Source: Prevotella sp. (GTDB taxonomy: Bacteria > Bacteroidota > Bacteroidia > Bacteroidales > Bacteroidaceae). From it: DNA of 44,794 nt. The notes beneath the pieces are model-generated. The model did no database searches, was not told the DNA's origin, and was given only the letters and a program-made list of their open reading frames with translations. The DNA lies in NCBI GenBank assembly GCA_017483805.1, contig JAFUUL010000069.1, forward strand, positions 1-44,794. The letters run 5' to 3'. The position numbers and the translations under genes are program-made. Below are positions 1-44,794 of this stretch, piece by piece. The first letter of the stretch is position 1; every line of letters starts with the position of its first letter.

Positions 1-431
1 CCATGAACACAAGTTATTGGACACGTCTGCAAGGCACGCCCACAGTGAATACATGGCTTGGGCTTGCTTATGAACGTGTCTGTATGGCCCATGTATCGCA
101 GATAAAGAGAGCCTTGGGTATTGGCAGTGTCGTGACGGAAGCTTATTCATGGCGTAGCAAAGACTCGGAGCATCCTGCTCAAATCGACTTATTGATAGAA
201 CGTGCTGACAAGATGATCAATCTCTGTGAGATTAAGTACAGCGAAACAGAATACAGTCTTTCGCAGGAAGAATATCTGAACATTGGTCGAAGGGTTGAAA
301 GTTTCAGAACTGCCATACAGACACATTACGGCATCGTCCCCACACTCATCACTACCTTTGGCCTGTCAAGGGGAATGTATGCAGACTCCATCCATGCCTC
401 GGTGGTTTTGGATGACCTCTATTCTGAGTGA
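1..431 (+). CDS. ATPase with C-terminal PD-(D/E)XK-like domain, 3' end only
   Basis: Partial: the reading frame is already open at the window edge and the first visible Met (base 3) is probably internal. About 142 residues remain. They resemble the C-terminal part of the Bacteroidetes/archaeal-type ATPases whose AAA domain is followed by a DUF234-like nuclease fold. Nuclease-type residues are visible: a Glu at about 24 (LAYERV), Asp62 in AQIDLLIE and the pair Glu76-x-Lys78 in LCEIKYS, which fits an intact PD-(D/E)XK site. The ATPase domain lies outside the window. Cellular role of the family is not settled; a DNA-directed or defence-like role is only a possibility. A second ATPase of the same broad family, without this nuclease end, lies at 43304-44416. 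Two palindrome arrays follow immediately. Confidence 0.7.
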   Translation, partial: MNTSYWTRLQGTPTVNTWLGLAYERVCMAHVSQIKRALGIGSVVTEAYSWRSKDSEHPAQIDLLIERADKMINLCEIKYSETEYSLSQEEYLNIGRRVESFRTAIQTHYGIVPTLITTFGLSRGMYADSIHASVVLDDLYSE

Positions 432-494
432 TGAATGCAAAATGAACTATTGCTTGACAGAGAGTGGCAGCACATGGAAATCTTAAAAATCGGT

Positions 495-548
495 GAGTTA
501 ACTCGATTTGTCGTTTGAGTAAACTCGATAGGAGTTTTGAATTAACTC
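495..548. repeat. Palindrome array A, 22-base period, 3 units
   Basis: Three 10-base palindromes or near-palindromes occur at exactly 22-base steps: GAGTTAACTC at 495-504, GAGTAAACTC at 517-526, GAATTAACTC at 539-548. The spacers are only loosely alike. It lies just after the ATPase stop codon in a convergent gap and is followed directly by array B with the same period but another core. Confidence 0.85.
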
Positions 549-564
549 AGGGATTTTTTCGGGG

Positions 565-641
565 TCATTAATGAATTGGACTGATTTCATTAATGAATTG
601 GATTGATTTCATTAATGAATTGGATTGATTTCATTAATGAA
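565..641. repeat. Palindrome array B, 22-base period, 4 units
   Basis: A 22-base unit is repeated three times in full (566-587, 588-609, 610-631; one base differs between the first and the other two) plus a 10-base partial copy at 632-641. The unit contains TCATTAATGA, which in copies 2-4 extends to the perfect 12-base palindrome TTCATTAATGAA. Palindrome centres are at about 569.5, 591.5, 613.5 and 635.5. The array abuts the terminator hairpin at 645-677. Confidence 0.9.
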
Positions 642-644
642 AGT

Positions 645-677
645 ATCCCCAGCCACTTCTGATGAGTGACTGGGGAT
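645..677 (-). terminator. Terminator hairpin for the TonB-dependent receptor gene
   Basis: Arms ATCCCCAGCCACT and AGTGACTGGGGAT pair over 13 bases with one G-T type mismatch and a 7-base loop, 26 bases downstream of the receptor stop codon. The T-rich tail on the minus strand is short (ACTTTCATT), so efficiency is uncertain. Confidence 0.65.
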
Positions 678-703
678 TTGCTTGTGTCTGACTTTCTGGG
701 AAT

Positions 704-3205
704 TCAGAGGTGGATGTTCACATCCATTCCCAACTGGATGGGGTTCGCCTGCTGGGCAAAGTAATGCTGTCCTCCAGCAGCACTGGAGGCGACGGCGAAC
801 GTATTGTAGTGTGTGTTGGTCAGATTGCGGCCCCAAAGGGTGACGATGACAGGACCGAAGTCGTAGTCGGCATGGGCCCCCAGCAGGGCATAGAACTTCT
901 GGGCAAAGGTATTGGCCTCGTCCCACCAGGTCTTACCCTGTCCTGAGACGTTGGCACCGATGGTGAACTTGCCGATGTGATAGTCGGCCATCAGGCTCAT
1001 CGTATGCTTCGGCACGTATGGCACGTAGTTGTCCTTATAAGAAACAAGTGGCGCATAGCCTGTACCATGACTGTTCACGTTCATTGTGTTAGCATCGTAC
1101 TCATCGAACTTCGCATTGGTGAGGCTGTAGGTCAGGCCCCAGTCGAGACGGTTGTCGATGGCACGACCGCGCAAGGTTGCTTCCAGACCGTAGGAGTGGC
1201 TCTTACCGGCATTGGTCATGATACGTCCGTAGTTGGAGATGGGCGACATGATGGAGAGCTGCTGGTTGCGTATCTTCATGTAGTAGAGAGCGAGGTCGAA
1301 GTGCAGACGGCTGTCGAAGAGGTTCAGATGGGTGCCAAGCTCAAAGTTCCACGACTCCTCCGGCTTGTAGGCGATCGTCTCTTCAATATTATCGTAATCT
1401 TGTGTTGTATGCTCCACGTCATAGTCGCCACGCATAGCACTCTGCTGGTTGGCGTTGAGGTCGGTCTGCAGGATCTCAGAGAACATCTGGATGTTGTAGC
1501 CGCCGGCACGGTAGCCTTTCGACACGAGAGCGTAGATATTGCCTAACTGCTCGTCGAAGGTATAGGTCAGGGCAAACTTCGGCAGCAGCTGTGTGTGCGA
1601 CTTCGAGCGGCTGTCCTGCACATGCGACGTAAGGTGATAGGTGGCCTGACGCTCAGCGGTGCCGCCCGTCATATTCATATAGGCCAGGGCATCGTACTGG
1701 ATCTTCGTCCAGTCGTAGTTCAGACGGAGACCAAGGGTGAGCTTCAGCTGGTCGGTAAGCAGCAGGTTGGACTCATGGTAGAGACCAAGGTTGAGCTGCG
1801 GCGTGCGGTAGTTGGAGGGCACAGCCATCTCGGCGCTCATCGAGACACCATCGAGGGCCTTCTGGACAGCAGCCTGGGCAGCAGCCTCAGCCATAGGAGC
1901 GGCCATCTCCTCGCGCATGCCCTGGGCTATCATCTGCTCGAGCATCTGCTGATACATACGCGGATACATCGACTTCTGCATGGCACCACGCATCGCATTG
2001 GTGATAGCTTCGCCGATAGGACCCGTGATGGCATCGCCGAAGAAGACGGGGGCATCGGTGCGGAGCCACTGGTAAGAGCCGAAGAGGCCTGTCGTATGCT
2101 GCCAACGGCCTGTGTCGTGGGAACGCAGCACGAACTCCTGCGTGAGCGCATTCATCTTCTGGCGCTGCTCGAGGCGCAGGTAGTCGGGTGTCATATAGTC
2201 CTGGTCCATCAGCATCTCGTCGTTCAGGAACTGATAGCTGGTGGTGGAGGTGAAGAGCAGCTGCTCCGTCTCGTAGCCGATGGAGACACCCGTATTGAAC
2301 ATATTACGCTTATAGCCGTTCATGATGGTGGTGGCAGGGTCCATCACATCCGTGAATTTCGTAAACGGATCTGAACCTGGGAAGCCTGTGTCATACCAAG
2401 CATGGCCAAATTCCCCATAGCCGAAGCCGTTCTGATTGACATACTGATAATCGGCTGTCCAATCGAACTTCAGCTTCGTCGTAGGCTGGAAGATGAGGCG
2501 CAGCTTACCGCCGGCCTCGTTGCTCTTGTCATTCTTCTCTGAGAAGTTATCATTGTTGATAAAGCCCTTCAGACCGCTGTAGAAACCAGCCACAGAGAAG
2601 GCGAGCTTGTCGCTGGGACGATGATAGTGAGCCACCTCGATATTCGAATAGAGGCCCGTGCCGATGCCCAGACGGATATCCGTACCCTGATAGTTCATCG
2701 GGTTCTTGGAGTAGATACGCACGAGTCCACCCTCGGTGTTCTGACCATAGAGCGTGCCCTGCGGCCCACGCAGGATATCCACACGGTCGAGCATATAGAA
2801 ATGATTATTGAAGGCCGCCTTCGACATCAGGGGGATGTTGTCGTAGTAGATGCCGACAGCGGGACTGTTGACGCGCGAACCTATACCTCTGACATACATC
2901 GAGGAGGTAAGACGCGAACCGTAGGCAGGCATCGTGAAGGCAGGCACGTACTGCGAGAGCTGCGTGAGGTCGCGCACGTTGAGCTGCTGGAGCTGTTCGC
3001 TGCCAAAGACATTACTGCTAACAGGTTGGAGGCGGAGGCGCACAGGCTCCTTGGGCTGTGCTACCACCACCACCTCGTCTAAATCAACAACTTTACTGGT
3101 ATCTGCGATAGCCTCATCCGTGAGGTCATTAAGAGGGGTTGCCAGGCCTGAAAGCTGGCAGCCCAGTGCGAAAAGCACGATCAAATTCTTATTCTTCATA
3201 TACAT
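704..3205 (-). CDS. TonB-dependent outer-membrane receptor with methionine-ladder loop
   Basis: 833 residues, the usual size for a TonB-dependent receptor that takes up ferric chelates, heme, cobalamin or other scarce ligands across the outer membrane using TonB energy. An N-terminal signal peptide is followed by a TonB-box-like DEVVVVAQ (about 43-50). The plug domain (about 55-170) carries the typical VDILRGPQGTLYGQNTEGG motif, and the rest is a beta-barrel ending in an aromatic/hydrophobic strand. There is no carboxypeptidase-like N-terminal domain and no SusD partner, so this is probably not a SusC-type glycan importer. Residues 404-460 are an unusual Ala/Met-rich insert with Met at 405, 409, 413, 417, 421, 425, 430, 434, 438, 456 and 460. 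A promoter lies at 3224-3255. A second start two codons in (base 3199) gives a more typical signal peptide and is equally possible. Substrate cannot be told from the sequence. Confidence 0.92.
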   Translation of the reverse strand: MYMKNKNLIVLFALGCQLSGLATPLNDLTDEAIADTSKVVDLDEVVVVAQPKEPVRLRLQPVSSNVFGSEQLQQLNVRDLTQLSQYVPAFTMPAYGSRLTSSMYVRGIGSRVNSPAVGIYYDNIPLMSKAAFNNHFYMLDRVDILRGPQGTLYGQNTEGGLVRIYSKNPMNYQGTDIRLGIGTGLYSNIEVAHYHRPSDKLAFSVAGFYSGLKGFINNDNFSEKNDKSNEAGGKLRLIFQPTTKLKFDWTADYQYVNQNGFGYGEFGHAWYDTGFPGSDPFTKFTDVMDPATTIMNGYKRNMFNTGVSIGYETEQLLFTSTTSYQFLNDEMLMDQDYMTPDYLRLEQRQKMNALTQEFVLRSHDTGRWQHTTGLFGSYQWLRTDAPVFFGDAITGPIGEAITNAMRGAMQKSMYPRMYQQMLEQMIAQGMREEMAAPMAEAAAQAAVQKALDGVSMSAEMAVPSNYRTPQLNLGLYHESNLLLTDQLKLTLGLRLNYDWTKIQYDALAYMNMTGGTAERQATYHLTSHVQDSRSKSHTQLLPKFALTYTFDEQLGNIYALVSKGYRAGGYNIQMFSEILQTDLNANQQSAMRGDYDVEHTTQDYDNIEETIAYKPEESWNFELGTHLNLFDSRLHFDLALYYMKIRNQQLSIMSPISNYGRIMTNAGKSHSYGLEATLRGRAIDNRLDWGLTYSLTNAKFDEYDANTMNVNSHGTGYAPLVSYKDNYVPYVPKHTMSLMADYHIGKFTIGANVSGQGKTWWDEANTFAQKFYALLGAHADYDFGPVIVTLWGRNLTNTHYNTFAVASSAAGGQHYFAQQANPIQLGMDVNIHL

Positions 3206-3223
3206 ATTATCCTAAATCGGGTG

Positions 3224-3255
3224 CAAAGGTACGGCTTTTCCCCCACTCCTGCAAT
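3224..3255 (-). promoter_or_regulatory. Bacteroidetes-type promoter of the TonB-dependent receptor
   Basis: On the minus strand ATTG is followed, after 20 bases, by TACCTTTG (-7 box at 3224-3231). It fits the TTTG-N19-21-TAnnTTTG consensus. The start of transcription would be near 3217, leaving a leader of only 12-18 bases. No Fur-like box could be recognised with confidence. Confidence 0.75.
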
Positions 3256-3331
3256 CCCCATTTATATGGATTTTCATCAAATGGCTGACGATTTGTCTGA
3301 TTTTCTGACAAAATGGCGCAAGAACGGCCTG

Positions 3332-3347
3332 CGGCACAAGTCTTGAA
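3332..3347 (+). promoter_or_regulatory. Possible sigma-54-like promoter of clpB
   Basis: CGGCACAAGTCTTGAA resembles the sigma-54 consensus TGGCACnnnnnTTGCW in sequence and spacing, but the key -12 GC reads GA. It ends 45 bases before the clpB start. No TAnnTTTG box was seen in front of clpB, which would suit a different sigma factor. Tentative. Confidence 0.3.
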
Positions 3348-3391
3348 GGAGGAAGAGTAGAAATACAAAACAAAAATAGGAAGAAACGAAT

Positions 3392-5896
3392 ATGACATTA
3401 GACAAATTTACAATCAAGGCTCAGGAAGCCGTGCAGCAGGCCGTGAACACGGCACAGCTGAGCGGGCAGCAGGTAATAGAGCCTGTGCATATCCTGAAAG
3501 GGGTGATGGAGAAGGCGAAGGACGTCGTGAACTTCATCTTCCAGAAACTCGGCGTGAATACACAGCAGATTGACCTGCTGGTGTCGCAGGAGATTCAGCA
3601 TCTGCCAAGGGTACAAGGCGGACAGCCATATCTCTCTAACGAAAGTAATAATGTACTCGTGCGCGCACAAGAGACGGCCCAGAAGATGGGTGACGAGTTT
3701 GTCAGCGTGGAACCGATCCTGCTGGCGCTGCTGCAAGTGAACTCAACGGCAGCGCGCATCCTGAAGGACGCAGGCTGCACAGAGAAGGAAATGCTGAAGG
3801 CCATCCAGGAACTGCGCCAGGGGCAGAAGGTGCAAAGCCAGAGTGCCGACGACAACTACCAGAGTCTGGAGAAGTTCGCCAAGAACCTCGTGGATCTGGC
3901 GCGTCAGGGTAAGCTCGACCCGGTCATCGGCCGTGATGACGAGATACGCCGCGTGTTGCAGATCCTGTCGCGACGCACGAAGAACAATCCTATCCTGATA
4001 GGTGAGCCTGGTACGGGTAAGACGGCCATCGTCGAAGGACTGGCACAACGTATCATGCGCGGTGACGTTCCTGAGAACCTGAAAGACAAACAGCTCTACT
4101 CACTCGACATGGGTGCGCTGGTGGCTGGTGCCAAGTATAAGGGCGAGTTTGAGGAGCGACTGAAGAGCGTCATCAACGAGGTGACCGCCGCCGAGGGGCG
4201 CATCATCCTCTTCATCGACGAGATACACACCCTCGTGGGTGCCGGCAAGGGCGAGGGGGCTATGGATGCCGCCAACATTCTGAAGCCCGCACTGGCACGC
4301 GGCGAACTGCGCAGCATTGGTGCCACGACGCTCAACGAATACCAGAAGTACTTCGAGAAGGACAAGGCACTGGAGCGCCGCTTCCAGACCGTGATGGTCG
4401 ACGAGCCTGACGAACTGTCGGCCATCTCCATTCTGCGCGGCCTGAAGGAGCGCTACGAGAACCACCACAAGGTGCGCATACAGGACGATGCCTGCATAGC
4501 CGCCGTCAGGCTCTCAGAGCGCTACATCACCGAGCGATTCCTGCCCGACAAGGCCATCGACCTGATGGACGAGGCTGCCGCCAAACTGCGCATGGAGCGC
4601 GACTCGGTGCCTGAGGAACTGGACGAGATCACCCGCAAGCGGGCACAACTGGAGATAGAGCGGGAAGCCATCAAGCGCGAAGGCGACGAACCTAAGATTG
4701 CCCAGTTGGACAAGGAGATAGCCGAACTGAAGGAGCAGGAGACGCAGTTCCGTGCCAAGTGGGAGGGCGAAAGACAACTGGTGAACCAGATACAGCAGGA
4801 CAAGCAGCAGATGGAGACGCTGAAATATGAAGCCGAGAGGGCCGAGCGCGAGGGCAACTACGGCCGCGTGGCCGAGATACGCTACGGCAAGATGAAGGAA
4901 CTGGAGGCCCACATCGCCCAGGTGCAGCAGACGCTCAACACAAACAATGCCAGCAAACTTGTGCGCGAGGAGGTCACCGCCGACGACATAGCCGAGGTGG
5001 TCAGCCGCTGGACGGGCATACCCGTCACCCGCATGATGCAGAGCGAACGCGAAAAACTGCTCCACCTCGAGGAGGAACTGCACCGCCGCGTCGTAGGCCA
5101 GCAGGAGGCCATCACGGCCGTCAGCGACGCCGTCAGAAGGAGTCGCGCCGGACTGCAAGACCCCAAGCGCCCCATCGCCTCGTTCATCTTCCTGGGCACC
5201 ACGGGCGTCGGCAAGACGGAACTGGCAAAGACGCTGGCCGAATACCTCTTCAACGACGAGACGATGATGACCCGCATCGACATGTCGGAGTATCAGGAGA
5301 AGCACACCGTCAGCCGACTCATCGGCGCACCTCCGGGCTACGTGGGCTACGACGAGGGCGGACAACTGACCGAGGCCGTGCGCCGCAAGCCCTACTCCGT
5401 GGTGCTGTTCGACGAGATTGAGAAGGCCCACCCCGACGTCTTCAACATCCTCTTGCAGGTGCTCGACGATGGCCGCCTGACCGACAATAAGGGCCGCACC
5501 GCCGACTTCAAGAACACCATCATCATCATGACCTCGAACGCCACCCGCGAGCAACTGCGCCAGACCATGCGCCCCGAGTTCCTCAACCGCATCGACGAGG
5601 TGATCACCTTCCAGCCGCTCTCGAAGGAGGAGATAGCCCAGGTGGTGCGCCTGCAACTGGAGCGCGTGAAAGAGATGCTCGCCCCGCAGGGCTTCACGCT
5701 CGAGGTCACCCCTCAGGCCGTCGACTTCCTGGCCCAGGAGGGCTACGATCCCGACTTCGGTGCCCGCCCCGTGAAGCGTGCCATCCAGCAGCACCTGCTC
5801 AACGACCTGTCGAAGCGCCTGCTGGCCAACCAGGTGACGCCCGAAAAGCCTATCATCGTCGACTCCTTCGGCGACTCACTGGTGTTCCGCAACTAA
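3392..5896 (+). CDS. clpB: ClpB disaggregase (Hsp104 family)
   Basis: 834 residues, close to the usual 850-870. ClpB is a hexameric cytosolic AAA+ chaperone that, with DnaK, pulls polypeptides out of aggregates after heat or other stress. Visible in order: N-terminal Clp repeat domain (1-145); first AAA+ domain with Walker A GEPGTGKT (204-211) and Walker B IILFIDE (271-277); a charged coiled-coil middle domain (about 395-525) that marks ClpB rather than ClpA/ClpC; second AAA+ domain with Walker A GTTGVGKT (602-609) and Walker B VVLFDE (from 670); C-terminal D2-small domain. The N-terminal [14 protein letters not shown] is the family-typical start. It stands alone, divergent from the TonB-dependent receptor, and ends at a strong terminator. 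A heat-shock type control is expected but only a weak sigma-54-like box is seen. Confidence 0.97.
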
Positions 5897-5916
5897 CCTG
5901 AATACGCCCATCAATT

Positions 5917-5951
5917 AAGCAGCCCCCAGGACTATCCCAGGGGCTGCTTTT
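5917..5951. terminator. Bidirectional intrinsic terminator after clpB
   Basis: Perfect arms AAGCAGCCCC and GGGGCTGCTT flank a short loop, followed by TTTTG on the plus strand. On the minus strand the hairpin is followed by TAATTG and could also end the short transcript predicted to start near 6066. Confidence 0.9.
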
Positions 5952-5960
5952 GATTTCATC

Positions 5961-6062
5961 TCACCACTTCGTGATTGTCAGCATACCGCTCACATAAGAG
6001 TTGTTAGTATTCTTCTCACTTCCTTTCTTGTTCACAATTGTAGCAGTTGTAGTTCGTGTGCA
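5961..6062 (-). pseudogene. Start-less 33-codon open stretch (gene remnant or part of a small RNA)
   Basis: On the minus strand 33 sense codons run from just after a TAG (6063-6065) to TGA at 5961-5963, encoding a peptide that ends SYVSGMLTITKW. It looks like the C-terminal beta-strand of a surface protein, but it has no start codon except a late internal Met. A good promoter lies directly upstream (6073-6103) and the clpB terminator directly downstream. Either most of a gene was deleted, leaving promoter and tail, or the stretch is non-coding RNA. The family cannot be named. Confidence 0.35.
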
Positions 6063-6072
6063 CTATTGCGGG

Positions 6073-6103
6073 CAAAGTTAAAACGAAACTGCAACCGCTA
6101 CAA
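6073..6103 (-). promoter_or_regulatory. Orphan Bacteroidetes-type promoter
   Basis: On the minus strand TTG (6101-6103), exactly 20 bases, then TAACTTTG (6073-6080). It matches the consensus fully, yet no gene follows before the clpB terminator 120 bases on. The expected transcript runs from about 6066 to about 5917, roughly 150 bases. Confidence 0.6.
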
Positions 6104-6174
6104 CGTATATCTTATCGTATCGGATGCTTACCTTGTCATAAAGTGGATCAGGAGAACCATTACGCATTTACTTT

Positions 6175-6218
6175 GGAACTGGTTTTTAATTCCTTTCGAA
6201 GAATCAAAAACCAGTTCC
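6175..6218 (-). terminator. Inverted repeat at the end of the membrane-protein gene
   Basis: A perfect 13-base inverted repeat (GGAACTGGTTTTT / AAAAACCAGTTCC) with an 18-base loop lies 12 bases beyond the stop codon at 6230. There is no T-tract after it on the minus strand, so it may terminate transcription or protect the 3' end of the message. The rest of 6104-6174 shows nothing recognisable. Confidence 0.65.
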
Positions 6219-6229
6219 ATTATCCCTTA

Positions 6230-8089
6230 TTATATTTGGGAAATGTCATAGCACAAACTCCATATTACAATGGGCAAAATCAGTGCAAAGGCAACAGTAC
6301 GTTGTTTTTGTTTGTTGATGCATAAAGGAATCGCAATTAAGGCAATATCCCCAATGCAATTAATTATACCCTCAATGATGGATGATGAAGTGTCATAAAA
6401 GTAGAAACCACGTATTTCATACACAGAATTGGTAACAACACAATAGACAGAATGGAAGATTTGTAAGAGACAGATGAAAGATACAATGCCAGTCAATAGT
6501 TGGCTAGTAGTGAGACGGGCTTGTTTGAGAATGTCAATATCATCCAAGTCTGTTTCTTTTTTGTAGCCCTGAGCCAAGAAGAGGAAAAATGCCGTGGCAA
6601 TGAGAGCACATAAGATAGCGATGATTGATACAGTTACCATTTCGTCCTGCCTAAGGAGGTGGATTAAGTTTCCAGAAATGATGGATAACACTATAAAACA
6701 AAATGCGGCAACTCTGAGTTTTACATTGCGAATAGCCATAGGTATTAATAAGAAGGAAAGGCTACTGAGACCACTAATGGTATATCTAAGGTAGAATGTT
6801 TGCGTACGATCATACCATTCTACGCTTGAATAAAATCCATAAAATCCATAAAAAGAGTGCATTTGTAGAATAAAGAACAAAATAGCCCAAATGAGCAGGA
6901 TCCTAGAAGGCGAAATGCCTCCCACTTGTTTGCGCATAATGCTGACCACATAGATGACATATGCAAACGTGGCTGTTGTATATAGTGCACATAGAGGATA
7001 AACAAGTAAAGACATGGATCGGACTGGATAAATCCCATAGAATAGAATATACAGTACAAAATAGGTTACGAATAAAGTGATACTTGCAAATGCCAGTTTC
7101 TGTTTGTAGTCATATTCTTTCATAACAAGGCCGGCTTTACTTTTTCCTTTCTCACTTTTTCTGTCTCTATATGAGAAGATGGCTCCAGCCAATAGAAAGC
7201 ATATTGCGAATATGTCCAGATATCTTCCGAATAAGCCAAGAATGTCTGGTGAGGATTTTCCTTCTGAAAGTGCATAGCCAAGGAATCCAAAGATTGAATA
7301 TACAAGAATGATGATGGTCAATTCACTTGTATGTCGATATACCTTGACAAACATATTTACGATACTGATTGAAATTATTATCAGGAAAGTTATTTGAGGG
7401 AAGGCATTTTCATTTGGGAACTTAGATGATACTAGAGAACTGTCTTTCTCAAAGACAATACAAGATACAGATGAAAAGAGGGTGTGAATTGTTTTATCAA
7501 AAGAAGTAGTATTGCTGATTCCCAAATATCCCCATGACATGATAAGCCCCAAAAGGACGATAGCAGTTCCGATAATCTCTAATGAAGCACCTAAGGTTAA
7601 AGAATATTTCGGTACATAATAATTCTTTCCAAGTGTAGCAATAACCCCGATAAAAAGGCCAAAAGTAGCCATTAATGTTACATAAACGCCAAAACCCCAA
7701 TATTTGATTGTCTCAAAGAATTGGCCGTCTAATGAGTATGCAGCATACCCAAGCCCCATCAGTGCATAACAAATCAGTAGGACTGAAATTGTTTTGTAGT
7801 CATTCCTAAATGGCAAAACAGCAATGTTTGCGAAACTAAGAATAATTAATCCTTGCACATAAAGATTCAATACTGGCTGGTTTACCATTTTCATCAAGTC
7901 GTAAAGACTCATGCTTGCATCATAGAACTTTACGTATGGAAGTGCGACTACACTCCCCAATAGGGCTATTGAACAGAGTATGTTTATGAGCAGAACAGAG
8001 GAAGAAGAATCATAACGAACAGTATTCATGCCCGTTTCAGAAGATTGCTGAGGAGATTGTTGTTTCTCCATGTTGTTATATTTTTCCAT
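6230..8089 (-). CDS. Polytopic inner-membrane protein of unknown function
   Basis: 619 residues, not recognised. After a polar Ser/Gln-rich N-terminus of about 30 residues the protein is almost entirely hydrophobic, with about 17 predicted membrane segments separated by short loops. One longer extracytoplasmic or cytoplasmic loop (about residues 188-225) carries polar residues. No transporter signature, catalytic motif or nucleotide-binding site was seen. It starts 8 bases after the stop of the upstream WG-repeat lipoprotein gene, so it is almost surely co-transcribed with it. The start could also be Met7 (MEKQQSP). Ile/Phe/Tyr-rich, AT-rich coding sequence differs from the GC-rich flanking genes. 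Possibly it works with the two lipoproteins in the envelope, but that rests only on position. Confidence 0.75.
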   Translation of the reverse strand: MEKYNNMEKQQSPQQSSETGMNTVRYDSSSSVLLINILCSIALLGSVVALPYVKFYDASMSLYDLMKMVNQPVLNLYVQGLIILSFANIAVLPFRNDYKTISVLLICYALMGLGYAAYSLDGQFFETIKYWGFGVYVTLMATFGLFIGVIATLGKNYYVPKYSLTLGASLEIIGTAIVLLGLIMSWGYLGISNTTSFDKTIHTLFSSVSCIVFEKDSSLVSSKFPNENAFPQITFLIIISISIVNMFVKVYRHTSELTIIILVYSIFGFLGYALSEGKSSPDILGLFGRYLDIFAICFLLAGAIFSYRDRKSEKGKSKAGLVMKEYDYKQKLAFASITLFVTYFVLYILFYGIYPVRSMSLLVYPLCALYTTATFAYVIYVVSIMRKQVGGISPSRILLIWAILFFILQMHSFYGFYGFYSSVEWYDRTQTFYLRYTISGLSSLSFLLIPMAIRNVKLRVAAFCFIVLSIISGNLIHLLRQDEMVTVSIIAILCALIATAFFLFLAQGYKKETDLDDIDILKQARLTTSQLLTGIVSFICLLQIFHSVYCVVTNSVYEIRGFYFYDTSSSIIEGIINCIGDIALIAIPLCINKQKQRTVAFALILPIVIWSLCYDISQI

Positions 8090-8097
8090 AATCCAAA

Positions 8098-9894
8098 CTA
8101 TTGATGATCAATGATAGTGGGCCTTAAGATCGGAACTTCTATGTCTTCTGTCGCATTGTCAAATTCGTTTTCATTGATACTTTCCGCATCAAAGTATCCG
8201 AAGAAAACTGCAATACGACTCCCTGACCAGTAGGCATAGTAGTAGAGGCCGTCGCTTACTTGGACAACAACGGCATTCTCGCCACTTTTAACAACATTGC
8301 CGAGCGACTTTATTTTGTCAGACAACTGTACGTAAAGATCGCGCATTCTGCCAGCCAACTGAGGGGTGTCCTTCAGTTCGAAGTAGATATTGTAACAGGG
8401 TACAGTCTTGTTGCTCCATGAGTATTCGGTCGATGACCACCACCCGTTGTTCGAAACTGTCTCATTGACTAAGCCTGCAATGTTTGCCTCTACGACGGTG
8501 GTCAGTTTGTGTGTCTTCACTTTCGTCCAAACATAGCCGTTTTGCTTATAACCTTTTGCATCTGTACCTAAAAAATTCTGCACGCCAGGGATATTGTTAA
8601 TTGCCAAAAGGGCCTGGTCACCTTTTAAGTCTGTTGTAAGCCCGAGGAATCCGACCTTAGTCATCTTCAGATTGTCTACCAAATCAGCGAAGTCTACATA
8701 ATCGCTTTCAAAAGAATTGTCAGCATAAGACAGCCCAATCTTGTAAATATCTGCGCTTAGTTTCAACTCCTCGCCCTTTTTATTGATGAGTACATAATCG
8801 TGGTCGCTAACCTCTGCAAAGGCATGCTCTGCATCGAAAAAGAGCATGGGGGACTTGATTGCTTCATTTCCAAGTTTTTCGCCTTCTAGAGTGTATAGCA
8901 TAAATCCATCACCCTTTGACTTTTCTCCACATAGCACATCGTTATCTAAGAACCATAAGATATTAAACTTGGGGCGGATCAGTTCTTTGCCAGTTATGTC
9001 CATTAGGCCCCACTTCTCACCATCAGAGAATATGATCTTATCCTTGCGAATGGCAAAGACTTGTTTGACTTTGGAAGAAGGCCTCATTATCCACTCGCCG
9101 TCTAACCCCAGGATGCCAGGAAGTTGTTCTTTTTCTTTCTTTACCATAGGAATTACAGCATCATCAAGTACATAATCACGATGGAGATAGTTTGTGTAAA
9201 TAGTGAGTAGTGTTTCATATTTAGACATCTTGATACTACTGAGTCCTTGACCATTGCGGCTAAGCACGGTGAACACTTTGTCTGGAAAGTCTTTATCGCG
9301 ATACTTTTCTTCTGATACGAGCATATTTCCATTCTTGGAAATATCCATAAAGTAGTATTTGGGCTCGATAATCAGTCTGCCACTTGTGTCAACTGCTCCC
9401 CACAGTCCATCTATCTTTACTGCCATTAATCCACCACAATAGTTCTTGCACTCAGACACAGTCTTGCCATTGATCTTGTCGAGTGTCGCTTTCACGTTTC
9501 CATCCTTGTCAATTAACTGGATGGGCTTCCCTTTCTCTACCACAGGGGCCACATCCTCGTAAAACATACCGGCCTGACAATATTCACCACCAATCTTTTT
9601 GGGGGTGGACTCTGCGGTATAGTATTCCCATAAATCATCAGAGTTTTTCACTAGGAAACGTCCGTTAATAACCCATGTCGGCTGGTTCTTGAATTCCTCA
9701 GAAAAAAGCACAGTACCATCAGTGCCGATCATTCCCCAGTATCCATCCTCCGACTCTTGGAACGGGAGACACTCTACTTCGTGATCCTGATCCTTACTGT
9801 TGCATGCAGACAACATAAGTATCCAACCACATAAGATAATCCACATACTGTAGTAGTCCAGGCTACAAACGCTTTCTTTACATTTACGTTTCAT
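8098..9894 (-). CDS. WG-repeat lipoprotein (second copy)
   Basis: 598 residues. The N-terminus has a hydrophobic stretch ending in the lipobox LSAC (Cys about 31), so it should be a lipid-anchored envelope protein; the start might instead be the later Met17 just before the hydrophobic core. The body holds WG-type repeats, seen as GYWGMIGTDG, DGLWGAVDTSG and EKWGLMDITG, each followed by a short strand of the kind IIEPKY or LIRPKF. WG repeats form beta-structures thought to bind partners; no enzymatic motif is present. It is a clear paralogue of the gene at 9928-11742: both share EDVAPVVEKGKPIQLID or a close variant, and both end with a domain ending in a short acidic tail. It lies 33 bases after that gene and 8 before the membrane-protein gene. 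Function unknown. Confidence 0.8.
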   Translation of the reverse strand: MKRKCKESVCSLDYYSMWIILCGWILMLSACNSKDQDHEVECLPFQESEDGYWGMIGTDGTVLFSEEFKNQPTWVINGRFLVKNSDDLWEYYTAESTPKKIGGEYCQAGMFYEDVAPVVEKGKPIQLIDKDGNVKATLDKINGKTVSECKNYCGGLMAVKIDGLWGAVDTSGRLIIEPKYYFMDISKNGNMLVSEEKYRDKDFPDKVFTVLSRNGQGLSSIKMSKYETLLTIYTNYLHRDYVLDDAVIPMVKKEKEQLPGILGLDGEWIMRPSSKVKQVFAIRKDKIIFSDGEKWGLMDITGKELIRPKFNILWFLDNDVLCGEKSKGDGFMLYTLEGEKLGNEAIKSPMLFFDAEHAFAEVSDHDYVLINKKGEELKLSADIYKIGLSYADNSFESDYVDFADLVDNLKMTKVGFLGLTTDLKGDQALLAINNIPGVQNFLGTDAKGYKQNGYVWTKVKTHKLTTVVEANIAGLVNETVSNNGWWSSTEYSWSNKTVPCYNIYFELKDTPQLAGRMRDLYVQLSDKIKSLGNVVKSGENAVVVQVSDGLYYYAYWSGSRIAVFFGYFDAESINENEFDNATEDIEVPILRPTIIDHQ

Positions 9895-9927
9895 CGTAAT
9901 ATTTTGTTTTGGTTAGTTTGTTTATTA

Positions 9928-11742
9928 TTACATATCGTCAGGCAAATCCCATCCCTGATCCTCAACATCATCTTGAAATACAATAAACTCAGGAGTGGAA
10001 CTGCCAATGATTTTTGGTTGAAGATAGGGTATGTATCCACCCTCGATTGCTCCGTCAAAGGCTGTGATATCCATTTCTGGAATGTCGTATCTGCCATAGT
10101 ATAAGTGTAACTCACCACCAGTGCAACATACAAAATAAACTTTGTCATCATCCACTCTGACTATGGCTGCTTTCTTACCCTCCTTCTCAACATTGCCGAC
10201 GTTTTTAATGGCAGCAATCAGTTTCTCTGTGAGTTCATCCATTTTTCCTCTAAGTTTGTCAGAATAGACAGCACCCATGGAGGCATAGTATCCTTGAACT
10301 TTGTTTCCTGTCCACTGAATGCCGTTGCTTTCGTCAAGTATGCCATACTTGGCAAAACAGAGATTTATGTCATATTGTTGATATGAAAGAACAATAGCCA
10401 CCTGGCAGCCCCAACAGTCATATGTACTTGCTTCACGACTCATGTTTGCATCAGGCTTCTCGCGATTTATAACGTCAACAGCCTCAGGACCAGTAACTTC
10501 GAGAGTTAAGCCGTAAAATCCGTCCTTGGTGATTTTCAATGTGCCTATAATTTCATCTATATCCATGTAATCACTAGAGAACTCAACATCTCCATTCTGG
10601 AAAATCACATTTGCCACATCTGTCTTTGGCCTTATCTCTTGTCCCCTGCCATCTAAAATAACATATTCGTTGGCTGTTACTCTTGCAAACATATGTTGTC
10701 CATCGTAGGAACGTAGAATTTGCTCATATTCATCATCAGAGATCTTTTCATCATCCACAGAATAAAGACTATACCCTTTCTTGTTTGACTTCTTGCCAAT
10801 CAGCGCATTGTCAGTGCCGAACATGAGCATATCATATTTGGGCCTTATAAGTTCCTCACTCTCTATATTTACCAAACCATACTCGCCGTGACCATTGTGA
10901 TAGATAACTCTGCCACTGCGATATTCGCAAAAGAAATACGTCTTGGTTGCAGAAGGCTTCATAATCCACTCTCCGTCGAATCCTATGATGCCTCTTGTCA
11001 TACTGTTGTCACCTTTTGGCGCAGCAACGACGCCATCGCCGGCAAAATAAGAACCGCTATAAGCAGAAGTGTTCACCAGATCTATTGCGGCAAACTTTAA
11101 CCCACATTGCAATTCTCCCAATGTTGTTCCGTCCGGGCCGAATATAGTATATACTGGTTTGCCACTAGCAGAATCGTCAATGTTTGTTTCCTTTGTGACG
11201 ATTGCCTTACCATCGTCAGATAAGGTTATTGTGCTGTATTTGGCTTCTATCACCAACTCACCTCTCGTGTTAATAGCCCCCCACAAACCATTTATCTTCA
11301 CTTTTGCGAGTCCGCCCATGAAATTGCTGCAATCGGTCACTACCTGTCCTCCAATCTTGTCAAGTGTCACCATAACATTGCCATCCCTGTCTATTAGTTG
11401 TATAGGTTTACCTTTCTCAACAACAGGTGCAACCTCTTCAAAGAACAAACCTGCCTGCAAATATTCGCCGCCCACCTTTTGCGGTTTCTCTTCAGCAGTG
11501 AATATCTCCCATAGCCCATCTGAATTCTTCACCATGAAGCGTCCTCCCACAGCAGCAGTTGGCACCTCAGTGAACTCTTCTGTAAATAGCACTTCGCCTG
11601 ACGGACTTATAAGTCCCCAACTGCCATCACGTGATTCTTGAAATGGCAGATAGTCTACATGGTTCTTGCCTCCCTTTCCGCATGACACAGAAAGGAGCAT
11701 CAACACAGAAACAATTGATAACAAAATAGTTTTCTTCAGCAT
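9928..11742 (-). CDS. WG-repeat lipoprotein (first copy)
   Basis: 604 residues with a signal peptide and lipobox LSVSC (Cys about 21), so probably anchored in the outer or inner membrane. WG repeats are visible as GSWGLISPSG, NGLWGAINTRG and the variant YGLVNIESEELIRPKYD. The C-terminal 200 residues form a separate domain ending in Asp/Glu-rich sequence (VEDQGWDLPDDM). It is a tandem paralogue of the next gene (8098-9894), the two being similar over their whole length. The gene begins 59 bases after the stop of the large T9SS-tailed repeat protein; no convincing promoter was seen in that gap, so a single message from the promoter at 17090-17120 through 6230 is likely. No known function can be assigned. 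Confidence 0.8.
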   Translation of the reverse strand: MLKKTILLSIVSVLMLLSVSCGKGGKNHVDYLPFQESRDGSWGLISPSGEVLFTEEFTEVPTAAVGGRFMVKNSDGLWEIFTAEEKPQKVGGEYLQAGLFFEEVAPVVEKGKPIQLIDRDGNVMVTLDKIGGQVVTDCSNFMGGLAKVKINGLWGAINTRGELVIEAKYSTITLSDDGKAIVTKETNIDDSASGKPVYTIFGPDGTTLGELQCGLKFAAIDLVNTSAYSGSYFAGDGVVAAPKGDNSMTRGIIGFDGEWIMKPSATKTYFFCEYRSGRVIYHNGHGEYGLVNIESEELIRPKYDMLMFGTDNALIGKKSNKKGYSLYSVDDEKISDDEYEQILRSYDGQHMFARVTANEYVILDGRGQEIRPKTDVANVIFQNGDVEFSSDYMDIDEIIGTLKITKDGFYGLTLEVTGPEAVDVINREKPDANMSREASTYDCWGCQVAIVLSYQQYDINLCFAKYGILDESNGIQWTGNKVQGYYASMGAVYSDKLRGKMDELTEKLIAAIKNVGNVEKEGKKAAIVRVDDDKVYFVCCTGGELHLYYGRYDIPEMDITAFDGAIEGGYIPYLQPKIIGSSTPEFIVFQDDVEDQGWDLPDDM

Positions 11743-11801
11743 ATTTATGTATCTATTAGTTAATTCAACGTAAAGACGTGGGAATCATAACGAACTATAT
11801 G

Positions 11802-14800
11802 TTATTGCTTTACTATTTTCCTAACTACTGTTCCGACTTTGACAATATACACTCCTGCTTTAATAGGTATTCGTGTATCTGCCGTTATCTTCTTACGATA
11901 GACTATACTACCAGAAAGATTTGTGATAGTCACTTCTGTTGCTTGATGCACATTACATATAGTCAGACAGTCATTACTTTTCTTCACAATAGGATTATTG
12001 TTATCTGAACGAGATAGTCCAAATACATCTGTCGTATTATATGGATTCACATGGATATCCATAGTACCTGACACCTCCGATCCATCAATAGCACGTGCTT
12101 GTACAGTGGCAAAACCACCATCTTCATTATCCTTAATTCTCAAGATGCCATTCTTGTCGATTTCAGCCAAATCTTCACCTGTGATAATGCTCCATTCAAC
12201 ACGACCTAATGTGGCAAGAGATGGAGTTACGACGGCCTGCATATGCAACTCTATTCTTTCATCATTTAACGAATTGTAGCCATCCTTCTCATTAACTTGA
12301 ATGTTCTGAACTCTAAGCACATTATATGCCTCATCACTGCAAATGACATTCGACAACGCTTTAACATTGGAACTAACAGAACGCTGTAAGCCTCTTGCTT
12401 TTGAATCCAACTCATTCATAAGAGTATAGCCAATTGCATAATAGATAGGTTCATCGCTATTGCGATGGTGAACGTAACTCTGCGTATTGCCTGATACCTC
12501 ATCAATTATCTGGAGATTGTTGCGAGAAGTTCCTGAATAAATAGTATAGGATGCCACTTGCGCCCCAACATAACCGTTCCAGTGCAGATTGATATTGTTT
12601 CCAAGACCATGGTTAGCCATCAACAACACCGTACCATGTACACGACTGCTCAGACTCTCGCTGCCATAGGTTGTAGGAAGTGTTATCAGATAACGGCAAC
12701 TCTTCACATCATGATGGGCTGTCCGATCTGTAAACTCGCCTTCACTTACAGCGACCTGCCCTATTAATTCATATTTTCCTGAAACTGAGGTTTCACGATA
12801 AATATTGACTTGGCCTGTTATCAAGTTCCCAAGGCCCGCGCCCAAGTAATTAGGCCACGTAATATGGCATCCATCGTCAGTTGCACTTACACGGGATATT
12901 TCTGGCACAAAATCAACAACCTCAGTTGTTCGTGTTTCGGTTATCGTGCCAAAAACATCGTCAATATAGGTTATGCTGATGTCGTAGTGACCAGCACTTT
13001 CGGGCATTATCGCCAATCCCTTACCATCTACGACGGTACAGTTTACGTCACGACTTCCCGTCAATGTGGTGACGGCATCACTCCTTGACCAATCCGCAGG
13101 CAACTCCACATGCACTATACTGCCTGCAAGTGTCTGCTCTGGTATTGTGAAATTCAAATCAGGACGAGCAACTATTTGGATCTGACGCGTACTCATTGTG
13201 TTGCCAGACGTTACGCAAACCGTCTTTATGCCTGCTGACGACCATGTAATAGAGTTGTCGTTTATCACACCGTCATCAGCGGTAATGGTAACTTTTGTAC
13301 CGCTATTTTCTTTAAGCGTGAAAGTCACGGGCTGTCCTACGCCCGCCTTTTCCGGCATAGTGAAAAGTACTTGTGCTGTAGGCGTAAACTCAACCACTTT
13401 AGAGAAAGGTGAGTGCTCACACCAGCCGTCAATAGTCTGAACTTGTACTTCGTAAGTCTTGCCGACAGTAAACCGATTAAATGGTATCGGGAAACGTGTA
13501 GCATATCGGTATTGCATCGTTCCATTATCAATGGTTTTAGCCTCGTCCTTAGTCTGATTAAGGGGCGATATAATGTAACTGCCGTCACCCTTCTTACCCT
13601 TCTCCTTCACGCTCAAGTTGTATCGCAGGGCCATACCCGGTGTTTCCTTGTCTGCCGCTCCACTCCAAGACACGACAACAAAATCATCATCTTGAGTAAC
13701 CGTTACCTGGGAAGGAGCAGTTGGGGCAGAGTTCTTGAAGGCAGATTGAAGTATCCACTGAGAGGAATGTTCTCCTGAAATATCTGGTTTACCATCATTA
13801 TTCATGTCATGCAGCATGCTCTTCATAAAACTTGAATATACATCAAAATGGGAACAGGCCATTGTGGTATAACCATCTGCTTCGCCCATTACGAAATCAT
13901 AATCACCCTGATAATTATATGAGTCGCTTCCGACCAAGTAATCCACATATCCATTGTTGTCAATGTCGACATGCATCAGTTGGCCGGGAATTTCTATCCT
14001 TTCGATGTAGGTCATCTCTTTACTGCCCAAATAGGCATAAGTCCGATAATCTGGAGCATTTCTATAGTCTATCACACTATAAGAACGTACGATATAGTCT
14101 GGATAGCCATCACCATTAACATCGTTAACCTGAGATTGATAAACTTCAAACTCTCTGTTTTCCCCATCTTCAAGTGCTACTGTTGATTTTTGTTCGAATA
14201 CATTATTACCCATATTCTGATATATGGTGAATGTAGAGTTTCCATCATTACGGTCGTAAGTAATAATATCTATCAACCCATCCCTGTCAAGATCAGCAAA
14301 TAAACTTCTAACAAAATAATGCTTCTCGAAGTTTTCATAATCACCACTATTTATAAATAGAATGTTATATCGGGAAAAATCCATGTATCCATCATTATTA
14401 ATATCAAGATAACAATCACTCTCACTATTACCACTTGAAGGACCATTTTCAATTTCAAAATCCATGTTGCCGCGATTAATCAACCAACGATACCATGTGT
14501 TGTTTTTAAGAATTCCGCCACGATCATCATTTCCTCCATAGATGTCAGCCAATCCATTCATAGTCCGGTCCATGAACACAGCATCATAGTAGAAACGTGA
14601 AAGATCGCTGTTGAACAATGTTGGCAATTTCTTATAGCACTCACCATCAAACACATAAATACCCTGAGAATTATTATTACTATCGCCAATTCCATCAGAA
14701 ATACCATCACCGTCAAGGTCTACATATTGTCCTGGAAAGATCTGTGGGGAAATAGATATCGGTTTTATCGGCATCACTGTGCATGTATGCGTCACTTGAC

Positions 14801-16811
14801 CACTCCCATTAATAGAAGCCGTAATGCTTTTTTCACCATAGTTGCTGAACATTATATAGGCAGAATCGCCTTGCTGCATGATAATCTTACCGTCATCAGG
14901 TAGTGTATAGGTAAGTGCCTTGCCATTGAGTGAGTGCACAACTAACGTATCAATCGTTGAGAAATAGTAGGCATCATAATCCTTATTTCGAAGAGTAAAC
15001 TCTGCTGATTGTGTTTCCACCTCGAATGTGGCGGCAGGACTCCATTCTCCACATTTCCCGTTAGCATCTGTTGCGCGAACCGATACAAAGACCTTTCCTG
15101 TCTCCCACGTATCTGTATTGGCCACACAATAAGTACTTGTGCCAGCATCATAAAGCATCAAGTCTTGTCTTTCTTCTGCTGTCCCCATTTTAACTGTGTA
15201 GGTCAGGTCACATGCTGAGGTTTCTGCATCTGAGCCCATATTCCATTCCACTTTAGCCTTTCCACTCTGTTTGTCATAGATGATGTTAGGTGTATCCATC
15301 TGCTTTGGGGCCGTGTTAGGGGAAGGAGTATAAGGAGAGAAGATACATGCTTCATATCTATCATCTGTATAGAAATAATCCCTTGTAATTCCTGTATGAC
15401 ACAAAATGTCAAGAATACCATCACCGTCAAAATCAGCAATCTTGAGGTTTGACAGATATGATTCTAAATAATAGTCATATTTATAAGATATATATAGAAT
15501 AGTGTCATTATATGTGAGAGGCATTGCCGTTAGATTGAACGTATCATTCCAAGTAAGGTGCTCCAGGGGCGTTTTACGACTATCTTCTCCACCGTCGACC
15601 TTGAAAGCAATAAGTGAAGCCTTGCCATTATTCTGAAAGTCGGAAGGTCTACTGAACTGATACCATCCGGTTAGCATATTCTCCTTCTTTGTAAACTCAC
15701 CATCTCCATTATTTATGAAAAATACCACAAAGGAATAGTTGTCGGAATATTTGTTGTTTGTCGCTGCCTGTAGCATAATGTCAACTAATCCGTCACTATT
15801 GAAGTCTTGACAATACATTGCAGAAATACTGCCATTGTCTATTAGTTTGTATTCGTTGTACCCGCCACCAGGTTGACTTAGATAGAGGAATACTGCTTTC
15901 TTGCTAGTATTGAACATTAAAATGTCTTTCAACCCATCACTATTGATGTCGGCCAAGATCACTTTTCCATTCAAACTACCCGCATAATAACGACCATCAG
16001 GAAGAGACAAAAGAGTAGGATATTTATTTGAGATAACATCGAGATATCCATCATTGTTGATATCTGCGACCATAATGTCACTAAGATGTTCTTCGCCCAA
16101 AGATGAGGTTCGTCTCGAGGGAAATTCAGGATTTTCAAATTGAGGCGCGAATGCCCACATTCCATTCGCCATTGTTATCATACCTACTCCCCCCGTCACC
16201 GTATATGAGCCATTGCCCCCCGTACTGAAGTCTACACCTTCCAACTCTGCCTCGTCGGTCACAACGTCTAATTTCTCATAGATAAATTCGCTGTTAGAAG
16301 TCTGAATAAGTGCCGCAGGTATATTGTTGTGATAAAAAACGACATCTTTTCTTCCGTCGTGATTAATGTCTACTACGCAAGGACTAAAGTATTTGTGATA
16401 CCATTTACTTGGCATTTTGATAGATTCATATTTTCCGTTATCACTTATATATAATCCCAATGTCTCACTATCCAAACTAACAAAATCAACAATATCGTCA
16501 CCATTAATATCCTCCATGATTGGACAGTAAGATGGGTTTGGCAGACTTGACTCTTCCATGACAACATTCCCATCGAGATCAATCCATCCTATAGATACAA
16601 GTACTTCTAGATTCTCATCTCCATTAACATCTTTATAATAATAAAAATTGCCATTATCATATCGGTAATAAACATTTCCGTCCAAATAATAGAAAGGTCT
16701 AAAACCATAAGCACTGCTTACTCTAGTCAACTTCTGCGCCAGGCAATCATTCGTTGTCAACCATGACAGCATAGCCACAGCCATCAAAAAAAACATTGTT
16801 TTACTTTTCAT
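11802..16811 (-). CDS. Large secreted FG-GAP/VCBS-repeat protein with T9SS tail
   Basis: 1669 residues. A signal peptide (1 to about 25, ending CLAQ) is followed by two long blocks of FG-GAP/VCBS repeats, about 27-480 and 690-1020. These show many Ca-binding loops of the type DINGDDIVDF, DINNDGYLDV and DLDGDGISDG and should fold as integrin-like beta-propellers. Fibronectin-III-like domains lie between and after them (about 500-600, 1025-1145, 1310-1400), then an Ig-like BIG2-type domain (about 1490-1590). The last 70 residues are a T9SS type A sorting domain ending KAGVYIVKVGTVVRKIVKQ. The protein should be exported by T9SS to the cell surface or medium; the translocon gene sprA lies at 28502-36028. 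Such proteins usually bind sugars or proteins; no catalytic domain is seen. A 272-base structured leader precedes it. Confidence 0.85.
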   Translation of the reverse strand: MKSKTMFFLMAVAMLSWLTTNDCLAQKLTRVSSAYGFRPFYYLDGNVYYRYDNGNFYYYKDVNGDENLEVLVSIGWIDLDGNVVMEESSLPNPSYCPIMEDINGDDIVDFVSLDSETLGLYISDNGKYESIKMPSKWYHKYFSPCVVDINHDGRKDVVFYHNNIPAALIQTSNSEFIYEKLDVVTDEAELEGVDFSTGGNGSYTVTGGVGMITMANGMWAFAPQFENPEFPSRRTSSLGEEHLSDIMVADINNDGYLDVISNKYPTLLSLPDGRYYAGSLNGKVILADINSDGLKDILMFNTSKKAVFLYLSQPGGGYNEYKLIDNGSISAMYCQDFNSDGLVDIMLQAATNNKYSDNYSFVVFFINNGDGEFTKKENMLTGWYQFSRPSDFQNNGKASLIAFKVDGGEDSRKTPLEHLTWNDTFNLTAMPLTYNDTILYISYKYDYYLESYLSNLKIADFDGDGILDILCHTGITRDYFYTDDRYEACIFSPYTPSPNTAPKQMDTPNIIYDKQSGKAKVEWNMGSDAETSACDLTYTVKMGTAEERQDLMLYDAGTSTYCVANTDTWETGKVFVSVRATDANGKCGEWSPAATFEVETQSAEFTLRNKDYDAYYFSTIDTLVVHSLNGKALTYTLPDDGKIIMQQGDSAYIMFSNYGEKSITASINGSGQVTHTCTVMPIKPISISPQIFPGQYVDLDGDGISDGIGDSNNNSQGIYVFDGECYKKLPTLFNSDLSRFYYDAVFMDRTMNGLADIYGGNDDRGGILKNNTWYRWLINRGNMDFEIENGPSSGNSESDCYLDINNDGYMDFSRYNILFINSGDYENFEKHYFVRSLFADLDRDGLIDIITYDRNDGNSTFTIYQNMGNNVFEQKSTVALEDGENREFEVYQSQVNDVNGDGYPDYIVRSYSVIDYRNAPDYRTYAYLGSKEMTYIERIEIPGQLMHVDIDNNGYVDYLVGSDSYNYQGDYDFVMGEADGYTTMACSHFDVYSSFMKSMLHDMNNDGKPDISGEHSSQWILQSAFKNSAPTAPSQVTVTQDDDFVVVSWSGAADKETPGMALRYNLSVKEKGKKGDGSYIISPLNQTKDEAKTIDNGTMQYRYATRFPIPFNRFTVGKTYEVQVQTIDGWCEHSPFSKVVEFTPTAQVLFTMPEKAGVGQPVTFTLKENSGTKVTITADDGVINDNSITWSSAGIKTVCVTSGNTMSTRQIQIVARPDLNFTIPEQTLAGSIVHVELPADWSRSDAVTTLTGSRDVNCTVVDGKGLAIMPESAGHYDISITYIDDVFGTITETRTTEVVDFVPEISRVSATDDGCHITWPNYLGAGLGNLITGQVNIYRETSVSGKYELIGQVAVSEGEFTDRTAHHDVKSCRYLITLPTTYGSESLSSRVHGTVLLMANHGLGNNINLHWNGYVGAQVASYTIYSGTSRNNLQIIDEVSGNTQSYVHHRNSDEPIYYAIGYTLMNELDSKARGLQRSVSSNVKALSNVICSDEAYNVLRVQNIQVNEKDGYNSLNDERIELHMQAVVTPSLATLGRVEWSIITGEDLAEIDKNGILRIKDNEDGGFATVQARAIDGSEVSGTMDIHVNPYNTTDVFGLSRSDNNNPIVKKSNDCLTICNVHQATEVTITNLSGSIVYRKKITADTRIPIKAGVYIVKVGTVVRKIVKQ

Positions 16812-17085
16812 ATTTATAGTTTTTTAGTTCTCTTCATTCCATAGCAGAAGCGCGGGACTGCTTTTGCCAGTTCCGAGTGAAGGTCCTAGGAAAACCTGAA
16901 TAAAGAAAATGGTGCACAGCCCCACGCAATGCGTGGAAGCCGTTCTGCCCTCCTGCTTTATTCAGCCTTGCTTTGAAAATTTCCTAGGTTTTCACTCGCA
17001 AGTTTGGAGCATAACGCTTCTTCTGCCAGAGCGGATCCTTCTTCGACTGGCGAAGCGTCCTCACAAGGACGATGATCCACTCTCG
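16812..17085 (-). promoter_or_regulatory. Long structured 5' leader of the FG-GAP protein gene
   Basis: With transcription starting near 17083, the message has a leader of about 272 bases, unlike the 5-20 base leaders of most genes here. It holds a long interrupted inverted repeat (16874-16905 with 16956-16998; paired blocks CGAGTGA/TCACTCG, CCTAGG/CCTAGG, CTGAATAAAG/CTTTATTCAG) enclosing a small hairpin CCACGCA-a-TGCGTGG (16922-16936). A hairpin at 17014-17058 (ACGCTTC plus GCCAG) and another at 17056-17071 (CGTCCT/AGGACG) share three bases and so cannot both form fully. It matches no riboswitch I recognise. It may instead be a small mobile repeat that landed here. Confidence 0.5.
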
Positions 17086-17138
17086 GCTGCAAAGATAAGA
17101 CAAAAAATCCGAACCGCCAAGCGATTCGGAGAGAAATT
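17086..17138 (-). repeat. 53-base promoter repeat, copy 1 (in front of FG-GAP gene leader)
   Basis: Identical over 53 bases to 18179-18231, same orientation. On the minus strand it carries TTG (17118-17120), 20 bases, TATCTTTG (17090-17097), a consensus Bacteroidetes promoter, with an inverted repeat TCCGAA/TTCGGA overlapping the -33 region. It lies downstream of the two-gene module and should drive the FG-GAP protein gene. Confidence 0.88.
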
Positions 17139-17167
17139 TGTAGAATAATGATTCTGCGTCTATTGGA

Positions 17168-17620
17168 TCAGAACACACAGGCCCATCCGAACTTCCTGAC
17201 AAGGACATTAAGCAGATTACGCTCTTTAGTGGGAATGGTTATTGTGACATTTTCACGCTCTGATTCGTGCGCAGCCATCTCTACCTGCTCCAGGTTCTTT
17301 TCCAGATTCACATTGTCGTAAAGACTGCGCAACTCATCAGCAATCTCCGAAGGAGGATTGCCTGCCAGTCCCATACAGATGAGGCGCTCTGCCTCACGAT
17401 ACTCGCCGATGGTGTACGCCAGTGAGGCTGCGCTACGAAACAGCACGCTCTCAGTCGGCTCACCAATTTGCTCTGCATGAGCCGTCATAGCCGCTTGTCT
17501 TTCCGCTTCGAGCGACAATCGATAAATAGGCATTGCTTCGTCTTGCCTTCCTTGCCTCTTGAGTAAATCAGCCTGATCTGCCAGTTCCATGGCTTTGTTA
17601 TGTAAATTCTGTATTTCCAT
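17168..17620 (-). CDS. Small TPR-like protein, second gene of an unknown two-gene module
   Basis: About 150 residues, starting at MEIQNLHNKAM; an upstream in-frame Met at 17662 would overlap the preceding gene and is less likely. The sequence is helical with the spacing of tetratricopeptide repeats: ADLLKRQGRQDEAMPIYRLSLEAERQAA (about 20-47), then RSAASLAYTIGEYREAERLICMGL (about 62-85). TPRs bind protein partners, so this may be the helper of the preceding gene product. It begins 7 bases after that gene's stop codon. The C-terminal third is charged, then ends in a short hydrophobic stretch. No catalytic motif. The pair is flanked by the 53-base promoter repeats, suggesting it is a movable cassette. 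Possible regulator-effector pair, but this is inference. Confidence 0.7.
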   Translation of the reverse strand: MEIQNLHNKAMELADQADLLKRQGRQDEAMPIYRLSLEAERQAAMTAHAEQIGEPTESVLFRSAASLAYTIGEYREAERLICMGLAGNPPSEIADELRSLYDNVNLEKNLEQVEMAAHESERENVTITIPTKERNLLNVLVRKFGWACVF

Positions 17621-17627
17621 GAGATTT

Positions 17628-18158
17628 CTACTTTTTGGTGAACAATGCTTTCGGTGAACCAAATTCTACAACAGAAATATATGCAGGTAGTGCTGAGTTA
17701 TCTGACACAGATGTCTGCTCCACTTTCAATGCATGGCGTTTCTTCAGAGCAACATCATCGCCTTTCAGAATTCCAGACACTTCTAATCTCGCCTTTCTTT
17801 GGAACAGAACCGAATCTTTGTCCCCCAACCAATAATCAATTCCTGTGCCTTTTCGTGATCTCTCAATAATAGTATAAGGTGTGAGGTGAACAGCGAGTAA
17901 CACAGAAAGACAAACAGCAGCATGCTCGGTGGTATATTGCATATCAGCATACGTTCGCGCTTTCTGGTCGTTAAAGTCATCTATCCATTGAATACAAATG
18001 GATTCGTCTGTCATTCCCATCATTGCCAAAGTGGCGTTCTCCTGATGACCAGACAGATGCATACATACCTCGAATGCCTCATACAACTGCATCGCTGCAA
18101 CTGGTGAGATTCCCGGTAGTCCTTGCTTTATGTCCGTAACATCGATTCTCATTTCCAT
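17628..18158 (-). CDS. Hypothetical protein, first gene of the two-gene module
   Basis: 176 residues, soluble, not recognised. No signal peptide or membrane segment. The C-terminal half contains TGIDYWLGDKDS (about 104-115) and RLEVSGIL (about 123-130). A D...E-x-S arrangement of this type is faintly like a nuclease core, but the lysine expected for PD-(D/E)XK is absent and this should be taken only as something to test. The promoter is within the repeat at 18179-18231, giving a leader of about 17 bases. The next gene, a small TPR protein, follows 7 bases after the stop. The start at MEMR (18158) could also be the Met two codons later. Confidence 0.7.
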   Translation of the reverse strand: MEMRIDVTDIKQGLPGISPVAAMQLYEAFEVCMHLSGHQENATLAMMGMTDESICIQWIDDFNDQKARTYADMQYTTEHAAVCLSVLLAVHLTPYTIIERSRKGTGIDYWLGDKDSVLFQRKARLEVSGILKGDDVALKKRHALKVEQTSVSDNSALPAYISVVEFGSPKALFTKK

Positions 18159-18178
18159 TCAATATCATTATGAACGAC

Positions 18179-18231
18179 GCTGCAAAGATAAGACAAAAAA
18201 TCCGAACCGCCAAGCGATTCGGAGAGAAATT
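18179..18231 (-). repeat. 53-base promoter repeat, copy 2 (in front of two-gene module)
   Basis: Same 53 bases as 17086-17138. On the minus strand: TTG (18211-18213), 20 bases, TATCTTTG (18183-18190). It drives the hypothetical gene that starts at 18158. The palindrome array C begins 16 bases upstream. Confidence 0.88.
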
Positions 18232-18246
18232 CATAACAACAATTTG

Positions 18247-18307
18247 GTTTGGAGCCTCCATTCACACCGTTTGGAGGCTCCATTCACCTCGTTTGGAGGC
18301 TCCAAAC
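18247..18307. repeat. Palindrome array C, 22-base period, 3 units
   Basis: Units begin at 18247, 18269 and 18291. Each starts GTTTGGAG[C/G]CTCCA; the last is the complete 17-base palindrome GTTTGGAGGCTCCAAAC. The array lies just upstream of the -33 box of promoter repeat copy 2. Its core is shared with array D at 38333-38411. Confidence 0.88.
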
Positions 18308-18386
18308 GATGGCTAATCAGCATTCTTGTGACGTCTCGGGATTTCCCGATACCCTCCCTTGATGCAGACTCTGCAAATAATATACC

Positions 18387-18421
18387 AAAAAGAGATGCCG
18401 CGCGCTCGCGACATCTCTTTT
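18387..18421 (-). terminator. Strong intrinsic terminator
   Basis: Arms AAAAGAGATG and CATCTCTTTT enclose an inner CGCG/CGCG stem; on the minus strand the hairpin runs into TTTTTGG. It can end both the lut operon message and the short transcript from the promoter at 18482-18513. Confidence 0.85.
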
Positions 18422-18475
18422 GTTCTGTATCCTGACATTAGACTTAAGGTAGCATAGATTGGTTTAGTCATTTTA
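18388..18475 (-). ncRNA. Candidate small RNA of about 85-90 bases
   Basis: A consensus promoter (18482-18513) is followed after about 90 bases by a strong terminator (18387-18421), with no convincing gene between. A 52-codon open frame starts at 18471, only about 4 bases after the predicted transcription start, but it would have to read through the terminator stem to its stop at 18313. A non-coding RNA therefore seems likelier than a peptide. The sequence does not show the conserved loop of SRP RNA. Confidence 0.45.
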
Positions 18476-18481
18476 TTGCCA

Positions 18482-18513
18482 CAAAGTTAAGCCTTTTTGT
18501 CGACACTGCCAAA
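18482..18513 (-). promoter_or_regulatory. Bacteroidetes-type promoter downstream of lutC
   Basis: On the minus strand TTTG (18510-18513), 20 bases, TAACTTTG (18482-18489): a full consensus match, located after the lutC stop codon and pointing away from it, into the candidate small RNA. Confidence 0.7.
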
Positions 18514-18547
18514 CTTTTCTTGACTTTTTTTGCCTCTCCACCTCAAA

Positions 18548-19150
18548 TTATTTTTTGTTTACGAGCACAACCGTCACGCCTCGGGCTGCCTGCGCCCCAT
18601 AGACCAGCGCGCCCTCGATGTCGGCCGTCTTGCTGGGGCCGCTGATGAAGGTGCCGAAGGGATAGGGATGGAAGTAGTCGGCCGACGATGCGATGCGGGC
18701 GTATGCCTCGTGCATGTTGCTGACGATGGCGTCGGCACGAAGCACGATGACCAGTTGCTCGGAGGCGAAGCAGAGGGCTCGCTCGCGCATGGTCTGCGGA
18801 ATCCAGATGCAGGCATTCTCGGCCACGCCAATGTCGCCGCGGATGACGCCCACGTCGGCACGGGCCAACTGCTGGGCCTCGCTGACGGTGTCGGGATTGA
18901 GTGTGGCCGCCACGCCAGGCAGGTTGCTGGCTACGACCTTCGCCTCGGGGTAGGCCTGGCGCACGATGGCATCGAGGTCGTCGCCCTCCTGCATCTCCAG
19001 CAGCCGCGCACCGGCCGTGGTGGTGGTCTTCTGACGGAACTCGGCCACGGGGTCGGCGTAGGTGATGGGGTTGAGCGTCGAGAGATCGGGCATGTCGTAG
19101 GTCTCGCGGGTGTGACGCCGCAGGGCGTCGAGTATCTGCTGTTTGCTCAT
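18548..19150 (-). CDS. lutC: LutC, L-lactate oxidation subunit (LUD domain)
   Basis: 200 residues. LutC/YkgG is the LUD-domain member of the LutABC complex that oxidises L-lactate to pyruvate in the cytoplasm. Seen here are the family-typical middle stretch ADVGVIRGDIGVAENACIW (about 94-112) and the C-terminal SGPSKTADIEGALVYGAQAARG (about 167-188), which is nearly invariant in LutC. The start at MSKQQIL overlaps the lutB stop by ATGA, so translation is coupled; the longer frame upstream is only the alternate frame of lutB. Last gene of aldA-lutA-lutB-lutC. No terminator directly after it; the nearest is at 18387-18421. Confidence 0.93.
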   Translation of the reverse strand: MSKQQILDALRRHTRETYDMPDLSTLNPITYADPVAEFRQKTTTTAGARLLEMQEGDDLDAIVRQAYPEAKVVASNLPGVAATLNPDTVSEAQQLARADVGVIRGDIGVAENACIWIPQTMRERALCFASEQLVIVLRADAIVSNMHEAYARIASSADYFHPYPFGTFISGPSKTADIEGALVYGAQAARGVTVVLVNKK

Positions 19151-20508
19151 AGTTGCTTCTCCTTCCATAATTGGTGGAACGACTTCGGTGGGAACTTCAT
19201 CATCTGGTGACCGTAGGCCCAGGGATTGAGGCTCGACTGCACGACGGGGCCGGGCAGCCAGTTGACGGCCGGCGACAGGCGCAGCGCCGTGGTGTAGACC
19301 TGCGGGCGGTCGAAGAGGAAAGCCATGGCCCCGGAGATGATCTTCTTCATGGGGTCGGCCTTGCCGAGGGAGTCCAGTTGCTGGCGCCAGCGGTAGACCT
19401 GCGTGGACAGGTCGACCTTGGCCGGACAGACGTTGTCGCACGAGCAGCAGAGCGAGCAGGCCGACACGTTGTCGCTGTAGCGACGCGCATCGCGCAGCAT
19501 GCCCAGGTTGATGCCGATGGGGCCGGGGATGAAGTAGGTGTAACTGTAGCCTGCCGAGCGGCGATAGACGGGGCAGGTGTTCATGCAGGCGCCGCAGCGC
19601 ATGCACTTCAGCGTCTGCCAGTGCTCCTGGTTGGCCAGTATGCTGCTGCGCCCGTTGTCCACGAGCACGATGTGCATCTCGCCGCCAGGCCTCGGGCCTC
19701 GGAAGTGGCTGGTGTAGACGGTGGTCTCCTGTCCGGTGCCGTTGCGGGCCAGCAGCCGCTGGAAGACGCCCATCGACTGATAGTCGGGGATGATTTTCTC
19801 GATGCCCATCGAGACGATGTGCAGCGGGGGTATGGAGGTCGACATGTCGGCGTTGCCCTCGTTGGTGCATACCACCACGTCGCCCGTTGCGGCGATGCCG
19901 AAGTTGGCACCCGTCATGCCTGCCCCTGCCTCCATGAACTGCTGGCGCAGGTGCATGCGGGCCACGTAGGTCAGGTGCGTCGGGTCGTCGCTCTCCACGG
20001 GCAGTCCCGCCCGCCGGAAGCACTCGGCTATGTCCTCGCGGTGCACGTGGAGGGCGGGCATCACGATGTGGCTCGGCGCCAGGCGCATCATCTGCAGGAT
20101 GCGCTCGCCCAGGTCGGTCTCTACGACCTCTATGCCTTGCTTCTCCAGGCTCTGGTTCAGGTGGCACTCCTCGGTGAGCATGCTCTTGCTCTTCACCACC
20201 TTCCTGACGCCGTGGCTCTGCAGTATGTCGTAGACCGTCTGGTTGTACTCCCGGGCATCGCGGGCCCAGTGTACGTGTACGCCGTTCTTACGGGCCTGCT
20301 GCTCAAACTGCTCCAGATAGTCGGCCAGGTGGGTGATGGTGTGCTTCTTGATTTGGCTGGCAGCCTCGCGCAGGGCCTCCCACTCAGGCAGCGCGTGTGC
20401 CATGCGGTCGCGCTTCTGGCGGACGCCGAAGAAGGTCTGATCGTGGCGCTGCACCACCTCAGGATGCCGCTGATACTGCTCTGCAGCCTTAGAATGTAGT
20501 GTACTCAT
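19147..20508 (-). CDS. lutB: LutB, iron-sulfur subunit of L-lactate oxidation
   Basis: 453 residues, as expected for LutB/YkgF. It carries an N-terminal LUD domain and two 4Fe-4S ferredoxin-type clusters: CMRCGACMNTCPVY (about 302-315) and CSLCCSCDNVCPAK (about 347-360). The FGIAATGDVVVCTNEGN segment is also typical. It is thought to pass electrons from lactate oxidation within the LutABC complex. The start MSTLHSKAAEQYQ was chosen because its ATG overlaps the lutA stop codon (ATGA at 20505-20508); the frame extends upstream but only through the lutA coding region. The lutC start overlaps its stop in the same way. Confidence 0.95.
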   Translation of the reverse strand: MSTLHSKAAEQYQRHPEVVQRHDQTFFGVRQKRDRMAHALPEWEALREAASQIKKHTITHLADYLEQFEQQARKNGVHVHWARDAREYNQTVYDILQSHGVRKVVKSKSMLTEECHLNQSLEKQGIEVVETDLGERILQMMRLAPSHIVMPALHVHREDIAECFRRAGLPVESDDPTHLTYVARMHLRQQFMEAGAGMTGANFGIAATGDVVVCTNEGNADMSTSIPPLHIVSMGIEKIIPDYQSMGVFQRLLARNGTGQETTVYTSHFRGPRPGGEMHIVLVDNGRSSILANQEHWQTLKCMRCGACMNTCPVYRRSAGYSYTYFIPGPIGINLGMLRDARRYSDNVSACSLCCSCDNVCPAKVDLSTQVYRWRQQLDSLGKADPMKKIISGAMAFLFDRPQVYTTALRLSPAVNWLPGPVVQSSLNPWAYGHQMMKFPPKSFHQLWKEKQL

Positions 20509-21239
20509 AGGTTTGCGGACAAGATTTGAACGACATGGATGAAATGGATGGGCAGGTGCTCCTTCTCGGCAATGCCCTGCATGTGCATCAGGCAGGAGGA
20601 GTCGGGGCCGGTGACGTACTGCGCGCCGGTGGCTATGTGGCGCTGCACCTTGTCGATGCCCATGCGGCGGCTGACAGCCTGCTCCTCGACGGCAAACATC
20701 CCGCCGAAGCCACAGCACTCGTCGGGCCGCTCAGGCTCCACCACCTCGATGCCCTCCACCAGACGGAGCAGGTCGACTATCTTGTTGAAGCGGGGCACGT
20801 TGCGCTCGGATGGCGACGAGAGGCCCAGTTCGCGCACGCCGTGGCACGAGTTGTGGACGCTGACCTTGTAGGGGAACTTGGCATCCAGGTGGTCCACCCG
20901 CAGCACGTCGTGCAGAAACTCCACCACGTCCATAGTCTTGCCTGCAGCGTCGCACGAGCGACCCCGCAGCAGGTCGGGGTGGAAGCAGCGCACGTAGGCC
21001 GCACAACTGGCCGACGGGGCCACCACGTAGTCGTAGGGTGCAAACAGTTGGTCGAACTTCTGCACCAGCGGCTGTGCCATCCGCTCGAAGCCCGCATTGC
21101 CCATGGGCTGTCCGCAGCAGGTCTGCCGCTCGGGGTACTCCACGTCGAGCCCCAGGCTGCGCAGCAACCGATATGTCGACACGCCCACCTCAGGGTAGAG
21201 CGCGTCGACATAACAGGGAACGAATAATCCGATTTTCAT
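20505..21239 (-). CDS. lutA: LutA, CCG-domain subunit of L-lactate oxidation
   Basis: 244 residues, as in LutA/YkgE. Two cysteine-rich CCG domains are visible, ending in CCGQPMGNAG (about 41-50) and CCGFGGMFAV (about 177-186), the type found in heterodisulfide-reductase-like and glycolate-oxidase-like subunits, where they bind an iron-sulfur cofactor. It starts 6 bases after the stop of the lactaldehyde dehydrogenase gene and overlaps lutB by ATGA, so the four genes form one operon. Together with LutB and LutC it converts L-lactate to pyruvate. Confidence 0.95.
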   Translation of the reverse strand: MKIGLFVPCYVDALYPEVGVSTYRLLRSLGLDVEYPERQTCCGQPMGNAGFERMAQPLVQKFDQLFAPYDYVVAPSASCAAYVRCFHPDLLRGRSCDAAGKTMDVVEFLHDVLRVDHLDAKFPYKVSVHNSCHGVRELGLSSPSERNVPRFNKIVDLLRLVEGIEVVEPERPDECCGFGGMFAVEEQAVSRRMGIDKVQRHIATGAQYVTGPDSSCLMHMQGIAEKEHLPIHFIHVVQILSANL

Positions 21240-21245
21240 ACGGTC

Positions 21246-22688
21246 TTACATATCTTCGTAAGTATCCAGATAGGTCACGTGGGTGACGAGGTACTCCTCT
21301 ACGCCGTGCTTACCGTCGGCACCGCCGATGCCGCTTTTCTTCACACCGGCGTGGAAGCCCTGGATGGCCTCGAAGTGCTCGCGGTTGATGTAGGTCTCGC
21401 CGAACTCCAGTTCGCGGCAGGCCTTAGTGGCTATGTTGAGATCCTTGGTGAAGATCGACGAAGCCAGGCCATACTCGCAGTCGTTGGCATAGCCGATCAC
21501 CTCGTCGATAGTCTCGAACTCTACCAGCGGGATCACCGGGCCGAAGGTCTCCTCGTGGATGATGTCCATGTCCTGACGGCAGTTGTCCAGCACGGTGGCG
21601 GCATAGAAGTAGCCCTTCTCGCCTACCCTGTGGCCGCCGCAGAGCAACTTGGCACCCTGCTTCAGAGCACGCTCCACCTTCTCGGTGACGCTCTCCAGAG
21701 CGCGAGCCTCCACCAGCGGACCCATGTCGACCGTAGCGTCCTTGCAGGGGTCGCCCACCTTGACGGCAGCCATCTTCTTGACCAGTATCTCAGTGAAGGC
21801 AGCCTTCACCTCCTTCTGCACGTAGACGCGCTCGGCGTTGTTGCAGATCTGGCCGTTGTTGCCGATGCGTGAGTCGACGATCCACTGCGCTGCACGCTCC
21901 AGGTCAGCATCCTTGCAGACGATAGCGGGAGCCTTGCCGCCCAACTCGAGACTCACCTTGGTGATATTCTTCGAGGCAGCGGCCATGATGCTCTCGCCGG
22001 CGCTGACCGAACCAGTCACTGAGACGATGTCGATCTTGGGCGAGCCGGCCATCTCGTTGCCGATCACGCTACCCTTGCCGGTCACAATGTTGATGACGCC
22101 TGCGGGCAGACCTGTCTCGGCCACCACCTTTGCAAACTCGGTGCAGTTCTCCGGCGTGAGTTGCGAGGGCTTGATGACGATGGTGCAACCGGCGATGAGC
22201 GCAGCACCGGCCTTGCGGGCTATGAGGAAGAACGGGAAGTTCCAGGGCAGGATGCCGGCTACGACGCCGATGGGCTTCTTGGTCAGCAGGATGGTCTCGT
22301 TGGGACGGTCGCTGGGGATGATCTCACCCTCAATGTGGCGGGCAAACGATGCCATATACTCGAAATAACTGATGGTGGCACCCACCTCGATGGCAGCCCA
22401 GTTGCGGGTCTTGCCTTGCTCGCGCATGATAATCTCGGTGAACTCCTCCTGACGGGCCTTGATGCCAGCGGCCATCTTCAGCAGATACTGGGCACGCTCG
22501 ATGGCAGGCGTCTTGGCCCAACCCTTCTGAGCAGCACGTGCAGCGTCCAGCGCACGGTTCACATCCTCGATGGTGCCCTCGGGCTGACGGGAGATCACTT
22601 CCTCGGTTGAGGGGTTCAACACTTCAATCCACTTGCCGTTGCTGCTCTCGCAGAACTGGCCGTTGATGTACATTTTCAGGTCCTTCAT
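21246..22688 (-). CDS. aldA: Lactaldehyde dehydrogenase (AldA type)
   Basis: 480 residues, one longer than E. coli AldA as I recall it, and similar along the whole length. It oxidises L-lactaldehyde (also glycolaldehyde) to L-lactate with NAD. Seen: substrate-channel motif ILPWNFPFFLIARK (146-159), NAD-binding TGSVSAG (225-231), catalytic Glu248 in LELGGK and catalytic Cys282 in NNGQICNNAERVYV, and the C-terminal FHAGVKKSGIGGADGKHG that is characteristic of the AldA group. First gene of the operon; a promoter is at 22728-22757. The following lutABC genes consume its product, which strongly supports lactaldehyde as substrate, as formed from L-fucose or L-rhamnose. The fucose and rhamnose genes themselves are not in the window. 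Confidence 0.92.
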   Translation of the reverse strand: MKDLKMYINGQFCESSNGKWIEVLNPSTEEVISRQPEGTIEDVNRALDAARAAQKGWAKTPAIERAQYLLKMAAGIKARQEEFTEIIMREQGKTRNWAAIEVGATISYFEYMASFARHIEGEIIPSDRPNETILLTKKPIGVVAGILPWNFPFFLIARKAGAALIAGCTIVIKPSQLTPENCTEFAKVVAETGLPAGVINIVTGKGSVIGNEMAGSPKIDIVSVTGSVSAGESIMAAASKNITKVSLELGGKAPAIVCKDADLERAAQWIVDSRIGNNGQICNNAERVYVQKEVKAAFTEILVKKMAAVKVGDPCKDATVDMGPLVEARALESVTEKVERALKQGAKLLCGGHRVGEKGYFYAATVLDNCRQDMDIIHEETFGPVIPLVEFETIDEVIGYANDCEYGLASSIFTKDLNIATKACRELEFGETYINREHFEAIQGFHAGVKKSGIGGADGKHGVEEYLVTHVTYLDTYEDM

Positions 22689-22727
22689 ACGTGTATTGGT
22701 TTTTAGTTAGTAGACAATTTCTGCCCA

Positions 22728-22757
22728 CAAAGATACAAAAAGATTTTGAATCCGCAA
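22728..22757 (-). promoter_or_regulatory. Promoter of the aldA-lutABC operon
   Basis: On the minus strand TTG (22755-22757), 19 bases, TATCTTTG (22728-22735). Transcription would start about 33 bases before the aldA start codon. No operator could be identified. Confidence 0.75.
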
Positions 22758-22809
22758 GAGTTTTTACAAACTTTATCACAAATCATTAGCATCTTCCAAC
22801 TAAAAGCAG

Positions 22810-22817
22810 TAACTTTG
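22810..22817 (+). promoter_or_regulatory. -7 box of the C10 peptidase gene
   Basis: TAACTTTG, 32 bases before the start codon. The -33 element is weak (TTA at a spacing of about 21). Confidence 0.55.
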
Positions 22818-22849
22818 CACCCAATAAAATACTAACTTAAAGAAAAACT

Positions 22850-25800
22850 ATGAAACATTTCCCCCTGGCAACATTGCTGTGCCTCATGATGGTGCTGCCC
22901 CTCCAAGCGGAGCCCATCAGCAGAGAAGAGGCCAGACAGAAAGCCGAGCAATTCCTGAGAGACAAGAGCGGACAACGGCGGCTGACGGCCGTGACCAGCC
23001 AGAAGCGGCTGGCACCCAGAAGAGTGGCCGCATCGGCTCCCGCCCCCTACTATGTGTTCGACCGTGGCGACGATGGCGGCTTCGTCATCGTGTCAGGCGA
23101 CGACCAGACCATCAGCGTGCTGGGCTACTGCGAGAGTGGCTCGTTCGACTACGACCAGTTGCCGCCGGCCCTGCAGGAGTGGCTGGACGACTACGCCGCA
23201 CAGTTGGCCCGCATCCAGGCCGGTGCACCCGTCATCAGCGACGTCATCCCCACCCATCCCCGCGTGGAACCGATGATGAAGAGCAAGTGGAGCCAAGGCG
23301 ACCCCTACAACCGCCTGTGCCCCCTCGACGGCGGCAGCCGCTCGGTGACGGGCTGCGTGGCTACGGCCTTCGCACAGTTGCTCTACTACAACCGTGAGAA
23401 GTCGGTGACGGAGACGCAGGCTGCCATTCCTGCCTACGACACCTGGACCAAGGGCATACACGTGGACGGCATCGCAGCCGGGGCACCCATCGACTGGGAT
23501 CACATGGTAGACACCTACGGCTCGGCCACCGAACTGCAGAAGACCGCCGTAGCACAACTCATGCTCTACTGCGGCGTAGCCGTCAAGATGGACTACACCA
23601 GCGGCTCGTCGGGAGCACAGTCGTACGAGGTCTACAACGCCATACGCAACTACTTCGGCTACGGCTCGAAGGTCAAGTACTACAGCGCCAGCGACATCAC
23701 CAGCGATGCCGAGTGGGACCGCATCGTCTATGCCGAAATGGCCGCCGGACGCCCCATCTACATCAGCGGTGCCAACTCGTCGGCAGGCCATGCCTTCATT
23801 GCCCACGGCTACGACGGCAACCTGCGCTACTACATCAACTGGGGCTGGGGCGGACAGAGCGACGGCTGGTACTATCTGACCAACCTGACGCCCGGCGACG
23901 GCCAGGGCATCGGCGGCAGTGCTTCCGGCTACAACGGCTGGCGCGAGGTGGTAGTAGGCATCGAGCCGGAGAACTACCAAGCCAAGGCCATGAGTTTCAG
24001 CGATGCCACCGTGCGCAACATCTGTCTGAGCAACTGGGATGCCGACGGCGACGGCCGCCTGACCTATGGCGAGGCGGCTGCCGTGGAGAGCCTGGGCAAC
24101 GCATTCCAAGGACAGAACATCAGAACCTTCAACGAACTGTACTACTTCACCGGCCTGACGGCACTGGCCGACGATGCCTTCAACGGCTGCGCACAACTGA
24201 CGGCCCTCCGTCTGCCCAAGTCGCTGAAGCAGGTGGGAGCAAGGGCTTTCAAGGACTGCGCACGGCTGACTCAGGTGGACTTCTTCGCCAGCATGAAGGC
24301 CATCGGTGCCGAAGCCTTCAGCGGCTGCAAGGCACTGACAGGCATCGTGCTGCCCGAGGAACTGCCTGCCATCGGGGCCGCCACCTTCAAGGACTGCGCC
24401 GCACTGACCGAGATTGCACTGCCCGTCAGCGTGGAGTCGCTGGGCGATCAGGCCTTCAGCGGCTGTAAGGCGCTGACCGACTTCACCGTGAAGACGCTCC
24501 ATCCGGAGAACATCACCATGGGCACTGAGGTCTTCGGCAATGTAGACCTGAGCGCAGCCACGCTGCATGTGAAGCAGAGCATGAAGGCCTATTTTGCCTC
24601 GGCCGAACAGTGGAAGGACTTTGGTCTCATTGCCGAGAGCCGCGAACGCTCCGGCGGAAAGTTTGCTGCCATAGAGACTGGCAAGACATACTACCTCTAT
24701 AACGTGGGCACCGGCCGCTATCTGACCAAAGGCGAGGCATGGGGTACACAGGCCATCGTGGGCGACGAGCCGATGCGCTTCAAGTTGAACCACGGTGCAT
24801 CGATGGCCGAGGGCGTCTACTACCTCACATCGCCTGACACCGGCAAGAGCGGCACCTACCTGTTCCGCACCTTCACCGACTCCAACGTGGGCTCCGGCGT
24901 CGCAGCAGCCTTCGTCGATGGCGGCAGCCTGACGGCCAATGCCCAATGGCAGATCAAGGCCGTGAAAGATCAGGTCTACACCATCCAGATCCCCACCGGC
25001 GGCACCAACTATGCCGAGGGCAAATACTGGGGCGTGCAGACCGACCACAGGAGCGATGCCGCCTCACCCACCTATGGCGTCTACAGCGACGTCGACTACG
25101 ATGCCCACCAGTATAACTGCCAGTGGCAGTTTGCCCTCTACGACGAGGCTCAGACCGCCATCTACGAGACCGCAGAGGTGCTGGACAACCTGCTGACGCT
25201 GGCCAAGAAGCGCAGCATCAAGCACAGCGAGGAGCAGGCCGTCTACGACAACATCGGGAGCACCATCGACGAACTGAAGGCCGCACAGAGCAGCCTGCGC
25301 AGGAAGATGAGCCTCATCGACTTTGCCGACCCGCTGGTCAGGGCAAAGTGCGTCACACTCTACGATAGCAATGCCGACGGCGAGGTGGGCATCACCGAGG
25401 CCGCTGACATAGACGACCTGACAGAAAGCATCTCATTCTACAACAACACGTCGTTGACAAGTTTCGACGAACTGAAGTATTTCACTTCCGTGCCCGACCT
25501 CTACGGCAACACCTTCGCTGGCTGCACCAATCTGGAGTCGGTGACGCTGCCTGCAGGCCTCATCCACATCTACTACCGCGCCTTCTACAACTGCAAGAAA
25601 CTGACGAAGATCAACATCCCCGGCTACGTGACCACCATCGGCGACAACTGCTTCACCGGCTGCTCGGCCCTGAGCGAGGTGACAGTGGAGAGTCCAGATC
25701 CTGCCACCATCAGCCTGGGCAGCAACATTTTCAGCAGCGTCGACCTGCAGAAGTGCACCCTGCGCGTGCCTCTCGGCTCGAAGGCCCTCTATGAGGTTGC

Positions 25801-27535
25801 CCCCACCTGGAAGGAATTCGGACATATCGTGGAAATCCGCACCGCCATGCAGCACAAGTTCTCGCCCATCGCCGAAAGCCAGACTGGCTATATCTATAAT
25901 ATTGGTACGCGAAGACTGATCACCCTGGGTGAGGCCTACGGCACCCAGTCGGTGGTAGGCGTCAAGGGGCGCCTGTACCAGTGGCGTCGCAGCAATGCGA
26001 TGGCCGATGGTGTCTACTACCTCTACGACATGAGCAGCGGCAAGGTGGTCTTCCGCACCATGAAGGACTCGAAGGTGGGCGAAGGCGTCAAGACCTGTTT
26101 CGGCGACGGCTCGCTGTCGGCCAATGCCTACTGGCAGACGGCAACGGCAGGCGACAATGTCTACACGCTGCAGGTGCCTGAGGGCGATGACAACCATACC
26201 GAAGGCGAATACCTGGGCACCGACGAGCGTCACACCAGCGGTGCCGCCAGTCCCACCAACGGTCTCTACTGGGACATCAAGGGGGCCAACAAATACACGC
26301 AGTGGGCCTTCATCACCGAGGAGGACATGAACACTGCCCTGACTATCGACAAGACGGCTGCCGAACTGGCCACCCTGCTCGACATGGGCCATCAGGAGGG
26401 AACGGACGTCAGCGAGGAGGAGGCTGTCTACAACAACATAGGCAGCACTATCAGCAACCTGAAGGACGCTATTGCCTCAGCCCGCAAGAAACTGCACTTC
26501 ATCGACTTCAGCGATGCTAAGGTCAAGTCGCTGTGCGTGACCAACTGGGATGCCAATGGCGACGGCGAGATTCACATGAGCGAGGTGGCCAGCGTCACCG
26601 ACATCAGTCAGACCTTCCGCAAGAGCAACGCCATCAAGACCTTCGAGGAACTGCGCTACTTCACTGCACTGACCAGCATCCCCGACAGTGCCTTCATCGA
26701 CTGCTCCAACCTGACCACCATCTCCATTCCGAAGAGCGTGCAGTCGATGGGCAAGTATGCCTTCCTGCGCTGCGATGCCCTAAAGTATGTCATCATGGAG
26801 AACGACCAGCAGATGGTGTCTCGCAAGGAAAGTTACGTGCCCACCTCGGCCACGCTGTTCGTCCCTGCCGACAGGCTGGCTGACTATCAGGCAGACCCGG
26901 ACTGGAGCACCCTGTATCACCTCTCGGCCTACACCGGCCAGCCCATCGTGTCAGCCACGGCCAGCAGAGAGTATGGACGCACGGCTGCCACCATCAAGCC
27001 CATCGTCGACGGTGCTCCCATAGAAGGCGAGCCGACGACTGCGTGTGACCAGATTAAAGACCGCTATGCCGTTGTGGGCCAGTATCCCATCACGGTAGGC
27101 GTCGGCACGGTCACCACCCCCAATGCACAAATCAGGGAGGGTGTGTTCACCGTGGAGCCGGCAAAGATGACTGCCACAGCCACATCCTACACCCGCGAGA
27201 AGGGCCAGCCCAACCCGGTGTTTGAAGTCACCTACAGCGCATTCCGCAACCGCGAGACTGCCGAGGTCTTCACTCAGCAGCCGGTGGCCAACTGCGATGC
27301 CGACGAGCAGAGCCCCGCAGGCACCTACGAGATTCGCGTCTCAGGCGGTGAAGCACAAAACTACATCTTCACCTACGTGAGCGGCACGCTGACCATCACC
27401 GATGCCACGGGAATCGAATCCGTTGACGGTTCAAAGTCCACCGTTCATAGTTATTACGACCTGCAGGGAAGAATGGTGGAGAAGCCCACAAAGGGCCTCT
27501 ACATAAAGAACAACAAGAAAGTGGTGGTCAGGTAA
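22850..27535 (+). CDS. Secreted C10 (streptopain-type) cysteine peptidase with BspA-like repeats and T9SS tail
   Basis: 1561 residues. Signal peptide (1 to about 20, ending LQAEP), a Spi-like propeptide (about 20-130), then a C10 peptidase domain with catalytic Cys169 (SVTGCVATAFAQ) and His314 (GHAFIAHGYDG), followed by the typical INWGWGG. The family includes streptopain and Prevotella interpain. Three EF-hand-like loops follow (DADGDGRLTYGE near 395, SNADGEVGITE near 839, DANGDGEIHMSE near 1230), each leading into BspA-type leucine-rich repeats. Between them sits a domain repeated twice (about 600-760 and 1000-1150, each beginning near YLYNVGTGRYLT or YIYNIGTRRLIT). Near the end are an MBG-like domain and a T9SS sorting tail (SYYDLQGRMVEKPTKGLYI). 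Expected: a surface or secreted protease that binds host or glycan ligands. Its last 8 bases overlap mutY on the other strand. Confidence 0.92.
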   Translation: MKHFPLATLLCLMMVLPLQAEPISREEARQKAEQFLRDKSGQRRLTAVTSQKRLAPRRVAASAPAPYYVFDRGDDGGFVIVSGDDQTISVLGYCESGSFDYDQLPPALQEWLDDYAAQLARIQAGAPVISDVIPTHPRVEPMMKSKWSQGDPYNRLCPLDGGSRSVTGCVATAFAQLLYYNREKSVTETQAAIPAYDTWTKGIHVDGIAAGAPIDWDHMVDTYGSATELQKTAVAQLMLYCGVAVKMDYTSGSSGAQSYEVYNAIRNYFGYGSKVKYYSASDITSDAEWDRIVYAEMAAGRPIYISGANSSAGHAFIAHGYDGNLRYYINWGWGGQSDGWYYLTNLTPGDGQGIGGSASGYNGWREVVVGIEPENYQAKAMSFSDATVRNICLSNWDADGDGRLTYGEAAAVESLGNAFQGQNIRTFNELYYFTGLTALADDAFNGCAQLTALRLPKSLKQVGARAFKDCARLTQVDFFASMKAIGAEAFSGCKALTGIVLPEELPAIGAATFKDCAALTEIALPVSVESLGDQAFSGCKALTDFTVKTLHPENITMGTEVFGNVDLSAATLHVKQSMKAYFASAEQWKDFGLIAESRERSGGKFAAIETGKTYYLYNVGTGRYLTKGEAWGTQAIVGDEPMRFKLNHGASMAEGVYYLTSPDTGKSGTYLFRTFTDSNVGSGVAAAFVDGGSLTANAQWQIKAVKDQVYTIQIPTGGTNYAEGKYWGVQTDHRSDAASPTYGVYSDVDYDAHQYNCQWQFALYDEAQTAIYETAEVLDNLLTLAKKRSIKHSEEQAVYDNIGSTIDELKAAQSSLRRKMSLIDFADPLVRAKCVTLYDSNADGEVGITEAADIDDLTESISFYNNTSLTSFDELKYFTSVPDLYGNTFAGCTNLESVTLPAGLIHIYYRAFYNCKKLTKINIPGYVTTIGDNCFTGCSALSEVTVESPDPATISLGSNIFSSVDLQKCTLRVPLGSKALYEVAPTWKEFGHIVEIRTAMQHKFSPIAESQTGYIYNIGTRRLITLGEAYGTQSVVGVKGRLYQWRRSNAMADGVYYLYDMSSGKVVFRTMKDSKVGEGVKTCFGDGSLSANAYWQTATAGDNVYTLQVPEGDDNHTEGEYLGTDERHTSGAASPTNGLYWDIKGANKYTQWAFITEEDMNTALTIDKTAAELATLLDMGHQEGTDVSEEEAVYNNIGSTISNLKDAIASARKKLHFIDFSDAKVKSLCVTNWDANGDGEIHMSEVASVTDISQTFRKSNAIKTFEELRYFTALTSIPDSAFIDCSNLTTISIPKSVQSMGKYAFLRCDALKYVIMENDQQMVSRKESYVPTSATLFVPADRLADYQADPDWSTLYHLSAYTGQPIVSATASREYGRTAATIKPIVDGAPIEGEPTTACDQIKDRYAVVGQYPITVGVGTVTTPNAQIREGVFTVEPAKMTATATSYTREKGQPNPVFEVTYSAFRNRETAEVFTQQPVANCDADEQSPAGTYEIRVSGGEAQNYIFTYVSGTLTITDATGIESVDGSKSTVHSYYDLQGRMVEKPTKGLYIKNNKKVVVR

Positions 27536-28505
27536 GACTGTCCAACAGGATTTCTATCAAACGGGGCTTGGCGTAATCGTCGAGTTCCGTTTCTTCTATC
27601 CAGAAATAGCCCTCGGGCAACTGCGGACGCTCTTCCGGCTGCCACAGGTAGAAGTCGGCCAGAAGGATGCGGTGGGTGAGGACGCGCTTGACATTTTGAC
27701 GCAATAATACTGCGTCAGACGGAACATCGTCGGTGAGCAAGGGCTCGTAGAGGCCCTGCCAGATGTCACCCTCGCCACGCCTGTGGATGGCCGTCTGGCC
27801 CTGATGTCTCACGTAGACATAGACAAGACGGCGCTCCTTCACCTTCAGCGTCTTCAGTTTCACGGGGAGTTGCCCCACCCTGCCCTCACGCAATGCCACA
27901 CACGACTCCTGCAGCGGACAGATGAGACAACGGGGCGACTGGGGCGTGCACTGCGTGGCGCCAAAGTCCATGATGGCCTGGTTGTATAGTGAAGAATCCG
28001 TGGGCAGCAATTCTTGCGCCAGAGCGGCAAAGAGTTTTTTGCCTTCTGTGGTGTTGATGGGGGTATCTATGCCAAAGTGACGGGCGAGTACACGATAGAC
28101 ATTACCGTCGACCACGGCGGCAGGCAGACCGAACGCAAACGAGCCGATGGCCGCTGCCGTATAGTCGCCCACGCCCTTCAGGCCCCGGATGCCCTCCAGC
28201 GTCTGGGGAAAGCCCCCCATCTGCACTATCTGACGAGCCACAAAGTGCAGGTTGCGAGCCCTGGAATAGTAGCCCAGACCTTGCCACTCGCGCAGCACCT
28301 CGTCTTCGCTGGCGGCAGCCAACTGCTCCACCGTGGGCCAGCGGCGCATGAAGCGCACCCAGTAGTCATGGCCCTGCTTCACCTGCGTCTGCTGCAGGAT
28401 GATCTCACTGAGCCAGATGGCATAGGGATCCTGCGTCTGCCGCCAAGGCAGTGCCCGTCCGTTGTCACGATACCACTCCAACAATGTCAGTGCAAAGGAG
28501 TTCAT
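27528..28505 (-). CDS. mutY: MutY, A/G-specific adenine DNA glycosylase
   Basis: 325 residues. MutY removes adenine mispaired with 8-oxoguanine, preventing G-to-T changes. Visible: Glu34 in WLSEIILQQTQV, the helix-hairpin-helix LKGVGDYTAAAIGSF (109-123), catalytic Asp133 in VVDGNVYRVL, the 4Fe-4S cluster C-x6-C-x2-C-x5-C (Cys186, 193, 196, 202), and a C-terminal NUDIX-like domain that reads 8-oxoG (about 225-325). Its ATG overlaps the sprA stop (ATGA at 28502-28505), so it is the last gene of ruvA-sprA-mutY. It runs into the 3' end of the C10 peptidase gene with an 8-base overlap and no terminator in between. Confidence 0.97.
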   Translation of the reverse strand: MNSFALTLLEWYRDNGRALPWRQTQDPYAIWLSEIILQQTQVKQGHDYWVRFMRRWPTVEQLAAASEDEVLREWQGLGYYSRARNLHFVARQIVQMGGFPQTLEGIRGLKGVGDYTAAAIGSFAFGLPAAVVDGNVYRVLARHFGIDTPINTTEGKKLFAALAQELLPTDSSLYNQAIMDFGATQCTPQSPRCLICPLQESCVALREGRVGQLPVKLKTLKVKERRLVYVYVRHQGQTAIHRRGEGDIWQGLYEPLLTDDVPSDAVLLRQNVKRVLTHRILLADFYLWQPEERPQLPEGYFWIEETELDDYAKPRLIEILLDSLT

Positions 28506-31500
28506 CGGGTCAAGGAGAATTTCATGGACACGCCGAAGTCCTGTGTCGTGGTGGGATAACTGCTGCTAGAGAGCAACGGGGTGTTGGTCTGACGGTCATA
28601 GTAGGCCGTGAGGGTGAGCAGACGCGAGAGGGTGTAGTCGGCCTGCAGGGAGATCTTCAGGGCTGAGTTGCCGCTGCTGGCAGATGAAACGCCAGTGGCA
28701 ATGTCGCGCGTGATGGCAGCCTGGCGGCGGAACGACACGTCGACACGGGTGTTCAGGTCGTGATTCACGCCCTTGCTCTTCGTTGAGGTCTGCTTGTTCT
28801 GTTGGTCGTCGTTCTTCTTGCCCTTGGCACCCTTCACCTTACGGCTGCTCGTGCCGCCCAGGCCGAAGAAATTGAAGTTGCTGATCTTATAGCCCAGGCC
28901 GACAACCCAGTCCTTCGACTGCGACTCGTTGATTTGCACACTGGTCATCGAGAGGTTGAGCACACGGGTGGTGCGATACTCAAACTTGGCCGTCAGGTTG
29001 TTGTTGAAGGTCATATCGAGACCCAGAAGTGGCGAGAAGGCTTCGTTGATGCTGACGGTCGAGATATTGTAGCGCGATGAGGGTGTGTAGGAGCCGTCGG
29101 CAGCCTGCACAAAGCCAAGACCGCCCATATACTCCAGCCACGAACTGTAAGAGGCATAGGAGCCTACGGAGTAGACGCTCTTGTAACTGTGGTTGATGTT
29201 GACGCTTTTGAAATGGTCGCGCAGCCAAGACAGTTTCGACAGGCCGGAGTAGCGCACAGTCCAGTTGGGCAGGATGCGCGTCAGCGTGGGGAAGATGTCG
29301 AGCGAGCCACCGGCTCCCATGGTGTAGGCATCGAGGAAGGCGGGAATGAGCACGTCGGCACTGTAGGGGTCAACAGGATTGACGGAGTTAGCGGATATCC
29401 CAGGCATTCCGGAATTTTCGGTGGGATACTGCGTCTGCACTCTCTCACGGAAGGCAGGCAGACTGGCGCAGAAGCGGTCGAAGGTGCCCGAATGATAACC
29501 GTTGTTGGCATCGCCCATACCCTCCAGTGCACTGCCCAGAGAGATGGTAGTCATGTTGAACGAGCCGCTGTAGGTGGTCGGCGATCCCACATACATAAAC
29601 TGCACACTGCGGGCATTGTTGACGGTACGCGAGGCCGAGAGGTCGATCTTCAGGTCACGCACAGGTTCAAGGGTGGCCTTGATTTGCAGGTCCTCCATTG
29701 ACGAGGTGGTGGCAGGCGTGGCCACGCTGTCGTTGTTGAGCAGCCAGCCGCGCTCCTGGGCCTTATCCACGAAACTATCGCCTGTCAGGCCGAAAGCAAA
29801 GTCGAGGCCTGGTGACATCACGCTGCCCGTGCGCTGACCGAAGGCATCACCCACGTTAGGCATGAAGCCGGGCAGCGTCATCGAGTGCTGATTGCGGTAA
29901 CTGACGTTGACATTGCGCACCATCATCAGGAAACGAGCCACCTGCTGGGCAGGATCGTACCACCACTGCTGGTCGAGCGGCTGCTTGGGCGTGACTGAGA
30001 GTTTAATCTGCATCGAGTCGGCGCCATAGACCTTGATTTTATTCTCGTCGACCACCTTCCACTTCACCTGCACCTGCCGGCCGTCCTTGTTGCGGGCAGA
30101 AACCATCAGGCGCTTCGACTTCTTGCCGTGCTGTACTTCGATGACAGAGTCGGGCACGAGCGTGATCTCTTTCTGGAAGGTGTTCTTGTTCTTAGGCAGT
30201 TCCTTCTCGTCCTTGGTCGGCGCACCTGTCTTTCCGGCATCCCCGGTCTTTCCGGCGTTGGTCGTGGTCTTCTTGGCGGTGGTCTGCTTCTTATTATTAT
30301 TGGCAACGGGCTGCTTCTTGAAGCGCTCGTTGGTCTTCTTCAGGAAAGGCACGTGGTTGTAGAGCGTCTCCAGATTGAGAGCACCGTTGACGTTGATGTT
30401 GCGGTTGTTGTTGATGGTGTTGCCCAGCGACGTGCCATCATCCAGTTCCGTGCCGCGCAGCCACGAGTAGGTGGCCGAATAGTTACCATCGGCCTTCAGC
30501 CAGTCGAAGAGGGGCAGTTTGTCCAGGGGCATCTGATAACTGGCCGTGAACGACTGCTGATAGTCGAGCGGTGTGCCCAGGTGGCGGATGCTGTTCCACA
30601 CAGAGTCCTTCCAGGCCGTATAGCGGTCGGGATAGAGATCCTGATTGACGGGCGTATAGGGTTCCTCAATCTGCGCATGGGTGGCCGACTGGAAGTTCAT
30701 GTGCAGGTTCTTGGTGAAGTCCCAGCGCAATTGGAACTCACGGTTCCACAGGAACTGCTGGCTGAACGTGAGCGGCAGGTTGGGGTTCTCGGTATTCTCC
30801 AGGTCGCGCTCCTGCAGTTCACTGTAGAAGCGGGTAATCTCGGTATTAAACGAGATGTTCTGCGGCAGGTAGTTGAAGCCCAGGGCCTTGGGGAACTGCA
30901 TCCACTTCGACTTTGACTTCGACTGCTTGAATGGCTCCCAGGTCTTGAAGACCGGCGAATAGGAGTAGTTGAGGGCACCACGCCAGCGGTCTTCCTTGTC
31001 GTAGACAGTCGTCTCGCCCGACGAGCGGTTGTGAGAGTGGCTGTAGGTGAACGAGAAGTTGGCCGGGTCGTAGGGCATCGGATGACGCTTGTTCTTGATG
31101 TCGACACGGGCGTTGGAGATGGAGAAGTTGCGCTGTATGCGCTTGGTCAGCGCAATGCTCTCTATCGAGTCACGCTCATGGTCATCGAGAGCGGCATCCA
31201 GCGCATCGTCCAGCAACATATCGGTGTCCAGCGGGTTGTACTTCGGACTGACCACCTCCTTCGAGTAAGAGTAGTAGAGCGGAGCCGTCACCTTGGCCTT
31301 ATCGGGGAAGAACTTGCCCAGTTCGATGTTGGCCGTCACGCTGTATGACGACTCGTTGTCGGTAGACCGCTGCATGACGTTCTCTTCCAGTCCGCCGAAG
31401 CCCGACGACACATAGCGGCCCGTCATGTTGACGCTGCCCAGGTCGCTCAGTTGCACGTTCATGGTGCCTGATGCTGCCCAGCCGCCCTCGTTGTTGGGAT

Positions 31501-34500
31501 CCTCCAGTCGCAACTCGTTGACCCATACCTCGCCCGACTTGGCCGAGGCCGTCAGGTTGCGCACGCCGATGATCATCGTCTTGACCTCACCCAGCGAGGG
31601 GTTACCGATGACCGACACCTTATTATTTGGTTTGTCGGGGTCGTAACTCGAGAACAGGCGGTTGAAGTCGGCCGTGCCGTCGGCCCGTGCCATGTTGCGG
31701 GCCTTCTTCACATCGGTGAAGACGCTCATGTCGATGTCGAGCATATTCTCCTGCGGCCACACCAGCGGACGGTCGGATGGCACGTTCCAGCGGTAGTTGC
31801 CCTGCGGCGTAATCTTCAGCGGGATGAGGTACTCGTAGTAGTTGCTCTTGTAGTCGGAACCCAGACGGATGAACACGGCCAGTTGGTTATCCTCGAGTTG
31901 TGTGCTGTTGGGCACCAGATGGTTGGCGTGGACGAACATCTGCAAGCGTTTGTACTGGCGAAGGTCGAGATTGGTGTTCTTGTAGACGGCCTTCGACTCG
32001 TTCTGTGCCAGGTTCTTCACCACCAGACAGAGCGACTGCTCGTTCTCCTCCGTCAACTGCGGCTGACCGGGGTCACTCACGCGGGTGATGCCCGGCGGCA
32101 GCACGTAGGCCACGGGCTGACGCTCGGTGTTTTCCTCCACGTTGACGGCACTCACCTCCAGCGTACCTGTCTCGGCAGCCGAGGTCTGCAGACTCTGCTT
32201 GTACTGACGCCACGTACCGCGCACCAGGTCGAGTGAACCGAAGCGGAGCACGATGGGCTGCTGGAAGCCGGTGAGGAACATACGCATGAAGCGGATGCTG
32301 GTAAAGTCGTTGATGGAGCCCACCTTCGAGTCGAACTCGGCCAAGGGGATGCGATACTGGTACCAGCGCACGGTGATGGAGTCGCCATTGCGCAGTTTGG
32401 CGTTGTAGTCGCGATGGTCTACGATGTGTGAGTTTTCCGACTTCGCCCCTCGGTTGTAGGCCTGCAGTTCGTCGTCGCTGATGGGAATGCGGTACTGGTA
32501 GTAGCGCTCATATTCGTTCAGAGTGTAGTCCTGATTGATGTCCTCCACGTCGGGGCCTGTCTTATAAGAGGTGTCGTAGCCCTCGGTCTGGTTGTCGCTG
32601 GCGGGCGAGTTGCCTTGCGGGTTGTTGATGCGCTTGTAGCGATCCATGATGCTCTTCTGCTCAGCGTCGAAGTCGGAGCCGCGGAAGTAGTGGTAGTCAT
32701 CGCCGGCAGGGTCGTTGCGCCAGGCCTCGAGCAGCGAGTCGTTGCTCACCACGCTGCTCACGTTGCTCAGCCATTCGGCATAGGCGCCATACGAGCGTTC
32801 CTCCTCGTCGGTCAGACCGTTCAGGCCCACATCCTGCAACTGGCGCGAACCGCTGGTGGTGGCAAAGGCATAGGTCTGGGTGGCCTGCAAGGGTATCTTG
32901 CCCCATTGGGTCTGCTCAAAACTCGAAGTGCCGTCGACGGGCATACCACTCTCATAGAACTTCTTGCCGTCGCACAGTACATCCTCGCTCACCTCACCCA
33001 GGTTGATGTACAGGTCGCCACTATGCTGGCTGGCCGTGCCGTCCTTGCGAGTGTAGATGAAGGGGTCGAGCAGCCAGAACTCCACATACTCGATATTGGC
33101 CTGCTCGAAGTCGGTGGTCTCCAGTCGGCGCATCATGCCACCCCACCGTTGGGTGGGATTCCTCAGCGTACCGTCGCTGTTGAAGTCGGTGGTCAGGTTG
33201 TAGGGGCCGCGCTCCTGCGGATAGTAGGCCAGGTTGAGCACCGGCAGCGTGCTGACGGCACCGTTGTAGGTCGACTGGTCGCGGTTGGGATAGAGTTCCT
33301 TCACGTAGACCTCGCGCACATAGTGGTTCGACAGTTGCTCCAGGTCGCTCTTGATGTGACCGGGCGTCAGACTGCTGGAGCGACGGGTGAAGATGGGGTC
33401 TACGTTGTACCAGGCCAGCAGCGCACGGTCGTAGCCGCTGCTCACCGTGTTCTTGTCGTTGTAGTTGGGGAACATGGTCGGCACGCTCGAGAGCACCCAT
33501 GCTTTGGGGTCGCTGACGGAATAGAGGTCCTTAGCACTCTCGAAGTCGTCCAGATAGGAGGCGTTGTCCTGCGTACCGCTGGCCCTGCCGGCAATGAGTT
33601 GAGCAAACTCACCCGTGAAGGAGATTTGCGAGGGCTGGGTGACGTGCAGCAGCGGTATCTTGTTGAGCACGTTGGTCAGCCACTGCGACTCCTGCTTCCA
33701 GTTGACGTTCAGTCCCCACAGCGTGTTGTTCAGCGGCTCCTCGCCCATGTTGACCTTCGTGGTCAAGGCCTGCTCCGACAGGTGGAGCACGGTTCCGCCC
33801 AGCGTGAAGTTCTTGGTGAAGTCGTACTGCCAGTTCAGGCCCAGCATCGTCTTGCGCTGCATGCCGTAACTGGTGTTGTCTTCTAACGACACGCTGACGT
33901 TGGTGCCGGCATCGATGATGCTCTGGTTGAGGATGGTCACCTCACCAGCCGAATAGTCTACAGAGTAGTCGCTGCCCTCCTGCAGGGTGACGCCGCCTGC
34001 CGTGACCACCACCGACCCTTGGGGTACGTTGTAGGCACCCAGCGAAATGACGTTCGCACTCGTACCTTTATATTGTCCTGACAGGATAAACTTGTCGCGC
34101 TCGGCATTCTGCTGAGCCACGGTCTTCGTCGAGTCGTACAGTTGGTCGTAGCAATACTTGTCGGCCAGCGCGCCCAGTCCCTTCTGGTCGAGATAGTTGC
34201 GCAGATAGGAGCCGAAGGGCTCGGCTGCGGGCAGGAACACACGGCCATTGCTGACGGTATAGCCCTGCACGAAGTCGAACTGACCGTTGGCGTGGGGCTT
34301 CATGTTGGCATCCAGACGGTCCAGGCCCATCACGCGCAGCAGCGTGGTCGACTTGAGTTGTTCCTCGGGCAGATAGGTCAGATAGGTGCCGGTGGTGTCA
34401 CTCTGGTACTTGATATCCAGTTTGAAGCGCTCCTTCTCCACAGTCGTCGCCAGATAGTAGACGTTCTTCATCATCAGGCGCCAGTTGGCCTGCGCGGGGT

Positions 34501-36028
34501 TGTTCGAGGTGTTCTTCAGCGACTTCACGAAGAGGCACTTGTTGGTCTGGGTGACATCGGTGGAGAACTCGCCCACCTGATAGGTCTGTCCGCCGTAGGT
34601 GTACTCGAAGGCCACGGCCAGCACCTGGTCGGTCTGCAGACCGGTCTTCAGCGTCACGTAGCCCAGAGCCTCGTTGACAGTATATTCGCTGGACGACAGC
34701 AGGCGGGCACTGGCCAGTTTCTCATAGTCCACGCCACCGGTCAGGCCGCTGATGCCCTCCAGACGGACGGTCACCTGGTCGATGCCGCGCGAGGCGGAGT
34801 CGACATTGGCCACGAGGGTCGAATAGAGGGTGTTGGCCTGGTTGCTGGGCACGCCCATGCCCGTGGTCTGCCACAGGCTATTCACGATGTAGGCATTCTC
34901 GCCCATCTCGCTGAAGGCCACGATGTTGCGCGAGTTGGAGGTGGTGCCGGTCTTGTTGGTCACCCATATCTCCACGCGGTTAATCTTGATGCCCGTGGTC
35001 ATGTTGGGCAGGGTCTGCATGGCCTTGTCGTAGCGCTCGCGGAAGTAATGGGAGAGGAAGAAGTGGCGGTTCTCCTCGTAGTCGGCCACATCGATCTCGA
35101 AAGGCGTGGTCTGCGTGCCGCCCTTGCTGGAGACGCTCTTCGAGGTAGACTTCTTCTGCGAGACCACGGTCTGCAGTTTCAGTTTGCCGAACTGCATATC
35201 AGTGCGGATGCCAAAGAGCGACGAGGCACCATGCACCAGCGAGTTGTTGGAGGGGAAGGTCACGTTGCCGGCCTCTACCAGTTTGATGATCTCGTCCTCC
35301 TTGCCCTCATACTTCAGTTTGAGGTTCTTGGTGTCAAAGTCGAAGGTGGCGTCGGTGTTGTAGTTCAGGTTCATGTTCACCTTGTCGCCCACCTTGCCGT
35401 TGACGCTCAGGTTGATCTTCTCGTCGAAGTCGAAGGCCGTAGTCTTACGGTTGCGGATGGGCAGCGAGGGGTTGTCGATGTCCTTCAGCGTGGCACCCAC
35501 TTTCAGTTCGGCCGTGCCCTGGGTCTTCACCCTCACACCGCCCGGTCCGAATATCTTCTCTGCCGGGCCGAGGTCGAACTTCATGTCAGAGAAGTCGAAC
35601 TTCTCCTTGCCCTTCGACTTGGCATTCTCGGCATCCTTCTGGCGGAAGAACTGCTGACGGGCACGACGCTCAGTCCACTTCATATATTCCTCGGGCGTCA
35701 TAAAGATGGGGGCGTTCAGGTAGGAATCGCCCATCTTCGAGCCAAGAATATAGAAGCCGAGCGAGTCATCGTAGACGGGTTGCACCTTCACGTTGTCGGG
35801 CATCCGCAGGTCCAGTGCGCTCGAGTCGAGGTCGGCCGTCAGCACGGGGGCCGTCTTCTGGATCTTCCAGCGCGGATGCAGCAGCGAGTCGGGTATCGTC
35901 TCGTCCTCCACGGTCAGAGCCTTGGGCTGCGCCTTCGGGACGGAACGCTTTTCCTGCGTCTTGTCGTCCTGAGCCACCGCCGCGAGGCAGGCCATCGTCA
36001 GCAATATGTATACCGCCAGTCTTCTCAT
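28502..36028 (-). CDS. sprA: SprA/Sov, outer-membrane translocon of type IX secretion
   Basis: 2508 residues, the size expected for SprA (Sov in Porphyromonas), a giant beta-barrel that forms the protein-conducting channel of the T9SS in the outer membrane. Signal peptide MRRLAVYILLTMACLAAVAQ. The sequence has the long alternating beta-strand pattern throughout, and family-typical motifs such as GRASGTQDNASYLDDFESAKD (split here across about residues 806-826) and the C-terminal strand FGVSMKFSLTR. The start at 36028 was chosen because its ATG overlaps the ruvA stop (ATGA) and gives a proper signal peptide; the open frame extends 103 codons further but only as ruvA out of frame. A Lys/Thr/Gly-rich low-complexity stretch lies at about residues 1901-1949. 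The two T9SS-tailed proteins in this window are likely clients. Confidence 0.95.
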   Translation of the reverse strand: MRRLAVYILLTMACLAAVAQDDKTQEKRSVPKAQPKALTVEDETIPDSLLHPRWKIQKTAPVLTADLDSSALDLRMPDNVKVQPVYDDSLGFYILGSKMGDSYLNAPIFMTPEEYMKWTERRARQQFFRQKDAENAKSKGKEKFDFSDMKFDLGPAEKIFGPGGVRVKTQGTAELKVGATLKDIDNPSLPIRNRKTTAFDFDEKINLSVNGKVGDKVNMNLNYNTDATFDFDTKNLKLKYEGKEDEIIKLVEAGNVTFPSNNSLVHGASSLFGIRTDMQFGKLKLQTVVSQKKSTSKSVSSKGGTQTTPFEIDVADYEENRHFFLSHYFRERYDKAMQTLPNMTTGIKINRVEIWVTNKTGTTSNSRNIVAFSEMGENAYIVNSLWQTTGMGVPSNQANTLYSTLVANVDSASRGIDQVTVRLEGISGLTGGVDYEKLASARLLSSSEYTVNEALGYVTLKTGLQTDQVLAVAFEYTYGGQTYQVGEFSTDVTQTNKCLFVKSLKNTSNNPAQANWRLMMKNVYYLATTVEKERFKLDIKYQSDTTGTYLTYLPEEQLKSTTLLRVMGLDRLDANMKPHANGQFDFVQGYTVSNGRVFLPAAEPFGSYLRNYLDQKGLGALADKYCYDQLYDSTKTVAQQNAERDKFILSGQYKGTSANVISLGAYNVPQGSVVVTAGGVTLQEGSDYSVDYSAGEVTILNQSIIDAGTNVSVSLEDNTSYGMQRKTMLGLNWQYDFTKNFTLGGTVLHLSEQALTTKVNMGEEPLNNTLWGLNVNWKQESQWLTNVLNKIPLLHVTQPSQISFTGEFAQLIAGRASGTQDNASYLDDFESAKDLYSVSDPKAWVLSSVPTMFPNYNDKNTVSSGYDRALLAWYNVDPIFTRRSSSLTPGHIKSDLEQLSNHYVREVYVKELYPNRDQSTYNGAVSTLPVLNLAYYPQERGPYNLTTDFNSDGTLRNPTQRWGGMMRRLETTDFEQANIEYVEFWLLDPFIYTRKDGTASQHSGDLYINLGEVSEDVLCDGKKFYESGMPVDGTSSFEQTQWGKIPLQATQTYAFATTSGSRQLQDVGLNGLTDEEERSYGAYAEWLSNVSSVVSNDSLLEAWRNDPAGDDYHYFRGSDFDAEQKSIMDRYKRINNPQGNSPASDNQTEGYDTSYKTGPDVEDINQDYTLNEYERYYQYRIPISDDELQAYNRGAKSENSHIVDHRDYNAKLRNGDSITVRWYQYRIPLAEFDSKVGSINDFTSIRFMRMFLTGFQQPIVLRFGSLDLVRGTWRQYKQSLQTSAAETGTLEVSAVNVEENTERQPVAYVLPPGITRVSDPGQPQLTEENEQSLCLVVKNLAQNESKAVYKNTNLDLRQYKRLQMFVHANHLVPNSTQLEDNQLAVFIRLGSDYKSNYYEYLIPLKITPQGNYRWNVPSDRPLVWPQENMLDIDMSVFTDVKKARNMARADGTADFNRLFSSYDPDKPNNKVSVIGNPSLGEVKTMIIGVRNLTASAKSGEVWVNELRLEDPNNEGGWAASGTMNVQLSDLGSVNMTGRYVSSGFGGLEENVMQRSTDNESSYSVTANIELGKFFPDKAKVTAPLYYSYSKEVVSPKYNPLDTDMLLDDALDAALDDHERDSIESIALTKRIQRNFSISNARVDIKNKRHPMPYDPANFSFTYSHSHNRSSGETTVYDKEDRWRGALNYSYSPVFKTWEPFKQSKSKSKWMQFPKALGFNYLPQNISFNTEITRFYSELQERDLENTENPNLPLTFSQQFLWNREFQLRWDFTKNLHMNFQSATHAQIEEPYTPVNQDLYPDRYTAWKDSVWNSIRHLGTPLDYQQSFTASYQMPLDKLPLFDWLKADGNYSATYSWLRGTELDDGTSLGNTINNNRNINVNGALNLETLYNHVPFLKKTNERFKKQPVANNNKKQTTAKKTTTNAGKTGDAGKTGAPTKDEKELPKNKNTFQKEITLVPDSVIEVQHGKKSKRLMVSARNKDGRQVQVKWKVVDENKIKVYGADSMQIKLSVTPKQPLDQQWWYDPAQQVARFLMMVRNVNVSYRNQHSMTLPGFMPNVGDAFGQRTGSVMSPGLDFAFGLTGDSFVDKAQERGWLLNNDSVATPATTSSMEDLQIKATLEPVRDLKIDLSASRTVNNARSVQFMYVGSPTTYSGSFNMTTISLGSALEGMGDANNGYHSGTFDRFCASLPAFRERVQTQYPTENSGMPGISANSVNPVDPYSADVLIPAFLDAYTMGAGGSLDIFPTLTRILPNWTVRYSGLSKLSWLRDHFKSVNINHSYKSVYSVGSYASYSSWLEYMGGLGFVQAADGSYTPSSRYNISTVSINEAFSPLLGLDMTFNNNLTAKFEYRTTRVLNLSMTSVQINESQSKDWVVGLGYKISNFNFFGLGGTSSRKVKGAKGKKNDDQQNKQTSTKSKGVNHDLNTRVDVSFRRQAAITRDIATGVSSASSGNSALKISLQADYTLSRLLTLTAYYDRQTNTPLLSSSSYPTTTQDFGVSMKFSLTR

Positions 36029-36627
36029 TTGATTTGTTTCAACGCCAACTTCACCACCTGTTCCACAGGCAGCGTGGGCTGCTCTTGCAGTATCTGCATC
36101 ACCACCTTCTGCGTGGGAGCAGGCGCAAAGCCCAGCATGGTCAGGGCACTGACGGCCTCGTCCTTCACCGCATTGTCCACGGGTGTTGCCACGCTGCCGC
36201 CTGCCGGAATCTCGCTGGTAATGCCCATCGTCACAATCTTGTCCCTCAGGTCGACTATGATGCGCTGGGCCGTCATCTTGCCGATGCCCTTGATGCTCTG
36301 AATCAATTTGGCATTGCCCGTCGAGATGGCCGAGCACAGTTCCTGCACGCTCATCGACGAGAGCATCATGCGGGCCGTGTTGGCCCCCACCCCGCTCACC
36401 GTGATGAGCAGCATGAACATCTCGCGTTCCTTTTTATTATAGAAGCCATACAGCACGTAGGCATCCTCGCGAATCGACTCGTAGACGTAGAGCCGCGCCT
36501 CCTTCTTGCCCTGCAGGGCCGAATAAGTGGTGAGCGATATATTCAGTCCGTAGCCCACCCCGGCTGCCTCGATGGTAGCCAAAGCGGGAGTGAGTTCGGT
36601 CAACTCGCCCCTGATGTATTCTATCAT
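36025..36627 (-). CDS. ruvA: RuvA, Holliday junction branch migration protein
   Basis: 200 residues, standard size. RuvA binds four-way DNA junctions and loads the RuvB motor. OB-fold N-terminus MIEYIRGELTELTPALATIE, two helix-hairpin-helix motifs (VSGVGANTARMML about 82-94; IKGIGKMTAQRII about 117-129), and the flexible C-terminal domain III that contacts RuvB (about 150-200). First gene of the coupled ruvA-sprA-mutY set. The pairing of ruvA with sprA is known in other Bacteroidetes. No TAnnTTTG promoter could be found in the 131-base gap upstream. Confidence 0.97.
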   Translation of the reverse strand: MIEYIRGELTELTPALATIEAAGVGYGLNISLTTYSALQGKKEARLYVYESIREDAYVLYGFYNKKEREMFMLLITVSGVGANTARMMLSSMSVQELCSAISTGNAKLIQSIKGIGKMTAQRIIVDLRDKIVTMGITSEIPAGGSVATPVDNAVKDEAVSALTMLGFAPAPTQKVVMQILQEQPTLPVEQVVKLALKQIK

Positions 36628-36694
36628 TATGTCGTTCTTTTATGTATATATACAATTGAATTAACGCTTTCTCTAACTTTTTATTGCATAAATG

Positions 36695-36725
36695 TTTGTC
36701 ATGTCGACAAAAAAATGTAATTTTG
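36695..36725 (+). promoter_or_regulatory. Promoter of ddh
   Basis: TTTG (36695-36698), 19 bases, TAATTTTG (36718-36725), a full match to the Bacteroidetes consensus, 33 bases before the ddh start codon. Confidence 0.75.
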
Positions 36726-36758
36726 CACGCGAATTAACAACTCAACACAACAAAGCAC

Positions 36759-37658
36759 ATGAAAAAGATCAGAGCAGCCGTCGTTGGTTACGGCAACATC
36801 GGAAAGTATGCACTCGAGGCACTCGAGACCGCTCCCGACTTCGAAGTGGCAGGCATCGTGCGCCGTCAGGGCGCTGAGAACAAGCCCGCCGAACTGGCAC
36901 AGTACGAAGTAGTGAAGGACATCCGCGAACTGCGCGACGTAGACGTGGCCATCCTTGCCACTCCCACCCGCTCTTGCGAAGAATACGCCCGTCAGATACT
37001 GCCCCTGGGCATCAATACTGTCGACTCGTTCGACATCCACACCATGATTCGCGACTATCGCCGCAACCTGATGGAACTGAACAAGCAGACCAATACCGTC
37101 AGCGTCATCGCCGCCGGCTGGGATCCGGGTTCCGACAGCATCGTGCGCACCCTCATGCAGAGCCTCGCCCCCAAGGGCCTCTCCTACACCAACTTCGGTC
37201 CGGGCATGTCGATGGGCCACAGCGTCTGCGTGCGCTCTAAGGCCGGCGTCAAGAACGCCCTCTCGATGACCATCCCCCTCGGCGAGGGCATCCATCGCCG
37301 CATGGTCTATGTGGAACTGGAGGACGGTGCCTCGCTCGACGAGGTGACGGCAGCCATCAAGGCCGATCCCTACTTCGCCAGCGACGAGACTCATGTCTTC
37401 CAGGTGGAGAGCGTCGACGACGTGCGCGACATGGGCCACGGCGTCAACCTCGTGCGCAAGGGTGTCAGCGGCAAGACCCAGAACCAGCGTCTGGAGTTCA
37501 ACATGTCAATCAACAACCCCGCCCTCACCGGTCAGGTGCTGGTCAACGTGGCCCGTGCCTCCATGCGCCTGCAGCCCGGCTGCTACACGATGGTCGAGAT
37601 TCCCGTCATCGATATGCTGCCCGGCGACCGTGAAGACCTCATCAGCCATCTGGTATGA
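36759..37658 (+). CDS. ddh: meso-Diaminopimelate dehydrogenase
   Basis: 299 residues. NADPH-dependent enzyme that converts tetrahydrodipicolinate directly to meso-diaminopimelate for lysine and peptidoglycan synthesis. Rossmann motif VVGYGNIGKYALEALE (8-23), the conserved AGWDPGSDS (about 120-128) and FGPGMSMGH (about 147-155), which belong to the substrate site of this family. A promoter precedes it. Its stop overlaps the start of the acetyltransferase gene (ATGA at 37655-37658). Members of this group in Bacteroidales have this length. Confidence 0.95.
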   Translation: MKKIRAAVVGYGNIGKYALEALETAPDFEVAGIVRRQGAENKPAELAQYEVVKDIRELRDVDVAILATPTRSCEEYARQILPLGINTVDSFDIHTMIRDYRRNLMELNKQTNTVSVIAAGWDPGSDSIVRTLMQSLAPKGLSYTNFGPGMSMGHSVCVRSKAGVKNALSMTIPLGEGIHRRMVYVELEDGASLDEVTAAIKADPYFASDETHVFQVESVDDVRDMGHGVNLVRKGVSGKTQNQRLEFNMSINNPALTGQVLVNVARASMRLQPGCYTMVEIPVIDMLPGDREDLISHLV

Positions 37659-38227
37659 GGACTGAAAAGGAAAAAATGCTGGCAGGCGAAGTCTACTCTG
37701 CCATCGACCCCGACCTGCTCAGGGAACTGAATGCGGTCAAGGACACTATTCACGAATACAACGCACTGAAGCCGTCAGCCTTTGCCGAACGGAAGGCACT
37801 GCTGAAGGACTTGCTGGGCTATGTGGCTGATGATGAGTTCTTCATCAATCAGCCCTTTTTCTGCGACTACGGCAAGCAAATCCGTCTGGGCCGCCGTTTC
37901 TTTGCCAACTTCAACTTCACCGTGCTTGATGAAGCCCTCGTCACCATCGGCGACGACTGCTTCATCGGGCCCAACGTGAGCATCTACACTGCCTGCCACA
38001 GCACCGACCCCACGGAGCGCAACACCCGTCAGGAGTGGGCGCGCCCCGTCACCATCGGCAACAACGTGTGGATTGGCGGTAGCACCACCATCCTCCCTGG
38101 CGTCACCATCGGCGACAATGTCACCATCGGTGCCGGCTCCGTTGTCGTGAAGGACATCCCCTCCGCCACCGTCGCCGTCGGCAACCCCTGCCAGGTCATC
38201 AAGCACCTGCCCGGCTATCAGCAATAG
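37655..38227 (+). CDS. Maltose/galactoside O-acetyltransferase family protein
   Basis: 190 residues of the Maa/LacA group: hexapeptide left-handed beta-helix acetyltransferase using acetyl-CoA. Seen: N-terminal Mac domain (EKEKMLAGEVYSAIDPDL, 4-21), catalytic His115 in YTACHSTDP, and hexapeptide repeats of the type VTIGNNVWIGGSTTILPGVTIGDNVTIGAGSVV. The acceptor sugar or other substrate cannot be inferred. Translation is coupled to ddh by an ATGA overlap, but no metabolic link is obvious. No terminator is clear; the small inverted repeat near 38292-38309 (GAAGG/CCTTC) is weak. Confidence 0.88.
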   Translation: MRTEKEKMLAGEVYSAIDPDLLRELNAVKDTIHEYNALKPSAFAERKALLKDLLGYVADDEFFINQPFFCDYGKQIRLGRRFFANFNFTVLDEALVTIGDDCFIGPNVSIYTACHSTDPTERNTRQEWARPVTIGNNVWIGGSTTILPGVTIGDNVTIGAGSVVVKDIPSATVAVGNPCQVIKHLPGYQQ

Positions 38228-38332
38228 CGGAACTCGCCAACCTCTCCCCTCGCTTTCGGAAACGCCTTTGTTTACTGGGGTTTCACAGACATGAAGGGTC
38301 GGACCTTCCAAAGAGAAGGCTGATGACTGTCG

Positions 38333-38411
38333 GTTTGAAGCCTCCAAACAGGTGGTTTGAAGCCTCCAAACCAACCGTTTGAAGGCTCCAAACTCATCGT
38401 TTGCAGCATCC
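38333..38411. repeat. Palindrome array D, 22-base period, 4 units
   Basis: Units begin at 38333, 38355, 38377 and 38399. The first three carry GTTTGAAGCCTCCAAAC or the variant with GGC; the fourth is degenerate (GTTTGCAGCATCC). Same core family as array C, 20 kb away. It lies between the acetyltransferase gene and the clpS promoter, about 60 bases upstream of the -7 box. Confidence 0.88.
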
Positions 38412-38469
38412 TTCGGTAGCGAAACTGCATTTTTTCTGCGAACCATAAGCGATTGTCCAGAAAAAAATG

Positions 38470-38477
38470 TATCTTTG
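38470..38477 (+). promoter_or_regulatory. -7 box of the clpS-clpA-aat operon
   Basis: TATCTTTG, 26 bases before the clpS start codon. No good -33 element at the normal distance, so the promoter may need an activator. Confidence 0.6.
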
Positions 38478-38503
38478 CAGCGATTATCCAACTAAGAGAA
38501 AGT

Positions 38504-38809
38504 ATGGCAAAGGAACAGTCGCAACTAAGAGAGCGGCAAAGGACGGACCTGAGGGAGCCGCGAAGATATAAGGTCATCATCTACAACGACGACTTCACGA
38601 CGATGGAGTTTGTGGTGATGATACTCAAGCAGGTCTTTCTCAAAAGCGAGGAAGAGGCTGAAGCACTCATGCTGCAGGTGCACCACTCCGACAAGGCGGT
38701 GGTGGGCATCTACAGTTACGACATAGCCGTGTCGAAGGCCAACAAGGCTACCAACATGGCTCGCGAACAGGGCTATCCGCTGCGTTTGACTGTTGAGCCT
38801 GAAGAGTAA
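38504..38809 (+). CDS. clpS: ClpS, N-degron adaptor for ClpA
   Basis: 101 residues. ClpS binds proteins with Leu, Phe, Tyr or Trp at the N-terminus and hands them to ClpAP. Binding-pocket residues are visible: Asn28, Asp29 and Asp30 in YNDDFTTMEFVV, Thr32 and His60 in MLQVHHSDK. The extended N-terminus (1-20, charged) is needed in the family for delivery to ClpA. The start at 38504 lies downstream of the -7 box at 38470-38477; the open frame further up precedes the transcription start. clpA begins 2 bases after its stop. Confidence 0.95.
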   Translation: MAKEQSQLRERQRTDLREPRRYKVIIYNDDFTTMEFVVMILKQVFLKSEEEAEALMLQVHHSDKAVVGIYSYDIAVSKANKATNMAREQGYPLRLTVEPEE

Positions 38810-38811
38810 TT

Positions 38812-41049
38812 ATGGCAGAGATAAGACAAACTGAACGAGCAGCCAGAATCCTGCACCTGGCGATGGAATACTGTCAGAAGGACAGGCATGAGTTCGTCAC
38901 GCCCGAACATCTGCTGATGGCCATGCTGAGCGATGACACTTTTGCACGCGTGCTGAACATTTTCTATAGGCCCGACACGCTGGCAAACCGACTGTTCCAA
39001 CAAATGCTGGACTCAGAGACCATTCCCGCAGGGCAGGACTACGAGCCCGAGCCATCGGCCCAACTCGGGCAGGTGATTGAGATTGCCTGTCAGCAGGTGG
39101 TGAACAGCAGTGCCACAGACCTGGACATACCTCATCTGGTGATGGGCATCCTGCAGTTGAAAGAGTCGTGGGCCTGCTATCTACTGAAGGACGCCGTGAT
39201 CAACAAGGAGAGCAACTTTATGAGCCAACTCATCAGTGCCTACGAATTTGAGGATCACTTGAGAGAAGACACGGGTACTCAGGAGCAGGATGAAGCATGG
39301 AAGCAACTGGTCACCTGCATGAACGACCTCTACCAGAAGCACAACCCGCTCATAGGGCGGGAGCAGGAACTGCAGCGCACCATTCAGGTGCTTTGCCGCC
39401 GCGACAAGAACAATCCGCTGCATGTGGGCGAGCCGGGCGTGGGCAAGACGGCCCTGGTATGGGGACTGGCCAGGATGATTGAGGAAGGACGGGTGCCGGA
39501 ACGGTTGAAGGGCAGCCGCATCTATCAATTAGACATGGGTACGCTGCTGGCCGGCACGCAGTATCGCGGCGACTTCGAGAACCGCATCAAGATGATCATG
39601 GACGGCGTGCAGGCGGAAAGTACCAATAACATTGTGTACATCGACGAGATACACACGCTGGTGGGAGCCGGTGCCACAGGCGAGGGTGCGATGGATGCCT
39701 CGAACATGCTGAAGCCCTATCTGGAGTCGGGCAACATCCGCTTCATCGGTTCCACGACCTACGAGGAGTACAACCGCCACTTCGCTCGTTCGAAGGGCAT
39801 GATTCGCCGTTTCCAGCAGATAGACATCGCTGAGCCGTCCATCGACGAGGCGAAGCACATCCTGCGGCAGTTACTGCCCCGTTATGAGGAGTTCCATAAG
39901 GTGAAGTATGAGGATGAAGCCATCGACTTTGCCGTAGAGGCCAGTGCCAAGTATGTGAACGACCGCTTCCTGCCCGACAAGGCCATCGACCTGATTGATG
40001 AAGCGGGAGCGAGCGCTGAAGTAAAAGGGCAGACGGAAGAAGTAAGAGTGACCAAGGCAGACATTGCAGACGTATTGGCCAAGACTTGCAAGGTGGATGC
40101 GCTGGCTGTTGCCGAGGATGAAGACTACCAGCAGTTGGAGACGCTGGCACCAAGGATGCTCTCGCAGATCTACGGACAGGACGAAGCCATCCGCCAGGTG
40201 GTGGAAGCGGTACAGATGTCGCGGGCAGGACTGCTCGATGACAACAAGCCGCTGGCATCGCTGCTCTTCGTCGGTCCTACGGGTGTGGGCAAGACGGAGG
40301 TGGCCAAGGTGCTGGCCAAGGAACTGGGCATCGAACTGATACGCTTCGACATGAGCGAATACACCGAGAAGCACACCGTTGCCAAACTGATTGGCTCGCC
40401 TGCGGGCTATGTGGGCTATGAGGACGGCGGTCTGCTGACGGATGCCATCCGCAAGGCACCCAACGCCGTGCTACTGCTCGACGAGATAGAAAAGGCGCAC
40501 CAGGACATCTACAATATCCTGCTGCAGGTGATGGACTATGCCCGTCTGACGGACAACAAGGGGCGCAAGGCCGACTTCCGCAACGTGGTGCTCATCATGA
40601 CCTCGAATGCCGGAGCGCAGTTTGCGTCACAGAGCATCGGTTTCAACCACAGCGTCAGTCGCGGCGAGGCGATGATGAAGCAGGTAAAGAAGACCTTCAA
40701 GCCGGAATTTCTGAACCGACTGTCGGGAGCCGTCGTGTTCCACGACATGGATCGCGAGATGGCCACACTGATACTGAAGAAGAAACTGCGCGAACTGGAG
40801 GTGAAACTCGAGGCCAAGCAGGTGAAGTTGACGCTCACCGAGGAGGCCTTCGACCATCTGCTGAAGGAGGGCTTTACGCCAGAATATGGTGCCCGCGAGA
40901 TGGACCGTGTCATCGCCCAGCAACTGAAGCCGCTGCTGATGCGCGAGATTCTGTTTGGCAGTTTGAAGCAGGGCGGAGATGTCAATATCGGATTAGAGAA
41001 TTCTAGACTCTTAATTCTTAATCGCGAAGCGACAACTCTTAACTCTTAA
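38812..41049 (+). CDS. clpA: ClpA, ATP-dependent unfoldase of the ClpAP protease
   Basis: 745 residues, matching ClpA (about 750) and lacking the middle coiled coil of ClpB. N-domain (1 to about 145) for ClpS binding; AAA+ domain 1 with GEPGVGKT (206-213) and VYIDEIHT; AAA+ domain 2 with GPTGVGKT (488-495) and LLLDEIEKA; an IGF tripeptide in FASQSIGFNH that would dock ClpP like the IGL loop of E. coli. The last 15 or so residues (SRLLILNREATTLNS) are encoded by a heptamer repeat array and look non-conserved. Second gene of clpS-clpA-aat; clpP is not in the window. Confidence 0.96.
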   Translation: MAEIRQTERAARILHLAMEYCQKDRHEFVTPEHLLMAMLSDDTFARVLNIFYRPDTLANRLFQQMLDSETIPAGQDYEPEPSAQLGQVIEIACQQVVNSSATDLDIPHLVMGILQLKESWACYLLKDAVINKESNFMSQLISAYEFEDHLREDTGTQEQDEAWKQLVTCMNDLYQKHNPLIGREQELQRTIQVLCRRDKNNPLHVGEPGVGKTALVWGLARMIEEGRVPERLKGSRIYQLDMGTLLAGTQYRGDFENRIKMIMDGVQAESTNNIVYIDEIHTLVGAGATGEGAMDASNMLKPYLESGNIRFIGSTTYEEYNRHFARSKGMIRRFQQIDIAEPSIDEAKHILRQLLPRYEEFHKVKYEDEAIDFAVEASAKYVNDRFLPDKAIDLIDEAGASAEVKGQTEEVRVTKADIADVLAKTCKVDALAVAEDEDYQQLETLAPRMLSQIYGQDEAIRQVVEAVQMSRAGLLDDNKPLASLLFVGPTGVGKTEVAKVLAKELGIELIRFDMSEYTEKHTVAKLIGSPAGYVGYEDGGLLTDAIRKAPNAVLLLDEIEKAHQDIYNILLQVMDYARLTDNKGRKADFRNVVLIMTSNAGAQFASQSIGFNHSVSRGEAMMKQVKKTFKPEFLNRLSGAVVFHDMDREMATLILKKKLRELEVKLEAKQVKLTLTEEAFDHLLKEGFTPEYGAREMDRVIAQQLKPLLMREILFGSLKQGGDVNIGLENSRLLILNREATTLNS

Positions 41050-41065
41050 TTCTTAACTCTTAACT
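41006..41065 (+). repeat. Heptamer repeats across the clpA stop codon
   Basis: Seven-base units of the type AACTCTT or AATTCTT: two at 41006-41019, a small CGC-GAA-GCG spacer, then four in a row at 41034-41061 plus a partial one. The clpA stop codon (41047-41049) is inside the array. Because 7 is not a multiple of 3, a change in copy number would shift the clpA tail and the spacing to aat. Confidence 0.8.
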
Positions 41066-41071
41066 AATAAC

Positions 41072-41716
41072 ATGGTCTGGCAATTGGATGAAGAACTCTG
41101 GTTCCCCAACCCCCGCTGGGGCGAGGACGACGGACTGGTAGCCATCGGCGGCGATCTGTCGGCAGAGCGGCTGGTGCTGGCCTATAGCAACGGTTTCTTC
41201 CCGTGGTATGCCTATCAGATGGAGCGCGAGCCCCATTGGTACTGTCCGCTCGACCGCTACGTCATCTTCCCCAGCGAGATCCACATCAGTCATTCCATGC
41301 GTCAACTGCTGAAACAGCACAAATACGAGGTGACCGTCAATCAGGACTTCGACGGCGTGATTCGCGGCTGCTCTATGGCACAGGGGCGCAACGAGGAGAG
41401 CGGCGCCTGGCTTGGCCCTGACATCATCGAAGCCTTCACCCGTCTGCACCGGCTGGGTTATGCCGCCAGCGTGGAGGTATGGTACAATCAGAGGCTCGTG
41501 GGCGGACTCTATGGCGTCACCCTCCGCAACGCCTTCTTCGGCGAAAGTATGTTCTCGCTGGTTCCCAATGCCTCCAAGTTGGCTCTGATCCATCTGGCAA
41601 AAGCGCTGGAAACCATTGGCGGACGTTTCATCGACTGTCAGTTTGAGACCACGCTGTTCAAGTCCATGGGCGGCCGCCACATCACGTATGACGAATATAT
41701 GAAACAACTAAAGTGA
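41072..41716 (+). CDS. aat: Aat, leucyl/phenylalanyl-tRNA-protein transferase
   Basis: 214 residues. Aat moves Leu or Phe from charged tRNA onto proteins with N-terminal Arg or Lys, turning them into ClpS-ClpAP substrates. Family motifs: FPNPRWGEDDGLVAIGGDLS (about 11-30), YSNGFFPWY (about 36-44), WYCPLDRYVIFP, SGAWLGPDIIEAF (about 111-123), GGLYGVTLRNAFFGESMFS (about 144-162) and the C-terminal CQFETTLFKSMGG. It starts 22 bases after the clpA stop, the two being separated only by the heptamer array, so the three N-degron genes form one operon. Confidence 0.96.
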   Translation: MVWQLDEELWFPNPRWGEDDGLVAIGGDLSAERLVLAYSNGFFPWYAYQMEREPHWYCPLDRYVIFPSEIHISHSMRQLLKQHKYEVTVNQDFDGVIRGCSMAQGRNEESGAWLGPDIIEAFTRLHRLGYAASVEVWYNQRLVGGLYGVTLRNAFFGESMFSLVPNASKLALIHLAKALETIGGRFIDCQFETTLFKSMGGRHITYDEYMKQLK

Positions 41717-41769
41717 CACATCTTAGAAGCATAACTTAGATAAACAATCAAAAAAAGTAGAACAAGACT

Positions 41770-43188
41770 ATGACAAAAAGACTATGGACGATGGGCTGTT
41801 TGCTGATGAGCGTGCTGGCAGTGGCAGCAGCCGACTACGAGAAGTACTACCAGAACCTGCCCGTGGAGGTGAAGCGCGTGGAGGCCGTCGTGATTCCCGC
41901 CAACCAGGTGACGCTGACCGACTGCGGGGCCGTGGGCGACGGCGTGACACTCTGCACGGAGGCCTTCGAGAAAGGCATCTCGCGACTGTCGAAGATGGGC
42001 GGCGGCCGACTGGTGGTGCCCGAGGGCGTATGGCTGACGGGGCCCATCATGCTGAAGGACAACATCGACCTGCATCTGGAGAAGAACGCCATCGTGCTCT
42101 TTTCGCCCGACAAGCGCCTCTTCCTGGACAAGGATCCTAACGCCAGGCGCGTCTATCCCTGCATACGTGCCTCGAAGCGCACCAACATAGCCATCACCGG
42201 CGAGGGCGTGCTCGACGGCAACGGCCAGCAGTGGCGCCCCGTGAAGCGCGGAAAGATGAGCGACGTGGAGTGGAACCTCTATCAAGCCATGGGCGGACAG
42301 GTGACCGAGAAGGGCGACCTGTGGTATCCCTGGCAGATGAAGAACGGCTATCCCGACATAGCCGACACGCCCCAGAAGCAGGAGGGCATGCGCAACGACC
42401 TGATCCGACTGACCGACTGCCGCAACGTGCTGGTGGAGGGCGTGACCATCATGAACTCGCCCCGCTTCCACCTGCATCCCTGCTTCTGCGAGAACGTAAT
42501 CATCGACGGCGTGACGGTGCGCTCGGAGTGGAACATTCAGAATGGCGACGGCATCGACCTGAGTGACTGCCACCAGGCTCTCATCGTCAACGCTACGGTC
42601 AACGTGGGCGACGACGGCATCTGCATGAAGAGCGGCATGCCGCAGAAGGCACCGCGCATCAGCGGCTGTCAGGACATCGTCGTGGAGGACAACACCGTCT
42701 ACCACGCCCACGGCGGCTTCGTGCTGGGCAGCGAGACGGCCAGCGGCGTGGAGCGCATGGTGGTGCGTCACAACCGCTTCATCGGCACCGACGTGGGCCT
42801 GCGCTTCAAGAGCGGACTGGGCCGCGGCGGACAGACGAAGCAACTCTACATCAGCGACATCATGATGGCCGACATCAAGGACGAGGCCATCATCTTCCAG
42901 TGCGACTACGTGAATCGTGCCGCCGGCGATGACGGCAAGACGCCCACCTTCACCGAGGAGCAGCGTCGCTGGGCGCCCAACTTCCAGGACATCCACATCA
43001 CTGGCGTGGTCTGCCACGGCTGCCATACCGCCATCAAGGCCAGCGGTATTGAGGGACTGGACTGCGTGCACGACATCGACATCAGCAACACCACCATCAT
43101 CTATAATAAGGTGGAACGGCAGATAGACGAAAAAACCGCACGATTGCATCTCGACAACGTGCGGCTGATACCGAACAAGGCACAGTAA
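41770..43188 (+). CDS. GH28 family glycosidase (polygalacturonase-like), secreted
   Basis: 472 residues with a signal peptide (1 to about 21, ending AVAAAD). GH28 enzymes hydrolyse galacturonan, rhamnogalacturonan or related pectic chains by a right-handed parallel beta-helix fold. Active-site elements: NGDGID (258-263, Asp260/Asp263), GDD (280-282), AHGG (His314) and RFK (345-347), the equivalents of NTD, DD, GHG and RIK. It should act in the periplasm, since no T9SS tail is present. It follows aat by 53 bases with no recognisable promoter and ends at a strong convergent terminator. There is no SusC/SusD pair nearby, so this is not a full polysaccharide utilisation locus here. Exact substrate unknown. 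Confidence 0.9.
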   Translation: MTKRLWTMGCLLMSVLAVAAADYEKYYQNLPVEVKRVEAVVIPANQVTLTDCGAVGDGVTLCTEAFEKGISRLSKMGGGRLVVPEGVWLTGPIMLKDNIDLHLEKNAIVLFSPDKRLFLDKDPNARRVYPCIRASKRTNIAITGEGVLDGNGQQWRPVKRGKMSDVEWNLYQAMGGQVTEKGDLWYPWQMKNGYPDIADTPQKQEGMRNDLIRLTDCRNVLVEGVTIMNSPRFHLHPCFCENVIIDGVTVRSEWNIQNGDGIDLSDCHQALIVNATVNVGDDGICMKSGMPQKAPRISGCQDIVVEDNTVYHAHGGFVLGSETASGVERMVVRHNRFIGTDVGLRFKSGLGRGGQTKQLYISDIMMADIKDEAIIFQCDYVNRAAGDDGKTPTFTEEQRRWAPNFQDIHITGVVCHGCHTAIKASGIEGLDCVHDIDISNTTIIYNKVERQIDEKTARLHLDNVRLIPNKAQ

Positions 43189-43214
43189 ACATCCATCATC
43201 TTTGCACCACCCCT

Positions 43215-43273
43215 CAAGGGCTTGTGGCGGCCAGTTAACATCATTTAACGATGTGGCCGCCCACAAACCCTTG
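43215..43273. terminator. Bidirectional terminator between GH28 and ATPase genes
   Basis: A long stem with few mismatches (CAAGGG, TTGTGG, CGGCCA against TGGCCG, CCACAA, CCCTTG) around a loop of about 20 bases, placed between two convergent genes. Confidence 0.8.
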
Positions 43274-43303
43274 CACACGTGTGGATAACGATTGAATGAG
43301 CGT

Positions 43304-44416
43304 TCAGGTCCGTGCAAGCCATTCCGACAGGAACTTGTCGTAGACCTCATAGACTCCGTGCTGATTGGTCAGCAGTTGCTTCTCCAAGAGAGCCTGTGCG
43401 GACTTCTGAACGCTACTGGCTGAGGACAGGTGATGATTTTTGACGAACTGCATACCTGTGATTTGACAGGCTTTTCCTTCACGGCTGACAGCCACCAGCA
43501 GATCACGCTGGCGGGCTGTCAGTTGGTAGAGGATGTCTTTATATGCCTCTTCATTCTGATTGATAATCTGATTTACGGCCTTTTCCACATCATCGACGAA
43601 GACACTGTCGTTGTTGGCAAACAATTGGTTCAACACTTTCTGCAAATACCATGTTGTTCCATCATAGCGCTCATAAATCGCACTCACCACACCACTGGCT
43701 ATTGTCTTCCCTGCATGTTCAAAATGTCTCTTCGCAAACTTTTCATATTCAGACAGAGGTACAGGCTTCAGAAACATCATTGAGACGCTCTGATAGAAGG
43801 GACGGGCAGGCGATGAGAACATCTCGCTCATCATGCTTTTCTGAGACCCGGAAAAGACGAACACGGCATTCCGGCAATCCTGCACGTGCGTGCGCATCAA
43901 TTCCTCTACATTCTGTTCCGGGTAATCGGCTATAGCCTGGAATTCGTCGATGGCAACAACACACTTACGATCTGCAGACTTCAGGTAGTTGAAAATCTCT
44001 TCCAACGTAAAATCCGGCGACTTAATATCCCCAAGTCCGACGTTCCAACTGGCGTTGCCCTGACCATCGAAGGAGATGCCAGTACGCAAAGATGTGACAA
44101 AGCGCAGAAATGTGTCTACGACAACCTGCCCGCGTGGTTTCAGTCTATTCACAATAGACTGCCCGATATGGTAGACCATATCCTGCAGGTTCTTGGTCGC
44201 ATAAATATCAATCAAGAAAGTGTAGTAATCATCCTGCATTGCCTGTTGAGCAAAACAATGATGAATCAGTCCCGTCTTGCCCATACGCCGGGGAGAAATC
44301 AGCGCCGTATGGTTGCCATTGGTAAGCAAGGTAGTCAACTCGCTTGTTTCGGTCTTACGGTCGCAAAAGTAATCCGCCGACTCATAGCCATAGGTGATGA
44401 ATGGATTTTCTATCAT
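43304..44416 (-). CDS. Archaeal-type ATPase (PF01637-like)
   Basis: 370 residues, starting MIENPFITYGYE. The earlier in-frame Met at 44473 is rejected because the promoter (44439-44470) and predicted transcription start (about 44432) lie downstream of it. AAA-type P-loop with SPRRMGKTG (about 40-48) and Walker B CVVAIDEFQ (about 150-158), a sensor-like FVFSGSQKSMM, then a winged-helix-like C-terminus with no nuclease domain (LTARQRDLLVAVSREGKA, about 293-310). These ATPases are common in Bacteroidetes; their cellular role is not known. The 5'-truncated gene at the left edge belongs to the same broad family but has the PD-(D/E)XK end. Confidence 0.85.
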   Translation of the reverse strand: MIENPFITYGYESADYFCDRKTETSELTTLLTNGNHTALISPRRMGKTGLIHHCFAQQAMQDDYYTFLIDIYATKNLQDMVYHIGQSIVNRLKPRGQVVVDTFLRFVTSLRTGISFDGQGNASWNVGLGDIKSPDFTLEEIFNYLKSADRKCVVAIDEFQAIADYPEQNVEELMRTHVQDCRNAVFVFSGSQKSMMSEMFSSPARPFYQSVSMMFLKPVPLSEYEKFAKRHFEHAGKTIASGVVSAIYERYDGTTWYLQKVLNQLFANNDSVFVDDVEKAVNQIINQNEEAYKDILYQLTARQRDLLVAVSREGKACQITGMQFVKNHHLSSASSVQKSAQALLEKQLLTNQHGVYEVYDKFLSEWLART

Positions 44417-44438
44417 ACACAGAATCTGTTTTCGACGG

Positions 44439-44470
44439 CAAAGATACGTCTTTATCTTCACATCTCCAAA
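44439..44470 (-). promoter_or_regulatory. Promoter of the ATPase gene
   Basis: On the minus strand TTTG (44467-44470), 20 bases, TATCTTTG (44439-44446). It decides the start codon of the gene. Confidence 0.8.
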
Positions 44471-44513
44471 CAATTATACAAAAAAGATTATCCAAAATGG
44501 ATAAAATGATTTT

Positions 44514-44602
44514 GGTTCTTCTGCAATTTAGTTGAAGAACCACCCATTTCAGTATAAGACAGGTAATAAAATTTGCCCGGCGATGAAAAATTGTCGGGCA
44601 AA
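44514..44602. other. Two inverted repeats in the divergent gap
   Basis: GGTTCTTC/GAAGAACC at 44514-44541 and TTTGCCCG/CGGGCAAA at 44572-44602, each with a 12-15 base loop, between the two divergent promoters. They might be operators or the end of an unseen transcript. No gene was found in this gap. Confidence 0.55.
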
Positions 44603-44605
44603 AAC

Positions 44606-44636
44606 TTGCATTCGCCTGATTTTTTTTGTATCTTTG
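44606..44636 (+). promoter_or_regulatory. Promoter pointing out of the right edge
   Basis: TTG (44606-44608), 20 bases, TATCTTTG (44629-44636). The gene it serves lies beyond the window. Confidence 0.75.
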
Positions 44637-44659
44637 CAGTATGAAACAGGAGGAGGTGA

Positions 44660-44770
44660 TGACAGGTGACAGATGACAGATGTATTTTGAAAAAGTGTTC
44701 GCGTACCGCGCGCGCACGCGGTACGCGCGTAAAAATCTTTAAATACATCTGTCACATCTGTCACCTGTCA
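44660..44770 (+). repeat. Long inverted repeat in the leader of a gene beyond the window
   Basis: Left arm 44660-44687 (starting TGACAGGTGACAGATG) pairs with right arm 44741-44770 over 28 bases with only a 2-base bulge. Inside it sits a perfect 10-base GC-rich stem, GCGTACCGCG/CGCGGTACGC (44701-44726). It starts about 17 bases after the expected transcription start, so it would be transcribed as a very stable hairpin. Confidence 0.85.
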
Positions 44771-44794
44771 TAATCAACAATAAAATAGAAAGAA

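Follow-up and report, generated by a model that had tools for sequence, protein, structure and literature searches.

Intergenic ladders of differing sequence with a nearly fixed 22-base pitch in a Prevotella-type genus

Why should two adjacent palindrome arrays with different cores step by the same 22 bases? This question is raised by a contig of a Prevotella sp. that was analysed over its whole length of 44,794 nucleotides (the window; contig C27 of the source genome G000, an assembly of 3.63 Mb with 199 contigs, a completeness of 91.7% and a contamination of 7.2%). Arrays A and B lie within the 272 bases separating two convergent genes: a short open reading frame to the left of A (positions 3–431, plus strand), with sub-threshold similarity to DUF234/DUF4143, and a TonB-dependent receptor gene to the right of B (704–3205, minus strand). 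Array A (495–548) has three modules with core GAGTTAACTC at a pitch of 22, the units being GAGTTAACTC (495–504), GAGTAAACTC (517–526) and GAATTAACTC (539–548), centred at 499.5, 521.5 and 543.5. It is a decayed copy, with substitutions in units 2 and 3, and only unit 1 is a perfect palindrome; its left flank, AAAAATC (485–491), is complementary to its right flank, GATTTTT (552–558). Array B (565–641) has four modules with core TCATTAATGA at the same pitch (centres 569.5, 591.5, 613.5 and 635.5), with almost identical spacers, and is adjoined by a 33-base hairpin (645–677), paired in the minimum-energy fold, lying between B and the stop of the TonB receptor. The last A centre and the first B centre are 26 bases apart, not 22. 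The unit positions confirm the 22-base step at all seven centres given in a first-pass annotation of this DNA, which described the two cores as different and unrelated; they are indeed different, but “unrelated” is too strong, as both have a central TTAA. Two further arrays with yet another core were correctly said to step by 22: array C (18247–18307) comprises three modules of a family termed F1 (GTTTGRAGSCTYCAAAC type) with 5-nt spacers, and array D (38333–38411), between a hexapeptide acetyltransferase gene and clpS, comprises three F1 modules and a decayed fourth. The window contains two triples of 10-base palindromes at a common step of 15–40, both within B, whereas none of ten first-order Markov versions of it contained such a triple; the arrays are, thus, not a product of chance. 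Elsewhere in the window, the heptamer AACTCTT is present in 4.6 copies (41034–41065) at the end of an AAA gene (38812–41049).

Period 22 recurs in the genus with many cores, which makes the pattern wider than the first-pass annotation could tell. Tandem Repeats Finder was applied to 1.39 Mb from ten congeneric genomes (score ≥60, period 12–60, non-overlapping arrays), and 42 of the 122 tandem arrays had a period of 22; these fell into 28 unit-sequence clusters and eight genomes, with the reservations that arrays within one genome are not independent of each other and that the two genomes without period-22 arrays were sampled for merely 24 and 26 kb. The relatives were picked by completeness, not for arrays, and were read in stretches; the window, chosen for its arrays, was included and contributed 3 of the 42 (B, C and D). 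Other periods were less common (20, no arrays; 21, 14; 23, two; 24, seven; 44, seven), so the first-pass annotation was right on the point on which it had made its proposal depend. Some of the arrays with periods divisible by three may be coding; within periods 19, 20, 22, 23, 25 and 26, period 22 accounts for 42 of 45 arrays. A fixed period with many cores is not what slippage of one ancestor would give, and this argument was borne out. Functionless tandem duplication and slippage, with 22 bp favoured by some replication or repair step, is an unlikely account of the ladders (as these arrays are called here): tandem repeats of 22 and 23 nt, mentioned for P. gingivalis W83 in one report (PMC4596501), are consistent with it, but the scarcity of periods 20 and 23 beside 22 argues against it. 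Pairs of like palindromes, whatever the core, were spaced by 22 (six pairs), 44 (two), 14 (one) and 54 (one) in 239 kb, consisting of the window and 20 stretches taken before any hit was used (two of them all N); in an enlarged set of 550 kb, for which the added stretches were partly selected for F1 hits, the spacings were 22 (24 pairs), 44 (nine) and 14, 48, 54 and 66 (one each). Palindromy as the feature common to these arrays is not supported, given that only 10 of the 42 consensus units of period 22 reach significance for it (p≤0.05; period 44, 4/7; other periods, 8/73). In thin controls, period 22 made up 2 of 11 arrays from other families of the class (222 kb, 16 genomes) and 2 of 5 from one sister genus (80 kb), and 50 kb of E. 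coli contained no arrays.

The F1 module consists of a 17-base unit and a 5-base spacer. A genome-wide search of G000 for TTTGRAGSCTYCAAA with at most one mismatch yielded 80 sites, and a reversed control yielded none. The gap in tandem F1 pairs was 7 in 40 of 40 cases, with gaps of 5–9 allowed (29 pairs in G000 and 11 in G142), and no tandem F1 was found in 148 other congeners; among named genomes, the exact pattern was present in four uncultured Prevotella bins and one Xylanibacter brevis scaffold. All 143 of 143 F1 units were in phase, partly by construction, because the loci had been fetched with a fixed gap. In 165 units, 14 of the 17 columns are conserved at 84–99%, and spacers agree at 34% of positions between arrays and 41% within them; spacers are, thus, little more alike within arrays than between, which speaks against slippage, and recent slippage was rejected as a full account. 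The commonest unit lacks full symmetry, with G.T or A.C at one pair (107/165 units). The strand of the G.T form relative to transcription is unbiased (six versus seven arrays), and on this lack of preference an RNA-level role of F1 was rejected. Known structured RNAs were also discarded, the only matches at Rfam gathering score in 11 sources being RNase P and three tRNAs, none on arrays. Of the 32 F1 arrays flanked by called genes, 17 were in co-directional, nine in convergent and six in divergent contexts, and some F1 arrays fell inside called genes, according to a crude caller that missed the open reading frame at 3–431 and located array C's left-hand neighbour at a distance of 12 kb. Hairpin elements of about 100–150 bp, in several families, adjoin F1 arrays on one side (L050, L057, L034, L120/L137, L145; L128, L129, L140, L151, L153; L058, L132, L133, L134). 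In 14 of 16 pairs from hairpin classes ii and iii, the hairpin flank was more similar than the array, so the hairpins may insert next to pre-existing F1 arrays, which may be preferred insertion sites for these elements. An F1 array is also found at the 3' end of a gene with the ending ...KARKIDIADLE (L051, 1236–2105 and 2078–2138; also L142, L122 and L151), the neighbours of which we take to be an ATPase, a small MKxYY protein, an HU-like protein and an amidase-like reading frame.

Sixteen of 398 congeners carry exact tandem copies of core A, G264 with 52 pairs and G032 with 50; array A in the window has decayed beyond a match to this pattern. The gap is 12 at each place among the matches listed (6–18 allowed). 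The 23 A arrays read in detail have common end signatures and a degenerate spacer pattern (approximately RAWYRATYRWWY), and 25 of their 46 ends have a T4/A4 tract no more than 12 nt away. Such tracts on both sides would suit bidirectional transcription terminators, in which the outer units pair, as would the A gene contexts (of the 16 flanked by called genes, seven convergent, six co-directional and three divergent, from the same crude caller) and the array of G294, the sequence of which can be read as a 12-nt loop on a stem of about 14 pairs, with T5. However, pairing of the outer bases of A was not above that of re-paired controls (P 0.10 for 4 pairs, 0.58–0.71 for 6–10), T4 was found at only 2 of 94 F1 ends, 6 of 32 F1 contexts are divergent, and a terminator does not need a 22-bp pitch. 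Termination is, therefore, rejected as a general explanation, and seems improbable as the basis of the ladders, even more so than slippage. Exact tandem B was found only in the window and G073 among 150 genomes, with a gap of 12 in 5 of 5 pairs (10–14 allowed). In G073, three B units precede three A units, the last B centre and the first A centre being 21 bases apart, and the surrounding reading frames and spacers differ from those of the window; 11 of 12 positions in the B spacers of G073 agree, by eye, with the spacer pattern of A. Of 398 genomes, G073 alone gave the exact B-then-A pattern. Another locus of the source genome, L013 (G000:C11), has two ladders of period 22 that differ from each other and stand about 80 bases apart (5004–5064 and 5147–5247), first with GTTTTAC half-sites and then of the TGTCAACGAAGCGGCAGGAATG type, resembling A and B in the window.

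One convergent gene pair was looked for in 398 genomes, of which 378 had some match; 30 loci were aligned, five of them spanning both genes. Three A units are present at the junction in G103 and two in G294, with the same first spacer, whereas the sites in G326 and G090 are empty. In G031, the junction holds a different ladder, P-X-X-P, where P is GTAAAACAANTTGTTTTAC and X contains TTAAAGGCA, on a 22-base grid. At this single junction, ladders are, thus, present, absent or different by exactly one module, and the pitch is retained without the sequence; copy number differs here between species, at an orthologous site. The one-unit difference between G103 and G294 is compatible with slippage, as are the almost identical spacers of B in the window, but one core at many dispersed loci and an A and B pair in two species cannot arise locally. 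Cores at many loci, together with a junction holding three units, two, none or a different ladder, identify these arrays as dispersed intergenic elements that are gained and lost. A and B together make up one composite copy of the small dispersed elements common in this Prevotella-type genus, of which C and D are further copies, in keeping with the small repeat family envisaged at the outset; each ladder has two to five modules of a lineage-specific core at a pitch nearly fixed at 22 bp, and several families coexist per genome, some at dozens of loci.

Other genomes have ladders with other cores (CCTTAAGG in G042, AACAAAGTTAATAACTTTGTT in G028 and GGGTAATNNNATTACCC in G024), and the period, although predominantly 22, is not strictly fixed as had been claimed: ladders of G127 have a period of 21, and 9 of 33 steps in the G024 family are of 25 bases. 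The 21-base ladders lie between two conserved short hairpins, in three copies (L080 1411–1495 and 18433–18512; L081 19593–19661). In the G024 ladder (L196–L210, L099), the 25-base step recurs at one end and the flanks are similar; 25 core sites are scattered over the chromosome, and seven copies share an ordered pattern of 22- and 25-base steps. Common flanks and shared step order point to block copying, as do the ordered spacer series that several F1 arrays have, by eye, in common. A small mobile repeat, for which an enzyme would copy or stitch modules of about 22 bp, impose the period and spread the ladders while the core drifts by lineage, would account for this, for the empty sites, for the patchiness of core A (tandem pairs per genome ranging from 0 to 52 among 398 genomes) and for the period of 22 in non-palindromic arrays. 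Against it, neither a clear target duplication nor an enzyme was found in the single empty-site comparison, and the tandem F1, A and B patterns had no exact matches in viral_contigs, on which ground a phage origin was also rejected. The Y1 transposase PF01797 was matched in seven of nine genomes, and not in G003 and G024, which are rich in ladders (10 and 4 period-22 arrays in the sampled parts); this counts against the copying enzyme, and RAYT-driven REP was rejected on it as a general cause. Such period-setting machinery is possible, if doubtful, and nearly as likely as the reading preferred below, both having been offered as candidates in the first-pass annotation.

Twenty-two bases make about two helical turns. 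Palindromic half-sites spaced by two turns, conserved columns with variable spacers and strand neutrality in F1 point to double-stranded DNA, most simply to side-by-side protein dimers. Each module would dock one dimer of a putative DNA-binding protein, and the pitch would be retained because neighbouring dimers would pack along the same helical face; the core would evolve along with the protein, the spacer would be free (F1) or loosely constrained (A), and modules would be gained or lost via recombination or slippage between neighbours. Consistent with docking, the pitch is kept across cores, clusters and genomes, the gap is fixed in F1, B and the listed matches of A though the searches let it vary, B adjoins A in two species amid other reading frames and spacers, and the G031 ladder keeps to the grid although P and X differ. 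Against docking, 32 of the 42 period-22 consensus units lack significant palindromy, the mixed F1 gene context gives no regulon pattern (by the crude caller), the asymmetric commonest F1 unit is odd for a homodimer site, exceptions to 22 exist, and no DNA-binding protein was found for the ladders. As the reason for 22, we tentatively favour docking modules over copying machinery, slippage and terminators, and the whole explanation, dispersed ladders with docked dimers, has somewhat less than even chances. The 22-base pitch in ladders of differing sequence suggests that one process reads or builds them. It is conceivable, although on balance doubtful, that intergenic ladders are pitch-coded genus-wide, with machinery that recognises or builds the 22-bp spacing and a core that serves as an interchangeable and quickly evolving tag, several being kept per lineage.

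Sequence is the usual basis for grouping dispersed intergenic repeats, whereas the ladders share one geometry across sequences and species; if the pitch-coded reading is true, they would form a repeat class defined by geometry, unlike the known classes. REP and REPIN sequences are dispersed extragenic palindromes that are lineage-specific; F1, with its many palindromic extragenic copies in G000, is similar, but the ladders have a fixed 22-bp tandem pitch. Iterons and plasmid centromere repeats are tandem protein-docking repeats of about two helical turns, typically at one locus beside the gene for their own protein, whereas ladders occupy dozens of dispersed loci. CRISPR arrays were ruled out by spacers of 5 nt (F1) or 12 nt (A and B) that recur between arrays rather than being long and unique. 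The nearest known kinds, from the sections of the sources available, are PINSR and BrickBuilt, neither of which is described there with a pitch common to different repeats. PINSR is a 188-bp intergenic, lineage-specific sequence without inverted ends or coding sequence, with 177 copies in one P. intermedia strain and 184 in another (2015, PMC4755523). Ladders are also multi-copy and lineage-restricted; some F1 arrays lie in called genes (crude caller) and array ends are themselves palindromes, and a 22-bp inner pitch goes unmentioned in the PINSR description. BrickBuilt of Porphyromonas gingivalis, according to the portion of the article at hand, is a MITE with a minisatellite (Klein et al., 2015, PMC4596501), and resembles the ladders in having tandem repeats of similar length at several loci of a Bacteroidales genome; there the repeats, of a single family, belong to a transposable element that has inverted ends, whereas ladders have many cores and no such ends were found, with no clear duplication at one empty site and with 100–150-bp hairpins on one side of some F1 arrays. 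Among the matches listed in the open-licence PMC literature, no description of a 22-bp pitch common to different repeats was found, and the available excerpt of PMC5771137 contains nothing on such a pitch. As differing sequences share one geometry, even at one junction, the question of what sets the period becomes directly testable, and the ladders offer a handle on a DNA-binding or repeat-copying activity in abundant gut bacteria. Longer units are also found in the source genome, in which L047 (G000:C31, 2520–2725) consists of five direct repeats of 41 bases that are 96% alike.
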